Made by a program: the position numbers and the translations under genes
Shown here: piece by piece, positions 1-64,000 of the stretch
Layout: the number at the start of each line of letters is the position of its first letter
How positions within the stretch are numbered: the first letter of the stretch is position 1
From: Rhizoclosmatium globosum
Taxonomy: Eukaryota > Chytridiomycota > Chytridiomycetes > Chytridiales > Chytriomycetaceae
Reading direction: 5' to 3'
Assembly: GCA_002104985.1 (NCBI GenBank)
Contig: MCGO01000025.1
Coordinates: forward strand, 62,001 to 126,000
DNA: 64,000 nucleotides
The notes under the pieces: model-generated
Databases searched by the model: none
What the model saw: the letters and a program-made list of their open reading frames with translations, nothing else
What the model was told of the DNA's origin: nothing

Positions 1-209
1 CCAAGAATCAACGATATTGACACAACAATATCGGCGATTGAGAGATATACTTGTAGGACTCCTAAATGCGTTTGCTTGCTCTTGATGAAAGCGACGCAGT
101 AGAGAACACCGCAGTTTGAAAGGATTGCAAGGGGACAGATAATCCGCATGATAAGGCGGATGGTATCGACCTCCGGCGTCTTAAAAGAATAAGAATCCGA
201 GTCATTCAT
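1..209 (-). CDS. 7TM receptor (cAMP-receptor-like GPCR), N-terminal part, cut by window edge
   Basis: The minus strand from the ATG at 209 stays open to the window edge. It reads a short N-terminus, then MRIICP followed by a hydrophobic first helix, a basic loop and the start of a second helix ending near LSIADIVVSISLIL. The same MRIICP box, spacing and helix pattern occur in the receptor at 3410-4739 (MRIICPVSLLANISLLAAVL), so the two are paralogs. From family knowledge this is the start of a seven-helix plasma-membrane receptor of the cAMP-receptor/Git3-like type; the ligand cannot be told. Only about 69 residues are visible. The rest lies to the left of the window. Confidence 0.6.
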   Translation of the reverse strand, partial: MNDSDSYSFKTPEVDTIRLIMRIICPLAILSNCGVLYCVAFIKSKQTHLGVLQVYLSIADIVVSISLIL

Positions 210-412
210 TTAAACTTCGTCAGTGCACGTCAGGGGTATTCTGTGACTGTTTTTCGCAATGTTGTGAGAGGCCATTGTCCTCAATAGGCCCAATCAGGTT
301 CCTGACTTTGTAATCAACAATAATAAACTAGTCTCACTCGTTGCATGTGCGTTTATTAAGGATGTGGTATGATGTGGTTGTGTGCTAAAGAAAAACCAAA
401 GATGCAGAAGGG

Positions 413-631
413 CTAAAGGAAGAAGTTGTTGACAAGGTCTTTTACTTCTTTCAAACTCTTTACTAACGACCTCCGTTTCGTTGAGATGGGGCCGGCGGGG
501 TCAAGCGTTGAGTTGTTTGTTTCATCTTCTGCGATGGCTATCTCAGTCGCTGATGGCCTGACAATATTTGTTTGACGGCTTGTATGTATGGTGCACGTTT
601 TGAAGTTGACAAGGCCAGATGTGAAGGGCAT
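413..631 (-). CDS. Small uncharacterised protein, paralog of the 980-1228 ORF
   Basis: A 72-residue ORF with no recognised domain. The middle is Ser/Thr/Asn-rich and the C-terminus is a basic amphipathic helix, STKRRSLVKSLKEVKDLVNN followed by FFL and the stop. The neighbouring ORF at 980-1228 ends in the same way (STK.R.IKDSINRFFA), which argues that both are real and related. The tail also resembles the stretch just before TM6 of the receptor at 3410-4739 (SKLKASMNRLFAK), so these could be fragments derived from a receptor loop. No signal peptide or membrane helix. Expression is unproven. Confidence 0.35.
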   Translation of the reverse strand: MPFTSGLVNFKTCTIHTSRQTNIVRPSATEIAIAEDETNNSTLDPAGPISTKRRSLVKSLKEVKDLVNNFFL

Positions 632-979
632 CTTATGTAATAAGTTACTTTTTGGTGATGATTACGGCCGCGGATGAGGTGTGCGGAAAAGGCCTGTGCG
701 GCAATCGAACCTTGCGTTGAACTCTGTCGAACTTGATGAGCGACAAAATTATTGTTATTTCTTTTAGGTTCAAATAAGTACGTTTGTTCTTTTAGATATA
801 ATGGGAACTTTCATAGAACATATGTAATAGTTGAAGCATGAGACGACGGAATAATCTTGTAGAGCGTTCGTGAGAGTCGGAAAATTATAAACTGCCTATT
901 TATTGTAAACAATGATACCAATATGTTGTAAGACGGATATATATACAAAGTGGAATAATGTGATGTGAGTGAGTGAGTC
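632..979. other. Intergenic, no gene seen
   Basis: AT-rich spacer between the two small minus-strand ORFs. I see no coding stretch with a recognisable product. A TTCGATT-like stretch near 700-720 on the minus strand resembles a tRNA B box, but no A box or cloverleaf surrounds it. Confidence 0.5.
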
Positions 980-1228
980 TCAGGCAAAGAAGCGGTTGAT
1001 GGAATCTTTGATGTGTCTGATTTTCGTCGATATGTTCTTTGACGGGGATGTAGGAGATCCAGCCTCAGGAGACGACGGTTCAGTGTTAGTGTTGACAATT
1101 TTGGGGTTTGTTCGAAGCATTAGGTCTGAGGAGGGTTGATTTGAGGCATCGTTGTGTCTGGCAGAGTTGATAGTCAGAGGTCCCCTCTTGCGTTGTAAGT
1201 TAGAAGGCTCGGTCGGTCTGGCTGGCAT
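980..1228 (-). CDS. Small uncharacterised protein, paralog of the 413-631 ORF
   Basis: An 82-residue ORF beginning MPARPTEPSN and ending STKIRHIKDSINRFFA. The body is low complexity (Asn, Pro, Ser). The end aligns with that of the 72-residue ORF at 413-631, with STK at the same relative place and a terminal N.FF. Its SPS-K...INRFFA order also resembles the third intracellular loop to TM6 junction of the nearby GPCR (SPSPQSKLKASMNRLFA). It diverges from GLE1, with about 190 bp between start codons. No function can be assigned. Confidence 0.35.
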   Translation of the reverse strand: MPARPTEPSNLQRKRGPLTINSARHNDASNQPSSDLMLRTNPKIVNTNTEPSSPEAGSPTSPSKNISTKIRHIKDSINRFFA

Positions 1229-1414
1229 GTTTTCGACAATGTAATGGCCTCAGTACCAAGTTTTGAACCAATTTTGTTTCAGAATTGGGCTTGGGGGACG
1301 TCGAACTCTTCATTTTGATTCCTTCAACATTACTAACTAACAATTGTACTCTATTTGTAAGTTTTGATATCTGTGTATGTTCTACAGAATTAGTTTATTT
1401 AATACATTAAAAAG

Positions 1415-3368
1415 ATGCGTATTTCATGTGAAGATGAGGTTGAGGTTGAGATCCCGACCAACTGCCGTGGCCGCCACACACCGGGCGACAAAGACAAACG
1501 CGCAACTCTTCAGTTTCAACGCGCAGTTCGCCGCGCAGCCACGACGGTTGCGCACGAAGGTTTGGCCGTGGACCTGCGCCGCTTCTCAGAACTGCAAATT
1601 GATGCGCCGCGCTTTGCCGCTGCCCCGCCGGCTTTTGCTGCGCCGACTCGTGTGATGTCAGAAGGTGCGAAGGCGGAAGGCGCGAGGGAAAAGGAGAGAG
1701 AGAAAGAGGTGTGTTATACTTGACCAACAACCAGTGTTCTCTAAAGCCAATGTCGTCCAGAAAGAAGAACTGGCAAAACGGGCCCAGCTTCTCAACGATA
1801 ATCTGCTCAGTGTATGTCCCTGGCTCGCTCTCAATCATGTTTCAATACTTACTCCCGAAACCATCTCAGTTCCTTGACAAGAAACTGAATCAGCTAAAAC
1901 TCGAGGCCGAAACTAAACAGAAACAGACTGAAGCCCAACGCGCTAAACTTCAATTGGAAAAGGAAGCGAAAGAAAAGGAGGAGAGGGACAGGAAAGAAAA
2001 GGAGGCTAAAGAAAAGGAGGACAAACTAAAGAAGGCAGATGAGGAGAAACAAAGGCAACAGCAGGCCCAACAAGCTGCTGCTTCTGCCGCCGCAGCTCCT
2101 TCTGTACCAGCTACTCTACCTGTCCCTGCAACCATCACTCAGATCCCACCAACTCCTGCTCCAATACAAACGGCAGCACAACCTCAACCTCCTCCTGCTC
2201 CCAAACGAGAGTCAACTGTTCCAGTGAGTTGAATTCAACCGAAAATAATGGCTCAAAATTTAAAACAGAAAGGCGTAATCACGTCTGAAGAAGCCTGGGA
2301 CTCAGCCGCAAGGTTCTTTGGCGTTATTCAGGTATTAAACATCCATCAACTTCACGCGCGACTCACCCATCGTAGAATATCAAAGCCAACGTGAAACCAG
2401 CAGTCGTAAACAACCCTGCATTTTCTGCGTCGCGAATGCAGCGTATGAAGATTAATCAAGCCGTTGGACAAATCACACGATCAAAGCAAAAGATGATGGA
2501 CGTGGTATGTGTCAATCCGTACTTCATATGGCGACTCATATATTTTGCGGTATTAGGCAAGAGTAATCCACGGATTCCTCTCAACAGCTCAACAAAAGGA
2601 CGCATCCTACTACCAATACCTCCTTGACGTGACCGCCAAATCGTTTGTCCTCCAAGCTGACACAGAAGTATCCGTCCACGCCATCAAAGCCCCCGCTCTC
2701 GCTCAAGTAGCATCCATGCTCATTGAAAAACACCCAGACCTCCTCGCAGTCCTCCTCGGCAGACTCATGAAACGATGTCCATATACCGTGCCCATGTACT
2801 TCAAGAGACTTGAGGGCGAGAGTGAAGATGAATTCCTGAAGCGATGTCGGTATAAGCAAATGGAGGAAGGAGTTTGGGAAAGTGAGGAGCGGTATAATGA
2901 GCGAATGTGTGGTATGATAAGGTTTTACGCGGGGTTGACGCAAATTAAGAGTTGAGTTTCTGTTTCTGTTTCCATCTAACCTATTGTATGCTCATCATTG
3001 TTTTGTTTGCAGCCAACTCGGGAATGTATGATATTGACTTTGGATGGCAATGGATGGCGCGAGTATTAAATATTAATCCTCGAAAGATTACACCACAACT
3101 TGTGTGCAGCTTCTTGGAGGTAATTCAGTTTTTGATAGAGGTTGCCTTCTAAACGTTATCATCAAAGATTGCTGGAAACTCAATTATGAAGACATACAAA
3201 CGCCAAGCAGAGAAATTATTTGTCTACTTGTACAAGGTGTTTCTCCCTAAAATGATGACCCTGTCAGTGCCGAGTGCCATGAAACTTCAATTATTTTTGG
3301 AGGAGCCAGGAAACTTCATTCAAACAGGAAAGATGCCAGTACTCAAAGGATCCGAATTTGAGAATTGA
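1415..3368 (+). CDS. GLE1: Nucleoporin/mRNA export factor GLE1
   Basis: GLE1 sits on the cytoplasmic side of the nuclear pore and, with inositol hexakisphosphate, activates the DEAD-box helicase Dbp5 to release exported mRNA. The gene is split by about seven short introns. I read exons 1415-1708, 1761-1811 and 1870-2223, then further exons to a stop at 3368. The middle is a Lys/Glu-rich coiled coil (about 1900-2060), followed by a Pro-rich linker. The C-terminal HEAT-like GLE1 domain is clear: LLGRLMKRCPYTVPMYFKRL, then EDEFLKRCRY, the YNERMCGMIRFYAGL segment and FGWQWMARVLN. The first start is uncertain because residues before the coiled coil are poorly conserved in this family. It converges with the receptor on the minus strand, with 41 bp between stops. 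Confidence 0.88.
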
Positions 3369-3409
3369 TCCAATTTTCCCTCTATCGAATTGGAATAAAA
3401 ATATCGTCT

Positions 3410-4739
3410 TTAATGTCCTAACCGTCCTGTTCCGCCACCCATACAAATTGAGACAAAATATGCAACTGGATTCCACAACCCACACATTGAAAACCCAACT
3501 CCAACCAACAAATGCAACCAAAACGGGATATATCCACCAATCAGTCCAATTATCCGCACAGCAGTCGCAGGTGTCCAAGACAGCAAAAACCCACACGCCA
3601 GAATTAACGTCTTGGCGAACAACCTGTTCATGGACGCCTTCAATTTACTTTGAGGTGACGGACTTTGTGGCACTGTCTTATCTAGAGTTCTTGGAAGCGT
3701 TCCTCGTGCTCCGTTATTCCCAAACGCCGTCCCAGGATACATTGGTGGAGACTTCACATCACTCCCACCCTGTGAAGCATGCGGAACAGTTGATGACCCC
3801 TTTTCCAATGTAACACCTCCACTAACCCCTTCAACAACCCCAGTCCCAACAATACCTCCACCAGCCCCCGGAATCTTCAACAAACTAAACGCCGATGAAT
3901 TCGGCGGCGACCGAATGTTCCCTTCACTCCCACCATGAGGCGATTCAATCCGATCCAACGAACTAGCAGCGCTCTCAAACGTCTGTTTATGCTGAATCGT
4001 CGCGTTCCCCGCCGTCGCGCTACTCGCCGCCGCCGCCGCGATTTCACTCGTCACTTGACTAATATTACTGAAAATCAGAACGTGGAAGAGAGTTATGAGG
4101 AGGAAATGGAGCCACAAGAACGGATAAAACATTGCGATTCTGAGTTCAGGGAATGACGGCGCGATCCAGCATTCATACTATAAATCAAAACGTCAGTACA
4201 AAAAGAAGATAAAAAATTAAATAATGTTTTTTTTTTACCTCGGCATCCCCAAAAACACTTCCCCTCAACATCCCCGCCTGCGCGATATACAACGCAACAG
4301 TAAGCACACTCGGAAGTCCCCAACCATACAAATGAAACAACCCCCACCACCGATCCGCGACTTTCGCGCCCCACAAAATCGTCAAGTAACAATACAAGCT
4401 AGCAAGAAAGTTCCAACAACTTGACGCGTTTAGACAGAATTGGAAGATTGTTCCGACGACTGTACATGCTGTTGCGTCGGATGTGATGGATGTGCCGATT
4501 ATCCAGCCTATACTGAGGGCTGCGTCTGTGACGGCGAGGAAGGATTGGAGGTAGCAGAGGGATGTGCGGGTTGATCTGAAGTAGAGGACTGCGGCGAGGA
4601 GGGATATGTTTGCGAGGAGGGATACGGGGCAGATTATTCGCATTACTGTTTGGAGAGTCGCGTTTTCGCTGGGGGTTAGGAGGGTTGATGTCATTTCTTC
4701 AGTCATTAAGTCTGGAATCAGAGTGGTGTTTTGGGACAT
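3410..4739 (-). CDS. 7TM receptor, cAMP-receptor/Git3-like GPCR
   Basis: Two exons, 4239-4739 and 3410-4177, joined across an intron with a GTAAAA donor and a TTATAG acceptor. The joined protein has seven hydrophobic helices: TM1 after MRIICP, TM2 LQSFLAVTDAALSIGWIIG, TM3 rich in Cys/Asn, TM4 LPSVLTVALYIAQAG, TM5 after ECWIAPSFPELRIAMFYPF, TM6 ILACGFLLSWTPATAVRI and TM7 ending NPVAYFVS. The loop between TM5 and TM6 is about 120 residues, Gly/Ser/Pro-rich, and is the likely G-protein and regulatory region. The family is known for nutrient or cAMP sensing; the ligand here is unknown. The partial gene at 1-209 is a paralog. The C-terminal tail is short. Confidence 0.72.
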
Positions 4740-4971
4740 GAATGATTAGAAGATTCTGCCATTTTTCATTGTTGCGTGTAGGAACTTTGGAACAATGGCG
4801 AGTTTAGCAGCATGAGGACAATGAGCATACAAGAGACGATTTCAGAAAAAGGAGATGTCCGATTCACAATTGGTCCTTCAAGACCCTTTATTGCAACGAA
4901 AGAAGAGAACAGTAACAAGAAATTAATCAAATCCCCAATCCCTAAATTCTCATGCACAAACATCAATGCAC

Positions 4972-6303
4972 TTAGGCAGTGTCCTCAGACAAGAGGGTCT
5001 TGATGTAGGCAGAGTTCTTGGCGTGAGCCTTCTTGGTAACCTTACCGGCAGCACGGCCCAAGATCTCAGCACGACGGAGAGTCTGAGCGTATGGGTTCAA
5101 GCGAACCATGACACCCATGTTCTTGAGTGGGTTCTTGCGCTGAGTGAATGGACGCTTAGCCTCCTTCAAGCCAGCTGGACGGACAACAGCCTGGACTTCC
5201 TCAGAGTTGATGAGACGTGGCAAGTCTGGGTTAGACAAGACGGCAGATGGGAGCTTGTAGCCCTTCTTCTGGGAAGAGGCAACAGTCTGGGAACCCCAGA
5301 TGGAGTCCAAACGCTCGAAAGCTGGACGGGTCCAGATGACAAAACGACCAACGTGACCACCTGGAGCCAACTGGAGGAGGTTCAAGGCAGAGACTGGGAC
5401 GAGCTCAACACCTGGGATGTTGCGGAAGGCCTTGGAGAGACCGTTGTCCTCGTTGTAGACAATGAGAGGACCACGGCGCTGACGGTGGCGACGGTTTCTG
5501 AGCTTACCCTTACCGGCACGGATCTTCTTGGAGTTGATGACCTTCTCGACATCAGCGTAGGCGTTGATAGCCTTGAGGAGGGAGACAGCCTCCTTGACCT
5601 TGGAGATGGACTCAACGGCAGTGTCGAGGACGAGTGGGACCTCGTTGATCTGCTCAATCTTGTGACCACGGGCAAGGACAAGGGATGGGAGGGCAGTGGC
5701 AGCAACGGCAGAGGCAGTAGCGAAACGCTTCTGGTTGACGTTGGTCTTGACGTGCCACTTTCTCCAGGTCTTTGTTGGAGCAAACATACGACCACCACGA
5801 CACATGTTTCCGAAGGCGGCCTGACCAGCACGGTGGGTACCAGTACCGGAGACACGTGGGATACGGGCAACGGCACGACCGGTTCCCCAGGACTCGGCGG
5901 AGGTCTGGTGACCAGCCTCAACGTTGACGGCGTATGGCTGACGCTTGTTCTTGGCCATGTTGGTGTGGACAAAGTTGATGATGTCGGATCTGATTGGGGC
6001 AGTGAAGACAGCTGGGAGTGGGGCAGTGGCAACAACGGTGTTGTCACCGGAGTTGGAGAAGATGGAGACGACTGGACGAGCGGCCTTTTTTTGGGTTTGG
6101 GTGTGTGGTTGGTTAGTTGGTTGGTCAAAGTCACCAGGAGGACATCTCGTAGCAGAAACCAGTCAGTCGCCATCCACACGCGTACGCCATCCAGAACCAC
6201 ATCGCACGCAGATTACATGGCTCTAAGATGGTGCTCGTACACTAGGTTGATGGCTCTGGTGGAAGGCTGGGATAGGGATGGAAGGGGTACGGCAGCTCAC
6301 CAT
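4972..6303 (-). CDS. RPL4: 60S ribosomal protein uL4 (L4)
   Basis: Two exons: an ATG-only first exon (6301-6303, donor GTGAGC) and a main exon 4972-6084 after an acceptor at the end of an A-run. The protein starts [14 protein letters not shown] and contains [19 protein letters not shown], then [20 protein letters not shown], the [20 protein letters not shown] region and [18 protein letters not shown], all hallmarks of eukaryotic uL4. Its long loop reaches the peptide exit tunnel of the large subunit. Length and order match yeast L4, with a shorter C-terminal extension. The 216-nt intron holds a CTAAC branch-point-like sequence near its 3' end; I found no box C/D snoRNA in it. A single-codon first exon also occurs in the myosin light-chain gene here. 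Confidence 0.96.
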
Positions 6304-6617
6304 TTTTGTTCAAGAGATGAAAAGGGAAAGAAGGCCGCAACACTGTCAACAAAGGCCGCCCAAACAAATCAAGCTCAACCACTTATTGAATTGGGTATGA
6401 TAAATGGTTTATTTCGGTCTAACTTCAAAACGAAAGCATATCCTTCACAGTACGGGGATCTAAATACAAAAACAACAAGGAGAAAAGAAGGGAAACGTAC
6501 ATGGGTTACAATGAGAGAGAAAAGGAGACAGAGAAATGGAATTGGTGTGCAGTAGGTAAAGGGAAGAGAAGGAATGAATGATGAGTGACCAAGGTGGATG
6601 GCTATAGATAGTTGACC

Positions 6618-7417
6618 CTAAACTTCCTTTCTTTCTTGTCTTTGTCCTTGTTCCTGTTCAATTTCTTCTGCCGGATGCTCATGAATATCGATTGCCACAG
6701 ACGCCAGTGTGCTTGCTGCATTGGGCAGTAAGCCCAGAGAGATAATTGAGGCACGATGGATGCTCGCCACGACGGCCTCCTCCCCTTCAACCAGCATATC
6801 ATCGTCCATTTCGTATGTGAGCATAAAGTCTTCCAGTTCTTCTTCTGCAAAAGCAGAGTTTGCATCGACATCGGAGCGCCCCTCCCTGTGAGAGCGGGCG
6901 AGGCCTGGTCCCTTCCCTCCAGCTCCAAATCCAACTCAAAGTCCAATCCGGAGTCAAAGTCGGCGTCAAAGTCGTTTCCAAACAGAATCCGGTCCAAGTT
7001 GGGCACGTGGGACAGGCGGCGGTCCGAGGCGGCCGTCTTTGGATCGACAACGTCAAAGTCCGAGTTGTAGTAAAAGTCGGCGCAGGCCTTGAGGTCGTTG
7101 AGCTCCGAGGCCGCCGCTTCCGTTGACAGCGACGACGCTACAATTAGACCGTCAATCAGCTTCGCCCGCTGGCTCAACTTGCGCGTGATGGGCGATGTCA
7201 GTGAGAGTACTGTGAACCCTACTAGTACTACTCCCGCAACACCAAGGCTGAGTGCTAGGACAGGTGCGGGGAGGCCGGCTCCCTCTCCTTCCTTTGCTGC
7301 TACTGACACTGTTGGTGCTGCTCCTACTGCCACCCCGTCCGCTGATGCTACCCCAGCACACACTAATATGTAGAAGGCAAGCCGCAGTATCGGTGCTGCT
7401 CTTAGTATCTCCGCCAT
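6618..7417 (-). CDS. Single-pass membrane protein, WSC-array-like tail without WSC domain
   Basis: From the ATG at 7417 (MAEILRAAPILRLAFYILVC) the protein has a signal peptide ending near GVASADG, a short Ala/Val-rich ectodomain, and a transmembrane helix APVLALSLGVAGVVLVGFTV. The cytoplasmic part is acidic (FDADFDSGLDFELDLELEG). The frame open from the start then runs into a Trp/Lys-rich, unlikely sequence. The next frame continues the acidic composition (EEELEDFMLTYEMDDDM) and ends with ISLGLLPNAASTLASVAIDI, resembling the VLGAMPN box of the WSC proteins downstream. The switch falls at a four-base C run, 6879-6882, and looks like one missing base. There is no Cys-rich WSC domain. Function unknown; probably a truncated relative of the array. 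Confidence 0.5.
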
Positions 7418-7810
7418 GGCCCTGTCAGTGGTCAGCTGTGGCGGATGACTGGTTTTTTGGTAGATGCGAAAACACAACAAATCTCCAAATTGCTCTGACT
7501 ACATCTCCCACAAAGCATGCATTGATATACGCATAAGCCTGTTTATTCGCATTGTCATTGAAGTAGTAGCAGAAATGAAGCTATCGTATGCAAAAGTTAA
7601 TTTTCAGTCATGTTGCCATGAGAATTTCCTTTCAGAGTTATGTATTGACATTTTTGTTCGAGCTGCAACTAATCTAGTTGACACGAGGCATAGGAAGTGA
7701 TCGATGTGCAATTCAACGGTTAGCTGCTAGGCACGTTAACAGTTAGTGATGAAGAACAAAGTCAAAAAAGGAGCACCTAAAATCACAATTCCTTTAAAAC
7801 GAAGTCGGAA
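7418..7810. other. Divergent intergenic region
   Basis: AT-rich spacer between the minus-strand membrane protein and the plus-strand gene starting at 7811. It must hold both promoters. A plus-strand reading of about 78 codons at 7464-7700 has no recognisable features and I do not call it a gene. Confidence 0.4.
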
Positions 7811-8944
7811 ATGAAAGTGAAACCACTGTCTCATGGAAATTCAGCGGAAGTAGGATTCTCGTGGACAAACCAATGTGTCAACCCAATCCGCGCGACGACT
7901 TCATGGTGTCAAGTAATAGTCGACATTCTCTTCTCAGAAGATTTCGAACTCAAGGAGTTGATCATCAAAATCGAACTGGTTCCTTTCATCAAAAGCAGAG
8001 TATCACAATACATACCTGGTACATCCATCCTACGGTTGCTTACGGCAGAAAATGTAATACCGCTCAACCACTATATATCTCAAACTACAATTTCAATGCA
8101 TTTGGATGTTAATAGAAACCCATGCCTTGCTGAAAATCTGGCCGTCACGGTTCAATACAACATGAACGGCACATACTCTGAAGAAGCTATACAATTGCCT
8201 TCCACCAAGGCATTCTACAACCGGCACCCTCGCGAAGCTGTACCCATGAACTTTGCAAACGTCCCTCGAGGCACTAACATCGTGGCTAAACTAGTCACAA
8301 CAGCAATTAAATCATTACACCAAGACATATACGACGCGGTCGCAAACCCCCGTCAAAATCCTCCTATTCGCGTCAAAGTCGACCTTTTCTACAACGAACA
8401 CCTTGACGCAATGTATATCCAAGTGAATTCCAACCTCCGCCAGACGTTACGCCTCCAATTGTACGAAGACGTGCTGATTGTCGAGCAGATGTTTCCAGGC
8501 GATTTACCTGGAAAAACTCCACTTGTTTCATTTGATATGACGGCCCCGGAACATTCCCCAATCAAGCCTGCTCATTTTGTAATTTCATGGATCAAGTGCG
8601 TTCAGTATTACTACCAGTTTAATAACAAGAACCCCGTTCTTGTGTGGACTACACTGCTTATCCATCTTTCCAAATTCGCCATTGATGCTCCCAGCATTAT
8701 TCCTGATGACAATCTTGCGACATTTGCGGAACGAATCATGACGGCAAATAGTGTCACTAATGTTGCAATAGATACGGCGAATAAATATTTCCAACTAAAC
8801 AGTCAAATTCGGGCAACAATGAGATCAACACCAGCAAATGGAGCCACTATCAATTTTCAAAATTTGGAACAGATTTCTGGATGCATTATTCAAGGAATGG
8901 CTCTAGCTACCTCTGTTTCTCGCTTGATTCAGCTCGTTTACTAA
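7811..8944 (+). CDS. Uncharacterised 377-residue protein
   Basis: A single uninterrupted ORF with no signal peptide, clear transmembrane helix or motif I recognise. It mixes beta-type hydrophobic stretches (ELIIKIELVPFI, LRLQLYEDVLIVEQMF) with a helical C-terminus (NLEQISGCIIQGMALATSV) ending SRLIQLVY. Several Cys are scattered rather than paired. Codon use and length suggest a genuine intronless gene, unlike most neighbours. It lies between a membrane protein and a small CxxC protein that do not hint at a role. I cannot assign a family. Confidence 0.55.
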   Translation: MKVKPLSHGNSAEVGFSWTNQCVNPIRATTSWCQVIVDILFSEDFELKELIIKIELVPFIKSRVSQYIPGTSILRLLTAENVIPLNHYISQTTISMHLDVNRNPCLAENLAVTVQYNMNGTYSEEAIQLPSTKAFYNRHPREAVPMNFANVPRGTNIVAKLVTTAIKSLHQDIYDAVANPRQNPPIRVKVDLFYNEHLDAMYIQVNSNLRQTLRLQLYEDVLIVEQMFPGDLPGKTPLVSFDMTAPEHSPIKPAHFVISWIKCVQYYYQFNNKNPVLVWTTLLIHLSKFAIDAPSIIPDDNLATFAERIMTANSVTNVAIDTANKYFQLNSQIRATMRSTPANGATINFQNLEQISGCIIQGMALATSVSRLIQLVY

Positions 8945-9226
8945 ATGAAATAAAATGATGGAGAAATATACAAGCACACAGCGATCCATACATGATGACA
9001 AAATAAGGACTGTACAAATAACTTGTTCATATAAAATCAATAACCTAGAAACGGCTTAGTTACAAACTTGAAAGAATGGTCGTATTATTGACTTGGAAGC
9101 CAGCATTAACGGTTTTCGATTTAGATTAAATTGAAGTTAACAGTTAAAGTAACCAGAAGCAACCGTTAATAAAATGACATATAAACAGCAGTACATCTTG
9201 AGCCATAATGCGACATCATCCATCCA

Positions 9227-9508
9227 ATGGGCCAATTTCCTTCAAGCGAAGCAAAGGGAGTCAATTGCTCCAAATGCAAAAACCAACTTCCACCAAACAA
9301 CTGGAACTTCTTCAACTGGAACAAACCAGAAGATAAAACAAGGATTTATGCCTTCTTTCGGACACTGGAGGACACTTCATGTGATGTGGAATATGTGCGG
9401 ATAGCAGAAGTCGGGTACTTATGCTTATTGTGCCTCCAAACTGAGTGGCCTGCAGATTGCAACGATTTGCAGAGAAAGTTGTGCGAGATTGAGTATTTCA
9501 AGGCGTAG
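9227..9508 (+). CDS. Small protein with two CxxC pairs
   Basis: A 93-residue ORF, MGQFPSSEAKGVNCSKCKNQ onward, with one CxxC (CSKC) near residue 14 and a second (CLLC) near residue 67, a spacing that could bind one zinc ion. Between them lies an aromatic-rich stretch (NWNFFNWNK). The zinc pairs occur only in this frame, which is why I prefer it to the overlapping ORF at 9174. No known family is recognised. The start is tentative and an upstream exon is possible. Confidence 0.4.
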   Translation: MGQFPSSEAKGVNCSKCKNQLPPNNWNFFNWNKPEDKTRIYAFFRTLEDTSCDVEYVRIAEVGYLCLLCLQTEWPADCNDLQRKLCEIEYFKA

Positions 9509-9581
9509 TATGCTAATCGAAATACAATAAAGAGGATTTTAAGTCATTGAGTGGCTCGTAACAATTCTATTGTACAGCTAT

Positions 9582-11132
9582 TTACAAATGTCCGTCTATA
9601 TTGCTACTCCTCCCATTTGAGCTTCTGGCAGCGGCTGCCTCCCTTGCCAACTCATCCTCCTCAAACTGCCCGTTCTGCAACAAAATGTCCATGTAAATCG
9701 ACGATTCATTGACGCTGACTTGCGGATCTTTGCTCGGAAACTCGATATCTCCATCTGGCGACAATATACTAGACTGTGTTTCATCCAAATCATCACTGGT
9801 ATCAATAGCAGCTAACCCATTCCTCAACATCACAGGCATTACACCAACAGTTGCATGCGGAACGTTCGCCAACGTCCGCATCGTCGACGCAACATCCACC
9901 TTCCTCCCATTTCCAATCACATTCGCACTCACAAGCGATCCCGACTGTATCGAAAGCATCGTCAAACCAGGTATGTCCCGCATAACCTCGCCATCCAATC
10001 CAAACACTTCAACAATCCGCTTCGCATCAGACTCAGCCCTCGTGCGCGTGCCGACTCGCTCCACAAGAGAAAATTCATACTCTTCGTCTTCGCGATCTCG
10101 TAATTGCTCTTGATTTTTGCGGCGCCGTTGTCGCAGAACAGTCACGCCTGCAACTCCCAATATCATACAAACAGTTGCTGCAGCAATTCCACCAATCAAA
10201 ACCGTGCTAAGCTGTTGGGGCGCCGTATCTGTTGCCAGGCCTGCTGGTATACCGTTCGAATCTCCAGGTGGTGGCGGTGGCTGACCAATACCATTACTGT
10301 TCGGGGAAATTGTTGTTCCCCCAGCGGAAGAAACGCCCGCACCATCAGGTCCAGGTGGGCGGCCGAAACCTGCAACTGCGCCATTGTTTCCTGATCCATC
10401 GTTTGAGCTTGTTGTGGGGTATATTGTCTGAGTTGTGGCAGGTATATTGGGATTGGAATTGAGAACGCTTGTTGTGGAAAGTATTGGAAACATTCGTTGA
10501 GTTGGTGGTCCATCTGAAACCGCAATAGTGCTTGTGGGTAGTGGCGGTTTGTCCGCGATTGTTGTTTTAGTTCGAACAGGTCTTCTTTTATCAGTCGTTG
10601 TAGTCGTCGTCGTTGTTGTTGTATCAAATATTCGAAACACCCGAAATGATGGGGGAGTAGTACTACTGGCAGAGGCAGTATCAACAGCCTTGGACGCCAC
10701 AACTTCGGCGAGAAAGTTATAATACAGAGACCACGAAACAACTCCAGTCTCATCGTTATATCCTCCGCAAAGCATATCCGGTTCTAGAAATCCGAATGTA
10801 TTAATATGGTAAGCAACGTTCCCAATCAAACAGAAATACACACCACCAGGACAAGGCAGGTCACACGACCCCAGTGTCTCCTCATCCAAGTCGGGTGTCA
10901 TATCGGTACAAGCACAGTAAAACGATCCTCCAAGATCCCACGGTGTCGGACCAACAAGCAAGAACTCCGTTCGACACATCTCCATACAAGATCCAGGTGT
11001 CATCATCGTGCTCCAGGATACGATGGACGGGATGATAACAGGAGCGTAACAGCCCCATGAGCTATCAATTAGATTCTGGGATTGTACCCGTGTGGGTGCG
11101 AGTAATAGCAGGACGAGCCCTGTCAGCAACAT
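9582..11132 (-). CDS. WSC-domain membrane protein, array member 1
   Basis: I start at the ATG at 11132, where a signal peptide begins (MLLTGLVLLLLAPTRVQSQ), rather than the longer open frame upstream. The ectodomain is a WSC-like Cys-rich module: GCYAPV, then TPGSCMEMC, FYCACTD, SCDLPC and CGGYNDETG. A Thr/Ser/Pro-rich stalk follows, likely O-glycosylated, with a run of Thr near 10600. One transmembrane helix (VLIGGIAAATVCMILGVAGV) is followed by RQRRRK. The tail carries VGVMPVMLRNGLA and, near the end, ESSIYMDILLQNGQ, counterparts of the array's two boxes. Fungal Wsc proteins are wall-stress sensors upstream of Rho1/PKC; that role is inferred. About 516 residues. Confidence 0.75.
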   Translation of the reverse strand: MLLTGLVLLLLAPTRVQSQNLIDSSWGCYAPVIIPSIVSWSTMMTPGSCMEMCRTEFLLVGPTPWDLGGSFYCACTDMTPDLDEETLGSCDLPCPGGVYFCLIGNVAYHINTFGFLEPDMLCGGYNDETGVVSWSLYYNFLAEVVASKAVDTASASSTTPPSFRVFRIFDTTTTTTTTTTDKRRPVRTKTTIADKPPLPTSTIAVSDGPPTQRMFPILSTTSVLNSNPNIPATTQTIYPTTSSNDGSGNNGAVAGFGRPPGPDGAGVSSAGGTTISPNSNGIGQPPPPPGDSNGIPAGLATDTAPQQLSTVLIGGIAAATVCMILGVAGVTVLRQRRRKNQEQLRDREDEEYEFSLVERVGTRTRAESDAKRIVEVFGLDGEVMRDIPGLTMLSIQSGSLVSANVIGNGRKVDVASTMRTLANVPHATVGVMPVMLRNGLAAIDTSDDLDETQSSILSPDGDIEFPSKDPQVSVNESSIYMDILLQNGQFEEDELAREAAAARSSNGRSSNIDGHL

Positions 11133-11517
11133 TCGGTGGTGGTGGTTTAGGCACCTTCGACTCCTTCGATGAAAATTTTTTCTGCCACTGAACGAAGCCT
11201 CGTTCTTGGAACCCTGTTTTTCTCTAAGCCTCAGACTGAGATGCACGGAAGCACGTTCTTCCGCGAATAATCTACAGCAGGTCTGTAATAGTGACGTGTA
11301 GCGAGGATCCCCAGGTGCTTTGAATCCATGATTAGTATCTCTCACCAAGCCCTGCTATATCACCTTTTCCTCGTAAATCGCAGAAATCACAGCAAATCTC
11401 CGAAGTCTAGCCCTCAATGAAGGAAACAACCGACCGGGATGAATAACAAGAAAATTTACTGTTCCTCTATGGATAAATGGGTATGTAACAACGAAATAGT
11501 AAGAATGCTCTACATGG
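11133..11517. other. Spacer between WSC genes 1 and 2
   Basis: Promoter and 5' region of array member 1, on the minus strand. The open frame running upstream of 11132 (to 11348) has no signal-like or conserved content and is probably untranslated. I see no other gene. Confidence 0.4.
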
Positions 11518-12944
11518 CTATTTCCGCAGAACTCCCATCCCTCTTGGACTGTTCCGTCCACCACTTTGACTGCTTCTCAGTACCCTATCGAGCGGACTTG
11601 AATTTTTCCCGATACCTACGCCACGCTCCCGTTGCTGCTGAATTTGCTGCCCTGCCTCTTCTTCTCCTCCAACAACGTAAACAGGCACATGTGGTGCTGA
11701 AGTCATTAGCGAAGCAGGACTTCCACTAGACCTTCCCATCGTTTTCGCAACAGCCGGAACGAGTTTCTTATCATACAACCCAACTAGTGGCGGTGGCGTG
11801 AAAGGATTCGGGGATGACGATGATGTGCCAAGGGAATCATCTGATTGTGATCCGTCGTCATTTTCATCGCGGAGGTATACAGAGTAATCAGTAGTTAAAG
11901 GATTCACGCCAAGGGATAAATCTTCTTTGAATCGCTCTTCTAGTGGACCTGAAGTGGTGAGGGGATTGCAGTTAGTAATGATTGCTAATTTAGGGGCTTC
12001 AGGTAATTTGTATTACTTGGCTGGAAATCGCTGGATCGAGACTTTTTCCGTCGTCGATAAGCAGTGAACGCACTAAATACAGTTATAGCGACGACGCTGA
12101 GGACAACTATGAGAGGGGCTGTGAATTGATTGTTGTTGTTGTTGGGTTCTGGTGTAATTAAAGTAGGAAGCGGCGCTGGAGGTGGAGGACGTGGATTCCC
12201 TGGTGTATCCGTCACTGTAGTTGCAGAGGGCCCAGCAGTGATGGGGTTGCCATTGGGGCTTGAGGAAATACGCATCACTCCATCTCCCTCATCCAGTGAA
12301 GAAACAACGCCACCTCCTTCGCCTCCCCCTATCGCTATCGTTGTTGAAGACGGTATATCAATCACATTTGTTTGGGAAGTAGTCGGTTTTGGGTCTTGAA
12401 TTGGAGGTGTTGGTGTCTTAGACTTATATAGGGGCAATTCAGGCTGGTTCGAAGTGACAGGTGGCAGTTGAAGGATTCTTGTGGTAGTCGTACTGTGTTG
12501 ACCTAAATTGCTGCTGAAATGTCCAAAGGGAGGTACGTGGTTTGTCGTTGTCACTATTGAAGTTGTTGACTTATCGCCGCCCGAATAACAGAACGCACAT
12601 TTCGTGGTAGTTTTCGCTGCTTTTTCGGTCACAGAAGGCATTGGTATCTTCTCATACATGGACCATAGCCGCGTGTGGTCAGGGCTGAATCCACCACAGT
12701 AATGAATCTTGTCCTTGCAGAGAAGAAAGCACTGCTCAGTTGGCACCTTCTTGATTTCAAATTGAGGCATGCAGGTACATGCAACAGCCGTAGCGTTCCA
12801 AGGAGCCAGCTGAGCAAATGGGGTATTGCATCTTCCAAGACAAGTTACAGGTGTGAGATCCGGGCCTGCCGCCGCCAGTGTCACGTTTCCTCCATTCTCC
12901 GTTTCGTCGAAGCAGCCTATGTACTTGGCTGTGAACACTGTCAT
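11518..12944 (-). CDS. WSC-domain membrane protein, array member 2
   Basis: Two exons, 12017-12944 and 11518-11948, joined across an intron with a GTAATA donor and TTCAG acceptor. The ectodomain begins TAKYIGCFDETENGGNVTL and has WSC-type cysteines (TPVTCLGRC, VACTCMP, EQCFLLC, HYCGGF). A Thr/Pro/Asn stalk leads to a helix (APLIVVLSVVAITVFSAFTA) and YRRRKKSR. The tail contains TDYSVYLRDENDD and SPNPFTPPPLV instead of the usual boxes; it resembles the tail of the gene at 13036-13962. No signal peptide is visible before the WSC domain. With only about 90 bp to the next gene, the start may be misread or the secretion signal is internal. Confidence 0.62.
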
Positions 12945-13035
12945 TAAGATCTTGTGTCAACGGAAGGATTTGGAGTGGGAAAAAATCAAGATCTCTAAAA
13001 TGAACCTCAAAAAAGCCTGATAACGAAAAGTTTTA

Positions 13036-13962
13036 TTATTTGGCGCTGCTGGGACTATTGGAAGAGTCTTTGTTCATCTTGGATAGTGTCTTTCCTGATG
13101 ATTCGGGCACCGTGACAGCTTCAACCAACACAGCTGGGGCAGAGAACGGATTAAAACGTTGAAGCTGAAGTTGAGCTGGAGTAGTATTCCGCAACGAGGC
13201 ATCTTCCGTTGGATTCTTTTGATTATGTTGCCTTTCGTCAATAGTGATATAGACGTCAAGAGGTGTGGAGACTGGATCATTCCCATCATCGTCCAAATAT
13301 CGAACTTGTAATGGACTTATAACCCCCTTTACAGCTTTTCGTCGTTGTTTGTGGAATTCATATGCTGACATTCTGATAATGAGCACAAATAGAAAGATAG
13401 GTGCCAGGATCAAAGTTGAAGTAATTGGGGATGGTTGCAGGCTTTCACTTATATCTGCTTCTGATGAAGTTGGAAGGACTTCAATGGGGCTTTGCACGGA
13501 AGCGGACCGGGAGGCGGATAATGCCAATTTTTCATATTCGGCAGAGAGCACTTCCCCAACCCTTGGCACAAGTTTTTGAAGAGATTGAGAATGAGTGTAT
13601 TGAGCCAGCAAAGGAGTTGATGTTGGTTGAAAGGTGATTTGTAAAGTTGTTTCTGAAACTCCAGTATGGAAACTTGCAAACCTTGGAGCAATACAGCAAG
13701 CTGATGATGGGTTTTGAGAAGCGCAATGGTCTTTTTGAAGAAATGAAGGCAGGTGAATCGTCCTTTCGCCAGAAACTGTTGGCGTTGCTTTCTCGTGAAG
13801 TGTGTCGCGATCGTCGTGGAATGTAGCTGCCGGTGAAAGAAACTCAAGACTTGGATCCTCCGGGCTAGCAGCAGCTATCTGTTGAAAGCTTGCGGCATGA
13901 ACGAAAACAGCATTAGATTTTTGACTTTTTTTTTGTAAATATTTCGTTTTGAAGAGATTCAA
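13036..13962 (-). CDS. Single-pass membrane protein, array member lacking WSC domain
   Basis: A 308-residue ORF with one helix (TSTLILAPIFLFVLIIRM) followed by YEFHKQRRKAVKG. The N-terminal half has only a few Cys and no WSC pattern, and there is no signal peptide. The tail has PLDVYITIDERQHN and FNPFSAPAVLVEAV, which parallel YSVYLRDEN and PNPFTPPPLVGL in array member 2, so the two are related through their cytoplasmic parts. It lies in the same orientation, tightly between WSC genes. It may have lost its WSC exon, or be a receptor fragment or decaying gene. Only 50 bp separate its ATG from the next stop, leaving little room for an upstream exon. Confidence 0.45.
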   Translation of the reverse strand: MNLFKTKYLQKKSQKSNAVFVHAASFQQIAAASPEDPSLEFLSPAATFHDDRDTLHEKATPTVSGERTIHLPSFLQKDHCASQNPSSACCIAPRFASFHTGVSETTLQITFQPTSTPLLAQYTHSQSLQKLVPRVGEVLSAEYEKLALSASRSASVQSPIEVLPTSSEADISESLQPSPITSTLILAPIFLFVLIIRMSAYEFHKQRRKAVKGVISPLQVRYLDDDGNDPVSTPLDVYITIDERQHNQKNPTEDASLRNTTPAQLQLQRFNPFSAPAVLVEAVTVPESSGKTLSKMNKDSSNSPSSAK

Positions 13963-14012
13963 GGACTATACAGTATAATACAAAAGAATAAGAAGACAAG
14001 GATGGGCAAACA

Positions 14013-15248
14013 TCATTCAAAAGTTCGATTTTCAACCAACAAGTGCATATACAGAGAGGATGGAGAAGGGCTTACACAACCCTCCCTCTCCTTTACAGCA
14101 ACACTTTGAGAATCAGAAGTCAAGGAGTCCGTATCATCTGACGGAGGTAACACGATAATCGGCCGCTTCAACGCAACATCTACAGACATTCCACTTTCAA
14201 CAAATGATTCTTCCGATACACCAGCCGCAATCCCACTATTACTACTCGAGGCCAAAAATCCGCTGTGGCTGTGTTGCGACCCCTGGGACAAAGACTGTGT
14301 TCTGCCGCGAAGTCGGTCTTGATTGATTTCAATTCCAAATAGGTTACTAACAGTTCTTGCCATCTGCTTTATGCTTCGTTGGCGATGCAAAGTTGCAGAT
14401 TCGGTGTATTCATGGCCAAATGGTTGGTGGATGTGCGAAGATGTGGATGGTGGGTGGTTCATGTTCATTGACTCTGCAGTGTGGAGGGGATTGCTTCCTC
14501 GTAGGGTAAATGCAGTTGGAGTGGATGATGGGGTTTCGACATAGTGAAAAGGGAGATGTGCTGAATCCCGTTTTGTGGCATCGCCAATAAGTGTCATCCC
14601 TACAAGCGTTGGAGATGGCATAGTAACTTTCCCCGTGGTATCTTCGGTTTGTGAGTCGAGAACGGGAACTGGTGGGGCGTGCGGCACATCTTGATTGGAT
14701 TGGGAATAAATTGGGTCTCGGTGGCGTTGCGCAGCAGCAGCATTCTGCCGTTGCTGGAGACTTCTTTGCCGCATTATCATCATTCCAACGGCTCCAAAGG
14801 CAACGACTGCGATCGGAAGAATTCCAGCGCCGACAAGATTCCAGTTGATTTGTTGGGGTTGACTGGGTTGAACACTGATATCGCGGGAACTGTAAGGTAT
14901 AAAGTTGCTCTTTTCGATTGGGGGAGCGATGTAGTAAGCGCTCCAGATAGTCTCATTCAATGTTGTATCGCCACAAGAGCTGCTTGGATCAGCCAGGCAC
15001 GGCCGGTTACATTTGTCATCGCCACTAGTGACTGGCAGTGCGTTCATCGAACATGCACATTGGTATAAGGTACTGGAGAGACTCAAAGGAGCAATGAAAA
15101 GCATTGCTGCCTTGAATTGCGAACAAGTTTCTTGGCAGGTGTCAGGAGTCATGTCCTTGGAAACAACTGATGCTGCGATCGTAAGCTGAGAGTAACAACC
15201 TGCGAACATGGGATGGTATGATGCAGGGTTTGACGGGGCCATGTGCAT
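14013..15248 (-). CDS. WSC-domain membrane protein, array member 3
   Basis: The ectodomain shows WSC cysteines: FAGCYSQL, TPDTCQETC, YQCACSM, CNRPC and a truncated SSCGD. A helix (VGAGILPIAVVAFGAVGMMI) is followed by MRQRSLQQRQ. The tail has LVGMTLIGDATK in place of VLGAMP and ends CVSPSPSSLYMHLLVENRTF, a clear copy of the SSLYM box. The ATG at 15248 gives no signal peptide. An upstream open stretch (to 15414) contains VAAFLESLPLFALIS followed by a possible AGTAAG donor near 15320, so a first exon encoding a signal peptide is plausible but unresolved. Confidence 0.65.
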   Translation of the reverse strand: MHMAPSNPASYHPMFAGCYSQLTIAASVVSKDMTPDTCQETCSQFKAAMLFIAPLSLSSTLYQCACSMNALPVTSGDDKCNRPCLADPSSSCGDTTLNETIWSAYYIAPPIEKSNFIPYSSRDISVQPSQPQQINWNLVGAGILPIAVVAFGAVGMMIMRQRSLQQRQNAAAAQRHRDPIYSQSNQDVPHAPPVPVLDSQTEDTTGKVTMPSPTLVGMTLIGDATKRDSAHLPFHYVETPSSTPTAFTLRGSNPLHTAESMNMNHPPSTSSHIHQPFGHEYTESATLHRQRSIKQMARTVSNLFGIEINQDRLRGRTQSLSQGSQHSHSGFLASSSNSGIAAGVSEESFVESGMSVDVALKRPIIVLPPSDDTDSLTSDSQSVAVKEREGCVSPSPSSLYMHLLVENRTFE

Positions 15249-15662
15249 CGGGGTTGGAGGTGATTTTGTTGGAAATCCACAATTGAATTCTTTCTCGCGG
15301 AAAAACTGTCCTTACTCTGCTTATTAATGCAAACAAGGGCAAACTTTCCAAGAAAGCCGCAACATCAATAGCTCTGGGAAAATAGAAAAGGCTGTTTTCT
15401 TCTTTCAGTTGCACTGTTATGTGATGCTCAGCGAAGGTCGAGTAGTAGCCATAATTCTTCCATCAATATAACAATATGCTTGAAATATGTCTGAAATAGC
15501 TGGAGTCCACTTGAAAGCAGTAATGTTATGAGTGGCGGCGCGAGGATGTGGGATAGAGATTTGTCATCGCTTGCAAAGAAAAAAAATAAATGATGTAATA
15601 TATTCTACTATAACCACTGTACATATTGCGTTTGAGAATATACAAAACTGCATCTAGGATCT
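15249..15662. other. Spacer with possible first exon of array member 3
   Basis: Besides the candidate signal-peptide exon near 15320-15414 (minus strand), this AT-rich stretch shows no gene. It ends just 3' of array member 4. Confidence 0.35.
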
Positions 15663-17370
15663 CTAAATTTTCAACTCCTTAACTTTCTCGTTCGCCTCAA
15701 GCATAGTCATATAGACTGAAGATGCATTTCTACGTTTTTTGCCAGCTGCAACTGCAGTAAGTGGACCGGAGTTTGAGCTGCTTTGGTAACTTAGAATGGA
15801 TTCGGCTTCCACAAATGGCCGACGAGGGACAATAGCACTCTTCATAACAGACCCGCGACCAATTGAACCAGGGCCTGCATTCGAAGTTGTAACTCGCCGA
15901 CGATACACTCTGGCTTGACTGTTCTTCGGGTCTGCAAACCAAGATGGATGGGACGGGTTTTGGCCAAAGACTCCTGAAAACGGCATCTCGATATCTAGGA
16001 GTTAGCAATAAATGAAATTAGTGAATCAAATAAATTTGCAAAGGAAACTCGTACCTTCTACTGCCAATTCACTCTTGAGATTACTTGGCATCGCACCCAA
16101 CACAGTCACCGGAACTTTGACACCATCACTCAAGTCGGGTGTACCATTCACACTTTCCCTCAAGTTTTCAGGTGTTCGTGAAAATGGGATTGGAGATTCA
16201 ATGAAAGAATCTACTGGAGTTATAGCAGCAAAATGATTCAACACTTTCTGCTTCAGCTCATCTTTCGGAGCTGGAGTAACCACTGGCGCTTCATTCACAG
16301 CATATTCCGTTACGTTGATTGGACTCGTGACAATTAATGGTTTTCTTGATGTGAAAACGTTGTATTGATTTGGTGCCTTGAAGCTAAAATCGCGTTTTTC
16401 CACGCTCGTACGTCCTGGGTGCTTGCGGGTCCTGCTTTCACGGCCGCTATAGTCGGAGTCCGAGTCTGAACCTTCTAAGATGGCTTTGTTCCGATTTGAG
16501 CGAATATGGCGATAGATAAATCCGAATGTAGCAATTGCAAGAAATACGCCAACCCATAGCCCTGCAATTAGACCAATATTTGACGGCATATCGCTCATTG
16601 TGCTCGTTAAGGAAGATGCAGGATCCGTAGATGTAGCCTTTATAGATACAGACAATGCAGATTCATTCGCCTCTTCAGGAGACGTGTTTTCTGGACTTGT
16701 GACATTGTTTGGTGCTGTTGATGATGGTTTGCCAATATTTAAGGATGTCAGAGGCTGCTTGGTGGGAGATTGAGAAACCGCCGAAGATCCAGCATATCTA
16801 CAGACCAATTCTTCTTAGTATCATCATCTTTATAATTTTGAATACAGAAAGTACTCACGTTTGAGTGGTTAATCTTTGCGATGTAAGATTTGATGCAGTC
16901 CCAGTGAATGTGTCAACAATTGTTCCAGGTTGCAATAGCGAAGAAACCTCGCTAGAAGCTGAGGCGGTGATTGTTGGACTGACCGATTCAGTTGTCAGGG
17001 CATTGGGTATTGACCCATATTGGCTGTATACAACCGCATCAATGTCCTCGTTGAAACCACCGCACTTTTTCAGTCGACACTTTGCGATGCATCCTGTTGA
17101 ATTGACGATCTGCATTCCAGGAAGATAACAGACACAAAGGTTGCCCTTGCGCCCGCCAAGGCTCATCTGTGGACCAAAGAAATAGGCATCGACACTCGGA
17201 AGCAGCTTTGCACAGGCGGTGTAGCAGTTGTCGCTGAAGTCCGCGGCGGTCATTGGAATCGCAGGGCCCGTCATCTTGATGTGCACACACCCTGTCTCAG
17301 GCAGGAACGATACCTCGGTGCCGTGAGAAACAGTGCATACTGATGCGAGGAGCAATATCAGCTCAATCAT
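15663..17370 (-). CDS. WSC-domain membrane protein, array member 4
   Basis: Three exons, 16859-17370, 16055-16797 and 15663-15994, all with GT-AG borders and matching phases. The signal peptide is MIELILLLASVCTVSHG. The ectodomain has a compact WSC-like module (TGCVHIK, DNCYTAC, LCVCYLPG, GCIAKC, KCGGFNED). A Ser/Thr stalk precedes a helix (SNIGLIAGLWVGVFLAIATFG) and YRHIRSNRNK. The tail holds VPVTVLGAMPSNLKSELAVE, then in the last exon FG...PSWFADP, YRRRVTTS and GKKRRNASSVYMTMLEANE, the fullest set of array boxes. It shares exon layout and tail with the next gene, showing recent duplication. Confidence 0.75.
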
Positions 17371-17529
17371 GTCGAATGAGTGCGATGGGTGCTTTGAGAT
17401 ATCTTTGGGTTAATGTTTCAACCACGTGACCTCGCTTTCCCCTTGTTTGTTGAGTAATTAAAAACGAACAAAGGAATGAATAAAGAACAAGAAGGTTATT
17501 TTTATCTAGATATACATATACAGAGACGA

Positions 17530-19627
17530 TTATTCATTGGCTGCAAGAAGGTGCATATACAATGAAGAAGCGTTCCTCCTTCTCTTGCTTAATGGAGCCG
17601 CCACACTCGTATTTACAAACACATCATGTTGCGATCCGCTCGCATCACCGCTCAAATGAGAAAATATACTTTCTCTGCTGGAATCCACGTCGCTCTTGAC
17701 AGATCGTTTGACAGCAAAGGATGTTGAATAACGCGATGAAGATGCATAGGACAGCCTATTTCTTGTCTTGCTCTGGATATTGCTGTTTCTTGATCGAATC
17801 GATGCAACTGGTTTTGAGACAATAGTCCCTGCAACTCTTCGACGAACTGTCGAAGGACTTGCAATGGCTCCAGCTCGGAGAACATTTGGATCTGAGAACC
17901 AAGATTGCTGGAATTTTCCAAATCCGACCAGCGGAGTGGAATATTCTGTGGAAGGAGTAGCCAGTTAAGATAACGTTCCTCTCTTAATTGTGAACAACGT
18001 TACCATCTGCAGCAAGACCTTTCTTCAAGTCACTCGACATTGCTCCAAGAATAACAGCAGGTGGAGTTATACCGCCTAAATTACTGGCAGTAGAAGGATT
18101 TTGAGCAGACCCACCAACCCCACCACTTGATTTTCCATAACCACCCGCAACACCGGCTTCATAAACCTTTCGTTGAGCATCTTGCGAATCTCGGACCTTC
18201 ATTCCAGGAGGAGCCACGCCAACAACTGCAATTTCATCTGGATCTGGCGTCACATATCTATGAAAGAAAAACGTCTCACCCATCCGTAAAAACTTGATCA
18301 TCAATGAAAAAATTACCTGAATGGTCCGTCATCATCATCCTCCTCTCCTGAATCCTCAAACATCAAATGCTCTGCAATTTCACCATGATCCTCTCCACCA
18401 ATCTCATCTCCACCTCGCGTTCCAAAGCCACCAAGCCCAATTAAACGCGGCATCCCCGCCTCTCCTCCAAACACAACCACACGGGGCTCTTGAAACTCAT
18501 CGTTCCGTGCTGAATCACCACCAGATTCTTCGGTTCCATGGGGCTTGGTTCGTTTTGAAACTTGGACTACAATAATGAAGGAGACGAGGAGAACGAGTCC
18601 ACCGCCGATTAGAGATCCTAACAGTGCTGAATCTGCAAGTCGGTCGTGATTGGTACCTCCACGAGCGGTGGGTGATGCGGAAGGGGGTTGCGGTGGGCCT
18701 GGTGGATGTGGGTTCGGCTTGCCGGGTATTTGTGACGAATTAGGGTTTTGTGTCGCTATATTTCCAGATGAATCAGTGATGGTTATGGGCTCGGTGGATG
18801 TTTCTGTTGGATCTTGGGAGATGTTGTTTGTTGTCAGAGGGATCCCCAATGAATCAGTTGGTTGTGGTTGAAGGATGTTTGATGTCGTCTGTTGGATTGA
18901 TGCACGGATTGTTGGTTGGTGCACGATTGGAACTTGCGTTGCTTGATTCGCAGTTGTGGTGGGCTCATCAATCTCCCAACCAAAGTTGATAGTGGTAGTG
19001 GTAGTTTTGGTAGTGTCATTTCCAGGGGACTCCAAATGATCCAGATAGCCGGTCCATGCTACAACACCATAGAGGTTATTGATTCCACCACAAAATCCAC
19101 CGCCTCCAAAACTAAAGTGCATATTAACACAATTGAATCATTTCGTCATAGTTATCATAAAATGCTGCATACCATTTTACATCGCAGCTACTAGATCCAT
19201 TAGGCAGCAACGTAACCTCATAAGGCTTCACAGGCCTGTTATCACACAAGCACCGAAACTTTGTCAAGGACAAGAGTCCATTAAATGTAGGTCCGATAAA
19301 GAAGCCCTTCGCCAATGCCGGATCGGGTCCGTTCTTTCGGCAATAGTCCCTACATTTCTGCGGAGTCTGCGTAGTGTTTGTGAAGACAAACGACGGGTCA
19401 AGGGACGCAATCGGAACGTTGCTATCGATTAAAACGCAGCCATAAGCTGGAGGGAGGTCCGGGAAAGTGGTTGAATTGGAGCCCAAGCCGCTACTGATAG
19501 TTGAGGTGGGTATCGTCACAGTGAAGCGGGTTGTAGTCGGTCTCGTTGTTGTTGTTACGTCGTCAAAGAACTGAGGATGGACTGTGGCTGCCAGAAGCCC
19601 CAGGAAGAGGAGAAGATGTGGGATCAT
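17530..19627 (-). CDS. WSC-domain membrane protein, array member 5
   Basis: Four exons, 19173-19627, 18317-19111, 18004-18257 and 17530-17945, with phases that join cleanly. The signal peptide is MIPHLLLFLGLLAATVHPQ, then a Thr-rich spacer and a WSC-like module (YGCVLID, KCRDYC, FRCLCDN, CDVKC, GFCGGINN). The stalk is Pro/Thr/Ser-rich; the helix is LLGSLIGGGLVLLVSFIIVV. The acidic tail (DDDDGPFRYVTPDPDEI) is followed by PAVILGAMSSDLKKGLAAD. The last exon gives FGKFQQSWFSDP, VRRRVAGT and SKRRRNASSLYMHLLAANE. Its reading frame differs from the longest open frame there, so it is easily missed. Closest to array member 4. Confidence 0.75.
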
Positions 19628-19764
19628 CTGACACTTTGGTTTTCCATGGAGATTAAATGAGATAAAGCGGTAACTACTAGTAAACTTGAGAACGTACCAT
19701 CAAATCTATTTATTACACTGGGAGGGAGAGATGGCGTTCACACTTATCGCCTTGTCGTCCCAAA

Positions 19765-20982
19765 TCACCCGTTCTCAATTGCAGCATTCACCTCCACAGC
19801 CTCCATAAACAACGACGAAGAGCTCCGTCTCCCCCTCTTGACAATCTCCAAATCATCCTCGGCATCTTCGTCTCCCTCCTCTGACAATATCTCCTCCTCA
19901 TCACAATCCAAATCTCTCTCCCCAATTCCATACACTGGCATGGCCCCCAAAACATGTCCACCAGATGTAACACTCTCACTTCGTATCGGTATCGGGGTTC
20001 CATTTGCGCTGCCGCGTGGAGGGATTTGATGGGATTGGGGATGGTAATATTCTGTTGAATGTCTGGTGGATGAAATTGAGAACGACGTGCGGTGTGTGGG
20101 AGGTGTAGGTATATTCCGTGGGTGGTGTGGAGAAGGCCAATCGAGAATGGCCGTCACGATTCCGATTGTTACGGCGTCGTGATGGTTGTGTTGGTTGCGG
20201 TGATGGGTGGCTGTGTTTGGGAGAATGGGTTCTGCAGTGCCATGTCTGACAAGAGGAGATTCGATTTCATTGTTATGGGTTGTGAAAGGCGTTGGTTCTT
20301 GAGGTTGGGGTTGGGGTTGGCTCGGTTCGGATTCAGGTGGCGGTGAAGATGACCCAGGGATGTAGATTGGAATAGTCATTTTCGTTTCTATGGATGATAT
20401 ACTGGTGCTAATGTGTTTCATTTTTGGCGTCACTGGTGAGTCTATGAAGGAAGGTGATGTGGGCTGTGTGGCGTATCGGTTCCAACGGAACAAAGAGAAC
20501 CAACACACTCCGAATATCAGAAGGATGCAGAAGGCTAAAGGTATCATGATTGCAGGGGACCATATGGTTTGGAAGTTTGATGACTGATCATAATTGGAAG
20601 GAGAGTTTGATGATGTTGATGATTGTAGAGGGTATGCCACACTGTCACGGCCATTGGATGTGCCTTTGGTATATATTGACCAGAAACTAGGACAGCTTGA
20701 TGTTAAGCAAACGGCTGTGCAGCCACCTGCACTTGTGATGTAGTTTGAATTTGTAAGCTGCGGGATATCGTTGCTGCAACCACATGTGGACGACTGAATC
20801 CATGCGTACTGATATCGTAGGCAATGATGGAGGCACGGTTCTGGTGCAATGGATGGCTCAGTAATCACCATTGATAAGGCACTGATGGAGAAATCAGAGT
20901 CCGCCAAACAGCCGAAGGGTATGGTTGATGAGGCTACTGCAGAGATGCTCATTAGAACATATTGTATCTGCCTGAAGGCCAT
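19765..20982 (-). CDS. WSC-domain membrane protein, array member 6
   Basis: I start at MAFRQIQYVLMSISAVASS (20982), a usable signal peptide, not the longer open frame. The WSC-like ectodomain shows FGCLADS, EPCLHHC, STCGCSN, GGCTAVC and a final SCPS. The helix is SPAIMIPLAFCILLIFGVCW followed by FRWNRYA. The tail is Pro/His/Ser-rich and contains GGHVLGAMPVYGIGERDLD, an acidic run (EEEILSEEGDEDAEDD) and KRGRRSSSSLFMEAVEVN at the end, matching both array boxes. The stalk is short. It is divergent from array member 7. Confidence 0.7.
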   Translation of the reverse strand: MAFRQIQYVLMSISAVASSTIPFGCLADSDFSISALSMVITEPSIAPEPCLHHCLRYQYAWIQSSTCGCSNDIPQLTNSNYITSAGGCTAVCLTSSCPSFWSIYTKGTSNGRDSVAYPLQSSTSSNSPSNYDQSSNFQTIWSPAIMIPLAFCILLIFGVCWFSLFRWNRYATQPTSPSFIDSPVTPKMKHISTSISSIETKMTIPIYIPGSSSPPPESEPSQPQPQPQEPTPFTTHNNEIESPLVRHGTAEPILPNTATHHRNQHNHHDAVTIGIVTAILDWPSPHHPRNIPTPPTHRTSFSISSTRHSTEYYHPQSHQIPPRGSANGTPIPIRSESVTSGGHVLGAMPVYGIGERDLDCDEEEILSEEGDEDAEDDLEIVKRGRRSSSSLFMEAVEVNAAIENG

Positions 20983-21822
20983 TATGGTGGCGGCTCCGTT
21001 TTCTGTTCCAACGGTGATGACGAAAGGCCAATTGGCAGAAATTTTCAGGGCCCTTATCATTTCCTTCTTTTCCATCCTTTGCCTAGGATTCCTTCTCGCA
21101 TTATTGGGTATGATTTCGCCAGTTAGAATCAATGAACTGAAGTTCTATCCTGCATTTATGGATCGGAAGTGTAAGGATCGGAAGTTTTATGGTCAAGGCC
21201 GTTATGGGAATAAGTAGCCATATTTAGTACATATGAAAAATGGTTTATTTGTGAATATTGCATCTGGAAAAGTTGATTTCGAATTGCTGACTAGATGAAT
21301 CTGCCAGCTTTTCCCTTCTTCCAATCGATTAGAACCTTTGAACTATATAGATCCGGGTATATTCTAACCTTAGACATGGTTGACGAAGTGGACTATAAGA
21401 TCCCTATCACTTCAGGCTTTGATAAGGTAAAAAAAGATTCAAAAGAAATTAGAGGGGCGGAGTTAAATAGGAACAAATGTATGGGTGAAAGGGTTAGTAA
21501 TTACGATGGCAAAGTATTTTTCCATAGTCGACTTATTTCGTTGAGGAGCGTGCCTGGAAAGTGAGATTCAAGTCCGCATTGACGAATAATTGAACGAAAT
21601 GATATGGCCAAGAATAAGCAATTTGAGCTTAAAAAGTGATAAAGGGAAAAGGGAGCTAAATCGAAAGTTAAAAGTGAGTAAGTGGATCGGAACGGAAAGC
21701 ATTGAAGGGGTGATCGTGGCGTTTCTTTTGAGCAACCCAATTCAATTCCGTTACCACCAAGTGACCACCACCACCCAACGCAATTGCGAACCCTACTTTT
21801 CACCACTTAAACCACCTGAAAT
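20983..21822. other. Divergent intergenic region between array members 6 and 7
   Basis: About 840 bp that must carry the promoters of two oppositely oriented WSC genes, the longest gene-free stretch in the array. Short open frames (for example 21295-21564, plus) lack any recognisable feature. I see no repeat or RNA gene. Confidence 0.45.
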
Positions 21823-23670
21823 ATGCAGCACCTTGGACCACCACAGCTGGTGAATTCAACAGTGGCGCCGCTGGGCTGCTTTCCAGACTACGGGACATCG
21901 CCAGTGGGTGGGATAGTTGGCAGTGCAGTTGAATGCGGGCATTTGTGCGGCATGTCCTTCTCGTCGTTTGATGCTTCAGAGGGAAAGTGTATGTGTCAGC
22001 AGCGAGTCGTTTACCAGGAAGACGAGTGCGGCGGCAGAGCGAGCATCAGCCAGGGCCTTGGTGTGTGCAAACCAAACAATGAAGTCTCGGGCTGCGAATC
22101 GCCGGCGCCGCTCTCTGCGCGAATCTTTTCATTTGGATGCGTTGGCGAGGACGATTTGGCGGCGCAGAGGCTGTCTGTGATTGGTCAGCCGGACGCCCCG
22201 CCCGCCGAGTGTGTCGCCCGCTGTCACGCATCTCCACCTTTGATCTGGGCCTATGTCGGGCCGAGGGACAAGTGCGCGTGCAGCAATACAATACCATTGG
22301 AAACAAGTGCTCTCTGCGATGCTGCGTGGGCGGGGAACAACGATATCCCAATTTCAACTGACAGTCAAGTCTGGTCCGTCTTGTTTGCCATTCCGTTTCC
22401 CCCTCCCAGGCCAACTGCAACTACAACTGATGCTGATGCATGGACTACGACAGATCCTCTGGTTACAACCACAGAAGTCTTGGCCATCACACAAACCTTC
22501 AATGCCTCCAATTTTGTCCCCTTCTCAAGTCATGTGACAACCACGACCACTCAAGCCGCTCCTCGAGTCGAATTTTTTACTACTACAACAGAAATTCAAG
22601 TCAAACCACCACCTCCACCTCGCACTTCATCGGCTCCCGTTCTCCCTCCACGTACCACCTCACCGATTCAAGAACCAATTACATTGATACCCAACCCAAG
22701 TCCCATTCCACAACCAAACACTCTTTCCATGGCTCTGTCTCGAACTTTTATCGAACCACTAGTCCAAGTTTTTTCAAATCAGCCCAGTTCAACAATCAGC
22801 CCTCAAAGCCCCATACTCGGTGTCTCAGGTGCCCCAGCAGCTCCAAACGCTTCATTATCTCCAGGCGCTCCAGGAGCTCCAGGTGGCCCTGATTCTCTAC
22901 TATTGACAACTTCCAATTTGTTTCCATCGAAACATATTGAACCGACCCAAGCACCACCCCCCACACCTCAACTCCCTGGCGACCCTGGGTCAACAACACC
23001 AACAATGGCTCTCGCAGTGACAGTATCTTCCATTGCCGTCCTTTTCCTCGTCGTAATCGGAACCCTCATTCGCTCCCGCTCCCGTCGCTCTTCTTCGTCT
23101 TTCTCCACAACAACTTCCGCCTCATATTCCGACTCTACAGATCCACCACTACCCCCAATGATCCCCTTCTTCAGCCTCGACTCATCAACAGTTCCCGCAC
23201 CACCAAAAGACGGTCTTCCTACCATCCCTACTCGCGCAGCAACCTTGCATTCAAGCAAGACAACACTCATGCGATCAACAACCGCCGTAACTGCAGATGG
23301 ATCACTCCGGAACTACGCGTCAACGGCTGGCGGACCGTTACACGGAGGATCTATGACTTCCGTTCTAGGTGCCATGCCAAACGCGATTCAAACGCGGTTG
23401 GGCGTTTTAGCTGGAGCTGATGATATCGCGAATGAGCGGGAAGTAGGGCTTGGACCGCGTCGAAGCAGTCGCTTTACGTTGTTTGGGATGTTACGAGGGA
23501 AAACGTCGTTGCAAACTGTTGCGACGTTGGGAGACGAGAGTCTTGAGTTGAAGGAGGATGGAAAAGTTGGGGAGAGGGCAGAGAGTAGTTTGTACATGAA
23601 TATTATTGTGGAAAATGGGGATGATGATTATGGGGACTACGAGGTTCGACGGAATGTTACTTTTGTATAA
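21823..23670 (+). CDS. WSC-domain membrane protein with two Cys-rich modules, array member 7 (inverted)
   Basis: A single-exon 615-residue ORF on the opposite strand to the rest. Two Cys-rich WSC-like modules follow each other: first LGCFPDY, VECGHLCG, GKCMCQQ, DECGG and GVCKP; then FGCVGEDD, AECVARC, DKCACSN and LCDAAW. A long Pro/Thr stalk precedes the helix ALAVTVSSIAVLFLVVIGTL and RSRSRRSSSS. The tail has MTSVLGAMPNAIQTRLGVLA and ends with ERAESSLYMNIIVENGDDD, both array boxes. No signal peptide is obvious at MQHLGPPQ, so a short upstream exon may be missing. Confidence 0.7.
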   Translation: MQHLGPPQLVNSTVAPLGCFPDYGTSPVGGIVGSAVECGHLCGMSFSSFDASEGKCMCQQRVVYQEDECGGRASISQGLGVCKPNNEVSGCESPAPLSARIFSFGCVGEDDLAAQRLSVIGQPDAPPAECVARCHASPPLIWAYVGPRDKCACSNTIPLETSALCDAAWAGNNDIPISTDSQVWSVLFAIPFPPPRPTATTTDADAWTTTDPLVTTTEVLAITQTFNASNFVPFSSHVTTTTTQAAPRVEFFTTTTEIQVKPPPPPRTSSAPVLPPRTTSPIQEPITLIPNPSPIPQPNTLSMALSRTFIEPLVQVFSNQPSSTISPQSPILGVSGAPAAPNASLSPGAPGAPGGPDSLLLTTSNLFPSKHIEPTQAPPPTPQLPGDPGSTTPTMALAVTVSSIAVLFLVVIGTLIRSRSRRSSSSFSTTTSASYSDSTDPPLPPMIPFFSLDSSTVPAPPKDGLPTIPTRAATLHSSKTTLMRSTTAVTADGSLRNYASTAGGPLHGGSMTSVLGAMPNAIQTRLGVLAGADDIANEREVGLGPRRSSRFTLFGMLRGKTSLQTVATLGDESLELKEDGKVGERAESSLYMNIIVENGDDDYGDYEVRRNVTFV

Positions 23671-23802
23671 TAAAACTCATTTAGAATGTACCTGGCAGCT
23701 ATGCATCATAAAATCTAACCAAAACTGGCAAAACGAAGTATAGTTCCACGTTTCTATTCTCAATCATAAATTAGAAAAATACAAGTATAACTTTCCAAAA
23801 AA

Positions 23803-26431
23803 TCAATCATTTGTATGAGTAGGGCAGCAAACAGCCTTCTTCTTGGCACACCATCCTTAATACCTATTCAAACAGTCAAAGAGTCAACAAACCAACCAAA
23901 CGATTCAATCTAAAACCAACACTCACAAGCTTCATGATACACACAGAAACAATTCATGGTTCCAATCGTCTCCCCAATCTCAAACTCACAATAACATATC
24001 GTACATTCCTTATCCGACTCTTTTTTACACTTACTCACTATTGAAAAGGGGAAGCCCCAGTCAGAGAACATAATCACATGGAACTCAAACAAACAACACT
24101 CACAAACAATTTGATTCCCAATCACCTTCGGAGGCCTAGAAACCGCTTCCTGTATAACAACACTACTACCACCACCACCGCCTCCACCAACACCCTTCAT
24201 TTTCTCAGAAACTTTCTTTGGCGACGGCTCTTCATCCCCCAAACAAATACGTAAATGCCTTTCTTCCTCCGGCTTCGGCATCACAGTCAACTTTGTTCCA
24301 CAAATCGGACAGTTATCATCAGGGTTATCTTCATGCAGTACCGGTCTTCCAGCTGAAGTGGAGAAGGATAAGGAGGAAGAACCACGAGCTGGTGAAGCGA
24401 CGGGTTTGAAAAAGTCGGCCATTGTTTTCCGGGACGGTGATCCAGATGCATGGGGGAACGCAGCGCTGGCAGAAGACACTGTGGGATGGTATTGCGGAGT
24501 TTGTTGTTTTCTTGCTGCTACTGAATTTTGTTTTATCATTAAAGCGAACCTGGTCGCTTCCTGTTTAAGACGTTCCAGTTCTTCTCGCGTTCGTTGAGCA
24601 AATAAATTTTGATAAGCTTCTGGTAAATCCGGATTTTGCATGGTACGGAACGCGTTGTCAAACTCGGGGTGTTGTTCATACCACTCACTTATGTGTGTTT
24701 GGAATGCGATTTTTTCGTCACGACTCATTCCAGTTGCTAGTTTCCGCAGAAAGCTTGTATGTTCGGCTTGGATCTGTAGCGCCAGTTGACGTTGCTGAAG
24801 TCGTTGCTGTACTACATTTGATGGAAGAACGTTTGGAGCGCTCCTTCCCGCAATGCTTCTATCAATTACATTCATACGTAAAAGATGATGTTGCAAATTG
24901 GTATGAGCAGCTTGACGAGCAGCATCAGTAGCAGCACGTCGTTTCGCTTCAGCTTCATGAAACCGTCGTTCCTGTTCCGTCTCTGCTCCAAAATCCGTTG
25001 CTGCCTCTCCTCACTCTTCCTCACTCTTTCCGGCTCCTCTTCCACTCGCACCCGTTCTGCCTCGGCAGCTCGTGCCTCCCGTTTTTCATCCAGTTCTTGT
25101 GCACGTTTTGCGCGTTCAGCTCTCGCTCGATTAGGCGCGTCAGCAGCCCACTCGCGTTCTTTCTCGAGTTCACGTTCATGTTGGAGGCGGTTGAATGCAG
25201 CTTGAGACATGCTCCTTTTTTCTCTTGCTATTTTCTCGGCTAGTTCGGTTTCGGCTTTCAAGTCGGCGGCGGCTTGTTGCATCTTTGCGATACGGGAGGA
25301 AGATTTTGTGGCTGAAGAGGTTGATGCAGATGACGAGGATGTTTCGAGAGTGTGGTGAAGTTGAAGACACATTGTTTGTGCAAGACCAATCGTGCCTACG
25401 CATTTACAAATCATTATCATTACAATGTGAATAAGCTCTTACCATATTCATCGATAGTTATAGTTTGGCGATTCTTGCGTGCAGGTACAGCAATTGATCT
25501 ACTCTCAGGTTGAGTTGTTCCTCCATGGATGATCCTATCATTGAAGAATAGTTTAGCCTCCAGAAATAAAAGGTATTCAATTTACCAGTAGTTGAGCTCA
25601 TTGGAGCGAGGCTCCGAGTACATTCCGAGCAGATTTCAATTCCATAAGCAAACGACCTGTTGCAGAATTTGCAATAAGGTTTATCCGATAATGGGCTTTT
25701 GAATAATGATGGAGGATATTCTGTGGACTGACGACGAGAAGCAATGGTTGGCATTTGACTTCTATTGTTTGATGCATCTCGCTGTGCCGACGCACGATTA
25801 CTTTCTTGAGTCTTCATCCAATCATAGCCCGCATTCAGACTTTGTGCTTTGACATCGTTTCTTGTAGATTCCATAGGCCGAGACGATGAGGAAGACGACG
25901 CGACATAAGGAGTCTTATCATCATCGTCTGAAAACTCTGCACCAAACTCTTCATCGTCTGACTCAGCTTCAATTGTTTCATTTGTATTCAACAGTCGCCC
26001 TTTTCCCTTCACGTCCTGAGATTGATTTGAGGCTGCTTTCCTGATATCCAACGTCCTTTCCAAAGCCCTGTTAAAGTTGTCACAGGTTGCCGACTGTTCC
26101 GTTCTAGTGGCTAATCCATGGCGATAAGCTGTGTTAGGTGTTAAAAGGGATTAGGCTCAGAAACACAAAGGTGTTCCAGAACGAACCCGAGTTTGAGGGC
26201 CTTTCAAAGCCTGTTTCTCTCCTCATCTTCCTCGTCAAAGTTGTCTGAATGCTTTGATCGTTTCGCTGATTTTGAGTCGATTGAATCGGGCGAGACGAGG
26301 TCGACGAGCGAGTACCGCCGCTTCTGCTTCTTCGAACCCTGTCCATTCGAATCTGGAAAGGGCGTCGAAGTTGGAAACAGTGGCGGCGAGGCAGTCAGGT
26401 CGATGAGTGGTGGCGGTGGTCGGGCCATCAT
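23803..26431 (-). CDS. RING-type E3 candidate with zinc fingers and coiled coil
   Basis: A multi-exon gene. The N-terminus (MARPPPPLIDLTASPP) contains a SUMO-interaction-like PLIDL. Next come an acidic stretch, a CKFC...CSEC zinc pair, and a long Arg/Glu/Ala coiled coil (about 24990-25300). Then RKTMADFFKPV, similar to a PCNA-binding box, and CPICGTKL...HLRIC, which fits a UBZ4-type ubiquitin-binding finger. A C-terminal RING follows: CTICYCEFEIGETIG, MNCFCVYHEAC, with the last exon supplying CCPTH, the pattern of ZNRF-type RINGs. Two joins need single-base corrections, at the A-run 24990-24993 and near 23850, and the first exon junction is unclear. A PCNA/ubiquitin-linked repair role is inferred, not shown. 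Confidence 0.5.
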
Positions 26432-26762
26432 TGCTTCCTCTTTCTTTTCTCTATCGGACAACACAAAAAAAATTAACAGTTATTATCTTTTAATAGTATG
26501 CTACAGTATATGCCCATTCCTACACAATCAATCATCTCCTATCAACAACTCAACTCCATCCCACGCTACTTATCAAACAACCGACTATCACGTGCAAACT
26601 CTACTTCCTCCAACTCTCCCTCCATTCCAATATCATGCTCCTCTGACATGTGCTCATCTCTTTCCTCCATTTCTCCTTCCATTCCCATCCCTCCACTAAT
26701 TCCACCAACTCCCCCTCCTCCATGTCCACTAACCACATCCGCCTCAGTCTCATGACATGGCT

Positions 26763-29700
26763 TCACTCCCGTACAGCTTTCACAAACTCTAAAAACTCAT
26801 TGGCTGCATCCAACGTCGCAAACACCAAGTCCCAAAAGTATTCCTGTCCATACACCCTCCATATCATATCATCTCTAAACACTACACGTACCCACCAATC
26901 CCATCCACACGTGCTCCAGCCCGTCTTAATGGCTGTTGCTTTGCATCTACACCACTTCCTCCTATCGGCCATTCTCCTTCAACAACCTTCACCACTCCAA
27001 TAGCCCCATTTTGTATCAGTGACGCGACTCGTTGTTCCAAAGGTGGCGCTTCCTCTACTTGCGTTACTGTCGGTCCCAGTTTCCATCGCCATGTCTTCCA
27101 TCGTTCGCATCGAAGAAGTGATCGAGTCCGGCCGATTCGTAATGGTGGTGAATATTGAGGGATGGATGGGGAGGACAAGTTTTTGAATGGGTCGGGAGGT
27201 GGTTGTGTTTGTGAAGAAGCTGATGGACGAGACGAATTAGCTTCCGATGGGGAAGGTGTTCGTGGCTGTGCTGAATACGAAGAGGCTGCGTGGTCTAATA
27301 ACGGAGCATTGACGTGAGCCGCCGGATGTGTTGACATGGGAAACAGTGGAGGCGGCCAAACATCGAATCGCTCTTGAGTTAAATAAATATAATCTGAAGT
27401 TGCAATGAGGGAAACGCTATTCACAGTGACAGAGAGAGAAGCTGGAGGTGGCTTTTTGCTTGATGATGCAGGTACAGCAGAAACCACAGACTTGTGAGGT
27501 ACAATCCAACCAACAAGAAGGTACAGTTTGAGAAACTCAAAATTCACCTATGGCATCAAATGATGTCAGAATTTCAATTCCATCGAGCTCAAACACAATT
27601 ACCTTGTCTAAAACGACACTACTCGAAGTCGCAGAATCACAATCATCATCATGAATAATAGTTTTCGGAACAGGCACAGGAGCGACATTCGTTGCATCAA
27701 TAGACGCTCGACTTGAGCTACTTCCACTCGACAATGGCGTCCCCAACAGTTCACTGAACCAACTCTTCTTTTCTGGCACAGCGTTCTCTTGCACCTGTAA
27801 CTGCTTCCGTTTCGCAACAACATCCCTCCAATCAACTCTCCCATCCACATCAACTTCATTCAAAACAACATGTTTCGCTCCACCAGCCCTCAACAGAACC
27901 TTCTCCCGCAACGCACTCAAACTCCACTCAACATCTTGATTCACAATCCGGACTTTCCCATCTACACCCTTTATGTTAAATTTCCCACCCTTCGGCTGCA
28001 TCTCATACAACACAGGGACCAGAGAATCCAACACCATCGTAGTAGCGTTCCTATCTCGCGACAAGAAAACAAGCGACCGAATTCCAGGAAGCGGGTTCTG
28101 CCCGCCAGCTCCTAAACTCATACTCGAGTCCTTTCGATTCAGTTGTCTTGAAGCACCACCGCCACCGCTCTTCAAACTCCCTTCAACACCGATTCCGCTA
28201 ACCCGTCTGACATTCTGGTTGATTGGCGGCTTGTCGGCTCCACTTGCGTCACTGAGGAAGTGCATACCAAGGTACTGTCGGTTTGGCCCAACGTCCATTC
28301 TGGCTAAATGCGTGAGAGGAATTCGGCGAGCGAGTTTAAGGGTGCGTGATGGGTCGTCGTATCGGACTTGGGCAATGACGTTGGATAAGTGTGCTGTTGG
28401 TGCAGTTGTAGGCCCATTGTTGCCTTTGGAAAACGGATCATATGGCATAGCGAACGTTGGTGTGAATATATAGAGGGCTTTGTCGGTGAGAAGAAGGTAT
28501 GAGGCGCGTTCTACGGTTTGCATCCTTTCAATAGTTGCAGCCACCCTTGGGTCCTGCTGATTTGAACTTGTGGAAGAATTTGAAGAAGATGATAGGAATG
28601 ACGAAATGAATGAGTCGTTTGCGGAAGCGTTTGCAGACGCATTTGCAGCGATTCCTTGAAGGTACGGTGAAACTTGTGCGACAACACTCCCACCAACCCA
28701 AGTCAGTATCTTTTCCTGGTCATTTGAGAAAACTTTGAACTTGAGATGAAGTTGCAGCGAGTTGTTTATCTCCAAAAACGGGATGTTCGGAGATCGAGGA
28801 AATACTAACGCCGTGGGCGAAACTTGGCGATGAGGGAGCGGCAGTGGCATCCCAGAAACACGAGACATACTCGTCATGCCGCTAAACACTGAAAACCCCC
28901 CCACTCTCTCCACTAAACATAGATCCGGCAATCGTACCTCCACCTCTTCCTCGACGCGTTGGATATGCAGAGTACACAGACCCACTCCTCTCAGACCCCG
29001 CCTCAGAGTCTTCTTGGCCACGCCTACGGTTATAGATATTCGAATTGGTAACTGGCCGCGAAAGAACCAATCGCGGCGCAAGTTCCCCTGAGCCACCAAC
29101 GAGACCATCGTCCCTTCTACTAGCTCCTAATCTACCCACGTCTCGCATAGAAGAAGTCCCAGCCGCATTAAAACTCCTTGCCAAACCTGGCTGACCACCA
29201 CCAATACCTAAACCAGAGGTACGACCGAGAGCAGGAACGGGGCAGCCTCCCCACCTTCAACATACGTCACATGAACGCTCCTCAAGCTCCGCACACTCTC
29301 CTCTTCTCCAGCTCGTGCCGCACCAGTCGTCGGTTCAAAGTCATACACACGTCGATACGGCCCAATCCCTTCAACACCTCCTCTCTTTCCAGACGACCCA
29401 CTCGCGATCGATCCTGCAGCTGTATCCATCAATGGCTTTTGTGGAGGAAGGTGTGCGGCTGCAGCTGCTTGCTCATGGAAGCCACTTGTGGGTGGTGTAT
29501 GTGATACTGTATTCGTTGAGACGGAAAGAGCTCGCTTTTCTTCTTCTTCAGCTATTTGCTGTGCCTCTTTGCGTGCTTGCTCATGTACAGCAGCCATTTT
29601 CTTGTGCCACTCAGTTTGTGAAGCTTTTTTGTTCAAGGATTGGTTGGATGGTGGGGCTAGTGATGCGGCAGTATCGGTAGCATTCAAGAGTTTGGAAAAG

Positions 29701-32013
29701 CCGGTGTTGGAGAGAGGAGACGACGAGAGTGGTGATTGCATTGAATCGGCCGTCACTTCTGTGATTTGTTGGAAGTTAAAAATCGCCTGTTGGAAAGTAC
29801 AATTGACTTACCAAACTGATGACTATTCCAACTCCAAGTACACCTCTTCTCGCCCCCGCCGCAGCAGAACCACCCAACACAATAGGACCTCGCTTCATAA
29901 ACCCAGAATCTCGCGTCGCCACGCCCGACTCACTCGCCGACGCAACACTCTGCTCAATCCGATCCAACCTGGACCCAGACCGTAACGGGCTTGGCTTCAC
30001 AACCTTCCCTTCCCGTTTAGGACTATCCACAACCGTCGCAGCACCGTCCCCAGTTCCACGACCATCCAAAATTGGACTCACTTCAGTCCCACCCACAACA
30101 ACAGTCCCTTCTTCAACGCCAGAACTGACAGTCCGTTTCCTTGTTTCAATGGGAGACGATGAGTCATCATCTGAAGAAGAGCTCGCGCTAAGGAACTCCT
30201 GCTGTGCGTCGAAATACCGGCTGAAGCTGCGGTCTCCCTGCTGAGGGAGCTTTAAATTCGATGGAAGACGTGGGCTTGTTGGGAGTCCGTGGACGGGGGA
30301 TGTTGCGCGGGAGGATTCTGAGTCCATGGATTCCATTGTTAAGTCTTCAGCGGCGGTTACATCGACGCCAAGAATTTGTTGAGGAACGAGAGGCTTTGAT
30401 GGAGATGCTGTTTGTGAGCCTGTGAATGTTGCGCGGGGTTGGGTTGGCGTGTTTGCTGTTGGGGTGAGCGATTCGTTTGAAGATTGTTGCAGAATTGGGA
30501 TGGGTGGCGGAGGCTGTGACGGTTCTACATCCTGTAGAGGCGACGGGATTGGAACGTCTTGTACTATAGCGATTGCGCGCCGTGTCCCACTTCCTTTCTT
30601 CGAATGGTCGAGGGGCACCCTTTTTGCCAAGTGAGAGATCGCTTACGCTGGACGACATGTCAACTTTGGCTGAGTGATGGGCAGAAGTTGAGCTGATGAT
30701 GGCTGGCTTTGATGAAGTAATTGTTGTTGCAGTTGTTGCCGCGATTGTTAAGCCTGCAAGTATTTCCTTGTTTTCTGCTGAAGTTGGGAGTGCACCATCA
30801 ATTTTGAGACTGAGAGCTTTTGTTTTGAAATAGGTGAAGATATTCATTCGATGTGATGCCTAAGAGAAGTTTAACGGTTATTCAGCACAGATAATTCGGG
30901 CAGAATCAAGAAAATCAACAATCAACATCCTCTAGTTGTTAAATTTTCTCGTTTAGATACTTACAAGTCGTGAAATAGGATTGCCTGCAACTTGAAGCTC
31001 AGATAAAGAATCCAAAACACTGCACCCTTTGATTTCAAAAACGTCCAGGATATTATTTGAGGAGAGATTAAGTGAAACCAGAAGAGGAAACACAGTTGAT
31101 AGATCCCCAATCACTTCAACTGAATTTTCTGAGATACTGAGATGAGTGAGCATATGAAAGACTGGTGAGCGATCAATGAGGTTTGATTTAGAGGCAGCAG
31201 ATGAGCGAGAGGAGATGGAAGAAGCAGAGGATCGCGTGTCAGGCAGCTTTACAGAGACGGAAGTCAATTGATTCTTGTTTAGGTTGAGGAAGCGTAGGTG
31301 GGGAAGGGAGTGCAAGTGAGAGGGAAAAGAAGACAGTCTATTCCCTGAAAGATCAAGCAGGACCAAGTTTGAGAATAGTGGAGTGAGATCCGGCGAAAGG
31401 GATAAAAGGTTGTTTCGAGCCAGCGATAGGTGAGTGAATACAGTAGGATTCGAGGCAACCGCCTCCAGCATCGACATCCCCAGGTCTGAATCAATCAAAT
31501 CAAGTGCATTCGGGAGAGCCAGTGCGCTGTCTTCGAGAGCGAGATGGCTGATGATTGCTGGTTTTGCGATAGTTTTAATCGTTGAAACATTCGCGTTTCT
31601 GAGGCGAAGTTTGCGCAGCTTCGGAGCCGCGGCCGCCAAGTCCAATCAAGCCAAATTCAAGTCCAAGGCACGTCGTTTGCCTCGATTGAAAGCGCGGCAG
31701 CTTCAGCGACAACTTCGCGCGTGGTCCTGTGTCACTTTGCACCGACGCCGCGCCTCCGCCAAAGATAAGCCCAAAAAGAATGTTGATTGTGGCTGGGCCT
31801 GGGCCTGGGCTTGCGACTGCGACTGAGGCTGAGACTGGATGTGTAGGTGATGTGAAGGAGGTGGTCCCGGCTCAGCAACCCAACACACAGGGTCTCTAGT
31901 TCGTCACCACGCAGAGTTAGTGCGGATGCCATTGATACAGTCATCGAGACAGCCTCTCCGGAAGGTGGTGGTGCCGCTTGTGATGTTGTCACATTCGTCA
32001 TCGCAACAACCAA
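26763..32013 (-). CDS. Large leucine-rich-repeat protein with PH-like C-terminal region
   Basis: The exons run from MVVAMTNVTTSQ (32013). Six to eight LRRs lie at 30953-31640 (HLSLARNNLLSL, LVLLDLSGNRLSSF, LRFLNLNKNQL, LTHLSISENSVEVI, LVSLNLSSNNI, ELQVAGNPISRL). A long Ser/Pro disordered middle with KKGSGTRRAIAIVQD follows. The C-terminal half has ASYLLLTDKALYIFTPTF, LVGWIVPHKS, SVSLIATSDYIYLTQERFDV and VRVVFRDDMIWRVYGQEYFW, resembling the PH-like regions of STK11IP/nischarin-type LRR proteins. Frame joins at 30621-30625 (T5), 29239-29242 (G4) and 28896-28902 (C7) each look one base short. The first exon border is unresolved. An acidic extension at 26566-26760 may belong to it if one more base is missing. 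Confidence 0.5.
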
Positions 32014-32474
32014 TCGAGAATTCTGGAGAAATTATTGAATTAGAATCGATAGAATAATGTATAAATAATAAATGTAACATTCTACTTTGATTATTCCGAA
32101 ATTATGGCTTGAGCTCATAGTCGCAGTGACTATGATTTCGTCAACTGCCAAAAGTAGGGTTCGCGACGGCAGAGTTTGGAGGTCAAAAGGCTTCGTCTTC
32201 GCTCCACACCAAAAACTACCATATATAGTACAAACGATAAGATGCTCTTCCCCAGCATGATTGGACGTATTTTCCGACTGCCAAAACCAAGCAACTTCCT
32301 GTTCCGCTGGCAGTCATAAGGTTGACTTCAGCCTTCCACTGCAACGGACAAGGACAAATATCTCCAAATACATTTCTTTGAGAACCAAGCAGTCTATTGA
32401 CTGGTGGTTAGGACGCGTCGAGCCATCTTAGAAATCTTATACGATCGATTTTAATATTTACATAATATAAAGTC
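32014..32474. other. Divergent intergenic region
   Basis: A 460-bp spacer between the minus-strand LRR gene and the plus-strand cyclic-nucleotide-binding gene. No open frame or RNA gene is recognised. Confidence 0.4.
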
Positions 32475-34703
32475 ATGCTCATAATAAATTCCGATCTATG
32501 CTTTTGTTGCAAACAAGAACTTCTGGAAACAGAATACATGGAAGAAAGAAGCCCCCACCTCTCCGTTACAACCTTGCCAACTCTTTCCCTACGTAAAACA
32601 AATCCGTACCCTCTGCCACCCTCTAAAGCACCGGTCACAACTGGTCCGTTTGCTGCATCATTCAAGCACATCAATCCACCACACTCAACCCCGATTGAAC
32701 ATGCACTTCACGGATGGACAGGGCTACCTGAAGTTATTGACTCTAAAAAGACTCAAATAATTGGAGTTTTGACGTGTAAAGGGGGATTGCCTCCAGAACT
32801 GCCAAAACTCAAGATACCAACAAAGCCACAATCAAAACACATCTTATTCCGAACTCCTACGCCAGAAGCAGCAACACCGTCCTCCGCCCAGACTAAAAAG
32901 CGTCCGCAAAATAGAGAGCATGCCCGTGTTGAACTGTTGAAACGAGCATACGAGTTTGGATCAAACAAAACACCCCATCCCACTAGCCACCATTGGACGG
33001 AGGCAGGAGCTCTGAAAGGAACATGGACATCCGGTGATGGTTGGAAACTCGTTAAGGAAGAACTAAAAGCTGCACGAAACGTAATGTCAACTCCTCCCGA
33101 ATTACAATCCCTTGGAATCCCTTCAAAACTCTTGGAATCCAACCACGAAAAGGAACTTTATCCATTACCACACGCTTCATCTTCCGTCGCATTTAAAGCC
33201 GTTATTCAATCCTTAACGCGTGGACGTCGAGGAACGAAACAGGATACCCCAAAGCAGCTCCACTCCACCACAAGTCTTACTCACACTATTTCAGAAGACT
33301 TAAAAGCCAACGAGACTTATGGTCGCGACATCCCCGTTTTCGTTGGAAACTTGCAATTCATCTTGTTCTCCAACACCTTTCCAACCGCAAAAATCATCTA
33401 TATCCGAGTCACCATCACACATCAAACGGGAAAATTAGGTCAAATATTCAATACTTTGATCGTATGGCGCAGTTTTTGGATGCCCCGCTTGCGTTCAATG
33501 TGTATCCTCCCAAAGAGTGCACACGGCGATTGAAAGCACAAGGACACAATGATGTCGATATCATCAACCGTGAAAAGGAAGCTTTCATGTGGGCGATGCA
33601 GATAAAAGCATTGATTGATAAAAGAGGCGAGCATGGTACATTCAAGACCTTTCGAGACGTGAGTCAACTGGATTTTTTGATGCGAGAAGTACCTTGGTTT
33701 GCTCAATTGAATGAGGTAATGTTATGCCTTCTGTTCTTGAAGAAATTGAGACAATAGTTTGTCAGGATGTTCGCCATGGACTCTGCGATCATATACAAGT
33801 CCACGTTGTACCGCGAAATAAGACGCTGGTTCGAGAGACACATCGACATTCACGATGGTACATTCTTCTCACTGGATCAGTCAACAAGATAAACCATCCC
33901 CCGTCAAAAGTCCTCCAACTATCCTCACAGCGTTCACAACAAACTGTACAAACAATATACATAAATCCAACAAGCACATCACTCCCACACGAAACCGCAG
34001 ATCTCGATCAAGAACAACAAAAAACTCTACCCTCCATAACACTTTACCAAAGCGTAACAAAACACTGTCCTCATGTAACAAGCAGCCACACAATCTCCCA
34101 CTCAATACCCACCTCACAACCACACCCATAACAGAATCAGGCACATCACTCACCCCCTTCCAAAACCTTCTTGATCCACTCGCATATACCCAACAATACC
34201 CATGCACTCTTAAAACAGCAACAACAAGCATATTCCTCTCAATATCGCGATCCAAATTTATCCAAATCGTTCAAGACGCATCGTCATCCCCGGATTTGAT
34301 GCAAAGACCTCTCCTCCGTGTCGCAAAGCTTCTTTCGAAAACCTCTGGGTTTCAAGATTACAGCGAGCAGCGCGATTGGGTTATGGAAGCTGCGCGGAAG
34401 GGCGTTTCATAAAGTGGAAAGTATGTCGTTGTTTCCAGATACGTGTATGAAAGGAGCGGAGTGGGTTGTCGTGAAGGGGGTGCCGTAGTGCAGGTTGTAG
34501 CTGAAGCGAAATCTGCGAATCGTGTTGTGAAATGTGGAGGTATATCGGTGACGAAACCAACCAAAAGAATCGTAAAGGAAATTGAACTCAAAAAAATGAT
34601 GTGGTATGGAACCGGGACGAATTGGGAGTTGGAGGATTGCAAGTACAATCGAGAACAAGAAACCCTCTTCCTTCGTCTAGCTGCCGGAAGTATGGCTGCT
34701 TAG
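32475..34703 (+). CDS. Cyclic-nucleotide-binding-domain protein (CNBD-like)
   Basis: The first exon encodes a basic, Pro-rich N-terminus (to about 33480). Then come KRGEHGTFKTFRDVSQLDFL, HSRWYILLTGSVNKI, a Pro/Thr-rich insertion, and YPCTLKTATTSIFLSISRSK with FIQIV. The last three match the core strands of a cyclic-nucleotide-binding domain (a ...YxILxGxV strand, then an RTATxxxxExxxFLxIxRxxFxxIV end), although the phosphate-binding cassette in between is diverged or interrupted by the insertion. A basic C-terminal exon (34443-34703) ends AAGSMAA. Several short introns separate these parts and not all borders could be fixed. Binding of cAMP/cGMP is not assured, and it could be a scaffold-type CNBD protein as found in ciliated cells. 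Confidence 0.45.
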
Positions 34704-34854
34704 CTTTCTTTTATCATCAATAAACGAGGATTAATAATACGATCCTTATCCGGTTTTTGAGATGAAAAGACCCAAAGAAAAATTTCTTCAGGAATTGTCA
34801 GTCCCGTCTCAGTCTTGCTGGGAAGAAGGGACGATCGTTTGCTCAAAAAGAAAC

Positions 34855-37800
34855 ATGATCAAATCAAGGGACATCCGTCGCGTCATAGGCGCGATCATAT
34901 TCTCTCTGTTCCTTCAATCCGCAAGTGCCCAAACAACCTGTTCTTGGACCACCCCGCCACCCTCTTCTGTGAATGAAAAAACACAACAAATCAATGGTCT
35001 TTCGATCTCTTGTCCAGGTGGAGCTACCTCCACCGCGATCTTGACCAGCAGTGTGGATTCCACGCTGTCCCTCTCTATCCAACTTGTCAATGGTGCAGGA
35101 ACTTTTCCAGCCTTTACCCTCACAAAAGGAGCTACTCAAGCAGGAGGAACTCAGACGCTCGCTGTATCCATCAACGGCGCGTCAGTTTTGACGGGTAAAA
35201 CATACGTGATCCCTCAAACTGTGGACATAGGATTTTTGGCCAACTTTGACGTGCCCTCCGGTTGGATGGATTATTCTTTGCCGCCTATAGTTTTTACAAG
35301 CGTTTTGAACGAAGAACGATCTTTGTTGCCGAATACAGTGGTCAACCTTAATGCAAAACCGTCCAATTGCTCAGTCACTGTTTCCGCAGCAAGTGCTTTT
35401 TCATTTTTATCATCTCCTACTATTGTGGCAATTATGGGCCCAGATTGTAGTGGTTGTGCAATGGTTGATGCACCGGTAAGGTCTTTGATCGTTTATTGAG
35501 AAAATCGTTGACACTTTCATACGGTTAGATGGCTGCTGCTTTTGACGTACCTGTTATCAGCGGCACAAACGGTAATCCAGCACTATCAGACAAGTCTGTC
35601 TACAAGATGTACATGCGAACTCTGGCAAACAATGACGCCGAGGATTCTTTCCTCTTGTCAATTATACAATACTACGGATGGAAATATGTCAACTTGGTTA
35701 CTTTTGACTATCTTCCATATGGAGACCATATGTATGCAGCTCTTAGTGAACTTAATGTGACTGTTTCTGTCAACTTGGTTCTCCAATCTGGAAAAACAAC
35801 ATACACCACGGAGTTCCAACAATTAACAAAATCCAAAGTGTCTATTATTTTGACGAACGTGTACAACAACGTTAATCTGGATTCTGATGCAATGTTTCGC
35901 ACAGCCGTAGCACTTAACATGTTTGATTATCCGTTTGTGTGGCTGTGAGTTTACTTTCTATAGTAATTGTATGTAAATTATTAATTGAATGGCTCAGATT
36001 CGGAAATCCTTCCGGTGATGACTTTACATCGACAACAATTGTCCCCGATTCGAAAAAGACGGGCCACTTCTACTTCAGACGATCTCCAACAATTACAAAT
36101 GCTGCTTGGAGACAGAAAGTGTGTGATCGTTTGAATAATGACACGTGGATGACTACGAATGGATGGGGTGGCCCATACTTACAACGCACCAAGGGGCTCA
36201 CAGTCCCAACCATGACCGACTATGGATTATGGAACATGAACGCAGTCCTCACCATTTTCTATGCGTTACAATCGCTTATTTACACCCAAAAAATTGATTT
36301 TGATGGGCAGTTGCTCTACACCACAATGAGAGCCTTGAACTTCACAGGTGTCCAAGGACCAATGGCATTTGACTCAAATGGAGACGCATATAATGTTCCA
36401 GCTGAAGGACTCGCGTGGATCCCTGGACAAAAATTCCAGCCTGTGGGAACTATTTTGCCTGTTATTGGTTCCCAGTTCTTGAAGTTTACACCGAATACTG
36501 CCTTCAGCTGGGCCAGTGGAAACACAACTCAACCAAACGGTGTGATTTGTGATCACAATTGTGGACAAGGAAGCTGTTCACAACCAGGAACGTGTATTTG
36601 TAAAACTGGGTGGGTCCAAGATAAGACACTCTTCTTGGCGGGTGGTTCAGACTGTACCATTGCACTTTGTTCTGCGTGTGTAAACGGTCAATGTGTTGCA
36701 CCAAATGTTTGTCAATGTAATCCACATGGATTGGAAGCGACTGTAGTATCCTCTCACTTCCACTTCAACAAACAAGCTTCAATGACGAAACCCAAGCGGG
36801 CTCGAAAGCACTTGCGGTGATCAATCTCATTGTCTTGTGCTCACTGTCCTTTCCGCAATCTTCCTTGCCATCAACAGAAACAACAAGCTCTACAGAAGTC
36901 TTGATATTTCATTCACGCTATTCAACTCTTTGGTGTCATTATGGCCACATTGGTCTTATTTTCTCAACAGCGGGACCGACCGACGCCAACTGTACTCTCC
37001 GGTTGTTCCTCTTCATTGGAGGAATGATGCTCCAAATGACTGCCTTGCTTCTCAAGACCTACCGTTTCTACACAATCTTTGACAGCACCAACCCCGCGCG
37101 AAAGGAAACCTCCAATTCTGGAACTCTCTGTTGTAATTATCGGTTTTGTTTTGTTCTCCATAATCTTTTGTATTATTTGGGCAGTTGTGGACACACCTTC
37201 CTACACTATCCTCAAAAACGTTGACGGAATCAACTTTTATGGCGTCTGTAAAAGTCTCAGTAACGGAGGCGGTTATGCTGCCGTCGTTATCCTTGGTCTC
37301 TTGTTTGCCTTCATCCTTGGTGTCATGATTCTCCTCTCTGCACTCTCTCAAAACATTCCAAAAGAGTACGGAGACAACAAGCTTATTATGCGGTACGCAA
37401 TCTGCACCGCCGCCGCGTGCTTGGCAATGGTTGTTGTTCAATACCAAAATTTCAACGAAGTGTACAAGACAATCGTTGTAAACGCGTTCGGAATCTTGAG
37501 TTTACAAGCTGGACACCTGATTTTGGTCGTTCCTCGATACTTGAAGGCCGTCAAGAAGCAGTACCACGGATCAACACAAAACACTTCCACCCAGAACGAC
37601 AGTACAAACGGTGGAGAGTCTTCTGGATACAGTCCAGTAGCTAAGATGGCCGATATGTTCATCTTCCAAGCTTGTCATATGAAGCCTGGTTTGTTGTCGC
37701 GTTGGGTCAAGAAAATGGGGATGTACGATCGCAGAAACAATATTCTTATGGTTCAAGCGGCAGCGTCCGAAACACAGCCGCACACTCCAATGGAAGCCTT

Positions 37801-38059
37801 CTTACTTAACTGTGTACACTCTAAGATAAACGACGTTGAATTGGCTGCCGGAGCTGTCCAGGGTACATTTACCCTGGAATGTGGAAAGTGAGTCTGAAGT
37901 CACTTTGTATTCCTTTTAACCTCAACATCATTTAGTGTTGTTCATCAGTTCCAATTTTCTGGTTCAGAAAAAGACGAAAAGGCCATTCAAGACTTCGGTG
38001 GACTTCTCAAGTCTCTCAAAAACACTACATTTGCCACGTCTTCAATGAAGGCAGCTTAA
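34855..38059 (+). CDS. Class C GPCR-like receptor with ANF-type ectodomain and EGF-like modules
   Basis: I start at the ATG at 34855 because a signal peptide follows (VIGAIIFSLFLQSASAQ). The ectodomain is a type I periplasmic-binding (ANF receptor) fold: VAIMGPDCSG, DVPVISGTNGNPALSD, YMRTLANNDAEDSF, QYYGWKYVNLV. Two EGF/tenascin-like modules follow (CDHNCGQGSCSQPGTCICK, CVNGQCVAPNVCQCNP). Seven helices follow: LAVINLIVLCSL, FGVIMATLVLF, CTLRLFLFIGGMMLQMTALL, SVVIIGFVLFSIIFCIIWAV, AAVVILGLLFAFILGVMILL, YAICTAAACLAMVVV and VNAFGILSLQAGHLILVV. The TM3 Cys and an ECL2 Cys (GVCKSL) fit class C. About five single-base frame steps fall between 36720 and 37090. The last intron has acceptor TTTAG before NVVHQFQFSG. 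Confidence 0.68.
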
Positions 38060-38142
38060 TTTTTATTATAATACCTACCCTTTCCTCTTTACTCATAGTC
38101 TTTTCAATGTTTAAGGAAGATTTTTTTTTAAAACAACCAAAT

Positions 38143-39825
38143 TTACAACACGGTAACATGACGAAAGGAAAGACCTCGAAAAACCAACGCGTCTCTGGAA
38201 GTATCCAACGCCAGAGTTTTTTCACGACGCGTCGTTGCATCCCCTTTGTTGAAAACAAAACCAGCCCCTTCATCATCATCGTCATCATCTGCAACAACAA
38301 CCTGACCTGCACGCTTTCGTTTGACACCCGCTTTTCCCTTTGTAGCAGCAGCTTTAGTGTCCTTGCCAGTATTTGAAGTTTTGGCCCCGCGAGTTCTCTT
38401 TGAAGTTGGTTCTTCCTCCATTTCCTCGTCATCCTCATCACCTTCCTCATCAGTTCCATCCTCCTCCTCATCATCCTCATCACTTTCACGCGCGCTACTA
38501 CTGCTGGCTTTCGTGAGCTTAGCCACAACCGGTTTACTTGTCTCCACTTTTTTGAAGTAGTTTCCAATGTTTCCATTCTGCATCTTGTCCGCGGGTTCGT
38601 CATCTGGCCTGGAGTGCATTATTAAATATGTGAGAGCTATACTGAGTAATAGATACCATGTCACTGGAGCACAAGACGTTTCGCACAGTTTCGCGGCAGT
38701 TGACCACGAAAAGCGGATCATGTCCGGGAATCCGAAGATAGGATCCAAATTCTGTCTCAACCATTTCTTCGTATTCGGGTCTGGTGAGATAACGCTTAGT
38801 AGTTGTTGATCGAAGTTTCTATGGACATACCTCCAGGATAACCTGATCCAAACACTCGCGAGAACGGCTTCTCAGGAATTCCAGGTTCAGAAAAGACCCA
38901 GTTCTTGACCACGCAGTCACGAATAACCTTCATTGAATGTTAATTGCAATTTGTGAAAATGAGAAAGTCCGATACCTTGGCAAAAATACTCGCAGCACTG
39001 ACGATAGGAAACTTTGAGTCAGCTTTCGTTGTAACAGTGATATTTATCCCCGGAAATTCCTTCTCCAAGACGGCTTGATATGGTTTCTCCTTTCCAACAG
39101 TGTCGACATAGATTTCAGTCACATTCACGCCTTGATTCAAAGTTTCACGAATAAGAGCAATCGTAGTGTCGTATGCTTGTTGGTTGAGGTTATACTTGGT
39201 TCTGCATTTAAAGTTAAGTGCTTTGTAGTTTCAGTTGTTTTGTAGCACCTTCGCAGCATCCCCTCAGAAATATCACGCGGAGAGATTGACGTAACAGCAA
39301 ACCCAATCCAATCTTTATACTCTGTTGTCATCATTTTTGTAAAGAGTTTGTCGCGGTCGTCCTCTGTGAGTTTCTTAGAGTCTGTTTGAGAAGGGAAGAG
39401 TTAGGTGGATGTTGTCTCATTCGCAATACCGCACCATCGACACCAATCGCCTTAATTTGAGACTTCTTGCTCACAGGCGCGTAGGCACATGCGTAGACCA
39501 TCGGACCGAGGACAGGACCGCGACCAGCTTCGTCGACGCCGAGGATGAAGGGCGGCTTGCTTCCATCAGGCTCAACCAGGGTCTCTTTGAGGGGCATTCC
39601 AACTTTGATTGAGTGGTGGGACCAGGTCTTGCCCGGGTCGGCTTTAGGGTCTTTAGGGTCATTAGCGAGGGATTGGGTGTTTTGTGGTGAGGCAGTGGCA
39701 GTGGCAGTGGCAGTTAAGTGGGTAGACGAGTAATCAGGCACGGCAAAGGGAAGCAGCGGTGCAACAAGGGCCAGCACTGTGTCGCTGTTGGTTGTTGCCG
39801 TTGATGTGTCCGATTCTTGATTCAT
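38143..39825 (-). CDS. RNASEH2A: Ribonuclease H2 subunit A, with acidic C-terminal extension
   Basis: The catalytic subunit of RNase H2, which cleaves RNA of RNA/DNA hybrids and removes single ribonucleotides from DNA. Start [10 protein letters not shown] at 39825. The core is intact: [57 protein letters not shown] and [16 protein letters not shown], then [15 protein letters not shown] join six exons with GT-AG borders (for example GATG|GTGCGG to AACAG|ACTC). After the usual end the protein continues for about 150 residues: [13 protein letters not shown], an acidic run of Asp/Glu, and basic KRTRG / KRKRAG patches that may be nuclear signals. It shares a 28-bp start-to-start gap with the NmrA gene. 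Confidence 0.92.
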
Positions 39826-39853
39826 TTTCTTTGAAACAAACAAATCAAAAAGG
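39826..39853. promoter_or_regulatory. Very short bidirectional start-to-start region
   Basis: Only 28 bp lie between the start codon of RNASEH2A (minus) and that of the NmrA-like gene (plus). The transcripts must overlap at their 5' ends, initiate inside the opposite coding sequence, or start almost at the ATG. No TATA box is apparent. Confidence 0.5.
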
Positions 39854-40770
39854 ATGCACATCGCCCTCGCCCCAGCCACGTCGCGATCCGCCGTCGCCGC
39901 AATTCCACTGCTGACTAATCACTCTCTGCGCCTGGTCACGCGCCGCCCGGGCTTGGAATCAGCCGGTGCTCACGTGGTCGTGCCAAATGCTGATGCCGCA
40001 AATCCCGCATCGCTCGCTGATGCCTTCACTGCCTGCGATGCTGCCTTGATTGTTACTACTCACGATCCACAGGCAGGAATTGCCGATGATGCTGAGGTTT
40101 GTTGTGCAGAGTGCATTATGGAGTATTTCAAATCAAGAATGAACTCGTATCCCACCAGAAAACAATCAACCTCATCAACGCTGCAGCGAAACAAGGTGTC
40201 AAACACATTGTCCTTGTCGCTTCGTGGACTGTCAACGAACCTGTCCGTTTGAGCAAACTGGCCTCTCGCTTTGTCGGTCCTGAAGAAGCTCTGAAAGCTT
40301 CAGGTGCAAAATGGACGGTTCTGCGCGGAGGCTTCTTCACCCAGAACCTGTTGTTTCAGGCGAACAACATCAAGAATGGTGTTCCAATCTCTGTCTCAAC
40401 TGCATATTACTCTCCCGTGGATGTTGACAATATTGGTCATTGTGCTGCCAAAGTTTTGAACGACGGACCGGAAAAGCATCATGCGAAGATTTACGAAATG
40501 ACAGGCCCAGAGGTTTTGAGCATGGAGGATATGGTCAAAATCATGGGTCAAGTTGCCGGAAAGACTGTGACCGTCAATGTGATTCCAGCAGAATCCGTAC
40601 AAGGCCCTGACTACATGAAGCAACTGGCTCTTTACGCTCAAGAGTCCTTCCAAGTAGACAAAAAGGCTTGCTCTTGTCCATTCACTCAAGATGTTGGGAA
40701 CCTGATCGGAGATGCGAACTGGACCCGTTTCAAAAGTTGGGCTGAGAAAAATAAGGCTGCGTGGGCCTAA
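39854..40770 (+). CDS. NmrA-like NAD(P)-binding family protein
   Basis: Two exons, 39854-40096 and 40138-40770, joining DAE to NELVSHQKT. The fold is an atypical short-chain dehydrogenase (NmrA/HSCARG-like): [20 protein letters not shown] at the nucleotide-binding N-terminus, [58 protein letters not shown] and [17 protein letters not shown]. The family includes redox sensors and quinone reductases. The usual GxxGxxG is not present in canonical form (APATSRS), so cofactor use is uncertain. The C-terminus ends ...[13 protein letters not shown]. It is divergent from RNASEH2A with almost no intergenic DNA. Confidence 0.82.
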
Positions 40771-41011
40771 TTATGCCTATATGTCTTGGGATAATACTGA
40801 ATAAAAGCGTGGCACCCAATTACAGGAAGGAAAACTCGCGTGGATGGGGCATGCGTTTGATTCTATTTCCACCAATGTCCCAAAACAATGGGATTCTCAA
40901 GAACAAAGGCCTGACAATGAATCCCTTTGTTGTCATGGCCCACCATTCTTCACAAAGTAGTTCTAACTCACTCGGAGACCTAAACTCAAGTTCCGCGTCT
41001 CTTTCGATTTG

Positions 41012-44000
41012 ATGGACACCAAAAGAAGCAATGAAAGAGCTTCCGGCACCGATTCTTCGGAGGCCATCTCATCTTCCAAATTGAGAAACCTCTTGAAAAT
41101 AGGAACCCATGGAACCGCTATGCCTTTGTACCTTAGAGCTCAAATATTCACTTCAATTTGCTTGCCTATCGCTGCTATAGCTCTTCTCTGCGGTCTACTC
41201 ACAAATATTGATGAATCTTCCAACAGAAACTTTCAGATACAAGTACCGCATCTGTACGTCAATGGTACAGGCTCAAGTATGATGGCTAATACTTACTGGC
41301 GATCATTAGCCATGTTTTCCACATATCTTACAAATCAGAAAGCGTCATATATTGTTGACTCCAAGTACATTTCCACGTCAAGTGGAGTGGGGAAATCAGA
41401 TTTTTCGAACGGATACAGCTTGTACGCAGCAACTGATTCTGACGTAAGCAAGGCCGACCTACAGTATTACCTTCCCGACAACAACCCTCAAAAAACAAAT
41501 ATCTCATTATACACAAGTCCCAAGACGTATCCACACCTAGGATCCATTATGATCCCCACAATAGCCGGAGCTATGGGGATCGTTTACAACATTCAAGGGT
41601 TTCCCGAAGGCGCGTCTTTGATTCTGAACGGATCTGTATTGGGCGACATCTTTTGTGGGGCAATCTCTTGGTGGAATGATACAGCAATCCAACAATTAAA
41701 TCCTTCGATCGTAATGCCGAGTAAAATGATCAAGGGTACGGGGAGAGGGGATTCCAGTGGATCCACACAAATATTCACGACGTACCTCGCCGCCCATTCA
41801 ACTCAGTTCGCAAATCGAATAGGAATTTCGAGTCAACCGAAATGGCCGTCTTCGTTTGTGCTTGGAAACAGCGCTGTAGAGCTTATTACATTTCTTCATC
41901 GGTTGTCAATTCCATCGCATATATACCAATGGAAGCAATCATGCAAGCAAAGGTATGCTCGATATTTCAATTTGTTAAATAACCAAAACCATTTCTAGAG
42001 TATCGGACAAGACCCTCAAGTCGCCATCCTCCTTAACAGCAACGGAACAAAAACAACGCCAACCACAGAAAGCGTTACCCAAGCCATGCAAAAAGTCGCT
42101 GCCGACACAGAATTTAGTAGACACAACTTCCTCACAATCTTGGACGTCAATGACCCAATAGCATACCCAATCGCCCTCATGTCATTCGTTCTTCTCCGTG
42201 AAAACTACTTTTGGTTCACGCCAGGCTCGGAAACAGACTGCCAAAGAGTGAAAGCACTCGTATATTTTTGGTACTACTTCTTGACGACCCAAGCGTTGTA
42301 ACAACCAATTTGAACAACGGATGGGTTTCAATCTCAGGAGAGTTTTGCAAGATAATTTACGAGCTTTGAGTTTAATTACGTGTAATCGTGAGAGTGTGAT
42401 GGACGCGTTGACGATTGAGTTGAATAGAAGGCATTTTACACTGGCAGTTGAGTTTTACTTTCATCTAAACCCCCCATTTTCCCGTTCTTTCTAAGACTTA
42501 AAAAAAACAACAACAAACAGGGGAAGCAGACTTTGACTGGGACTTTTCGCTCGAGTTTTGGGAAATGACCATAAATTCGAAACCAGCAAGTTCGGGTCAA
42601 CGCTCTACATTCTCTATTACGTCATATTATTCATTTCAAACGCCGTGCCATTTACTACAAACATGATCAAATATTTCAAAAAAAGCGGGTCACAAATTGA
42701 ACGCGATGATGCAGAAGCTCGAAGGACAGTGAGTATTCAAACTGGGTCCCTTACGAGTGGTGTCAAAGATGACGACGAAGATGAAGACGAAGAGGCAAAA
42801 AAGGCTGGTTACGTGAAATTCACAATGCAAAATCGGTTAGGGATTGGACACAATTTATCACCTGTTTTCAAATACTTATCTCTGCCTCCGAAAATCAAGC
42901 AACGTACATGAAAATCAGTATTTGGATGTGATTTCGTATTTCGGGATTATACCTAACTGGTTTCCTTTCGGTGTTATTCTTGGCTGTTTGGTCTTTGTTT
43001 GGATTGTTTGTATGTTGTATACACATACTTTTACGGTATCTTGGAGCAGTATTATCCTCGGAAGCTCATGAATTTGACACATTTTCACTCTTTTCTGGCC
43101 GATTTTCTTCCCAATTACGCCGTCATTTTCTACAATCCAAGCATCGACCTCTTATCCAAAGTCTTGGACTGTCGATTCAATTCTAATGAAATGGTGTATG
43201 AGGCTGCGTACGGATCTCTTTGCTGGACAAAAGGCCATTGGGTTATGTCAGTGATAAGTTTGGTTTTGGTTTCAATGTTCACAAACTTTGTCGTTCGATA
43301 TTCCAAGATTTTGAAGGTTTAATTTAGATTTTCTCATGTAAGGAAGCGTACTGATTACATTTCTTAGCTATTGAGAAAGCAATTTGATTTCAAAGATGAA
43401 GAATGGTATATCTATGTTGACTCCGTTGCGAAAACGTTCATCCTCATACTCTACTTTAATACCTCAAACAACTATTTCCTGCCATTAACGACGGCACTGT
43501 TGATTGGCCTGTCAATCTGCTCCTTGATTGGAAAACCGAACGAAATTTTCTGGTTCAACTATTTCCGTGGTGGAATGTACAGCTACTGCGCTATTGTTTG
43601 TTTGGTGCTATTTGTTCTTGAAATGAAGGTATCTAAAACGGATTACATTCAACGCGAATCCTTGTGCTACCAGATATCAATGGGCGTCTTGCTCGTCACA
43701 ATTTCTGTTTCTGTATTCACATATTTATTCTTGGCTGGTGCATACAAAGCTGGGTTGACAGATCGCGAGGTTAAACAGAAAGAGGAGGAACTTAAAAAAT
43801 TCTTTGCTGCTTTCGGGTAAGAAACGGTTGAACGCTTTATTTGATACTGAGACTATCGTAGAAGCGACGGCTGTCCATCTGACTTATTTGACGAAGCTGG
43901 TAATATGGAATCACGCAAGCAATCAGTCTTCCATGATAGAAAGCTATCAATTATAGCCTCTGCCGTAGACAACGCAGATCTAGGCATGGTTGGAGGTCCA

Positions 44001-44828
44001 GGAAGTATGATGGCTCCGTCAGAAGCAAGCAATGGAAGTTTTTCAAAAGAGCAATGGAAGCAGTTTGACGCAATGATTGTTTCTGCGAGAAGCATCGATT
44101 TAGTCACCAAAGATGAAGCGAAAGCGATTCGTTTGGCAATCAAATACGAAGATCCGATGATCGTGATGGTATTTGACCGGTCCGGAAGGAATTTGAACAA
44201 GTTCGTGGATGGCCTGAAAGTCAAAGTATTTCAAGCTTTGGCAAAGAGTCCAGCGGATTGCGGAACACGATTATTTACGACTCAAATGGCTTCTGTTGGA
44301 CCTGTCATTGCTAGTCAAGTACACTATCCTGTTATTCAAAATACCAATGAATCTTTCAGTCATGGTTCTTTACCGCGTGGTTCAATACAATACCAACAGC
44401 ATATGCTTGGGGAGCCGATTGGATACGCGCCTCGCGCTTCGTTCCAAGCACATTCTCTCCAAAGTGATACCTCTGGTCAACAATCGCTTCTGCGTTCTTC
44501 ATACCAACCACCACATCCTCGACCGAGAGATGGGTTACCGCATTCGCCAAATCAACGACTTTCCTATATTCCACCCAATGCCTCATCTCTCAGAGAATCA
44601 GCTGTGCAATATAGTATTCATCGAGGTTCAGCTGCTGGTAGCTCCAACTTACAGCCGCCGCATGCTACAGATGCAGCTCCAATGAAGATGATGGCACTGT
44701 CAATGATGCGGCCTGTTTCCATTGCAAAAGAGTTGCAACCAATAGGCGAATCAACACCACCAACTTCAAAAGAAGAAGATAACGACAAAGATCACGATGA
44801 TAAGAAGAACAATAATTCCATAAATTAA
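41012..44828 (+). CDS. PstS-like solute-binding domain fused to multi-pass membrane protein, copy 1
   Basis: The N-terminus has a signal-anchor helix (ICLPIAAIALLCGLLTN). An extracellular domain follows that resembles bacterial phosphate-binding PstS: HLYVNGTGSSMMANTYWRSL, IPTIAGAMGIVYNIQGFPE, LNGSVLGDIFCGAISWWNDT, IQQLNPSIVMPSKMIKGTGR and DSSGSTQIFTTYL. About nine membrane helices follow, including TLYILYYVILFISNAVPF, GVILGCLVFVWIVCMLY, FLADFLPNYAVIFYNPSIDL, MSVISLVLVSMFTNFVV and FNYFRGGMYSYCAIVCLVL. The cytoplasmic tail has EQWKQFDAMIVSARSIDLVT and AIRLAIKYEDPMIVMVFDRS. At least nine single-base frame steps occur (for example near 41887, 42290 and 42565), all explicable as shortened homopolymers when compared with copy 2. 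Ligand unknown. Confidence 0.6.
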
Positions 44829-44851
44829 AGCACTTTGTTTTTTTGTTTTTG

Positions 44852-46576
44852 ATGGAGTTCCTAACACCAGCCATCCTCGCACTCCTTCCTTCCAACGCAT
44901 CTGAGATATCGGACAACCTACGGACCAACAATCTCTGCGACCGATGCATCTTGCGAGTTCTCGGAGTCCGCAAAGCAACTCTCTTCGCATCATCGAATCT
45001 GGGCACGAGCCACCGTTGTCCAACCTGTTTCGGGCTCCTTCAACCAACAACGTCCACGTCCGCCGCCCTTAAAATAACCTCAAAATTAAGAGACGAGCAC
45101 TGGTCCGGCCTGACCTCCTTCTTCATCGCCCCGCACCTCCCAATCCAACTCGCTCTTCGATCCCGCGCAATCGACCTCCTCCTCTCAGCAAACAACCTCT
45201 CAATCGACCGCGGTGTCTCAAAGCGCGTCCCGAAAAAGTTTGACAGGAATCAGAGCAACAAGGCAAACAGCGATCGCAGGGCTTCAAACAAGGCGAACCA
45301 CCTCCCTCAGCTCGATCCAGCTGACAATCAGCTGTTTTCTGTGTCGCAGAAGCAGATTGACGTGAAGGATGCACTTGCAATGATGGTTGCACATGAGGTG
45401 TCGCGGATGACGGGGTTGGTCTTTGATCCCAAAGCTGCTTTTCATGTTGAACTCGCGTTTGAGCATGGAGAGACGGAGAAAGAGTTTGAGTGGGTCCGAG
45501 AACAGCGAAAACGAACGCGGCAAGACGTTCCGTGGCGGAAACCGGTCGAGAGTGGTGGTGATATTGTATTGGAGACATGGAATCAAATGGTGAATGCTGC
45601 AATGATGTTAGACTATCAGGATTTCGTGCGGGAAGAATACATTCCATTCAAGCCTGTTAACTCGGAATGTGCATGTACTGAGATCAAGTTGGTACACCTT
45701 TCGCTGTTTGTTGCAGGTATGTGAAGTGTGAAATTCCGTTCTACTCCTATAAACCTGTTCTATTCAAGGTCGATACAATAAGTACAGCAGGGAAGTCAGT
45801 AACGCTCGGATGGAATATAATGGAGAAAGACTTGTTGCAGAGTCAGTCGAAGAGTTGATTGGAGAACACCTAGATTCGCTCTTTCATGCTGATGGACATA
45901 ATTTTGCGTCATCAGGTCGGGAAGATGTCGATGTGTTGATGCTCGGGAGTGGAAGGCCGTTTTACATGGAGCTTGTGAATCCAAAGAAACAAGACATATC
46001 TCAAAACCAAGTGCGGGTTGCTCAGGAGCAAATCAACAAAACGCGGGAAGGCAAAATTCGCGTCACTCATTTGCAATTAGTTGAAAAGTGAGATTCTCTT
46101 TGTGGCTCCCTTTTTATACTGCAATTTCTGACGTGCTCTATAGAGATGAGACAAAACATCTCAAGAACTCAGCCTCGACGAAACGAAAGTCATATTCAAC
46201 ATTAGTTCAACTCTCGAAGCCAGTCACTTTACATCAATTGAATGAGCTGTCGAATATGAAGGACCTGGCATTGAAACAGCAGACACCCATTCGAGTGATG
46301 CGGTCGAGGTCAGATTTAGAGCGCGATAAGGTTGTGCACGAGATGAATGTGTATCCAGAGAATGAAGGAGTTCTGAGAGAAACTGGGGAATACGTCTATG
46401 ATTTGATACGAATTGATTTGACCACGAGCGCGGGAACCTATGTGAAAGAGTTTTGCCATAGTGACGGAGGGAGGACGGTTCCAAGCATCAAGGAGTTATT
46501 GGGAGTTGAGAGTGCAACCGTGGTCGCCTTAGACGTACTACAGGTTTTCTTAGACTGGCCAAAAGAGACTGAATAA
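44852..46576 (+). CDS. PUS10: tRNA pseudouridine synthase Pus10
   Basis: Three exons, 44852-45716, 45769-46087 and 46144-46576, with GTATGT/GTGAGA donors and in-phase joins. The N-terminal THUMP-containing part carries the zinc pairs LCDRCILRVLG and HRCPTCFGLL. The catalytic half is characteristic: RYNKYSREVSNA, SSGREDVDVLMLGSGRPF (the Asp after RED is the expected nucleophile), QINKTREGKIRVTHL and SAGTYVKEFCHSDGGRTVPS. Pus10 makes pseudouridine at positions 54/55 in the T arm of tRNA; it is present in archaea and many eukaryotes but not budding yeast. An insertion of basic residues follows residue 120. It starts just 23 bp after the stop of the preceding receptor gene. Confidence 0.92.
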
Positions 46577-46807
46577 ATTGATAAGAAAAGGGGAGTTCAA
46601 GAATAGCAAAACCATCACCCACTTTGACACCACAAACAAAGACGACATTGACCCAGACTTGGATACCCTCAACTATGTCATCCAAAAGTTGTTTAACGTC
46701 TTCAAAACAACGAGAAACGCGTTCCAAAAACTGTTCAATTCATTGTATTCAAGATTCAGAATGGTAAAATGCTACAAAAAAAAATATACTATAGAATCGA
46801 GTGTTCA

Positions 46808-48026
46808 TTAAACACATCCTACATATCCACCCTTCACAAGGCACTGTCCAGGACATTTGCTTTGTTCAATCCACGCCAACGAGTTTCCAGCAACATAAGA
46901 ACAGATCAAAATTGTTTTCGCATCGCTTGCACACTTCCAGTCTCCATAAGTGCAACTGTTACTGATGGGACCGTTGTTCTGAGAAGGCGCGTTATTCCAA
47001 AATTGGCCAGAAGGACCATTGTTGACTGGACCGTTGTTGGTAGGACTGTTGTTAGTTGAACCAGCAGAAGGACCAGAAGAACCAGTTGCAGGAACACCAG
47101 AGGCTTGGTTTGGGACCCATAGATCCTTGGTCTTTGTTCATGCAACCGACATATCCGTTGGGACCGTTATCAACGCAATACTGAGACGGGAGACACTTTG
47201 ATTGCCAGACCCAAGAGAGTTGGGTTGTGGATGTGTAGGCACATTGGTAGAGGGAGAGGTTATCTGCCTTTGAACATTGGAATTTTCCAAAGGTTTGGCA
47301 GGGACCGGTGGGAGGGGTGAGGGGGTCGATTCCTTTAGAAGGGTTGGAGTTGGAGTTGGAGGAAGTGGAAGGATTGTTTTGTGGATTAGGTGATGGATTG
47401 TTTGGTTGCTGGGTAGAGGAAGAGGAGGAAGAAGAAGGTGCATTGATACATCCTACGAATTGTCCGTTGTTTGAGCAGATCGTGTTTGGTCCGCAAGTGG
47501 AATGTGGACGCCAAGCCAAGTGTTACCGCAACATACCCACACTGGAACAATGACTGGTTGTCGGTACCACACGCAAAGTCACCGTTGAGATTGCAAGGTG
47601 AGTTTTGGGAGACAACGAGGGAGGCAGAAAGCTGTGCACAACCAGACTGGAGGGCAGACGCGACGGCAGCGGTGTCCTTGTCGCTGGGACTGATGCACGA
47701 CGAGACGACTTTGAGAAGCGACTGTTGGTTGGGCGGGGAGCAAATACACGTGGCCTGATCGAGGGTTGGAACGAAGGATGCCGAAGAAGACGCGGCTGCC
47801 TGGATGTCAATCTTGCATGATGAGTACACGGCAAGAAGGGCCTTGGCATCATCCACACAGTCTGTGCACCTTGAGAAGATGATGATGATGTGGATGTTGT
47901 GGTGTTGGATGGTGTTGATCCAACCGCAGCCCGGCCGCCGGTGAAAATGGATGCAAAGTTTGACCACGAAAGGGCCATGGCAGAGTTGGCAGTTGAGACT
48001 AGAATGAGAGTTGTTGCGAGCTTCAT
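46808..48026 (-). CDS. Secreted Cys-rich protein with three CBM19-like modules
   Basis: The start MKLATTLILVSTANSAMALS is a signal peptide. A Cys-rich N-terminal region (CTDCVDDAKALLAVYSSC, DQATCICSPP) may join through an intron with a GTCAAA donor. Three related modules follow: SPCNLNGDFACGTDNQSLFQ to ICSNNGQFVGCINA; GPCQTFGKFQCSKADNLSLY to NGYVGCMN; and SCTYGDWKCASDAKTILICS to GGYVGCV at the stop. The C..G.F.C......C.......W....C....C pattern resembles chitin-binding CBM19. Ser/Asn/Pro linkers separate them. Both module junctions need a +1 frame step, near 47519 and 47136. Either the sequence has two extra bases or this is a pseudogene. Likely a wall or extracellular protein. Confidence 0.45.
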
Positions 48027-48375
48027 TGAATGGTTTTGTTTTTGGAAGGATGTTGTTGCAGTTGTTGTTCTTAAGTCTTCTTGATTTTGTGTTCGACCGT
48101 GGATCTCCAACAGGGTTTAACCACATGTTGAACCAAGTTATTTTCTTTGTTCTACTGATTTTCTGTCTTTTCTCAGCGGATTTACTGCTTTAATTGCCGG
48201 ATTCATTTAAGAACGATCTTTCAACTTTATTCATGCAACCTACGAAACTTGATGTATTGCATGTATTTCTGGATTGGCCGAAGCCTGTAGCCTAAATTCT
48301 AATGATTTCTTTTCCCATAAAATCTTTATTGTTGGTATAGAGTTGTTCTTATTGTTCAGGTAAAAGTAACTCACA
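48027..48375. other. Divergent intergenic region
   Basis: About 350 AT-rich bases between the Cys-rich secreted gene (minus) and receptor copy 2 (plus). At 48230-48292 there is a stretch (ending ttggccgaagcctgtagcc) that resembles the 3' end of the PUS10 coding sequence (46540-46575, ttagactggccaaaagagactg), hinting at a small duplicated fragment. No gene seen. Confidence 0.35.
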
Positions 48376-51300
48376 ATGGTCCGCACAATGGATGCATGTA
48401 CACAATACAAAGATCATTATCTCCAAAATGGAGCAGAATCTGTCAACGTTGCCCTTAAGTGTCAAGTCTCGGATCAGTTGTTTTGTGCTTGCACCATTTG
48501 CATCATTTTTATACTTTGCGGACTCCTCACCGCCTATGTCAATGAATCTATTACTGCCTTGTCAACTCATACAGAACCACCACACATTCTTGTTAACGGA
48601 TCTGGTTCATACTCTTCACAAATACTATGAAACGTGCCAGCGCCTTATTTGCAGACTACCTCATCCATCAACAATCTAACTACGAAGTTGACCTTGATTT
48701 CAAGAGTATCGGAAGCGCCAAGGCCAATTGGAGTTTTTAAACGATTACAATTTGTTTGCAGCAACGCACGTTGACGTTGATGCAGAGGAATCTCAATACT
48801 TCTTACCTCAAAACGTGGAAACATTGGAGAACGTGACGCAGTATGTGGATCCAAGAGCACCACAACATTTGGGTTTATTAATGATGCCGGTTCTTGTTGG
48901 TGCTGTCGCAGTCATTTATCACTTTCCAGAATCGTATGATGACTCATCGCCATTGATTCTTACTGGTGCATTATTGGGTGACATTTTCAGTGGTGCCGTT
49001 GTGTGGTGGAACGACACGTCAATCCAAAACCTGAATCCATTGACCCCCCTTCCACGAAAAAAGATTAGTGTTATTGCTCGAGGAGATTCTGGAGGCACTA
49101 ACTTGGTATTTACGGAATTCATGAGTTTGTATTCTAAACGTTTCAGGGAAAGTGGTATTGGAGTGTTGGGGAGCCCAAATTGGCCTCGTTTCGTCAGAAC
49201 AGGCGATTCGGCAACAGAAGTTATTTACATGTCCTCGGCAATAGATTATTCCATTACGTATCTTGAAAATGAAATGGTGTTGCAAGCTCAACTGCTGGGT
49301 TTACATTGTCAAGTAGCTTCAATTGTAAATTCAAACAATATGGGAAAAGCCCAAGTATTGGATCACTTTTGTCAATCATGGAATCTATTCCTGTGTCTGA
49401 ATCTCTCAAGCGACATAATTACTTGAGTATAATTGATAGCAAGAACCCAAACGCATATCCTATCGCGTTTAGCATGTTTGCATTAGCTCATGAGCACTAT
49501 TACTACTTTTCACCGCCACCAGATAATAATTACTGCGAACGAGTGAAAAGAATGGTTTATTTTTGGTACTTCTACCTCACAAGCAACGAAGTCAGTTCTT
49601 CGAACGCCAATATTGGCGTAACTTCAATAACTGGCTCGCTGTTAGAGTATAACTTGAAAGTCTTGAGTCTGGTCACGTGTAATAAGATCAACATTATGAA
49701 GCAGTTGGAAAAGGAACTGGACGAAAGAAGTTTTACGAAAATTGTTGAGTATCAATCGCACAAAACATGGTTTAACTGACGTATTTTGTGACAGATGAGC
49801 ATGATATTGAGTGGGACGTTTCATTGACGGTTTGGCAGAATGACAACAAGTTTCAGACAACTCCTGTAGGAACATCATTGTACTTTTTGTTCTACGGAAT
49901 CCTGATATTGGCTTGCCTGATCCCATTTTTTCTTAACATGCACAAATTGTTGAAGAAGGGTGGTGACTCGCATCATGATGTTGGAGCACACAGGTCAAGT
50001 CTTGCCATAAAGGGACAATATCATATTAAAAATGAATATTCTAATGAGGAGGATGATCTGGAAGAATTGGAAGAATTGGAGGCAAAGATGCAAGGGAAAG
50101 TCAGGTTCACAACACAAAACATATTGGGCATTCTTACCCAGTTCATAACGTGCTTTCAAATCCTCTATTTATGCATGTCAAGCTCTGTAGTAATTCAGCA
50201 TAATATTTGGGTTGATATTGTTTCGTACATCGGCATTATTCCTGGATATTACGAATTCGCAATTATTCTCAAATTTGCTGTTTTCATATGGATTGGCGGT
50301 ATATTCTATACAACATATTTTCATCAAGTTCTAGCTGAGCATTATCCACACAAACTTATCAACATGACTTCGTTTCACGCGTTCCTGGCTGATTTCTTGC
50401 CAAACTTTGCTGTACTTTTGTACAATCCGAGTGTGGAATTACTGGCAAAGGTATTGGATTGTCGGTTGAATCCCCATACATGGAAGTATTCCAACAGTTA
50501 TAACGAGACTTGTTGGACAAAACATCACTGGATAGAGTCTGTGATAAGTTTGGCTTTGACTTGTACATTTACGGCATCTGTCGTTCGTTACAGCAAAGTC
50601 CTAAAGGTTTGTATGCAAGCCTGTTGCAAAAAAACAACTAAAATTAACGCAGTTACTGAGAAAACAATTCGACTTCAAAGATCATGAGTGGTGTATTGTA
50701 AGTACTGACAGAATGCTGCTTTGAGTAACATTTGTTTTATGTAACTGTTAGTACTTGGAATCAGTTGCCAAGACGTTCATTGTTATCCTGTACTTCAATT
50801 TTAATGACTTGCCATTCCTTTGCACGACATTTGTCATACTTGTAGGATTGTCTCTGTGCAATTTGATTGGAAAGCCAAATTACGTCATGTGGTTTAATTA
50901 CTTCCGTGGTGGGGTGTATACTTATGCTGCCTTGGTATGCGGAACCCTAATTGCATTCGAGGTTCAAGTTTCTTCAGTCGATTTTAGCAACCGCCATACA
51001 ATCAGTGGCAAATTGAGCCTCGGTTGCTTGTTGCAACACTCAGTTTATGTGTTTTCACCTTTGCCTTCATTTCAACCCGATACAGAGCAGGGCTATCATC
51101 CAAACAAATGGAGCTAAAAAAAGAGGAACTAAAAAGTTCTTTGAGGCGTTTTCAGAATCGTATCGGGATGAGGAATCGCAACGCCTTGCATCAGCAGCCG
51201 GAGTTGTCGAGGACGGCATAACTCCAATAATTGGACAATTCGAATTAAATAAGGCTGGACTTATTGGTAAGAGTCATAGTGGTAGCGTTGGATGCCTAGA

Positions 51301-51754
51301 CCCAGGGAGTGGCGGTTTCTCGGCAGTGAGTGATTCATATCTTGGTGGATTCAATCATATTGACAACTTTAAACTGCAGGAACAATGGAAGCAGATTGAT
51401 AATATGATTTCGGTGGCGAGAAATGTTGGTTTACTCTCAAAGGAAGAGGCGAAACCAATCAAACTAGCAATCAGATCCGAAGATCCAATCATTCCAATCA
51501 TATTCTCGCGATCAAACAAGAACTTGAATGTATTTGTTGAATATTTGAAAGCTAGAGTGTATACTATCTTGTCTTCGAATCCTCGCAATTCGAGTAGAAA
51601 TGGGAATATAGTGAATCAATCACTTCAGAAACAGCCAAGTTTAAATTCAGTGCAAGTTGGTCGAGGTTCTCAGATAGTAGCAACACGTATCACTTCAACA
51701 AGGGAGATACATCGTTCTCCGTTAGCACAGAACTCATCAAAACGGAACGAATAA
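48376..51754 (+). CDS. PstS-like solute-binding domain fused to multi-pass membrane protein, copy 2
   Basis: Same architecture as the gene at 41012-44828. Signal-anchor FCACTICIIFILCGLLTAY; binding domain PHILVNGSGSYSS, LMMPVLVGAVAVIYHFPES, GALLGDIFSGAVVWWNDTSI, RGDSGGTNLVFTEFMSLYSK. Membrane helices include SLYFLFYGILILACLIPFFL, GILTQFITCFQILYLCM, YYEFAIILKFAVFIWIGGIF, FLADFLPNFAVLLYNPSVEL, ESVISLALTCTFTASVV, VAKTFIVILYFNF and VYTYAALVCGTLIAFEV. The Cys-containing loop CRLNPHTWKYSNSYNETCWT has a glycosylation site. The tail has EQWKQIDNMISVARNVGLLS and PIKLAIRSEDPIIPIIFSRS. Introns near 50600-50660 and 50700-50752. Frame steps near 48626, 48733, 49363, 51030 and 51130, mostly at homopolymers. 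Confidence 0.62.
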
Positions 51755-51813
51755 AGTCGCCTTGTTTTTAATATTGATACTTGAAGCATGTACGTTTATT
51801 TTGATGACTACGT

Positions 51814-52525
51814 TCACTCTCCATGCTTCAAGACACGAACAAAATCACGGTAATTAAAATCCTTGTCTTCTAATGGGGCTCCTTTGAACATAATATCGAC
51901 CTGAAACCCCAAGAAATCGTTAATGCACAGATTAAAACAATCGTATTTACCTCTTCATGAGTGAATCGATCACCCATAGTTGTCATACACTCTCGCAAGA
52001 GTTCCGCGTCAATAAATCCAGTTTTGTTTTCATCGAAGCATTCAAACGCCTGAAGAATCTCATGCTCTGGATCTGTCCCGCTCATTTTTTCGCCCATACT
52101 AACCATGGACATGATGAGATTTTCCATGACTTCAGAAGAGCGAATACTTACAGCGTTAAGAACATTGTAAAGTTGATTGAACCAGGAGCTCTTTAATCAT
52201 ACTGTCGATATACTCATCGGAAGGTGTCTGACCTAAGAGAGGAAGCTGGGTATTAGAATTTTGACGTGTTGTATGTTTGACGTTCAGATAATCGCGACTT
52301 ACCCAAGCTAGAGAGCATATCCTTAATATCTTCGCGATCCAAGAACCCGTCAGAGTCGTGGTCAAACATACTGAAGGCTTCCTTGAACTCGGCGATTTGA
52401 TGTTGCTCAAACATTGCAAACACGTTCGAGTTCTGACGCACAGCACGCTTCTTCTTCTCTTTTCTGGCTGACTATGCATAATATTTAGTTGGATGCTATG
52501 ATAGTGAAGGGATGTTATTCACCAT
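51814..52525 (-). CDS. Myosin II regulatory light chain
   Basis: EF-hand protein that binds the neck of non-muscle myosin II. First exon is ATG only (52523-52525, donor GTGAAT); exon 2 starts at 52471 with [22 protein letters not shown]1 is [20 protein letters not shown] with a usable calcium/magnesium site; then [14 protein letters not shown], the EF3 region [27 protein letters not shown], and the last exon [14 protein letters not shown]. The phosphorylatable Ser before NVFAMF is kept (Ser19 of animal RLC), but the preceding Thr is Asn. Near 52188 the frame breaks between MIKE and [11 protein letters not shown]; one missing base would restore a block conserved in all RLCs, which suggests a sequence error. 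Confidence 0.88.
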
Positions 52526-52549
52526 TGTGGAGTGTTTTTTGTTACGAAC
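52526..52549. promoter_or_regulatory. 24-bp bidirectional start-to-start region
   Basis: The start codons of the myosin light chain (minus) and RAD50 (plus) are only 24 bp apart. As with RNASEH2A/NmrA, core promoters must lie in or across coding DNA. The light chain's ATG-only first exon moves its next coding exon about 50 bp further, leaving intronic DNA that could hold promoter elements. Confidence 0.5.
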
Positions 52550-55500
52550 ATGTCCACAATTGACCAGCTTGCCATCCGAGGTTTCAACTCTTCCACCGCC
52601 ATCTCTTTGCATCACTTTAATCTGAAATATTCAGGAATTCGGTCGTTCGGCCCAGAAGGGGTGGCTGTCATTGATTTCTACACACCACTCACCTTGATTG
52701 TTGGGCACAACGGTACACGCCTTTCCTTCAGTAAACAACGGCTGATACTATCTTAGGCGCGGGTAAAACAACGATTATCGAATGTCTGAAGTACGCCACG
52801 ATTGGAGACAGTTGCGTTTAAACTGATGAATGAGTTGCTTTGATTCTAACCATCTTCTCTTTCCCTCCTTCTCTCTCAGTGCCGCCCAATTCGCAAAAGT
52901 CGTTTGTGCACGATCCCCGGGTGCGTGCGTGTTTCGAGTGGAATCGAGTTGACTGACTCATCCGAATCAGGTTGCGAACACAGCCGAAGTCAAAGGCCAA
53001 ACAAAGCTCAGATTCAGAAATGTGAATGGAAAAGAAATGACGGTGACGCGGTCCTTGTGCGCGACACAAAAGAAAACAGTGTCGTCGGTGCGGACACTCG
53101 AGTCGCTTCTCGCCACAAAGAACAGCGATAATACTGTACGCATTCGTATTAATTGCTTAATTGATTATTATTAAGTGCTCTTGCAGGAAGTGTCGATTAC
53201 CTCAAAGTGTGCCGAAATGGATACTGCCATTCCAGAACAGCTGGGTGTTTCAAAAGCCATTCTCGACAACGTCATATTCTGCCACCAAGAAGAATCTTAC
53301 TGGCCACTTGCCGAGCCCTCAATTCTAAAGAAAAAGTTTGACGAGATCTTTGCCTCCACAAGATACACAAAAGCTCTCGAAGCTATTAAGGCCCTCCGCA
53401 AGGATCAAACCTCTCAAATTAAAGTCGATCAAAATGAATTGGCACATTTAAAGGCAAACAGACAACGCGCTGAGACTGTTGAGTGTGCTTTCTATACATC
53501 CGCCCTGAGACTCATATAAAACAGCTTATGAAAGACAAGGAAGAGGTCGAAGAAAAAATCCAAGTCGCGAAAGATCGTCAAATTCAGTTGGACGAACACG
53601 AGATTCCCGAGGTCGAAGCAAAGATTCAGAATCTCAACCGCGAACACCAAAAACTCAACGACTTGATTCAAAATATTCAACAGCGAGAAATGCAAATCAA
53701 CGTAATCCAAGCAGCAATCGACAAAGAGAAGGATAGAATCGAGTTGTACGAAGGTATGCTCAATTAATGTGCTCCACATCACAGACATTGAATAACCTCC
53801 TTAGATACGGATGAACAACTTCAAAGCATGTTGGATCAATACCAACATTCCATCGACAATCAGCAGACGGAACTTGCGGGGTTGGATCGAATTATTGCGG
53901 CGCACAAACAAAAACGAGAGGCTGCAGTGGCTGAAATTGAAAACTTGTCTGCCGCGAAAGGTCAATTAGAAGGTGATATGAAGGTGCGTCTGTTTCGTTC
54001 ATGAATTCATTACTCCCATCTAACGTTTCCAAAAGAGAAATATGGAAGAGGTTGCTCGAGCTGAACAAATCGTTGAAAATATCGCCACCAAGAACAAAAT
54101 CCGCGGGTTTACTTCGCCAATGAATGAAGACGATATGACTCGGTTTATTGCTAAGTTGAAGGACAACTTATTGGGTCAACAGCAAATGCTTGAGGCCGCC
54201 AAGGTTTTGAACTACCAATTTTCTAATTCGGTCATGTAACGCCATTGCACAGGCTGAGGCTAATATGCAAGAATCCAGCATTGTGGCGCGTCTTCAGAAA
54301 GCACAAGCAAAGATCACTGGCCAACATGAAGCAAAGAAAATGTTACAGAAGCAAACAGTTCAGCTCTTAAATGCCACTTTTATCATCTCTGACACTTTCT
54401 ATTAGGATGCGAACAATGCCAAAATCGCCAACCTTACGTCTCAAATCAACTCGTTCCCAATCACTCAAGGAGATCTCGCTCAATTACAATCAAAAGTTAC
54501 TGAAGAAGAAGACTGGATCACCCGATACAACCAAACATACAATCCAGTCGAAACGGAAACGAAAATCAAAACATTGAATGCAGAGTTAGCCAACTATGAT
54601 AACTCGCTTGTCCAACTATCGAACGAAATGTCAACTTTAAACATGGAAAGCGACACGAGAGCGCGGTTGGGACTTAAGGTTTCTGAGAGAAAGCGAAAAC
54701 AGGAAGGGGTCTCGGTGTTACGTGCAGTGTTTGAAGAATCGTTCACGAAATGCTTGCCTGGAAGAGCAATCAAAATGGATACTTGTACTGGCGAAATTGC
54801 TGCTGAACTTAGGTTTGTGGTATTAATTGACGAGCCTTGTCCTAATCGTGCTTGCAGGAAGAAAGAAGGGCTATTGCAAGGAGCGAAATCAACCTTAGAA
54901 TCCAAGCAGCGAGAACTGTCTGGAATCAATGCCAAACTGTCGGTATGCAAGTCGAGGTTGCAAGCTCTTTCAAAGGATGTTGAGAGTTGAGTGTCAATAT
55001 GAATGCCATAACGTTTTTCTCACATTCAGCTTTGTAGCCAAATCCAAAGCTATCAGTGAAGCATGTGGTGGGTCTGACTTCTTGCATGCGTATGAAGAAG
55101 CCGAACAGGAATATGACGATGCATTGAGGTTTGAACAAACGTCATCGGAAATGATAACTGATGGTTTGCCATAGCTCTGATAAAACTGTATCTGCGGCTA
55201 CAGTAATGATCAACAAGTATCTGCGTCTCTACAACCGTGACAAGTTAGTTTATTTCTATGTTTTAAAATGCTTAACGCGCAACAATCTTAGATGTTGTCC
55301 TCTTTGCACCCGTGGCTTCACGTCCGACGCAGAAGCCCAAAACTTCCTCACGAGACTGACTGAATCCCTCTCCAAAATGCCAAACAAGGAAGAACAAGCC
55401 GCAACACTTGCAGCCAAGACCGCCCACCTCAAGCGCCTGACGAACTTGAAACAAACATTCCACGAAATCGAACGAATCAGAGATACAGAGCTTCCAACAT

Positions 55501-57592
55501 TGAAGCGTGAACTGAAGTCGTTGGAGGAAGAGAAGCATGCAATCGAGAGCAGCTTGGAGGACGCTGAAGGAGATTATTCTGTTTTCCAGGTGGATGTGAA
55601 TTTACTTATTGAAGTTCGTGGGAAATGCGAGGAGTTGATGAAGGGATTGGGAGATGTTCGTGTCTTGGACAATGAGATTTCTGCGATTGAAAGGAATTTG
55701 AGTGGAACAGGTGGAGGCGGCAAAACGCTCGGACAAGTGCAGGAAGTGTATGAAGAAGTTCAAGCAAAATGGTGAGTCTTCTTTCTTTTGCCATTGGCAT
55801 GTTTCTGTCACTGACTTGCTTTCGACAGCAAAAACATTCGAAGTCAAGTTGACCGATTGAACAACGAGTTGCGGATGAGACAGCGTGAAATTCAAACACA
55901 CGAGAAGGTGCTTCAGGATACCAAGAATGAGTTTCAACAAAAATCGTTCAGGTGGCAGGAGAGGGAGCGTATGGTTACAACTGTTGCCGAATTAAGAGCT
56001 GAAAAGGACAAGTTTTCGCGTGATATCGAGGTTCGTATGATGTTTCAGTCGAAACCACATTAACCTCTTCCCGATTTAGGTGGCAGAGTCTGTTATTCGC
56101 GAATTGGAGCCAAGTGTGGTGGGAATTCAACAAGAACTTAATGTCGAAAAAGAGAAATCGTCCAAAGTATATGAATCCCTTCGTCGAGCCATACAAGAAA
56201 TCCAAACAGACATCAATTCTGTCAATGGCTTCCTTTCCGACATGAAGAGGTTTTTGTCTCTTTCCTTGGTATTCAAAATTTAACGACAGTATCGACAGAT
56301 ACAATTCTTCAAACATTCCAAGACAGCTTGAAAACTGCCTTGCAGAGATCAATCGTCTTCGAGAGAACGCTGAAACCCATCAATCAAACGAAGAAGCCTC
56401 CAAAACCCGAAAAGAAGCCCTCACAGCCACCGCACATCAAGTTGAAGCATTAAAGAAATCCATCGAGGCTAATCTTGATTACCGTGAAAAAGTACGAACA
56501 GTGGAAGACTTGGCTCGACAGATTGAAACGTTCCAACGGGATGTCAATAAGTTTGATCAAGGGTCTGTGCATAATCAGGTTTGTTGGGGGGTGTTTTCGC
56601 AAAGTAAGACGACTGATGATGCATTTTTTTTTCCTCCACAGAGACTAAAACTCAATACTATGCTTGCAACTTTGAGCAAAGAGTCTGCTGCAGTTACGAA
56701 AGAAGTTCAACTGCTTGAAGAAAACCAGGAACGTATCACGAGAGATTTGTCTGGCGACTTTGAAGGCATTGCTGAGAAGCATGCTCATCAGGTGATTAAG
56801 TTGAAAACGGAGTCACTTGCTGTACAGGATTTGGAAAAGTATAGTAAGGCATTGGAGAAGTGAGTATGATGCTTTTTGGGGATTGTAAAACTGATTTGTT
56901 TGGATAGTGCGATTATGAAATACCATACGATGAAGATGGACGAAATCAACAAGATTATTCGGGAGCTCTGGGTGAATACATACAAGGGAAATGGTGCGAG
57001 CAATTTGATTTGAAGAAATGCCAGATGGACTTATCTTTTGTTAGACATTGAGACCATTGAAATCCGTAGTGACAATGAAGGATCGACGGCCAAGAATAGG
57101 TCGTACAACTATCGTGTAGTGATGATTAAGGAACAAACAGAATTGGATATGCGTGGAAGGTTCGATTATCTTCTGGTGTCTCCTCTTGATTTTCTAACGC
57201 ATCCACGGACAGATGCAGTGCAGGACAAAAAGTGTTGGCGTGTTTGATTATTCGTCTTGCGTTGGCTGAAACATTTTGCTTGAACTGTGGAATCTTAGCA
57301 CTTGATGAGCCCACCACTAACTTGGACCGCGATAATTCAGATGCCCTTGCCGAGTCCTTGACCAAGTTGAGTTGATTGTTGTGGTTTGCGTTGAGTTGTT
57401 GACTGACACTAAATATTATTCGCCAGTATCATCAAACTGAGGCGAGCCCAAAAGAACTTCCAGCTGATTATCATTACGCACGATGAAGATTTCATGAACA
57501 TGATTGGGCATCATGACTATGCAGACTTTTATTTCCGAGTGAGCAAGGATGCGATGCAGCACAGTGTGATTGAGCGGCAGCGGATTGTGTGA
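52550..57592 (+). CDS. RAD50: DNA double-strand-break repair ATPase RAD50
   Basis: SMC-like ATPase of the MRE11-RAD50-NBS1 complex. Start [16 protein letters not shown]. Walker A is split by an intron and joins to [20 protein letters not shown]. Next come [26 protein letters not shown], then [20 protein letters not shown] and [17 protein letters not shown] (Q-loop region). Long coiled coils flank the zinc hook [16 protein letters not shown] (about 55300). The C-terminal half has [20 protein letters not shown] joined by splicing to [19 protein letters not shown] (signature), [14 protein letters not shown] (Walker B) and [13 protein letters not shown] (H-loop). I count more than fifteen short introns over about 5 kb. 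Catalytic motifs look intact. Confidence 0.93.
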
Positions 57593-57632
57593 TTGTGTGA
57601 TTGTGTGATTGCGAGTGTGATTGCGAGAGTGA
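57583..57632. repeat. Short imperfect GTGTGATT tandem repeat
   Basis: Directly at and after the RAD50 stop, the unit GTGTGATT is repeated about four times and then degenerates (GCGAGTGTGATTGCGAGAGTG). It is a small microsatellite in the 3' region and could vary in length between strains. Confidence 0.7.
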
Positions 57633-57684
57633 AATAAGAAAGTAGTTTATTGCATATTATTAGATATTTAAGTGATAAAAAAGA

Positions 57685-59200
57685 ATGGCGCAAGTGGCAA
57701 CGATTCTCAGCGCGCTCTTTTCGAAGGGGCTTCAACGGGCGGCGGCAACTGCGGCGGCCGCAACGACGACGAACGACGACAGCGACTTTGTTGTTGTTGT
57801 GAAGAAGAAGACAACGACTGAGTTTGAGTCTGAGTGGCGGCCACTGTTTTGCACCTTCTTTCTCGCGGATTCGACGCTGCACGACGACCTTCTTTTCTTT
57901 GTTGCGATGGATTCGGACATTGGCATTAGCGTGCGACGGAAGTTGTCCGATGGCTCGATGCCCGACTTGAAAGGACTGGAGGTGCGTGTGTGTCGTGCGT
58001 GGTGTGTGCGATCCATCTTAAACGACTCAATCGAATCGAATCGAATCCTAGGTCAACTGGTGCGAAACTTTCTTCCTCAATCTAATCGTTCAAATGCACT
58101 GCTCACTCACTGTCTCGGTCTGTAAACGCGATTCTTCAGGAGCAAAGCGACACTCCTCTGCAAATGTTGAAAAGGTGCTTGGATCCACTGCATCCACTGC
58201 ATCACACCAACAGCCTCAGCAGACCCCTTCCACAACTACAACTACAACTACAACATCATCAACTTCACCTGCAAAGTCACGCATGGTTGCTCTCAGAAGA
58301 ATCACAAAGAAAGTGTACGCTGCTCCCTACAAATCTCGAATGGACGTAAAAGACGCATTCATGAACGAAATCGCATACCCACTCGTCTACTACACTGTAA
58401 ACGACTACGAATCAACAGACCTCCACTTACACATCCAGGAACGCGAGTATCTCTGCGTTGAACTGAGTGTCTTGATTCCATCGAATATTGATACCACACA
58501 ACTCCGTGATTCCTTGCACAGCAGTACCTCGAGCACTATGCCGTTACCGCCTTCCGTCGCTGAAGACTCGACACCGTTCCCTGTACCACAGGGTTTCAAG
58601 AAAGTTGTTTTGTTTCAAGGCGCTGTTCCTTATACAGCTCTTTTGGATGTGTTTCTGCAAAAGAGCAGCACAAATAACAGCAGCATTCTCCCGAAATCAG
58701 ATTGGGGCAACCTGACAAACTCAAAATCAAACACGTCTCTAAATGGTATCAAGGGAGCACAGGAACGCACGGAATATATCATGATGCGAGGTCCTCGTGG
58801 AAAGGGTGTGTGTCAAGTGGCAATCTGTGAAAATATTCTCTCGGACCCAACTGTTGTGGACTCGAAATTGAGTTCTTCGCCTCCAACTTCATCGGGTGTT
58901 ACGACCGCATCTATTTCAAACAATGCGTCGTCTGCTGCAAACTCGAGTTTGCTAGGAATGTTGAGTGGGACTGTCAAGACGGGGATTAGTATTCTGAGGA
59001 GTGCGTTGGGTGAAGATTCGGGGAGTCAGGAAGCAAACAACAGGAAACCAGATGCTTTGCGGTGTAGTATGACATATGTCAATGTTCCGTGGCATTCTAT
59101 CATTAGGTGAGTGGTTTATTCCTTCTTTGTTGGCATCGTCCCATCTAATTCTCCCAACTCAAGCGATCTTGTGACTGCTCGAGAGGCAGGGACGATTTAG
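57685..59200 (+). CDS. KIAA0930-like DUF2045 protein
   Basis: Three exons, 57685-57981, 58052-59106 and 59164-59200, with in-phase joins. The conserved features of the KIAA0930/C22orf9 family (DUF2045) are present in order: EWRPLFCTFFLADSTLHDDL, DLKGLE joined to VNWCETFFLNLIVQMHCSLT, ITKKVYAAPYKSRMDVK, YPLVYYTVNDYES, REYLCVELSVLIP, FKKVVLFQGAVPYTALLDVF, EYIMMRGPRGKGVCQVAI and VNVPWHSIIRSDLV. Low-complexity Ser/Thr inserts are fungal additions. The molecular function of the family is unknown. It follows RAD50 in the same direction with 92 bp between. Confidence 0.8.
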
Positions 59201-59342
59201 ACAAAACCATATCTCAAAAAAAAATATATGAATATAATGCTGATTTATTTTTATGCTTTTCTTGTCTAAAATGCAGTGGAGGGGCCTAAGGAAACCAAAT
59301 TTTTACTAACATTTGGGTAGTCTTCAATCTACATTTGGTGCA

Positions 59343-59530
59343 TGAATCCAACGTGAAATCAAGTGGACGTTCAGCGACGTCAAGTCATATGCAGCAGAAA
59401 AAGGATGCCGTTATACTGGAAATCATCCACACAGTGGTACAACAAACAAACCAAAAATTATGACAATAGTTTTCGACGACAATCTCGATACACGTGCTCG
59501 GTATTTTCATGATCCAACATCAGCTGTTTG
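59343..59530 (-). pseudogene. Decayed fragment of the ankyrin-repeat gene at 61548-62858
   Basis: This gene-free stretch matches two separate parts of the ankyrin gene in the same order and orientation. GAATCCAACGTGAAATCA at 59343 corresponds to GAATTCAACGTGAAATCA near 61735. CAATCTCGATACACGTGCTC at about 59480 is identical to a block near 61995, with CATGATCCAACA after both. The region between is shortened and carries deletions, so no frame remains. It is a partial tandem duplication followed by decay. The surrounding 59201-59672 holds no other gene. Confidence 0.65.
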
Positions 59531-59672
59531 AGACGAGAGTGCGTCTTTGACGTTGATGTGCGTGACGTTGAGTAAGTTCCTGCGCTAGTATGGACAGCAA
59601 AAAGTCGTGCCCGTCCAGATGAACCATTAATCCTGAATTAATGAATTACTGAGCAATGAAGAAGAAGGAATA

Positions 59673-61478
59673 ATGTACCATATACGGAGATTGAATCAGC
59701 ATTTCCCCGAACAATTGCCAAATCCTTCCAGGCGCGGTCCATTGTTCTCTACCAAAAATAAAATCTCCCCAAGAGTATACACCGCAATGTCCATTGGCTC
59801 GTCTCTAGCCAGTAGCAGAAGTACCAGAGATAGCTCCGCGTACCCAGACACAATGTTCAGCGACTTTGACATTGGTGGATCTGTCGCAGGTGGATCGTCA
59901 AGAAGCTCTGTTGTTGTAACGGCGAGACAAATTGTTCAAGAGGGTATTAGGAAGCAAAAGCTGCTTGATTCGACATCCTTATCCTCCCTCGAGTCTTCCA
60001 CCTCGTCTCTCGACAGTACGACACCATCGCTAAACAGCAGAATCAAAGTCGTGAAAGCGGTAGATATTATTCGTCATATGTCGCCACGCGATTCAGTCAG
60101 TTCATGGGATGGTGGAACAATTCCAAGACGAGGTCAACTTGGCTCTATTACTCCCGATTATATTCAGGATTCCAACGAAACCAACACTTCAAACACTTCA
60201 AACTCAAGACTAAAACCAACCAAGGCGTCAGACTTACTCAAGTACATTGCGTCAAAAGATCCAACACCAATCTCATCTCCAAACAAAAAAGCCTCCACGG
60301 AGGATTTTCCAGAACCGTTAAATGTGCTAGGGTCAAGTGGATCCCTTGATATTCCGGCTGCTCGATTTGGAAGTCTGACAACACGATCACCTCACCAAAC
60401 AAGGCAACGCAAGGAATCTATCGATTCCACAGATCCAGACAGCTCCTTAAATTCTGCTCGGTCTTCAATTACTGATGGTCCCAAAAGAATCCGAATGCGA
60501 GCCTCAGAAATCAACAAAACATCCATAATCGATTTATCGCCTTACCCTTCACTTCAACGACCTGCCGCCGCACCTCTATCCGAAATGGATGAAATGCGTC
60601 GCTTAAGAGCCGAAATTGAGAAATTACACCAAGAAAATGCGGCACTCAAACAAACACTTGAACAAGCTGCAATTACTATTCCAGTCGTCACTACAATTTC
60701 ACCTTCATCAAGGAATGGTTCGACATCATCATTGACTTCGTTATCGCAACAGGCACCAGTTCAACTGAAAAAACTGGCTTCCATGAGACGGAAACCGACG
60801 GTGACTTTGGCACCTGTTGGTGATTCAGGTTCATCATCATCGGACGCCAATGGTATGCTTCTTATTCCAGCTGGCCCTGCTTTAGGAAGCTCGAATACGT
60901 CCCTGGATGGACAATCCTTACCTATAAATCCATCGCCACTCAGGGAGGTTAGCTTCGATGCACCTGCTATCAATTCGACGTCTCAAAAGCCTCAGAATAC
61001 TGTTTTACCCGAAGATGTGACTCCAACCAAAGAATTAGCATCTTTGACACCAACGGCGGCTGCGCCAGCGGTTCAAAGATCAGTCAGCCTTGCCACTCGC
61101 GCGCGTGTTCCAGCTTCACAAATTCTTTCCAACCCTAGTACACCTGTTGAGGATAAACTAGGGCTGCGTAATCAAACATCAGCAACTCAAACCAACAGCT
61201 CTCGACGCGCTTCTACACCGACATTCTCTATTGCAGGAACCAAACAGCTGAAAGGGATCCTGAAACCGGAACCGCCCTTACAGTCAGAAGAAGAATTCGC
61301 TTCTGCTATCGCTGATCCTATACCTCCACCAGCAATACAGCGACGTAGTACTAATTTTGATGATGAAGATGAAGACGATGAAGAGTGGGAAAATCAGTTG
61401 AAACGGAGAGGCTCGACAAAGAAGATCAGTTGGTTCAAGACTATAATTTCCGAGGTCAAGTTGTTCAAAAAGCAATAA
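59673..61478 (+). CDS. Disordered protein with repeated linear motif and coiled coil
   Basis: A 601-residue single-exon ORF, Ser/Thr/Pro-rich and mostly disordered. A short coiled coil lies at about residues 305-335 (EMRRLRAEIEKLHQENAALK). A short motif recurs five times: VVVTARQIVQEG (about 80), SRIKVVKAVDIIRHM (122), SRLKPTKASDLLKYI (178), KRIRMRASEINKT (271) and TRARVPASQILSN (about 470), roughly basic-x-x-x-A-S/V-D/E/Q-I/L-I/L. Toward the C-terminus comes an acidic DDEDEDDEEWENQ and then KKISWFKTIISEVKLFKKQ, a basic amphipathic end. No known family. It might be a scaffold or cytoskeletal linker; that is a guess. Confidence 0.6.
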   Translation: MYHIRRLNQHFPEQLPNPSRRGPLFSTKNKISPRVYTAMSIGSSLASSRSTRDSSAYPDTMFSDFDIGGSVAGGSSRSSVVVTARQIVQEGIRKQKLLDSTSLSSLESSTSSLDSTTPSLNSRIKVVKAVDIIRHMSPRDSVSSWDGGTIPRRGQLGSITPDYIQDSNETNTSNTSNSRLKPTKASDLLKYIASKDPTPISSPNKKASTEDFPEPLNVLGSSGSLDIPAARFGSLTTRSPHQTRQRKESIDSTDPDSSLNSARSSITDGPKRIRMRASEINKTSIIDLSPYPSLQRPAAAPLSEMDEMRRLRAEIEKLHQENAALKQTLEQAAITIPVVTTISPSSRNGSTSSLTSLSQQAPVQLKKLASMRRKPTVTLAPVGDSGSSSSDANGMLLIPAGPALGSSNTSLDGQSLPINPSPLREVSFDAPAINSTSQKPQNTVLPEDVTPTKELASLTPTAAAPAVQRSVSLATRARVPASQILSNPSTPVEDKLGLRNQTSATQTNSSRRASTPTFSIAGTKQLKGILKPEPPLQSEEEFASAIADPIPPPAIQRRSTNFDDEDEDDEEWENQLKRRGSTKKISWFKTIISEVKLFKKQ

Positions 61479-61547
61479 AGACGAAACGCTGGTTAAATAA
61501 CGAATATGAAGACAATTTATAATAGATTTTAAAATATTTTACATCTT

Positions 61548-62858
61548 TTAGATGTAGCGAAGGAGGGTAGGAAACAGGTCTGTGAAAAGTTCAACAATAT
61601 CATCCTTATACTCCATACTCGCCCTCCAAAGCGCATCTCGCATTATGCGAAACGGTGGTGGTTGCGGTTGGAGCAAAATTACACCAACCAAAACGAAGCA
61701 ATTTGCTTCGACTGCTGGAAGGAGGCAGCCGTAGGAATTCAACGTGAAATCAGTGAGAGGGTGTTGACAGAGACGCTCAACGACATCAAATCGTGTGCAG
61801 CGCAACGCCTCGAGCATAATAAAGTTGTCGTTTACACTGGGATTTACGAGTGGATTCGCCAACACCTCCAACAAGTGGTCCCACTCTTGAAGAAGTGTGT
61901 AGTGCATGAGTCGATACTGTGACTTGGAGACTTGATCCACGCGTGGATGCGACAGCAGACGATCCAAAATATCATGGCGATAGTTTTCCACGGCAATCTC
62001 GATACACGTGCTCGGGATTCTTGTGCCATCATGATCCAACAACAACTCAACAACCCCATCATGCCCATTCCGTATCGCAACCAAAAGCGGGTTATGTACA
62101 CACTCGGCAACATTCACATCCCCAGACTCCAACAACACTTTGAAAGCTTCCGTACACCCATACTCAGCCGCCGGATAAACCAACTGCTGAAAACACGGGC
62201 GCACCCTCACATCCTTCAACAAAACCGAAACAAGATCCTTGTTCCCAGACTTCAAGGCATTCACAATGTTCATGTTCTCTTCACCACACACGTTCAAGTT
62301 GCTTTGCCTCAGGAGAATCGCGCGAACGAGGTTCACGTGTCCACGGCGACACGCGATGCTCAGGTGTAAAGCGTTACAGTCGTGTAGGTCGATGACGTTG
62401 TGTTGAATGAGTTTCTCGGCGAGGACGAGGGTTGGTTCGTATAGTGCGTGTGTTAGGATTGTTGATGGCTGAACCTGTACTTTTTGAGGGATGTGGATTA
62501 GGGCGTCGGGAGCACCTTGTTCGATGAGACGAAAGAAGTTGAGGAATGAGTGGGTAGTTGTTCCGATTGAGCAGCGGCAGAGGATGGCGAGTTGGTACGG
62601 GGTTGGAAGAGAAGAGTACTCTTGGTTGGTGCAGGATTTCAATCCCTGGATGTTCAAGTGTTTGTTGGCAATGTATAGGGTGATTAGATTTGGTTTGTCT
62701 TGGAATAACGCGGTGATTGTGGTTTTGAGTTGCGAGTCGATTGGTAGACACAAGAGAATCAGAACTCGTAGCTCAAGTGGAATGACATCCGGGAATACGA
62801 TAGCCTTGCGTTTGTAGCTATTTGGGGTTACCACCTGGATACTCATCGTTTCGGTCAT
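61548..62858 (-). CDS. Ankyrin-repeat protein with F-box-like N-terminus
   Basis: A single-exon 436-residue protein. The N-terminus VIPLELRVLILLCLPIDSQL resembles an F-box-like helix pair. The rest is a string of degenerate ankyrin repeats: NALHLSIACRRGHVNLVRAI, MNIVNALKSGNKDLVSVLL, YPAAEYGCTEAFKVLLES, NPLLVAIRNGHDGVVELLL and EIAVENYRHDILDRLLSHP. Chytrid genomes hold many such F-box/ankyrin-type genes, thought to recruit substrates to SCF ubiquitin ligases; for this copy that is inference. A decayed partial copy lies 2 kb away at 59343-59530, so the family duplicates locally. Confidence 0.7.
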   Translation of the reverse strand: MTETMSIQVVTPNSYKRKAIVFPDVIPLELRVLILLCLPIDSQLKTTITALFQDKPNLITLYIANKHLNIQGLKSCTNQEYSSLPTPYQLAILCRCSIGTTTHSFLNFFRLIEQGAPDALIHIPQKVQVQPSTILTHALYEPTLVLAEKLIQHNVIDLHDCNALHLSIACRRGHVNLVRAILLRQSNLNVCGEENMNIVNALKSGNKDLVSVLLKDVRVRPCFQQLVYPAAEYGCTEAFKVLLESGDVNVAECVHNPLLVAIRNGHDGVVELLLDHDGTRIPSTCIEIAVENYRHDILDRLLSHPRVDQVSKSQYRLMHYTLLQEWDHLLEVLANPLVNPSVNDNFIMLEALRCTRFDVVERLCQHPLTDFTLNSYGCLLPAVEANCFVLVGVILLQPQPPPFRIMRDALWRASMEYKDDIVELFTDLFPTLLRYI

Positions 62859-63097
62859 TCTTTTTTGGGGATCTGAGTTTGCTGAATTGGTGTTTTTCTA
62901 TCTGGTTGCTAAACCGTTAAAAATGTAACTTTCAATTTAACGTCACCTAGGGTTTTTTGCAATTTGTTACTATTCGTTATATCCCCCCTACATTCTTTCC
63001 AAGATTTCATTCCAGTCTGAAGTATTCTCCTTTTTCTACATATTCATTTTCCTTTTTTCTTGATCACCAACCACCAACCAACCACCAACCAGAAAGG

Positions 63098-63732
63098 ATG
63101 ATCAGGGGCGTCTTCACTGGGATCGCACGGGCCGCCACCACTGCCACCGCGCGCATCCAATGCACACACATGGCACACATGGCAGGTCTCCAGCGCGGCT
63201 TCTCCGTTCTCTCTCTCGCCGCGTCGCACTCGCACCCAACTTTGACAGCTACTCAAACCCGGTCGTTTCCCTTCGCCGCCGTCGCAATCGCTTCGCAAAT
63301 CCGTGGAAATGCCGGAACGAAAAAGAAGAAGTTGAGCGCTGTCGTCCTCAGAAACGAAGGTGGGTTTGTTCTTGGCTTCTTCGCATCAAACTCAACCTGT
63401 GTCAACAGTCAAGGTGGCCAGTAAGCGAAAGGGCAAACACTACAAGTTGAAGAACCATCGTGGTGCTCTGACAAGGTACACTCCCTCTTCTCTCTCTCTC
63501 ATCTGGTCTAACCAACCACAAACATCCTCAAAACTCCAGATGGCTCATCAAATCTCCTTCCTACAAACGCGGCCCTGTCTTCAAACGTGCTCAGGCTGGA
63601 ACATCACACTTGAACCGTAAAAACAGATCATGGAAGACTCGCAGCAAACGTCGTCGTGTCGAGGCGAACGCTCAGCAGACAAAGTTGCTTCGACGACTGA
63701 TTCCATACCACCGCAAAAAGTATATGCGATAG
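63098..63732 (+). CDS. Mitochondrial large-subunit ribosomal protein bL35m
   Basis: Three exons, 63098-63359, 63409-63475 and 63540-63732. The N-terminus is a mitochondrial targeting sequence (MIRGVFTGIARAATTATARI), rich in Arg/Ala/Thr without acidic residues. The mature domain is bacterial L35-like: KRKGKHYKLKNHRGALTRW, then FKRAQAGTSHLNRKNRSWKT and RLIPYHRKKYMR at the end. Tiny, highly basic, as expected for bL35. The C-terminal tail KRRRVEANAQQTKLL lies in the place of the bacterial KRxxR end. It is divergent from the ankyrin gene with about 240 bp between starts; a CT/CA-rich stretch at 62985-63090 may be its 5' leader. Confidence 0.82.
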
Positions 63733-64000
63733 ATGTGCGTTGGAATTGATTTACTGGGGGTGTTTTTGGATGTGATGTTGGATGATGGAATTTGAGTTTG
63801 TGTCGTTCTTGGGACTTGGAGATTGCATGATATCGCAATAAATCATATGAAGCTTATTGATATGAGGAGGCGATTCCATTCACCACAGAAGTCAACGTTG
63901 TTTGAAGAGTAGCTTTGTAAAATTCAATCCGCATCCAAGCGCATTTAGTTACAACAGAATTGAATACCATTGAATTTAGTGTATTCTTCATCCTCCCTTT
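63733..64000. other. 3' flank of bL35m, no gene seen
   Basis: AT-rich downstream region including an AATAAA-type signal near 63837 (gcaataaatc), a likely poly(A) site. No coding evidence up to the window edge. Confidence 0.45.

Follow-up and report, generated by a model that had tools for sequence, protein, structure and literature searches.

Putative phosphate-sensing surface receptors of a chytrid family carry a PstS-like ectodomain ahead of a membrane module of about nine helices

Ionotropic glutamate receptors place a membrane module under the control of a type II Venus-flytrap domain, and in them the pore interrupts that domain, parting one half from the other. FLC proteins, which are fungal and polytopic, begin with an extracellular lipid-binding-type domain that is followed by about nine helices. 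Bacterial PstS (TIGR00975; E. coli 1ixh) belongs to the Pst ABC importer, in which it works with PstC, PstA and PstB, and serves uptake. For fungi, two papers describe a class C GPCR with a PBP_like_2 domain in Spizellomyces (SPPG_06488; Krishnan 2012, PMC3251606) and, in gut fungi, GPCRs with sugar-type solute-binding domains (Seppala 2016, PMC5168858). A 2025 paper presents Rhizoclosmatium globosum as a saprotrophic aquatic chytrid, describes a transcriptome of its strain JEL800 and calls the mechanisms of chemotaxis in aquatic chytrids poorly understood (PMC12115818). Another chytrid, Spizellomyces punctatus, is reported to be transformable (PMC7213984).

Here we analysed two genes within 64,000 nucleotides of R. 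globosum DNA (the window), which are bases 62001–126000 of contig 168; the genome examined alongside comprises 56.9 Mb in 420 contigs. Each of the two genes encodes, in order, one anchor helix, a predicted PstS-fold type II ectodomain, about nine further helices that make up a module, and a tail in which one element is conserved. The original prediction had assigned a signal anchor, a PstS-like domain, a polytopic region and a tail to both genes, and the coordinates together with matches to TIGR00975, PF12849 and PDB entries bore it out. By direct reading, the order of PstS signatures lies where it had been placed in both genes, and the two sequence blocks named for the membrane region are present. 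The parts are as follows.

41012..44828, plus strand: gene 1, whole fusion (anchor, PstS domain, membrane module, tail); ATG at 41012, last frame ends at 44828
41141..41203, plus strand: gene 1 N-terminal membrane anchor, QIFTSICLPIAAIALLCGLLT, from direct reading and the hydropathy of relatives
41246..42470, plus strand: gene 1 PstS-type ectodomain (TIGR00975, PDB phmmer), with an intron at 41953-41998; 3′ limit approximate
41246-41275, plus strand: gene 1 PHLYVNGTGS, a PstS signature, by direct reading
41741..41776, plus strand: gene 1 pocket loop, GRGDSSGSTQIF, with R135, D137, S139, G140 and S for T141 (E. coli PstS numbering)
42597..43816, plus strand: gene 1 membrane module, about nine helices, with an intron at 43317-43367
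43089-43241, plus strand: gene 1 FLADFLPN...YNPS and CWTK.HW blocks, by direct reading
43862..44828, plus strand: gene 1 tail, conserved element at about 44043-44249
48428..51754, plus strand: gene 2, whole fusion; ATG at 48428
48580..49743, plus strand: gene 2 PstS-type ectodomain (TIGR00975, PDB phmmer, PF12849 above cut-off)
48580-48609, plus strand: gene 2 PHILVNGSGS, a PstS signature, by direct reading
49076..49114, plus strand: gene 2 pocket loop, ARGDSGGTNLVFT, with G in place of S139
49744-49799, plus strand: gene 2 predicted intron between ectodomain and module
49800..51128, plus strand: gene 2 membrane module, about nine helices, with introns at 50607-50652 and 50698-50751; 3′ limit approximate
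50379-50531, plus strand: gene 2 FLADFLPN...YNPS and CWTK.HW blocks, by direct reading
51129..51754, plus strand: gene 2 tail, conserved element from about 51380

We put at about 0.5 the probability that the two genes are paralogous members of one gene family, found so far in Chytriomycetaceae, and encode cell-surface receptors that signal on phosphate or a related oxyanion, a figure that covers this explanation as a whole. In such a receptor, the ectodomain would close on extracellular phosphate or a related oxyanion, closure would pull on its two membrane connections and so alter the state of the module, and module and tail would relay the signal into the cell, acting as a ligand-gated channel or recruiting a partner in the cytosol. 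That zoospores or rhizoids use such receptors to sense nutrients is conjecture.

The ectodomains matched the PstS family TIGR00975 strongly in gene 1 (E=2.7e-29) and gene 2 (E=5.7e-24), and their top PDB sequence matches by phmmer were PstS proteins (1.8e-20 and 2.9e-16, respectively). PF12849 was above its 27-bit cut-off in gene 2 (33.8 bits, E=4e-8) and below it in gene 1 (21.8 bits, E=1.8e-4). Given the TIGR00975, PF12849 and PDB matches, the likeness to PstS is not due to chance. Five module-type relatives scanned with TIGR00975 gave E values from 1.5e-30 to 6.9e-50; TIGR00975 scores were 85–170 bits, all under the curated equivalog cut-off of 205. The ectodomain model, computed for the Siphonaria relative P0016 rather than for the window genes, has a predicted type II binding-protein fold. 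The PstS match is contiguous and lies wholly ahead of the module, and Pfam found no ABC domain in the polypeptide.

Pocket residues are given in E. coli PstS numbering. The numbers agree with those of PMC5439949 after an offset. Sequence comparison indicates that gene 1 retains its pocket residues or substitutes them conservatively, and phosphate would most likely be its ligand; gene 2 carries D56H and S139G, which suggest an altered ligand. The phosphate ligand that had been proposed for both genes is thus kept for gene 1 and appears doubtful for gene 2. Among 22 aligned module-type rows, compared as sequences, R135 is present in 14 and absent in 8, and the set S38-D56-R135-G140-S/T141 is found in 7 (gene 1 and six others). 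Since family members differ in these pocket residues, it is unlikely that every one of them binds phosphate.

The AF2 model of the module, of middling confidence (pLDDT 73.5, pTM 0.75), contains nine long helices, and hydropathy gave 7 to 9 peaks after the ectodomain in six proteins, which fits the 'about nine' helices first proposed. The nine helices of the model and the nine of hydropathy differ, as the fourth AF2 helix is so polar that it does not reach the hydropathy threshold, and the number of helices is therefore not firm. Four cysteines are invariant across 13 aligned proteins (P0016 positions 373, 421, 671 and 688); the ectodomain contains two of them, and the other two lie in the stretch that joins helices 4 and 5. 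In 13 related proteins, sequons are over-represented in the ectodomain (76 versus 56.6, a count reached in 3 of 1,000 shuffles) and depleted in the tail (15 versus 28.5, reached in 1,000 of 1,000 shuffles). From these counts and topology rules we infer that the ectodomain and the two-cysteine loop after the fourth helix lie outside and the tail inside. An anchor with its N terminus inside, followed by nine crossings, leaves the tail inside; it would lie outside if one of the nine helices, whose count rests on a middling model, did not cross.

The best-surviving alternative, which we consider unlikely, is a phosphate or anion transporter, in which the PstS domain would capture the anion and pass it to a fused nine-helix carrier, giving a eukaryotic form of binding-protein-dependent uptake in one polypeptide. 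The role of bacterial PstS in uptake and the many invariant polar or charged residues of the module (H, N, P, K, D, R) speak for it. However, the module matched no transporter family: at E<=1 any given Pfam family was hit by at most 1 of 10 members, the module profile found nothing among PDB sequences at E<=10, and the best Foldseek matches of the module model, although transporters, had E 0.34 and worse with a TM of about 0.2, with no credible fold match among those listed for this middling-confidence model. In addition, 14 aligned tails share an element of ~66 residues (W.KL...A...GLL..E...V..AI..EDP.I..LF.R....L..F...LK.KV.Q.L), shortened in P0016, that suggests a cytosolic partner and so argues against a transporter; the scanned tails had no Pfam match and no effector domain. 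R135 is also lost in 8 of the 22 rows, which suits a role in sensing various ligands better than one in uptake.

A channel of the TRP/FLC kind whose ectodomain has been swapped is less probable still. The original prediction had seen a TRP/FLC likeness in the membrane region, and in its favour FLC proteins are polytopic proteins of fungi that carry a lipid-binding-type domain outside the cell. However, PF06011 was absent in 10 of 10 members at E<=1, and from the whole genome in a search run without a working positive control; the module profile matched no chain at E<=10 in the PDB, which includes TRP and PKD2 channels; and no TRP/FLC channel fold appeared among the fold matches listed, which at this model confidence is no exclusion. 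We therefore dropped the likeness, for which there was no profile or sequence support.

A search with the P0001 module against 5.8 billion proteins returned 14 proteins at E<=0.01, all chytrid, and a module profile search for relatives elsewhere returned 11 at E<=1, chytrid proteins only; as the method requires shared 5-letter words, distant relatives may be missed. The sources are Obelidium mucronatum, Podochytrium sp. JEL0797, Siphonaria sp. JEL0065, Entophlyctis luteolus, Physocladia obscura, Rhizoclosmatium hyalinum, Rhizoclosmatium sp. JEL0117 and R. globosum. All six of these eight taxa that were looked up (all but R. hyalinum and JEL0117) are Chytriomycetaceae; the family, first proposed for zoosporic fungi, is indeed chytrid but narrower. 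Most of the 14 carry the same fusion: eight have a precomputed PF12849, three (P0011, P0013 and P0018) have PstS by TIGR00975, P0014 falls in the module-type group of the ectodomain tree, and P0022 and P0023 lack the N-terminal half. A search with the whole of P0001 returned five proteins (P0006–P0010), of which P0006 is also among the 14, P0007 is an additional Siphonaria protein ending just past the first helix of the module, and P0008–P0010 are not chytrid fusion proteins (P0010 is named phosphate transport substrate-binding protein).

When bacterial and archaeal genomes were first scanned, no relative of the ectodomain came up. A second scan, with E. coli PstS added to the profile, placed the best 80 of 563 prokaryotic matches at 25–38% identity over the best segment; they are spread over several phyla, so that none of these 80 stands out as a close bacterial donor. 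A tree of 53 ectodomains resolved three groups, namely module type (99/99), GPCR type (100/100) and prokaryotic (94/90), the last with 17 rows hand-picked for spread out of the best 80 of 563, three of them long-branched. The tree is midpoint-rooted, unrooted in effect, and neither an order among the three groups nor separate fungal acquisitions can be read from it.

PF12849 marks 26 places in the genome, assigned by tblastn to 10 module-type genes and to 16 PstS-like domains followed by GPCR-type helices. At locus L009, whose two genes are the only ones of the GPCR type scanned with Pfam, 7tm_3 was over cut-off in both, and one gene had an EGF match below cut-off. These 16 domains, and the receptors described in the papers cited above, would favour a strongly diverged class C GPCR, that is, a Venus-flytrap ectodomain on G-protein-coupling helices, which we nevertheless hold to be very improbable. 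The AF2 model has about nine helices, the ectodomains group separately (99/99 and 100/100), PF00003 (7tm_3) was found in 0 of 10 module members at E<=1 by the same library that detects it in the GPCR type, and hhalign gave a probability of 0.2% against seven GPCR-type helix sequences of the genome. On the last two results we rejected a GPCR identity of the module.

The genome holds at least 16 module copies, that is, genes 1 and 2 and at least 14 more, by manual grouping of 32 exon matches; a weak match of 26% identity (E=4e-4), which contains three stops, was not counted. By DNA identity of 94–99%, three of the 16 copies stand alone and the others fall into five groups, each of two or three near-copies. 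A PstS domain lies upstream of the module in 16 of 16, the examined loci L033–L035 starting inside it. In L017, an open frame at 1459–3033 (525 codons) contains the greater part of the PstS domain and continues through residue 150 of the module, with no intron predicted between the two, and we infer that both are on a single chain. Short introns are predicted at this junction in gene 2 and L016. An 861-codon open frame in L016 had been taken as proof of a single exon; this reading was withdrawn, with L017 serving instead, because a 48-base in-frame stretch with GT/AG ends, probably an intron, sits exactly at the junction. About 16 residues of P0001 may therefore be intron; they lie inside the query of the whole-P0001 search and just before the later module pieces.

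Frames were read with our own script by splice-aware alignment to P0016, which required seven frameshifts for gene 1 and six for gene 2, each the loss of a single base (minus one), and met no in-frame stops. Neither the frameshifts nor the further genomic copies had been noticed in the first reading of the DNA. A copy of gene 2 on contig 56 is 98.5% identical over 6,273 columns, of which 42 in total are gap columns. Each of the six shifts of gene 2 is no more than 5 bases from a window gap relative to this copy, which has two shifts of its own no more than 17 bases from gaps on its own side, and we read the gene 2 shifts as probable consensus errors. For gene 1 the assembly contains no near-identical counterpart, so the same reading would extend to its shifts by analogy. 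Ten of the 14 other copies are shift-free (L014, L015, L016, L018, L027, L028 and L033–L036), and the remaining four have 2 (L017), 2 (L022), 9 (L026) and 5 (L042) shifts; seven of the 14 loci were aligned with fewer templates than the first seven. As L042 also has one stop and the shifts of L026 are of mixed sign, both may be decayed. The C-terminal half of gene 1 corresponds to the public R. globosum protein BCR33DRAFT_257783 (P0022) in four exact blocks between 43068 and 44682, a match by which the window is assigned to this species; P0022 lacks the N-terminal half because its annotation begins inside gene 1. That the window genes are broken pseudogenes, or their fusion an artefact of assembly or annotation, is about as improbable as a diverged GPCR: the seven and six frameshifts, the half-length P0022 and the possible decay of L026 and L042 lean that way, whereas 13 shifts that are all single missing bases without an in-frame stop, gaps absent from the near-identical copy of gene 2, the ten shift-free copies and intact relatives in other genera lean against it.

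Slightly more tentative than the receptor reading itself is the proposal that these proteins form a receptor class of their own, in which a bacterial-type phosphate-binding Venus flytrap controls a nine-helix module without known relatives, and which arose in one chytrid family beside the PstS-like GPCRs of the genome and spread into sensors whose pockets vary, part of them binding phosphate and the rest something else. The novelty originally claimed stands for the build, as no description of a PstS ectodomain with a polytopic module was found in open-licence PMC papers, but fungal GPCRs with PstS-like and other type II solute-binding domains had already been published (PMC3251606 and PMC5168858). 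If the receptor reading is true, fungi carry bacterial-type phosphate-binding domains on two unrelated membrane machines, 7tm_3 and one without a known family. The window genes would then be the first candidate surface phosphate receptors in chytrids, and the fold and output of their membrane module could be determined directly.

Fungal class C GPCRs, which occur in chytrids and in the same genome, likewise join an ectodomain of the type II binding-protein kind to several membrane helices, but theirs are 7tm_3 helices whereas the fusion family has about nine without a family match; GPCR-type ectodomains group apart, and the two rows tested lack R135 and D56. FLC/TRP-like proteins (PF06011) resemble the chytrid fusion in having an N-terminal extracellular domain and about nine helices, but the chytrid ectodomain is PstS and the module has neither a profile match nor such a fold among the matches listed. 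In ionotropic glutamate receptors the pore lies within the binding domain, whereas the chytrid PstS match is unbroken and the module comes after it. Bacterial PstS of the Pst importer lacks the anchor, the module with its roughly nine helices and the tail to which the chytrid domain is fused.

The predicted cytoplasmic tails of the two paralogous fusion genes carry a conserved element of ~66 residues that is common to 14 aligned tails, is shortened in the Siphonaria relative P0016 and has no Pfam match. In public records, the chytrid fusion proteins P0018 and P0021 are named 'Phosphate-binding protein PstS 1', a name that conceals their membrane module.

about 44043–44249, conserved tail element (gene 1)
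about 51380–51595, conserved tail element (gene 2)

A Pus10 tRNA pseudouridine synthase gene lies between gene 1 and gene 2, and an EF-hand protein gene adjoins gene 2 on its downstream side.

44816–46576, +, gene for the tRNA pseudouridine synthase Pus10 (domain matches: Pus10_N_euk, E = 2.2e-10; Pus10_C, E = 8.4e-34)
51870–52471, −, EF-hand protein gene (EF-hand_6, E = 6e-9)

Near-copies with 94–99% DNA identity form sets of two or three members, each spread across separate contigs; these sets may represent either haplotypes or recent duplications.

C46, C8, C380: near-copy set
C388, C384, C133: two near-copy sets on the same three contigs
C7, C385: near-copy set
C168, C56: near-copy set

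PstS-like ectodomains are also joined to GPCR-type helices in 16 fusions of the R. globosum genome (loci L009, L010, L011, L012, L013, L019, L020, L021, L023, L024 and L025), several of them in tandem pairs. The phosphate-pocket residues R135 and D56 (E. coli PstS numbering) were absent in both GPCR-type rows checked.

The window itself contains an additional class C GPCR, the domain matches of which are distributed across overlapping frames.

34738–37891, +, class C GPCR (ANF_receptor pieces, E = 9.5e-5, 1.3e-13 and 2.1e-4; weak EGF match; 7tm_3, E = 7.8e-10)

Across the genome, 139 7tm_3 matches were counted per exon, near-copies included, with 150 of the 163 candidates scored. The class C GPCR set of R. 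globosum is large.
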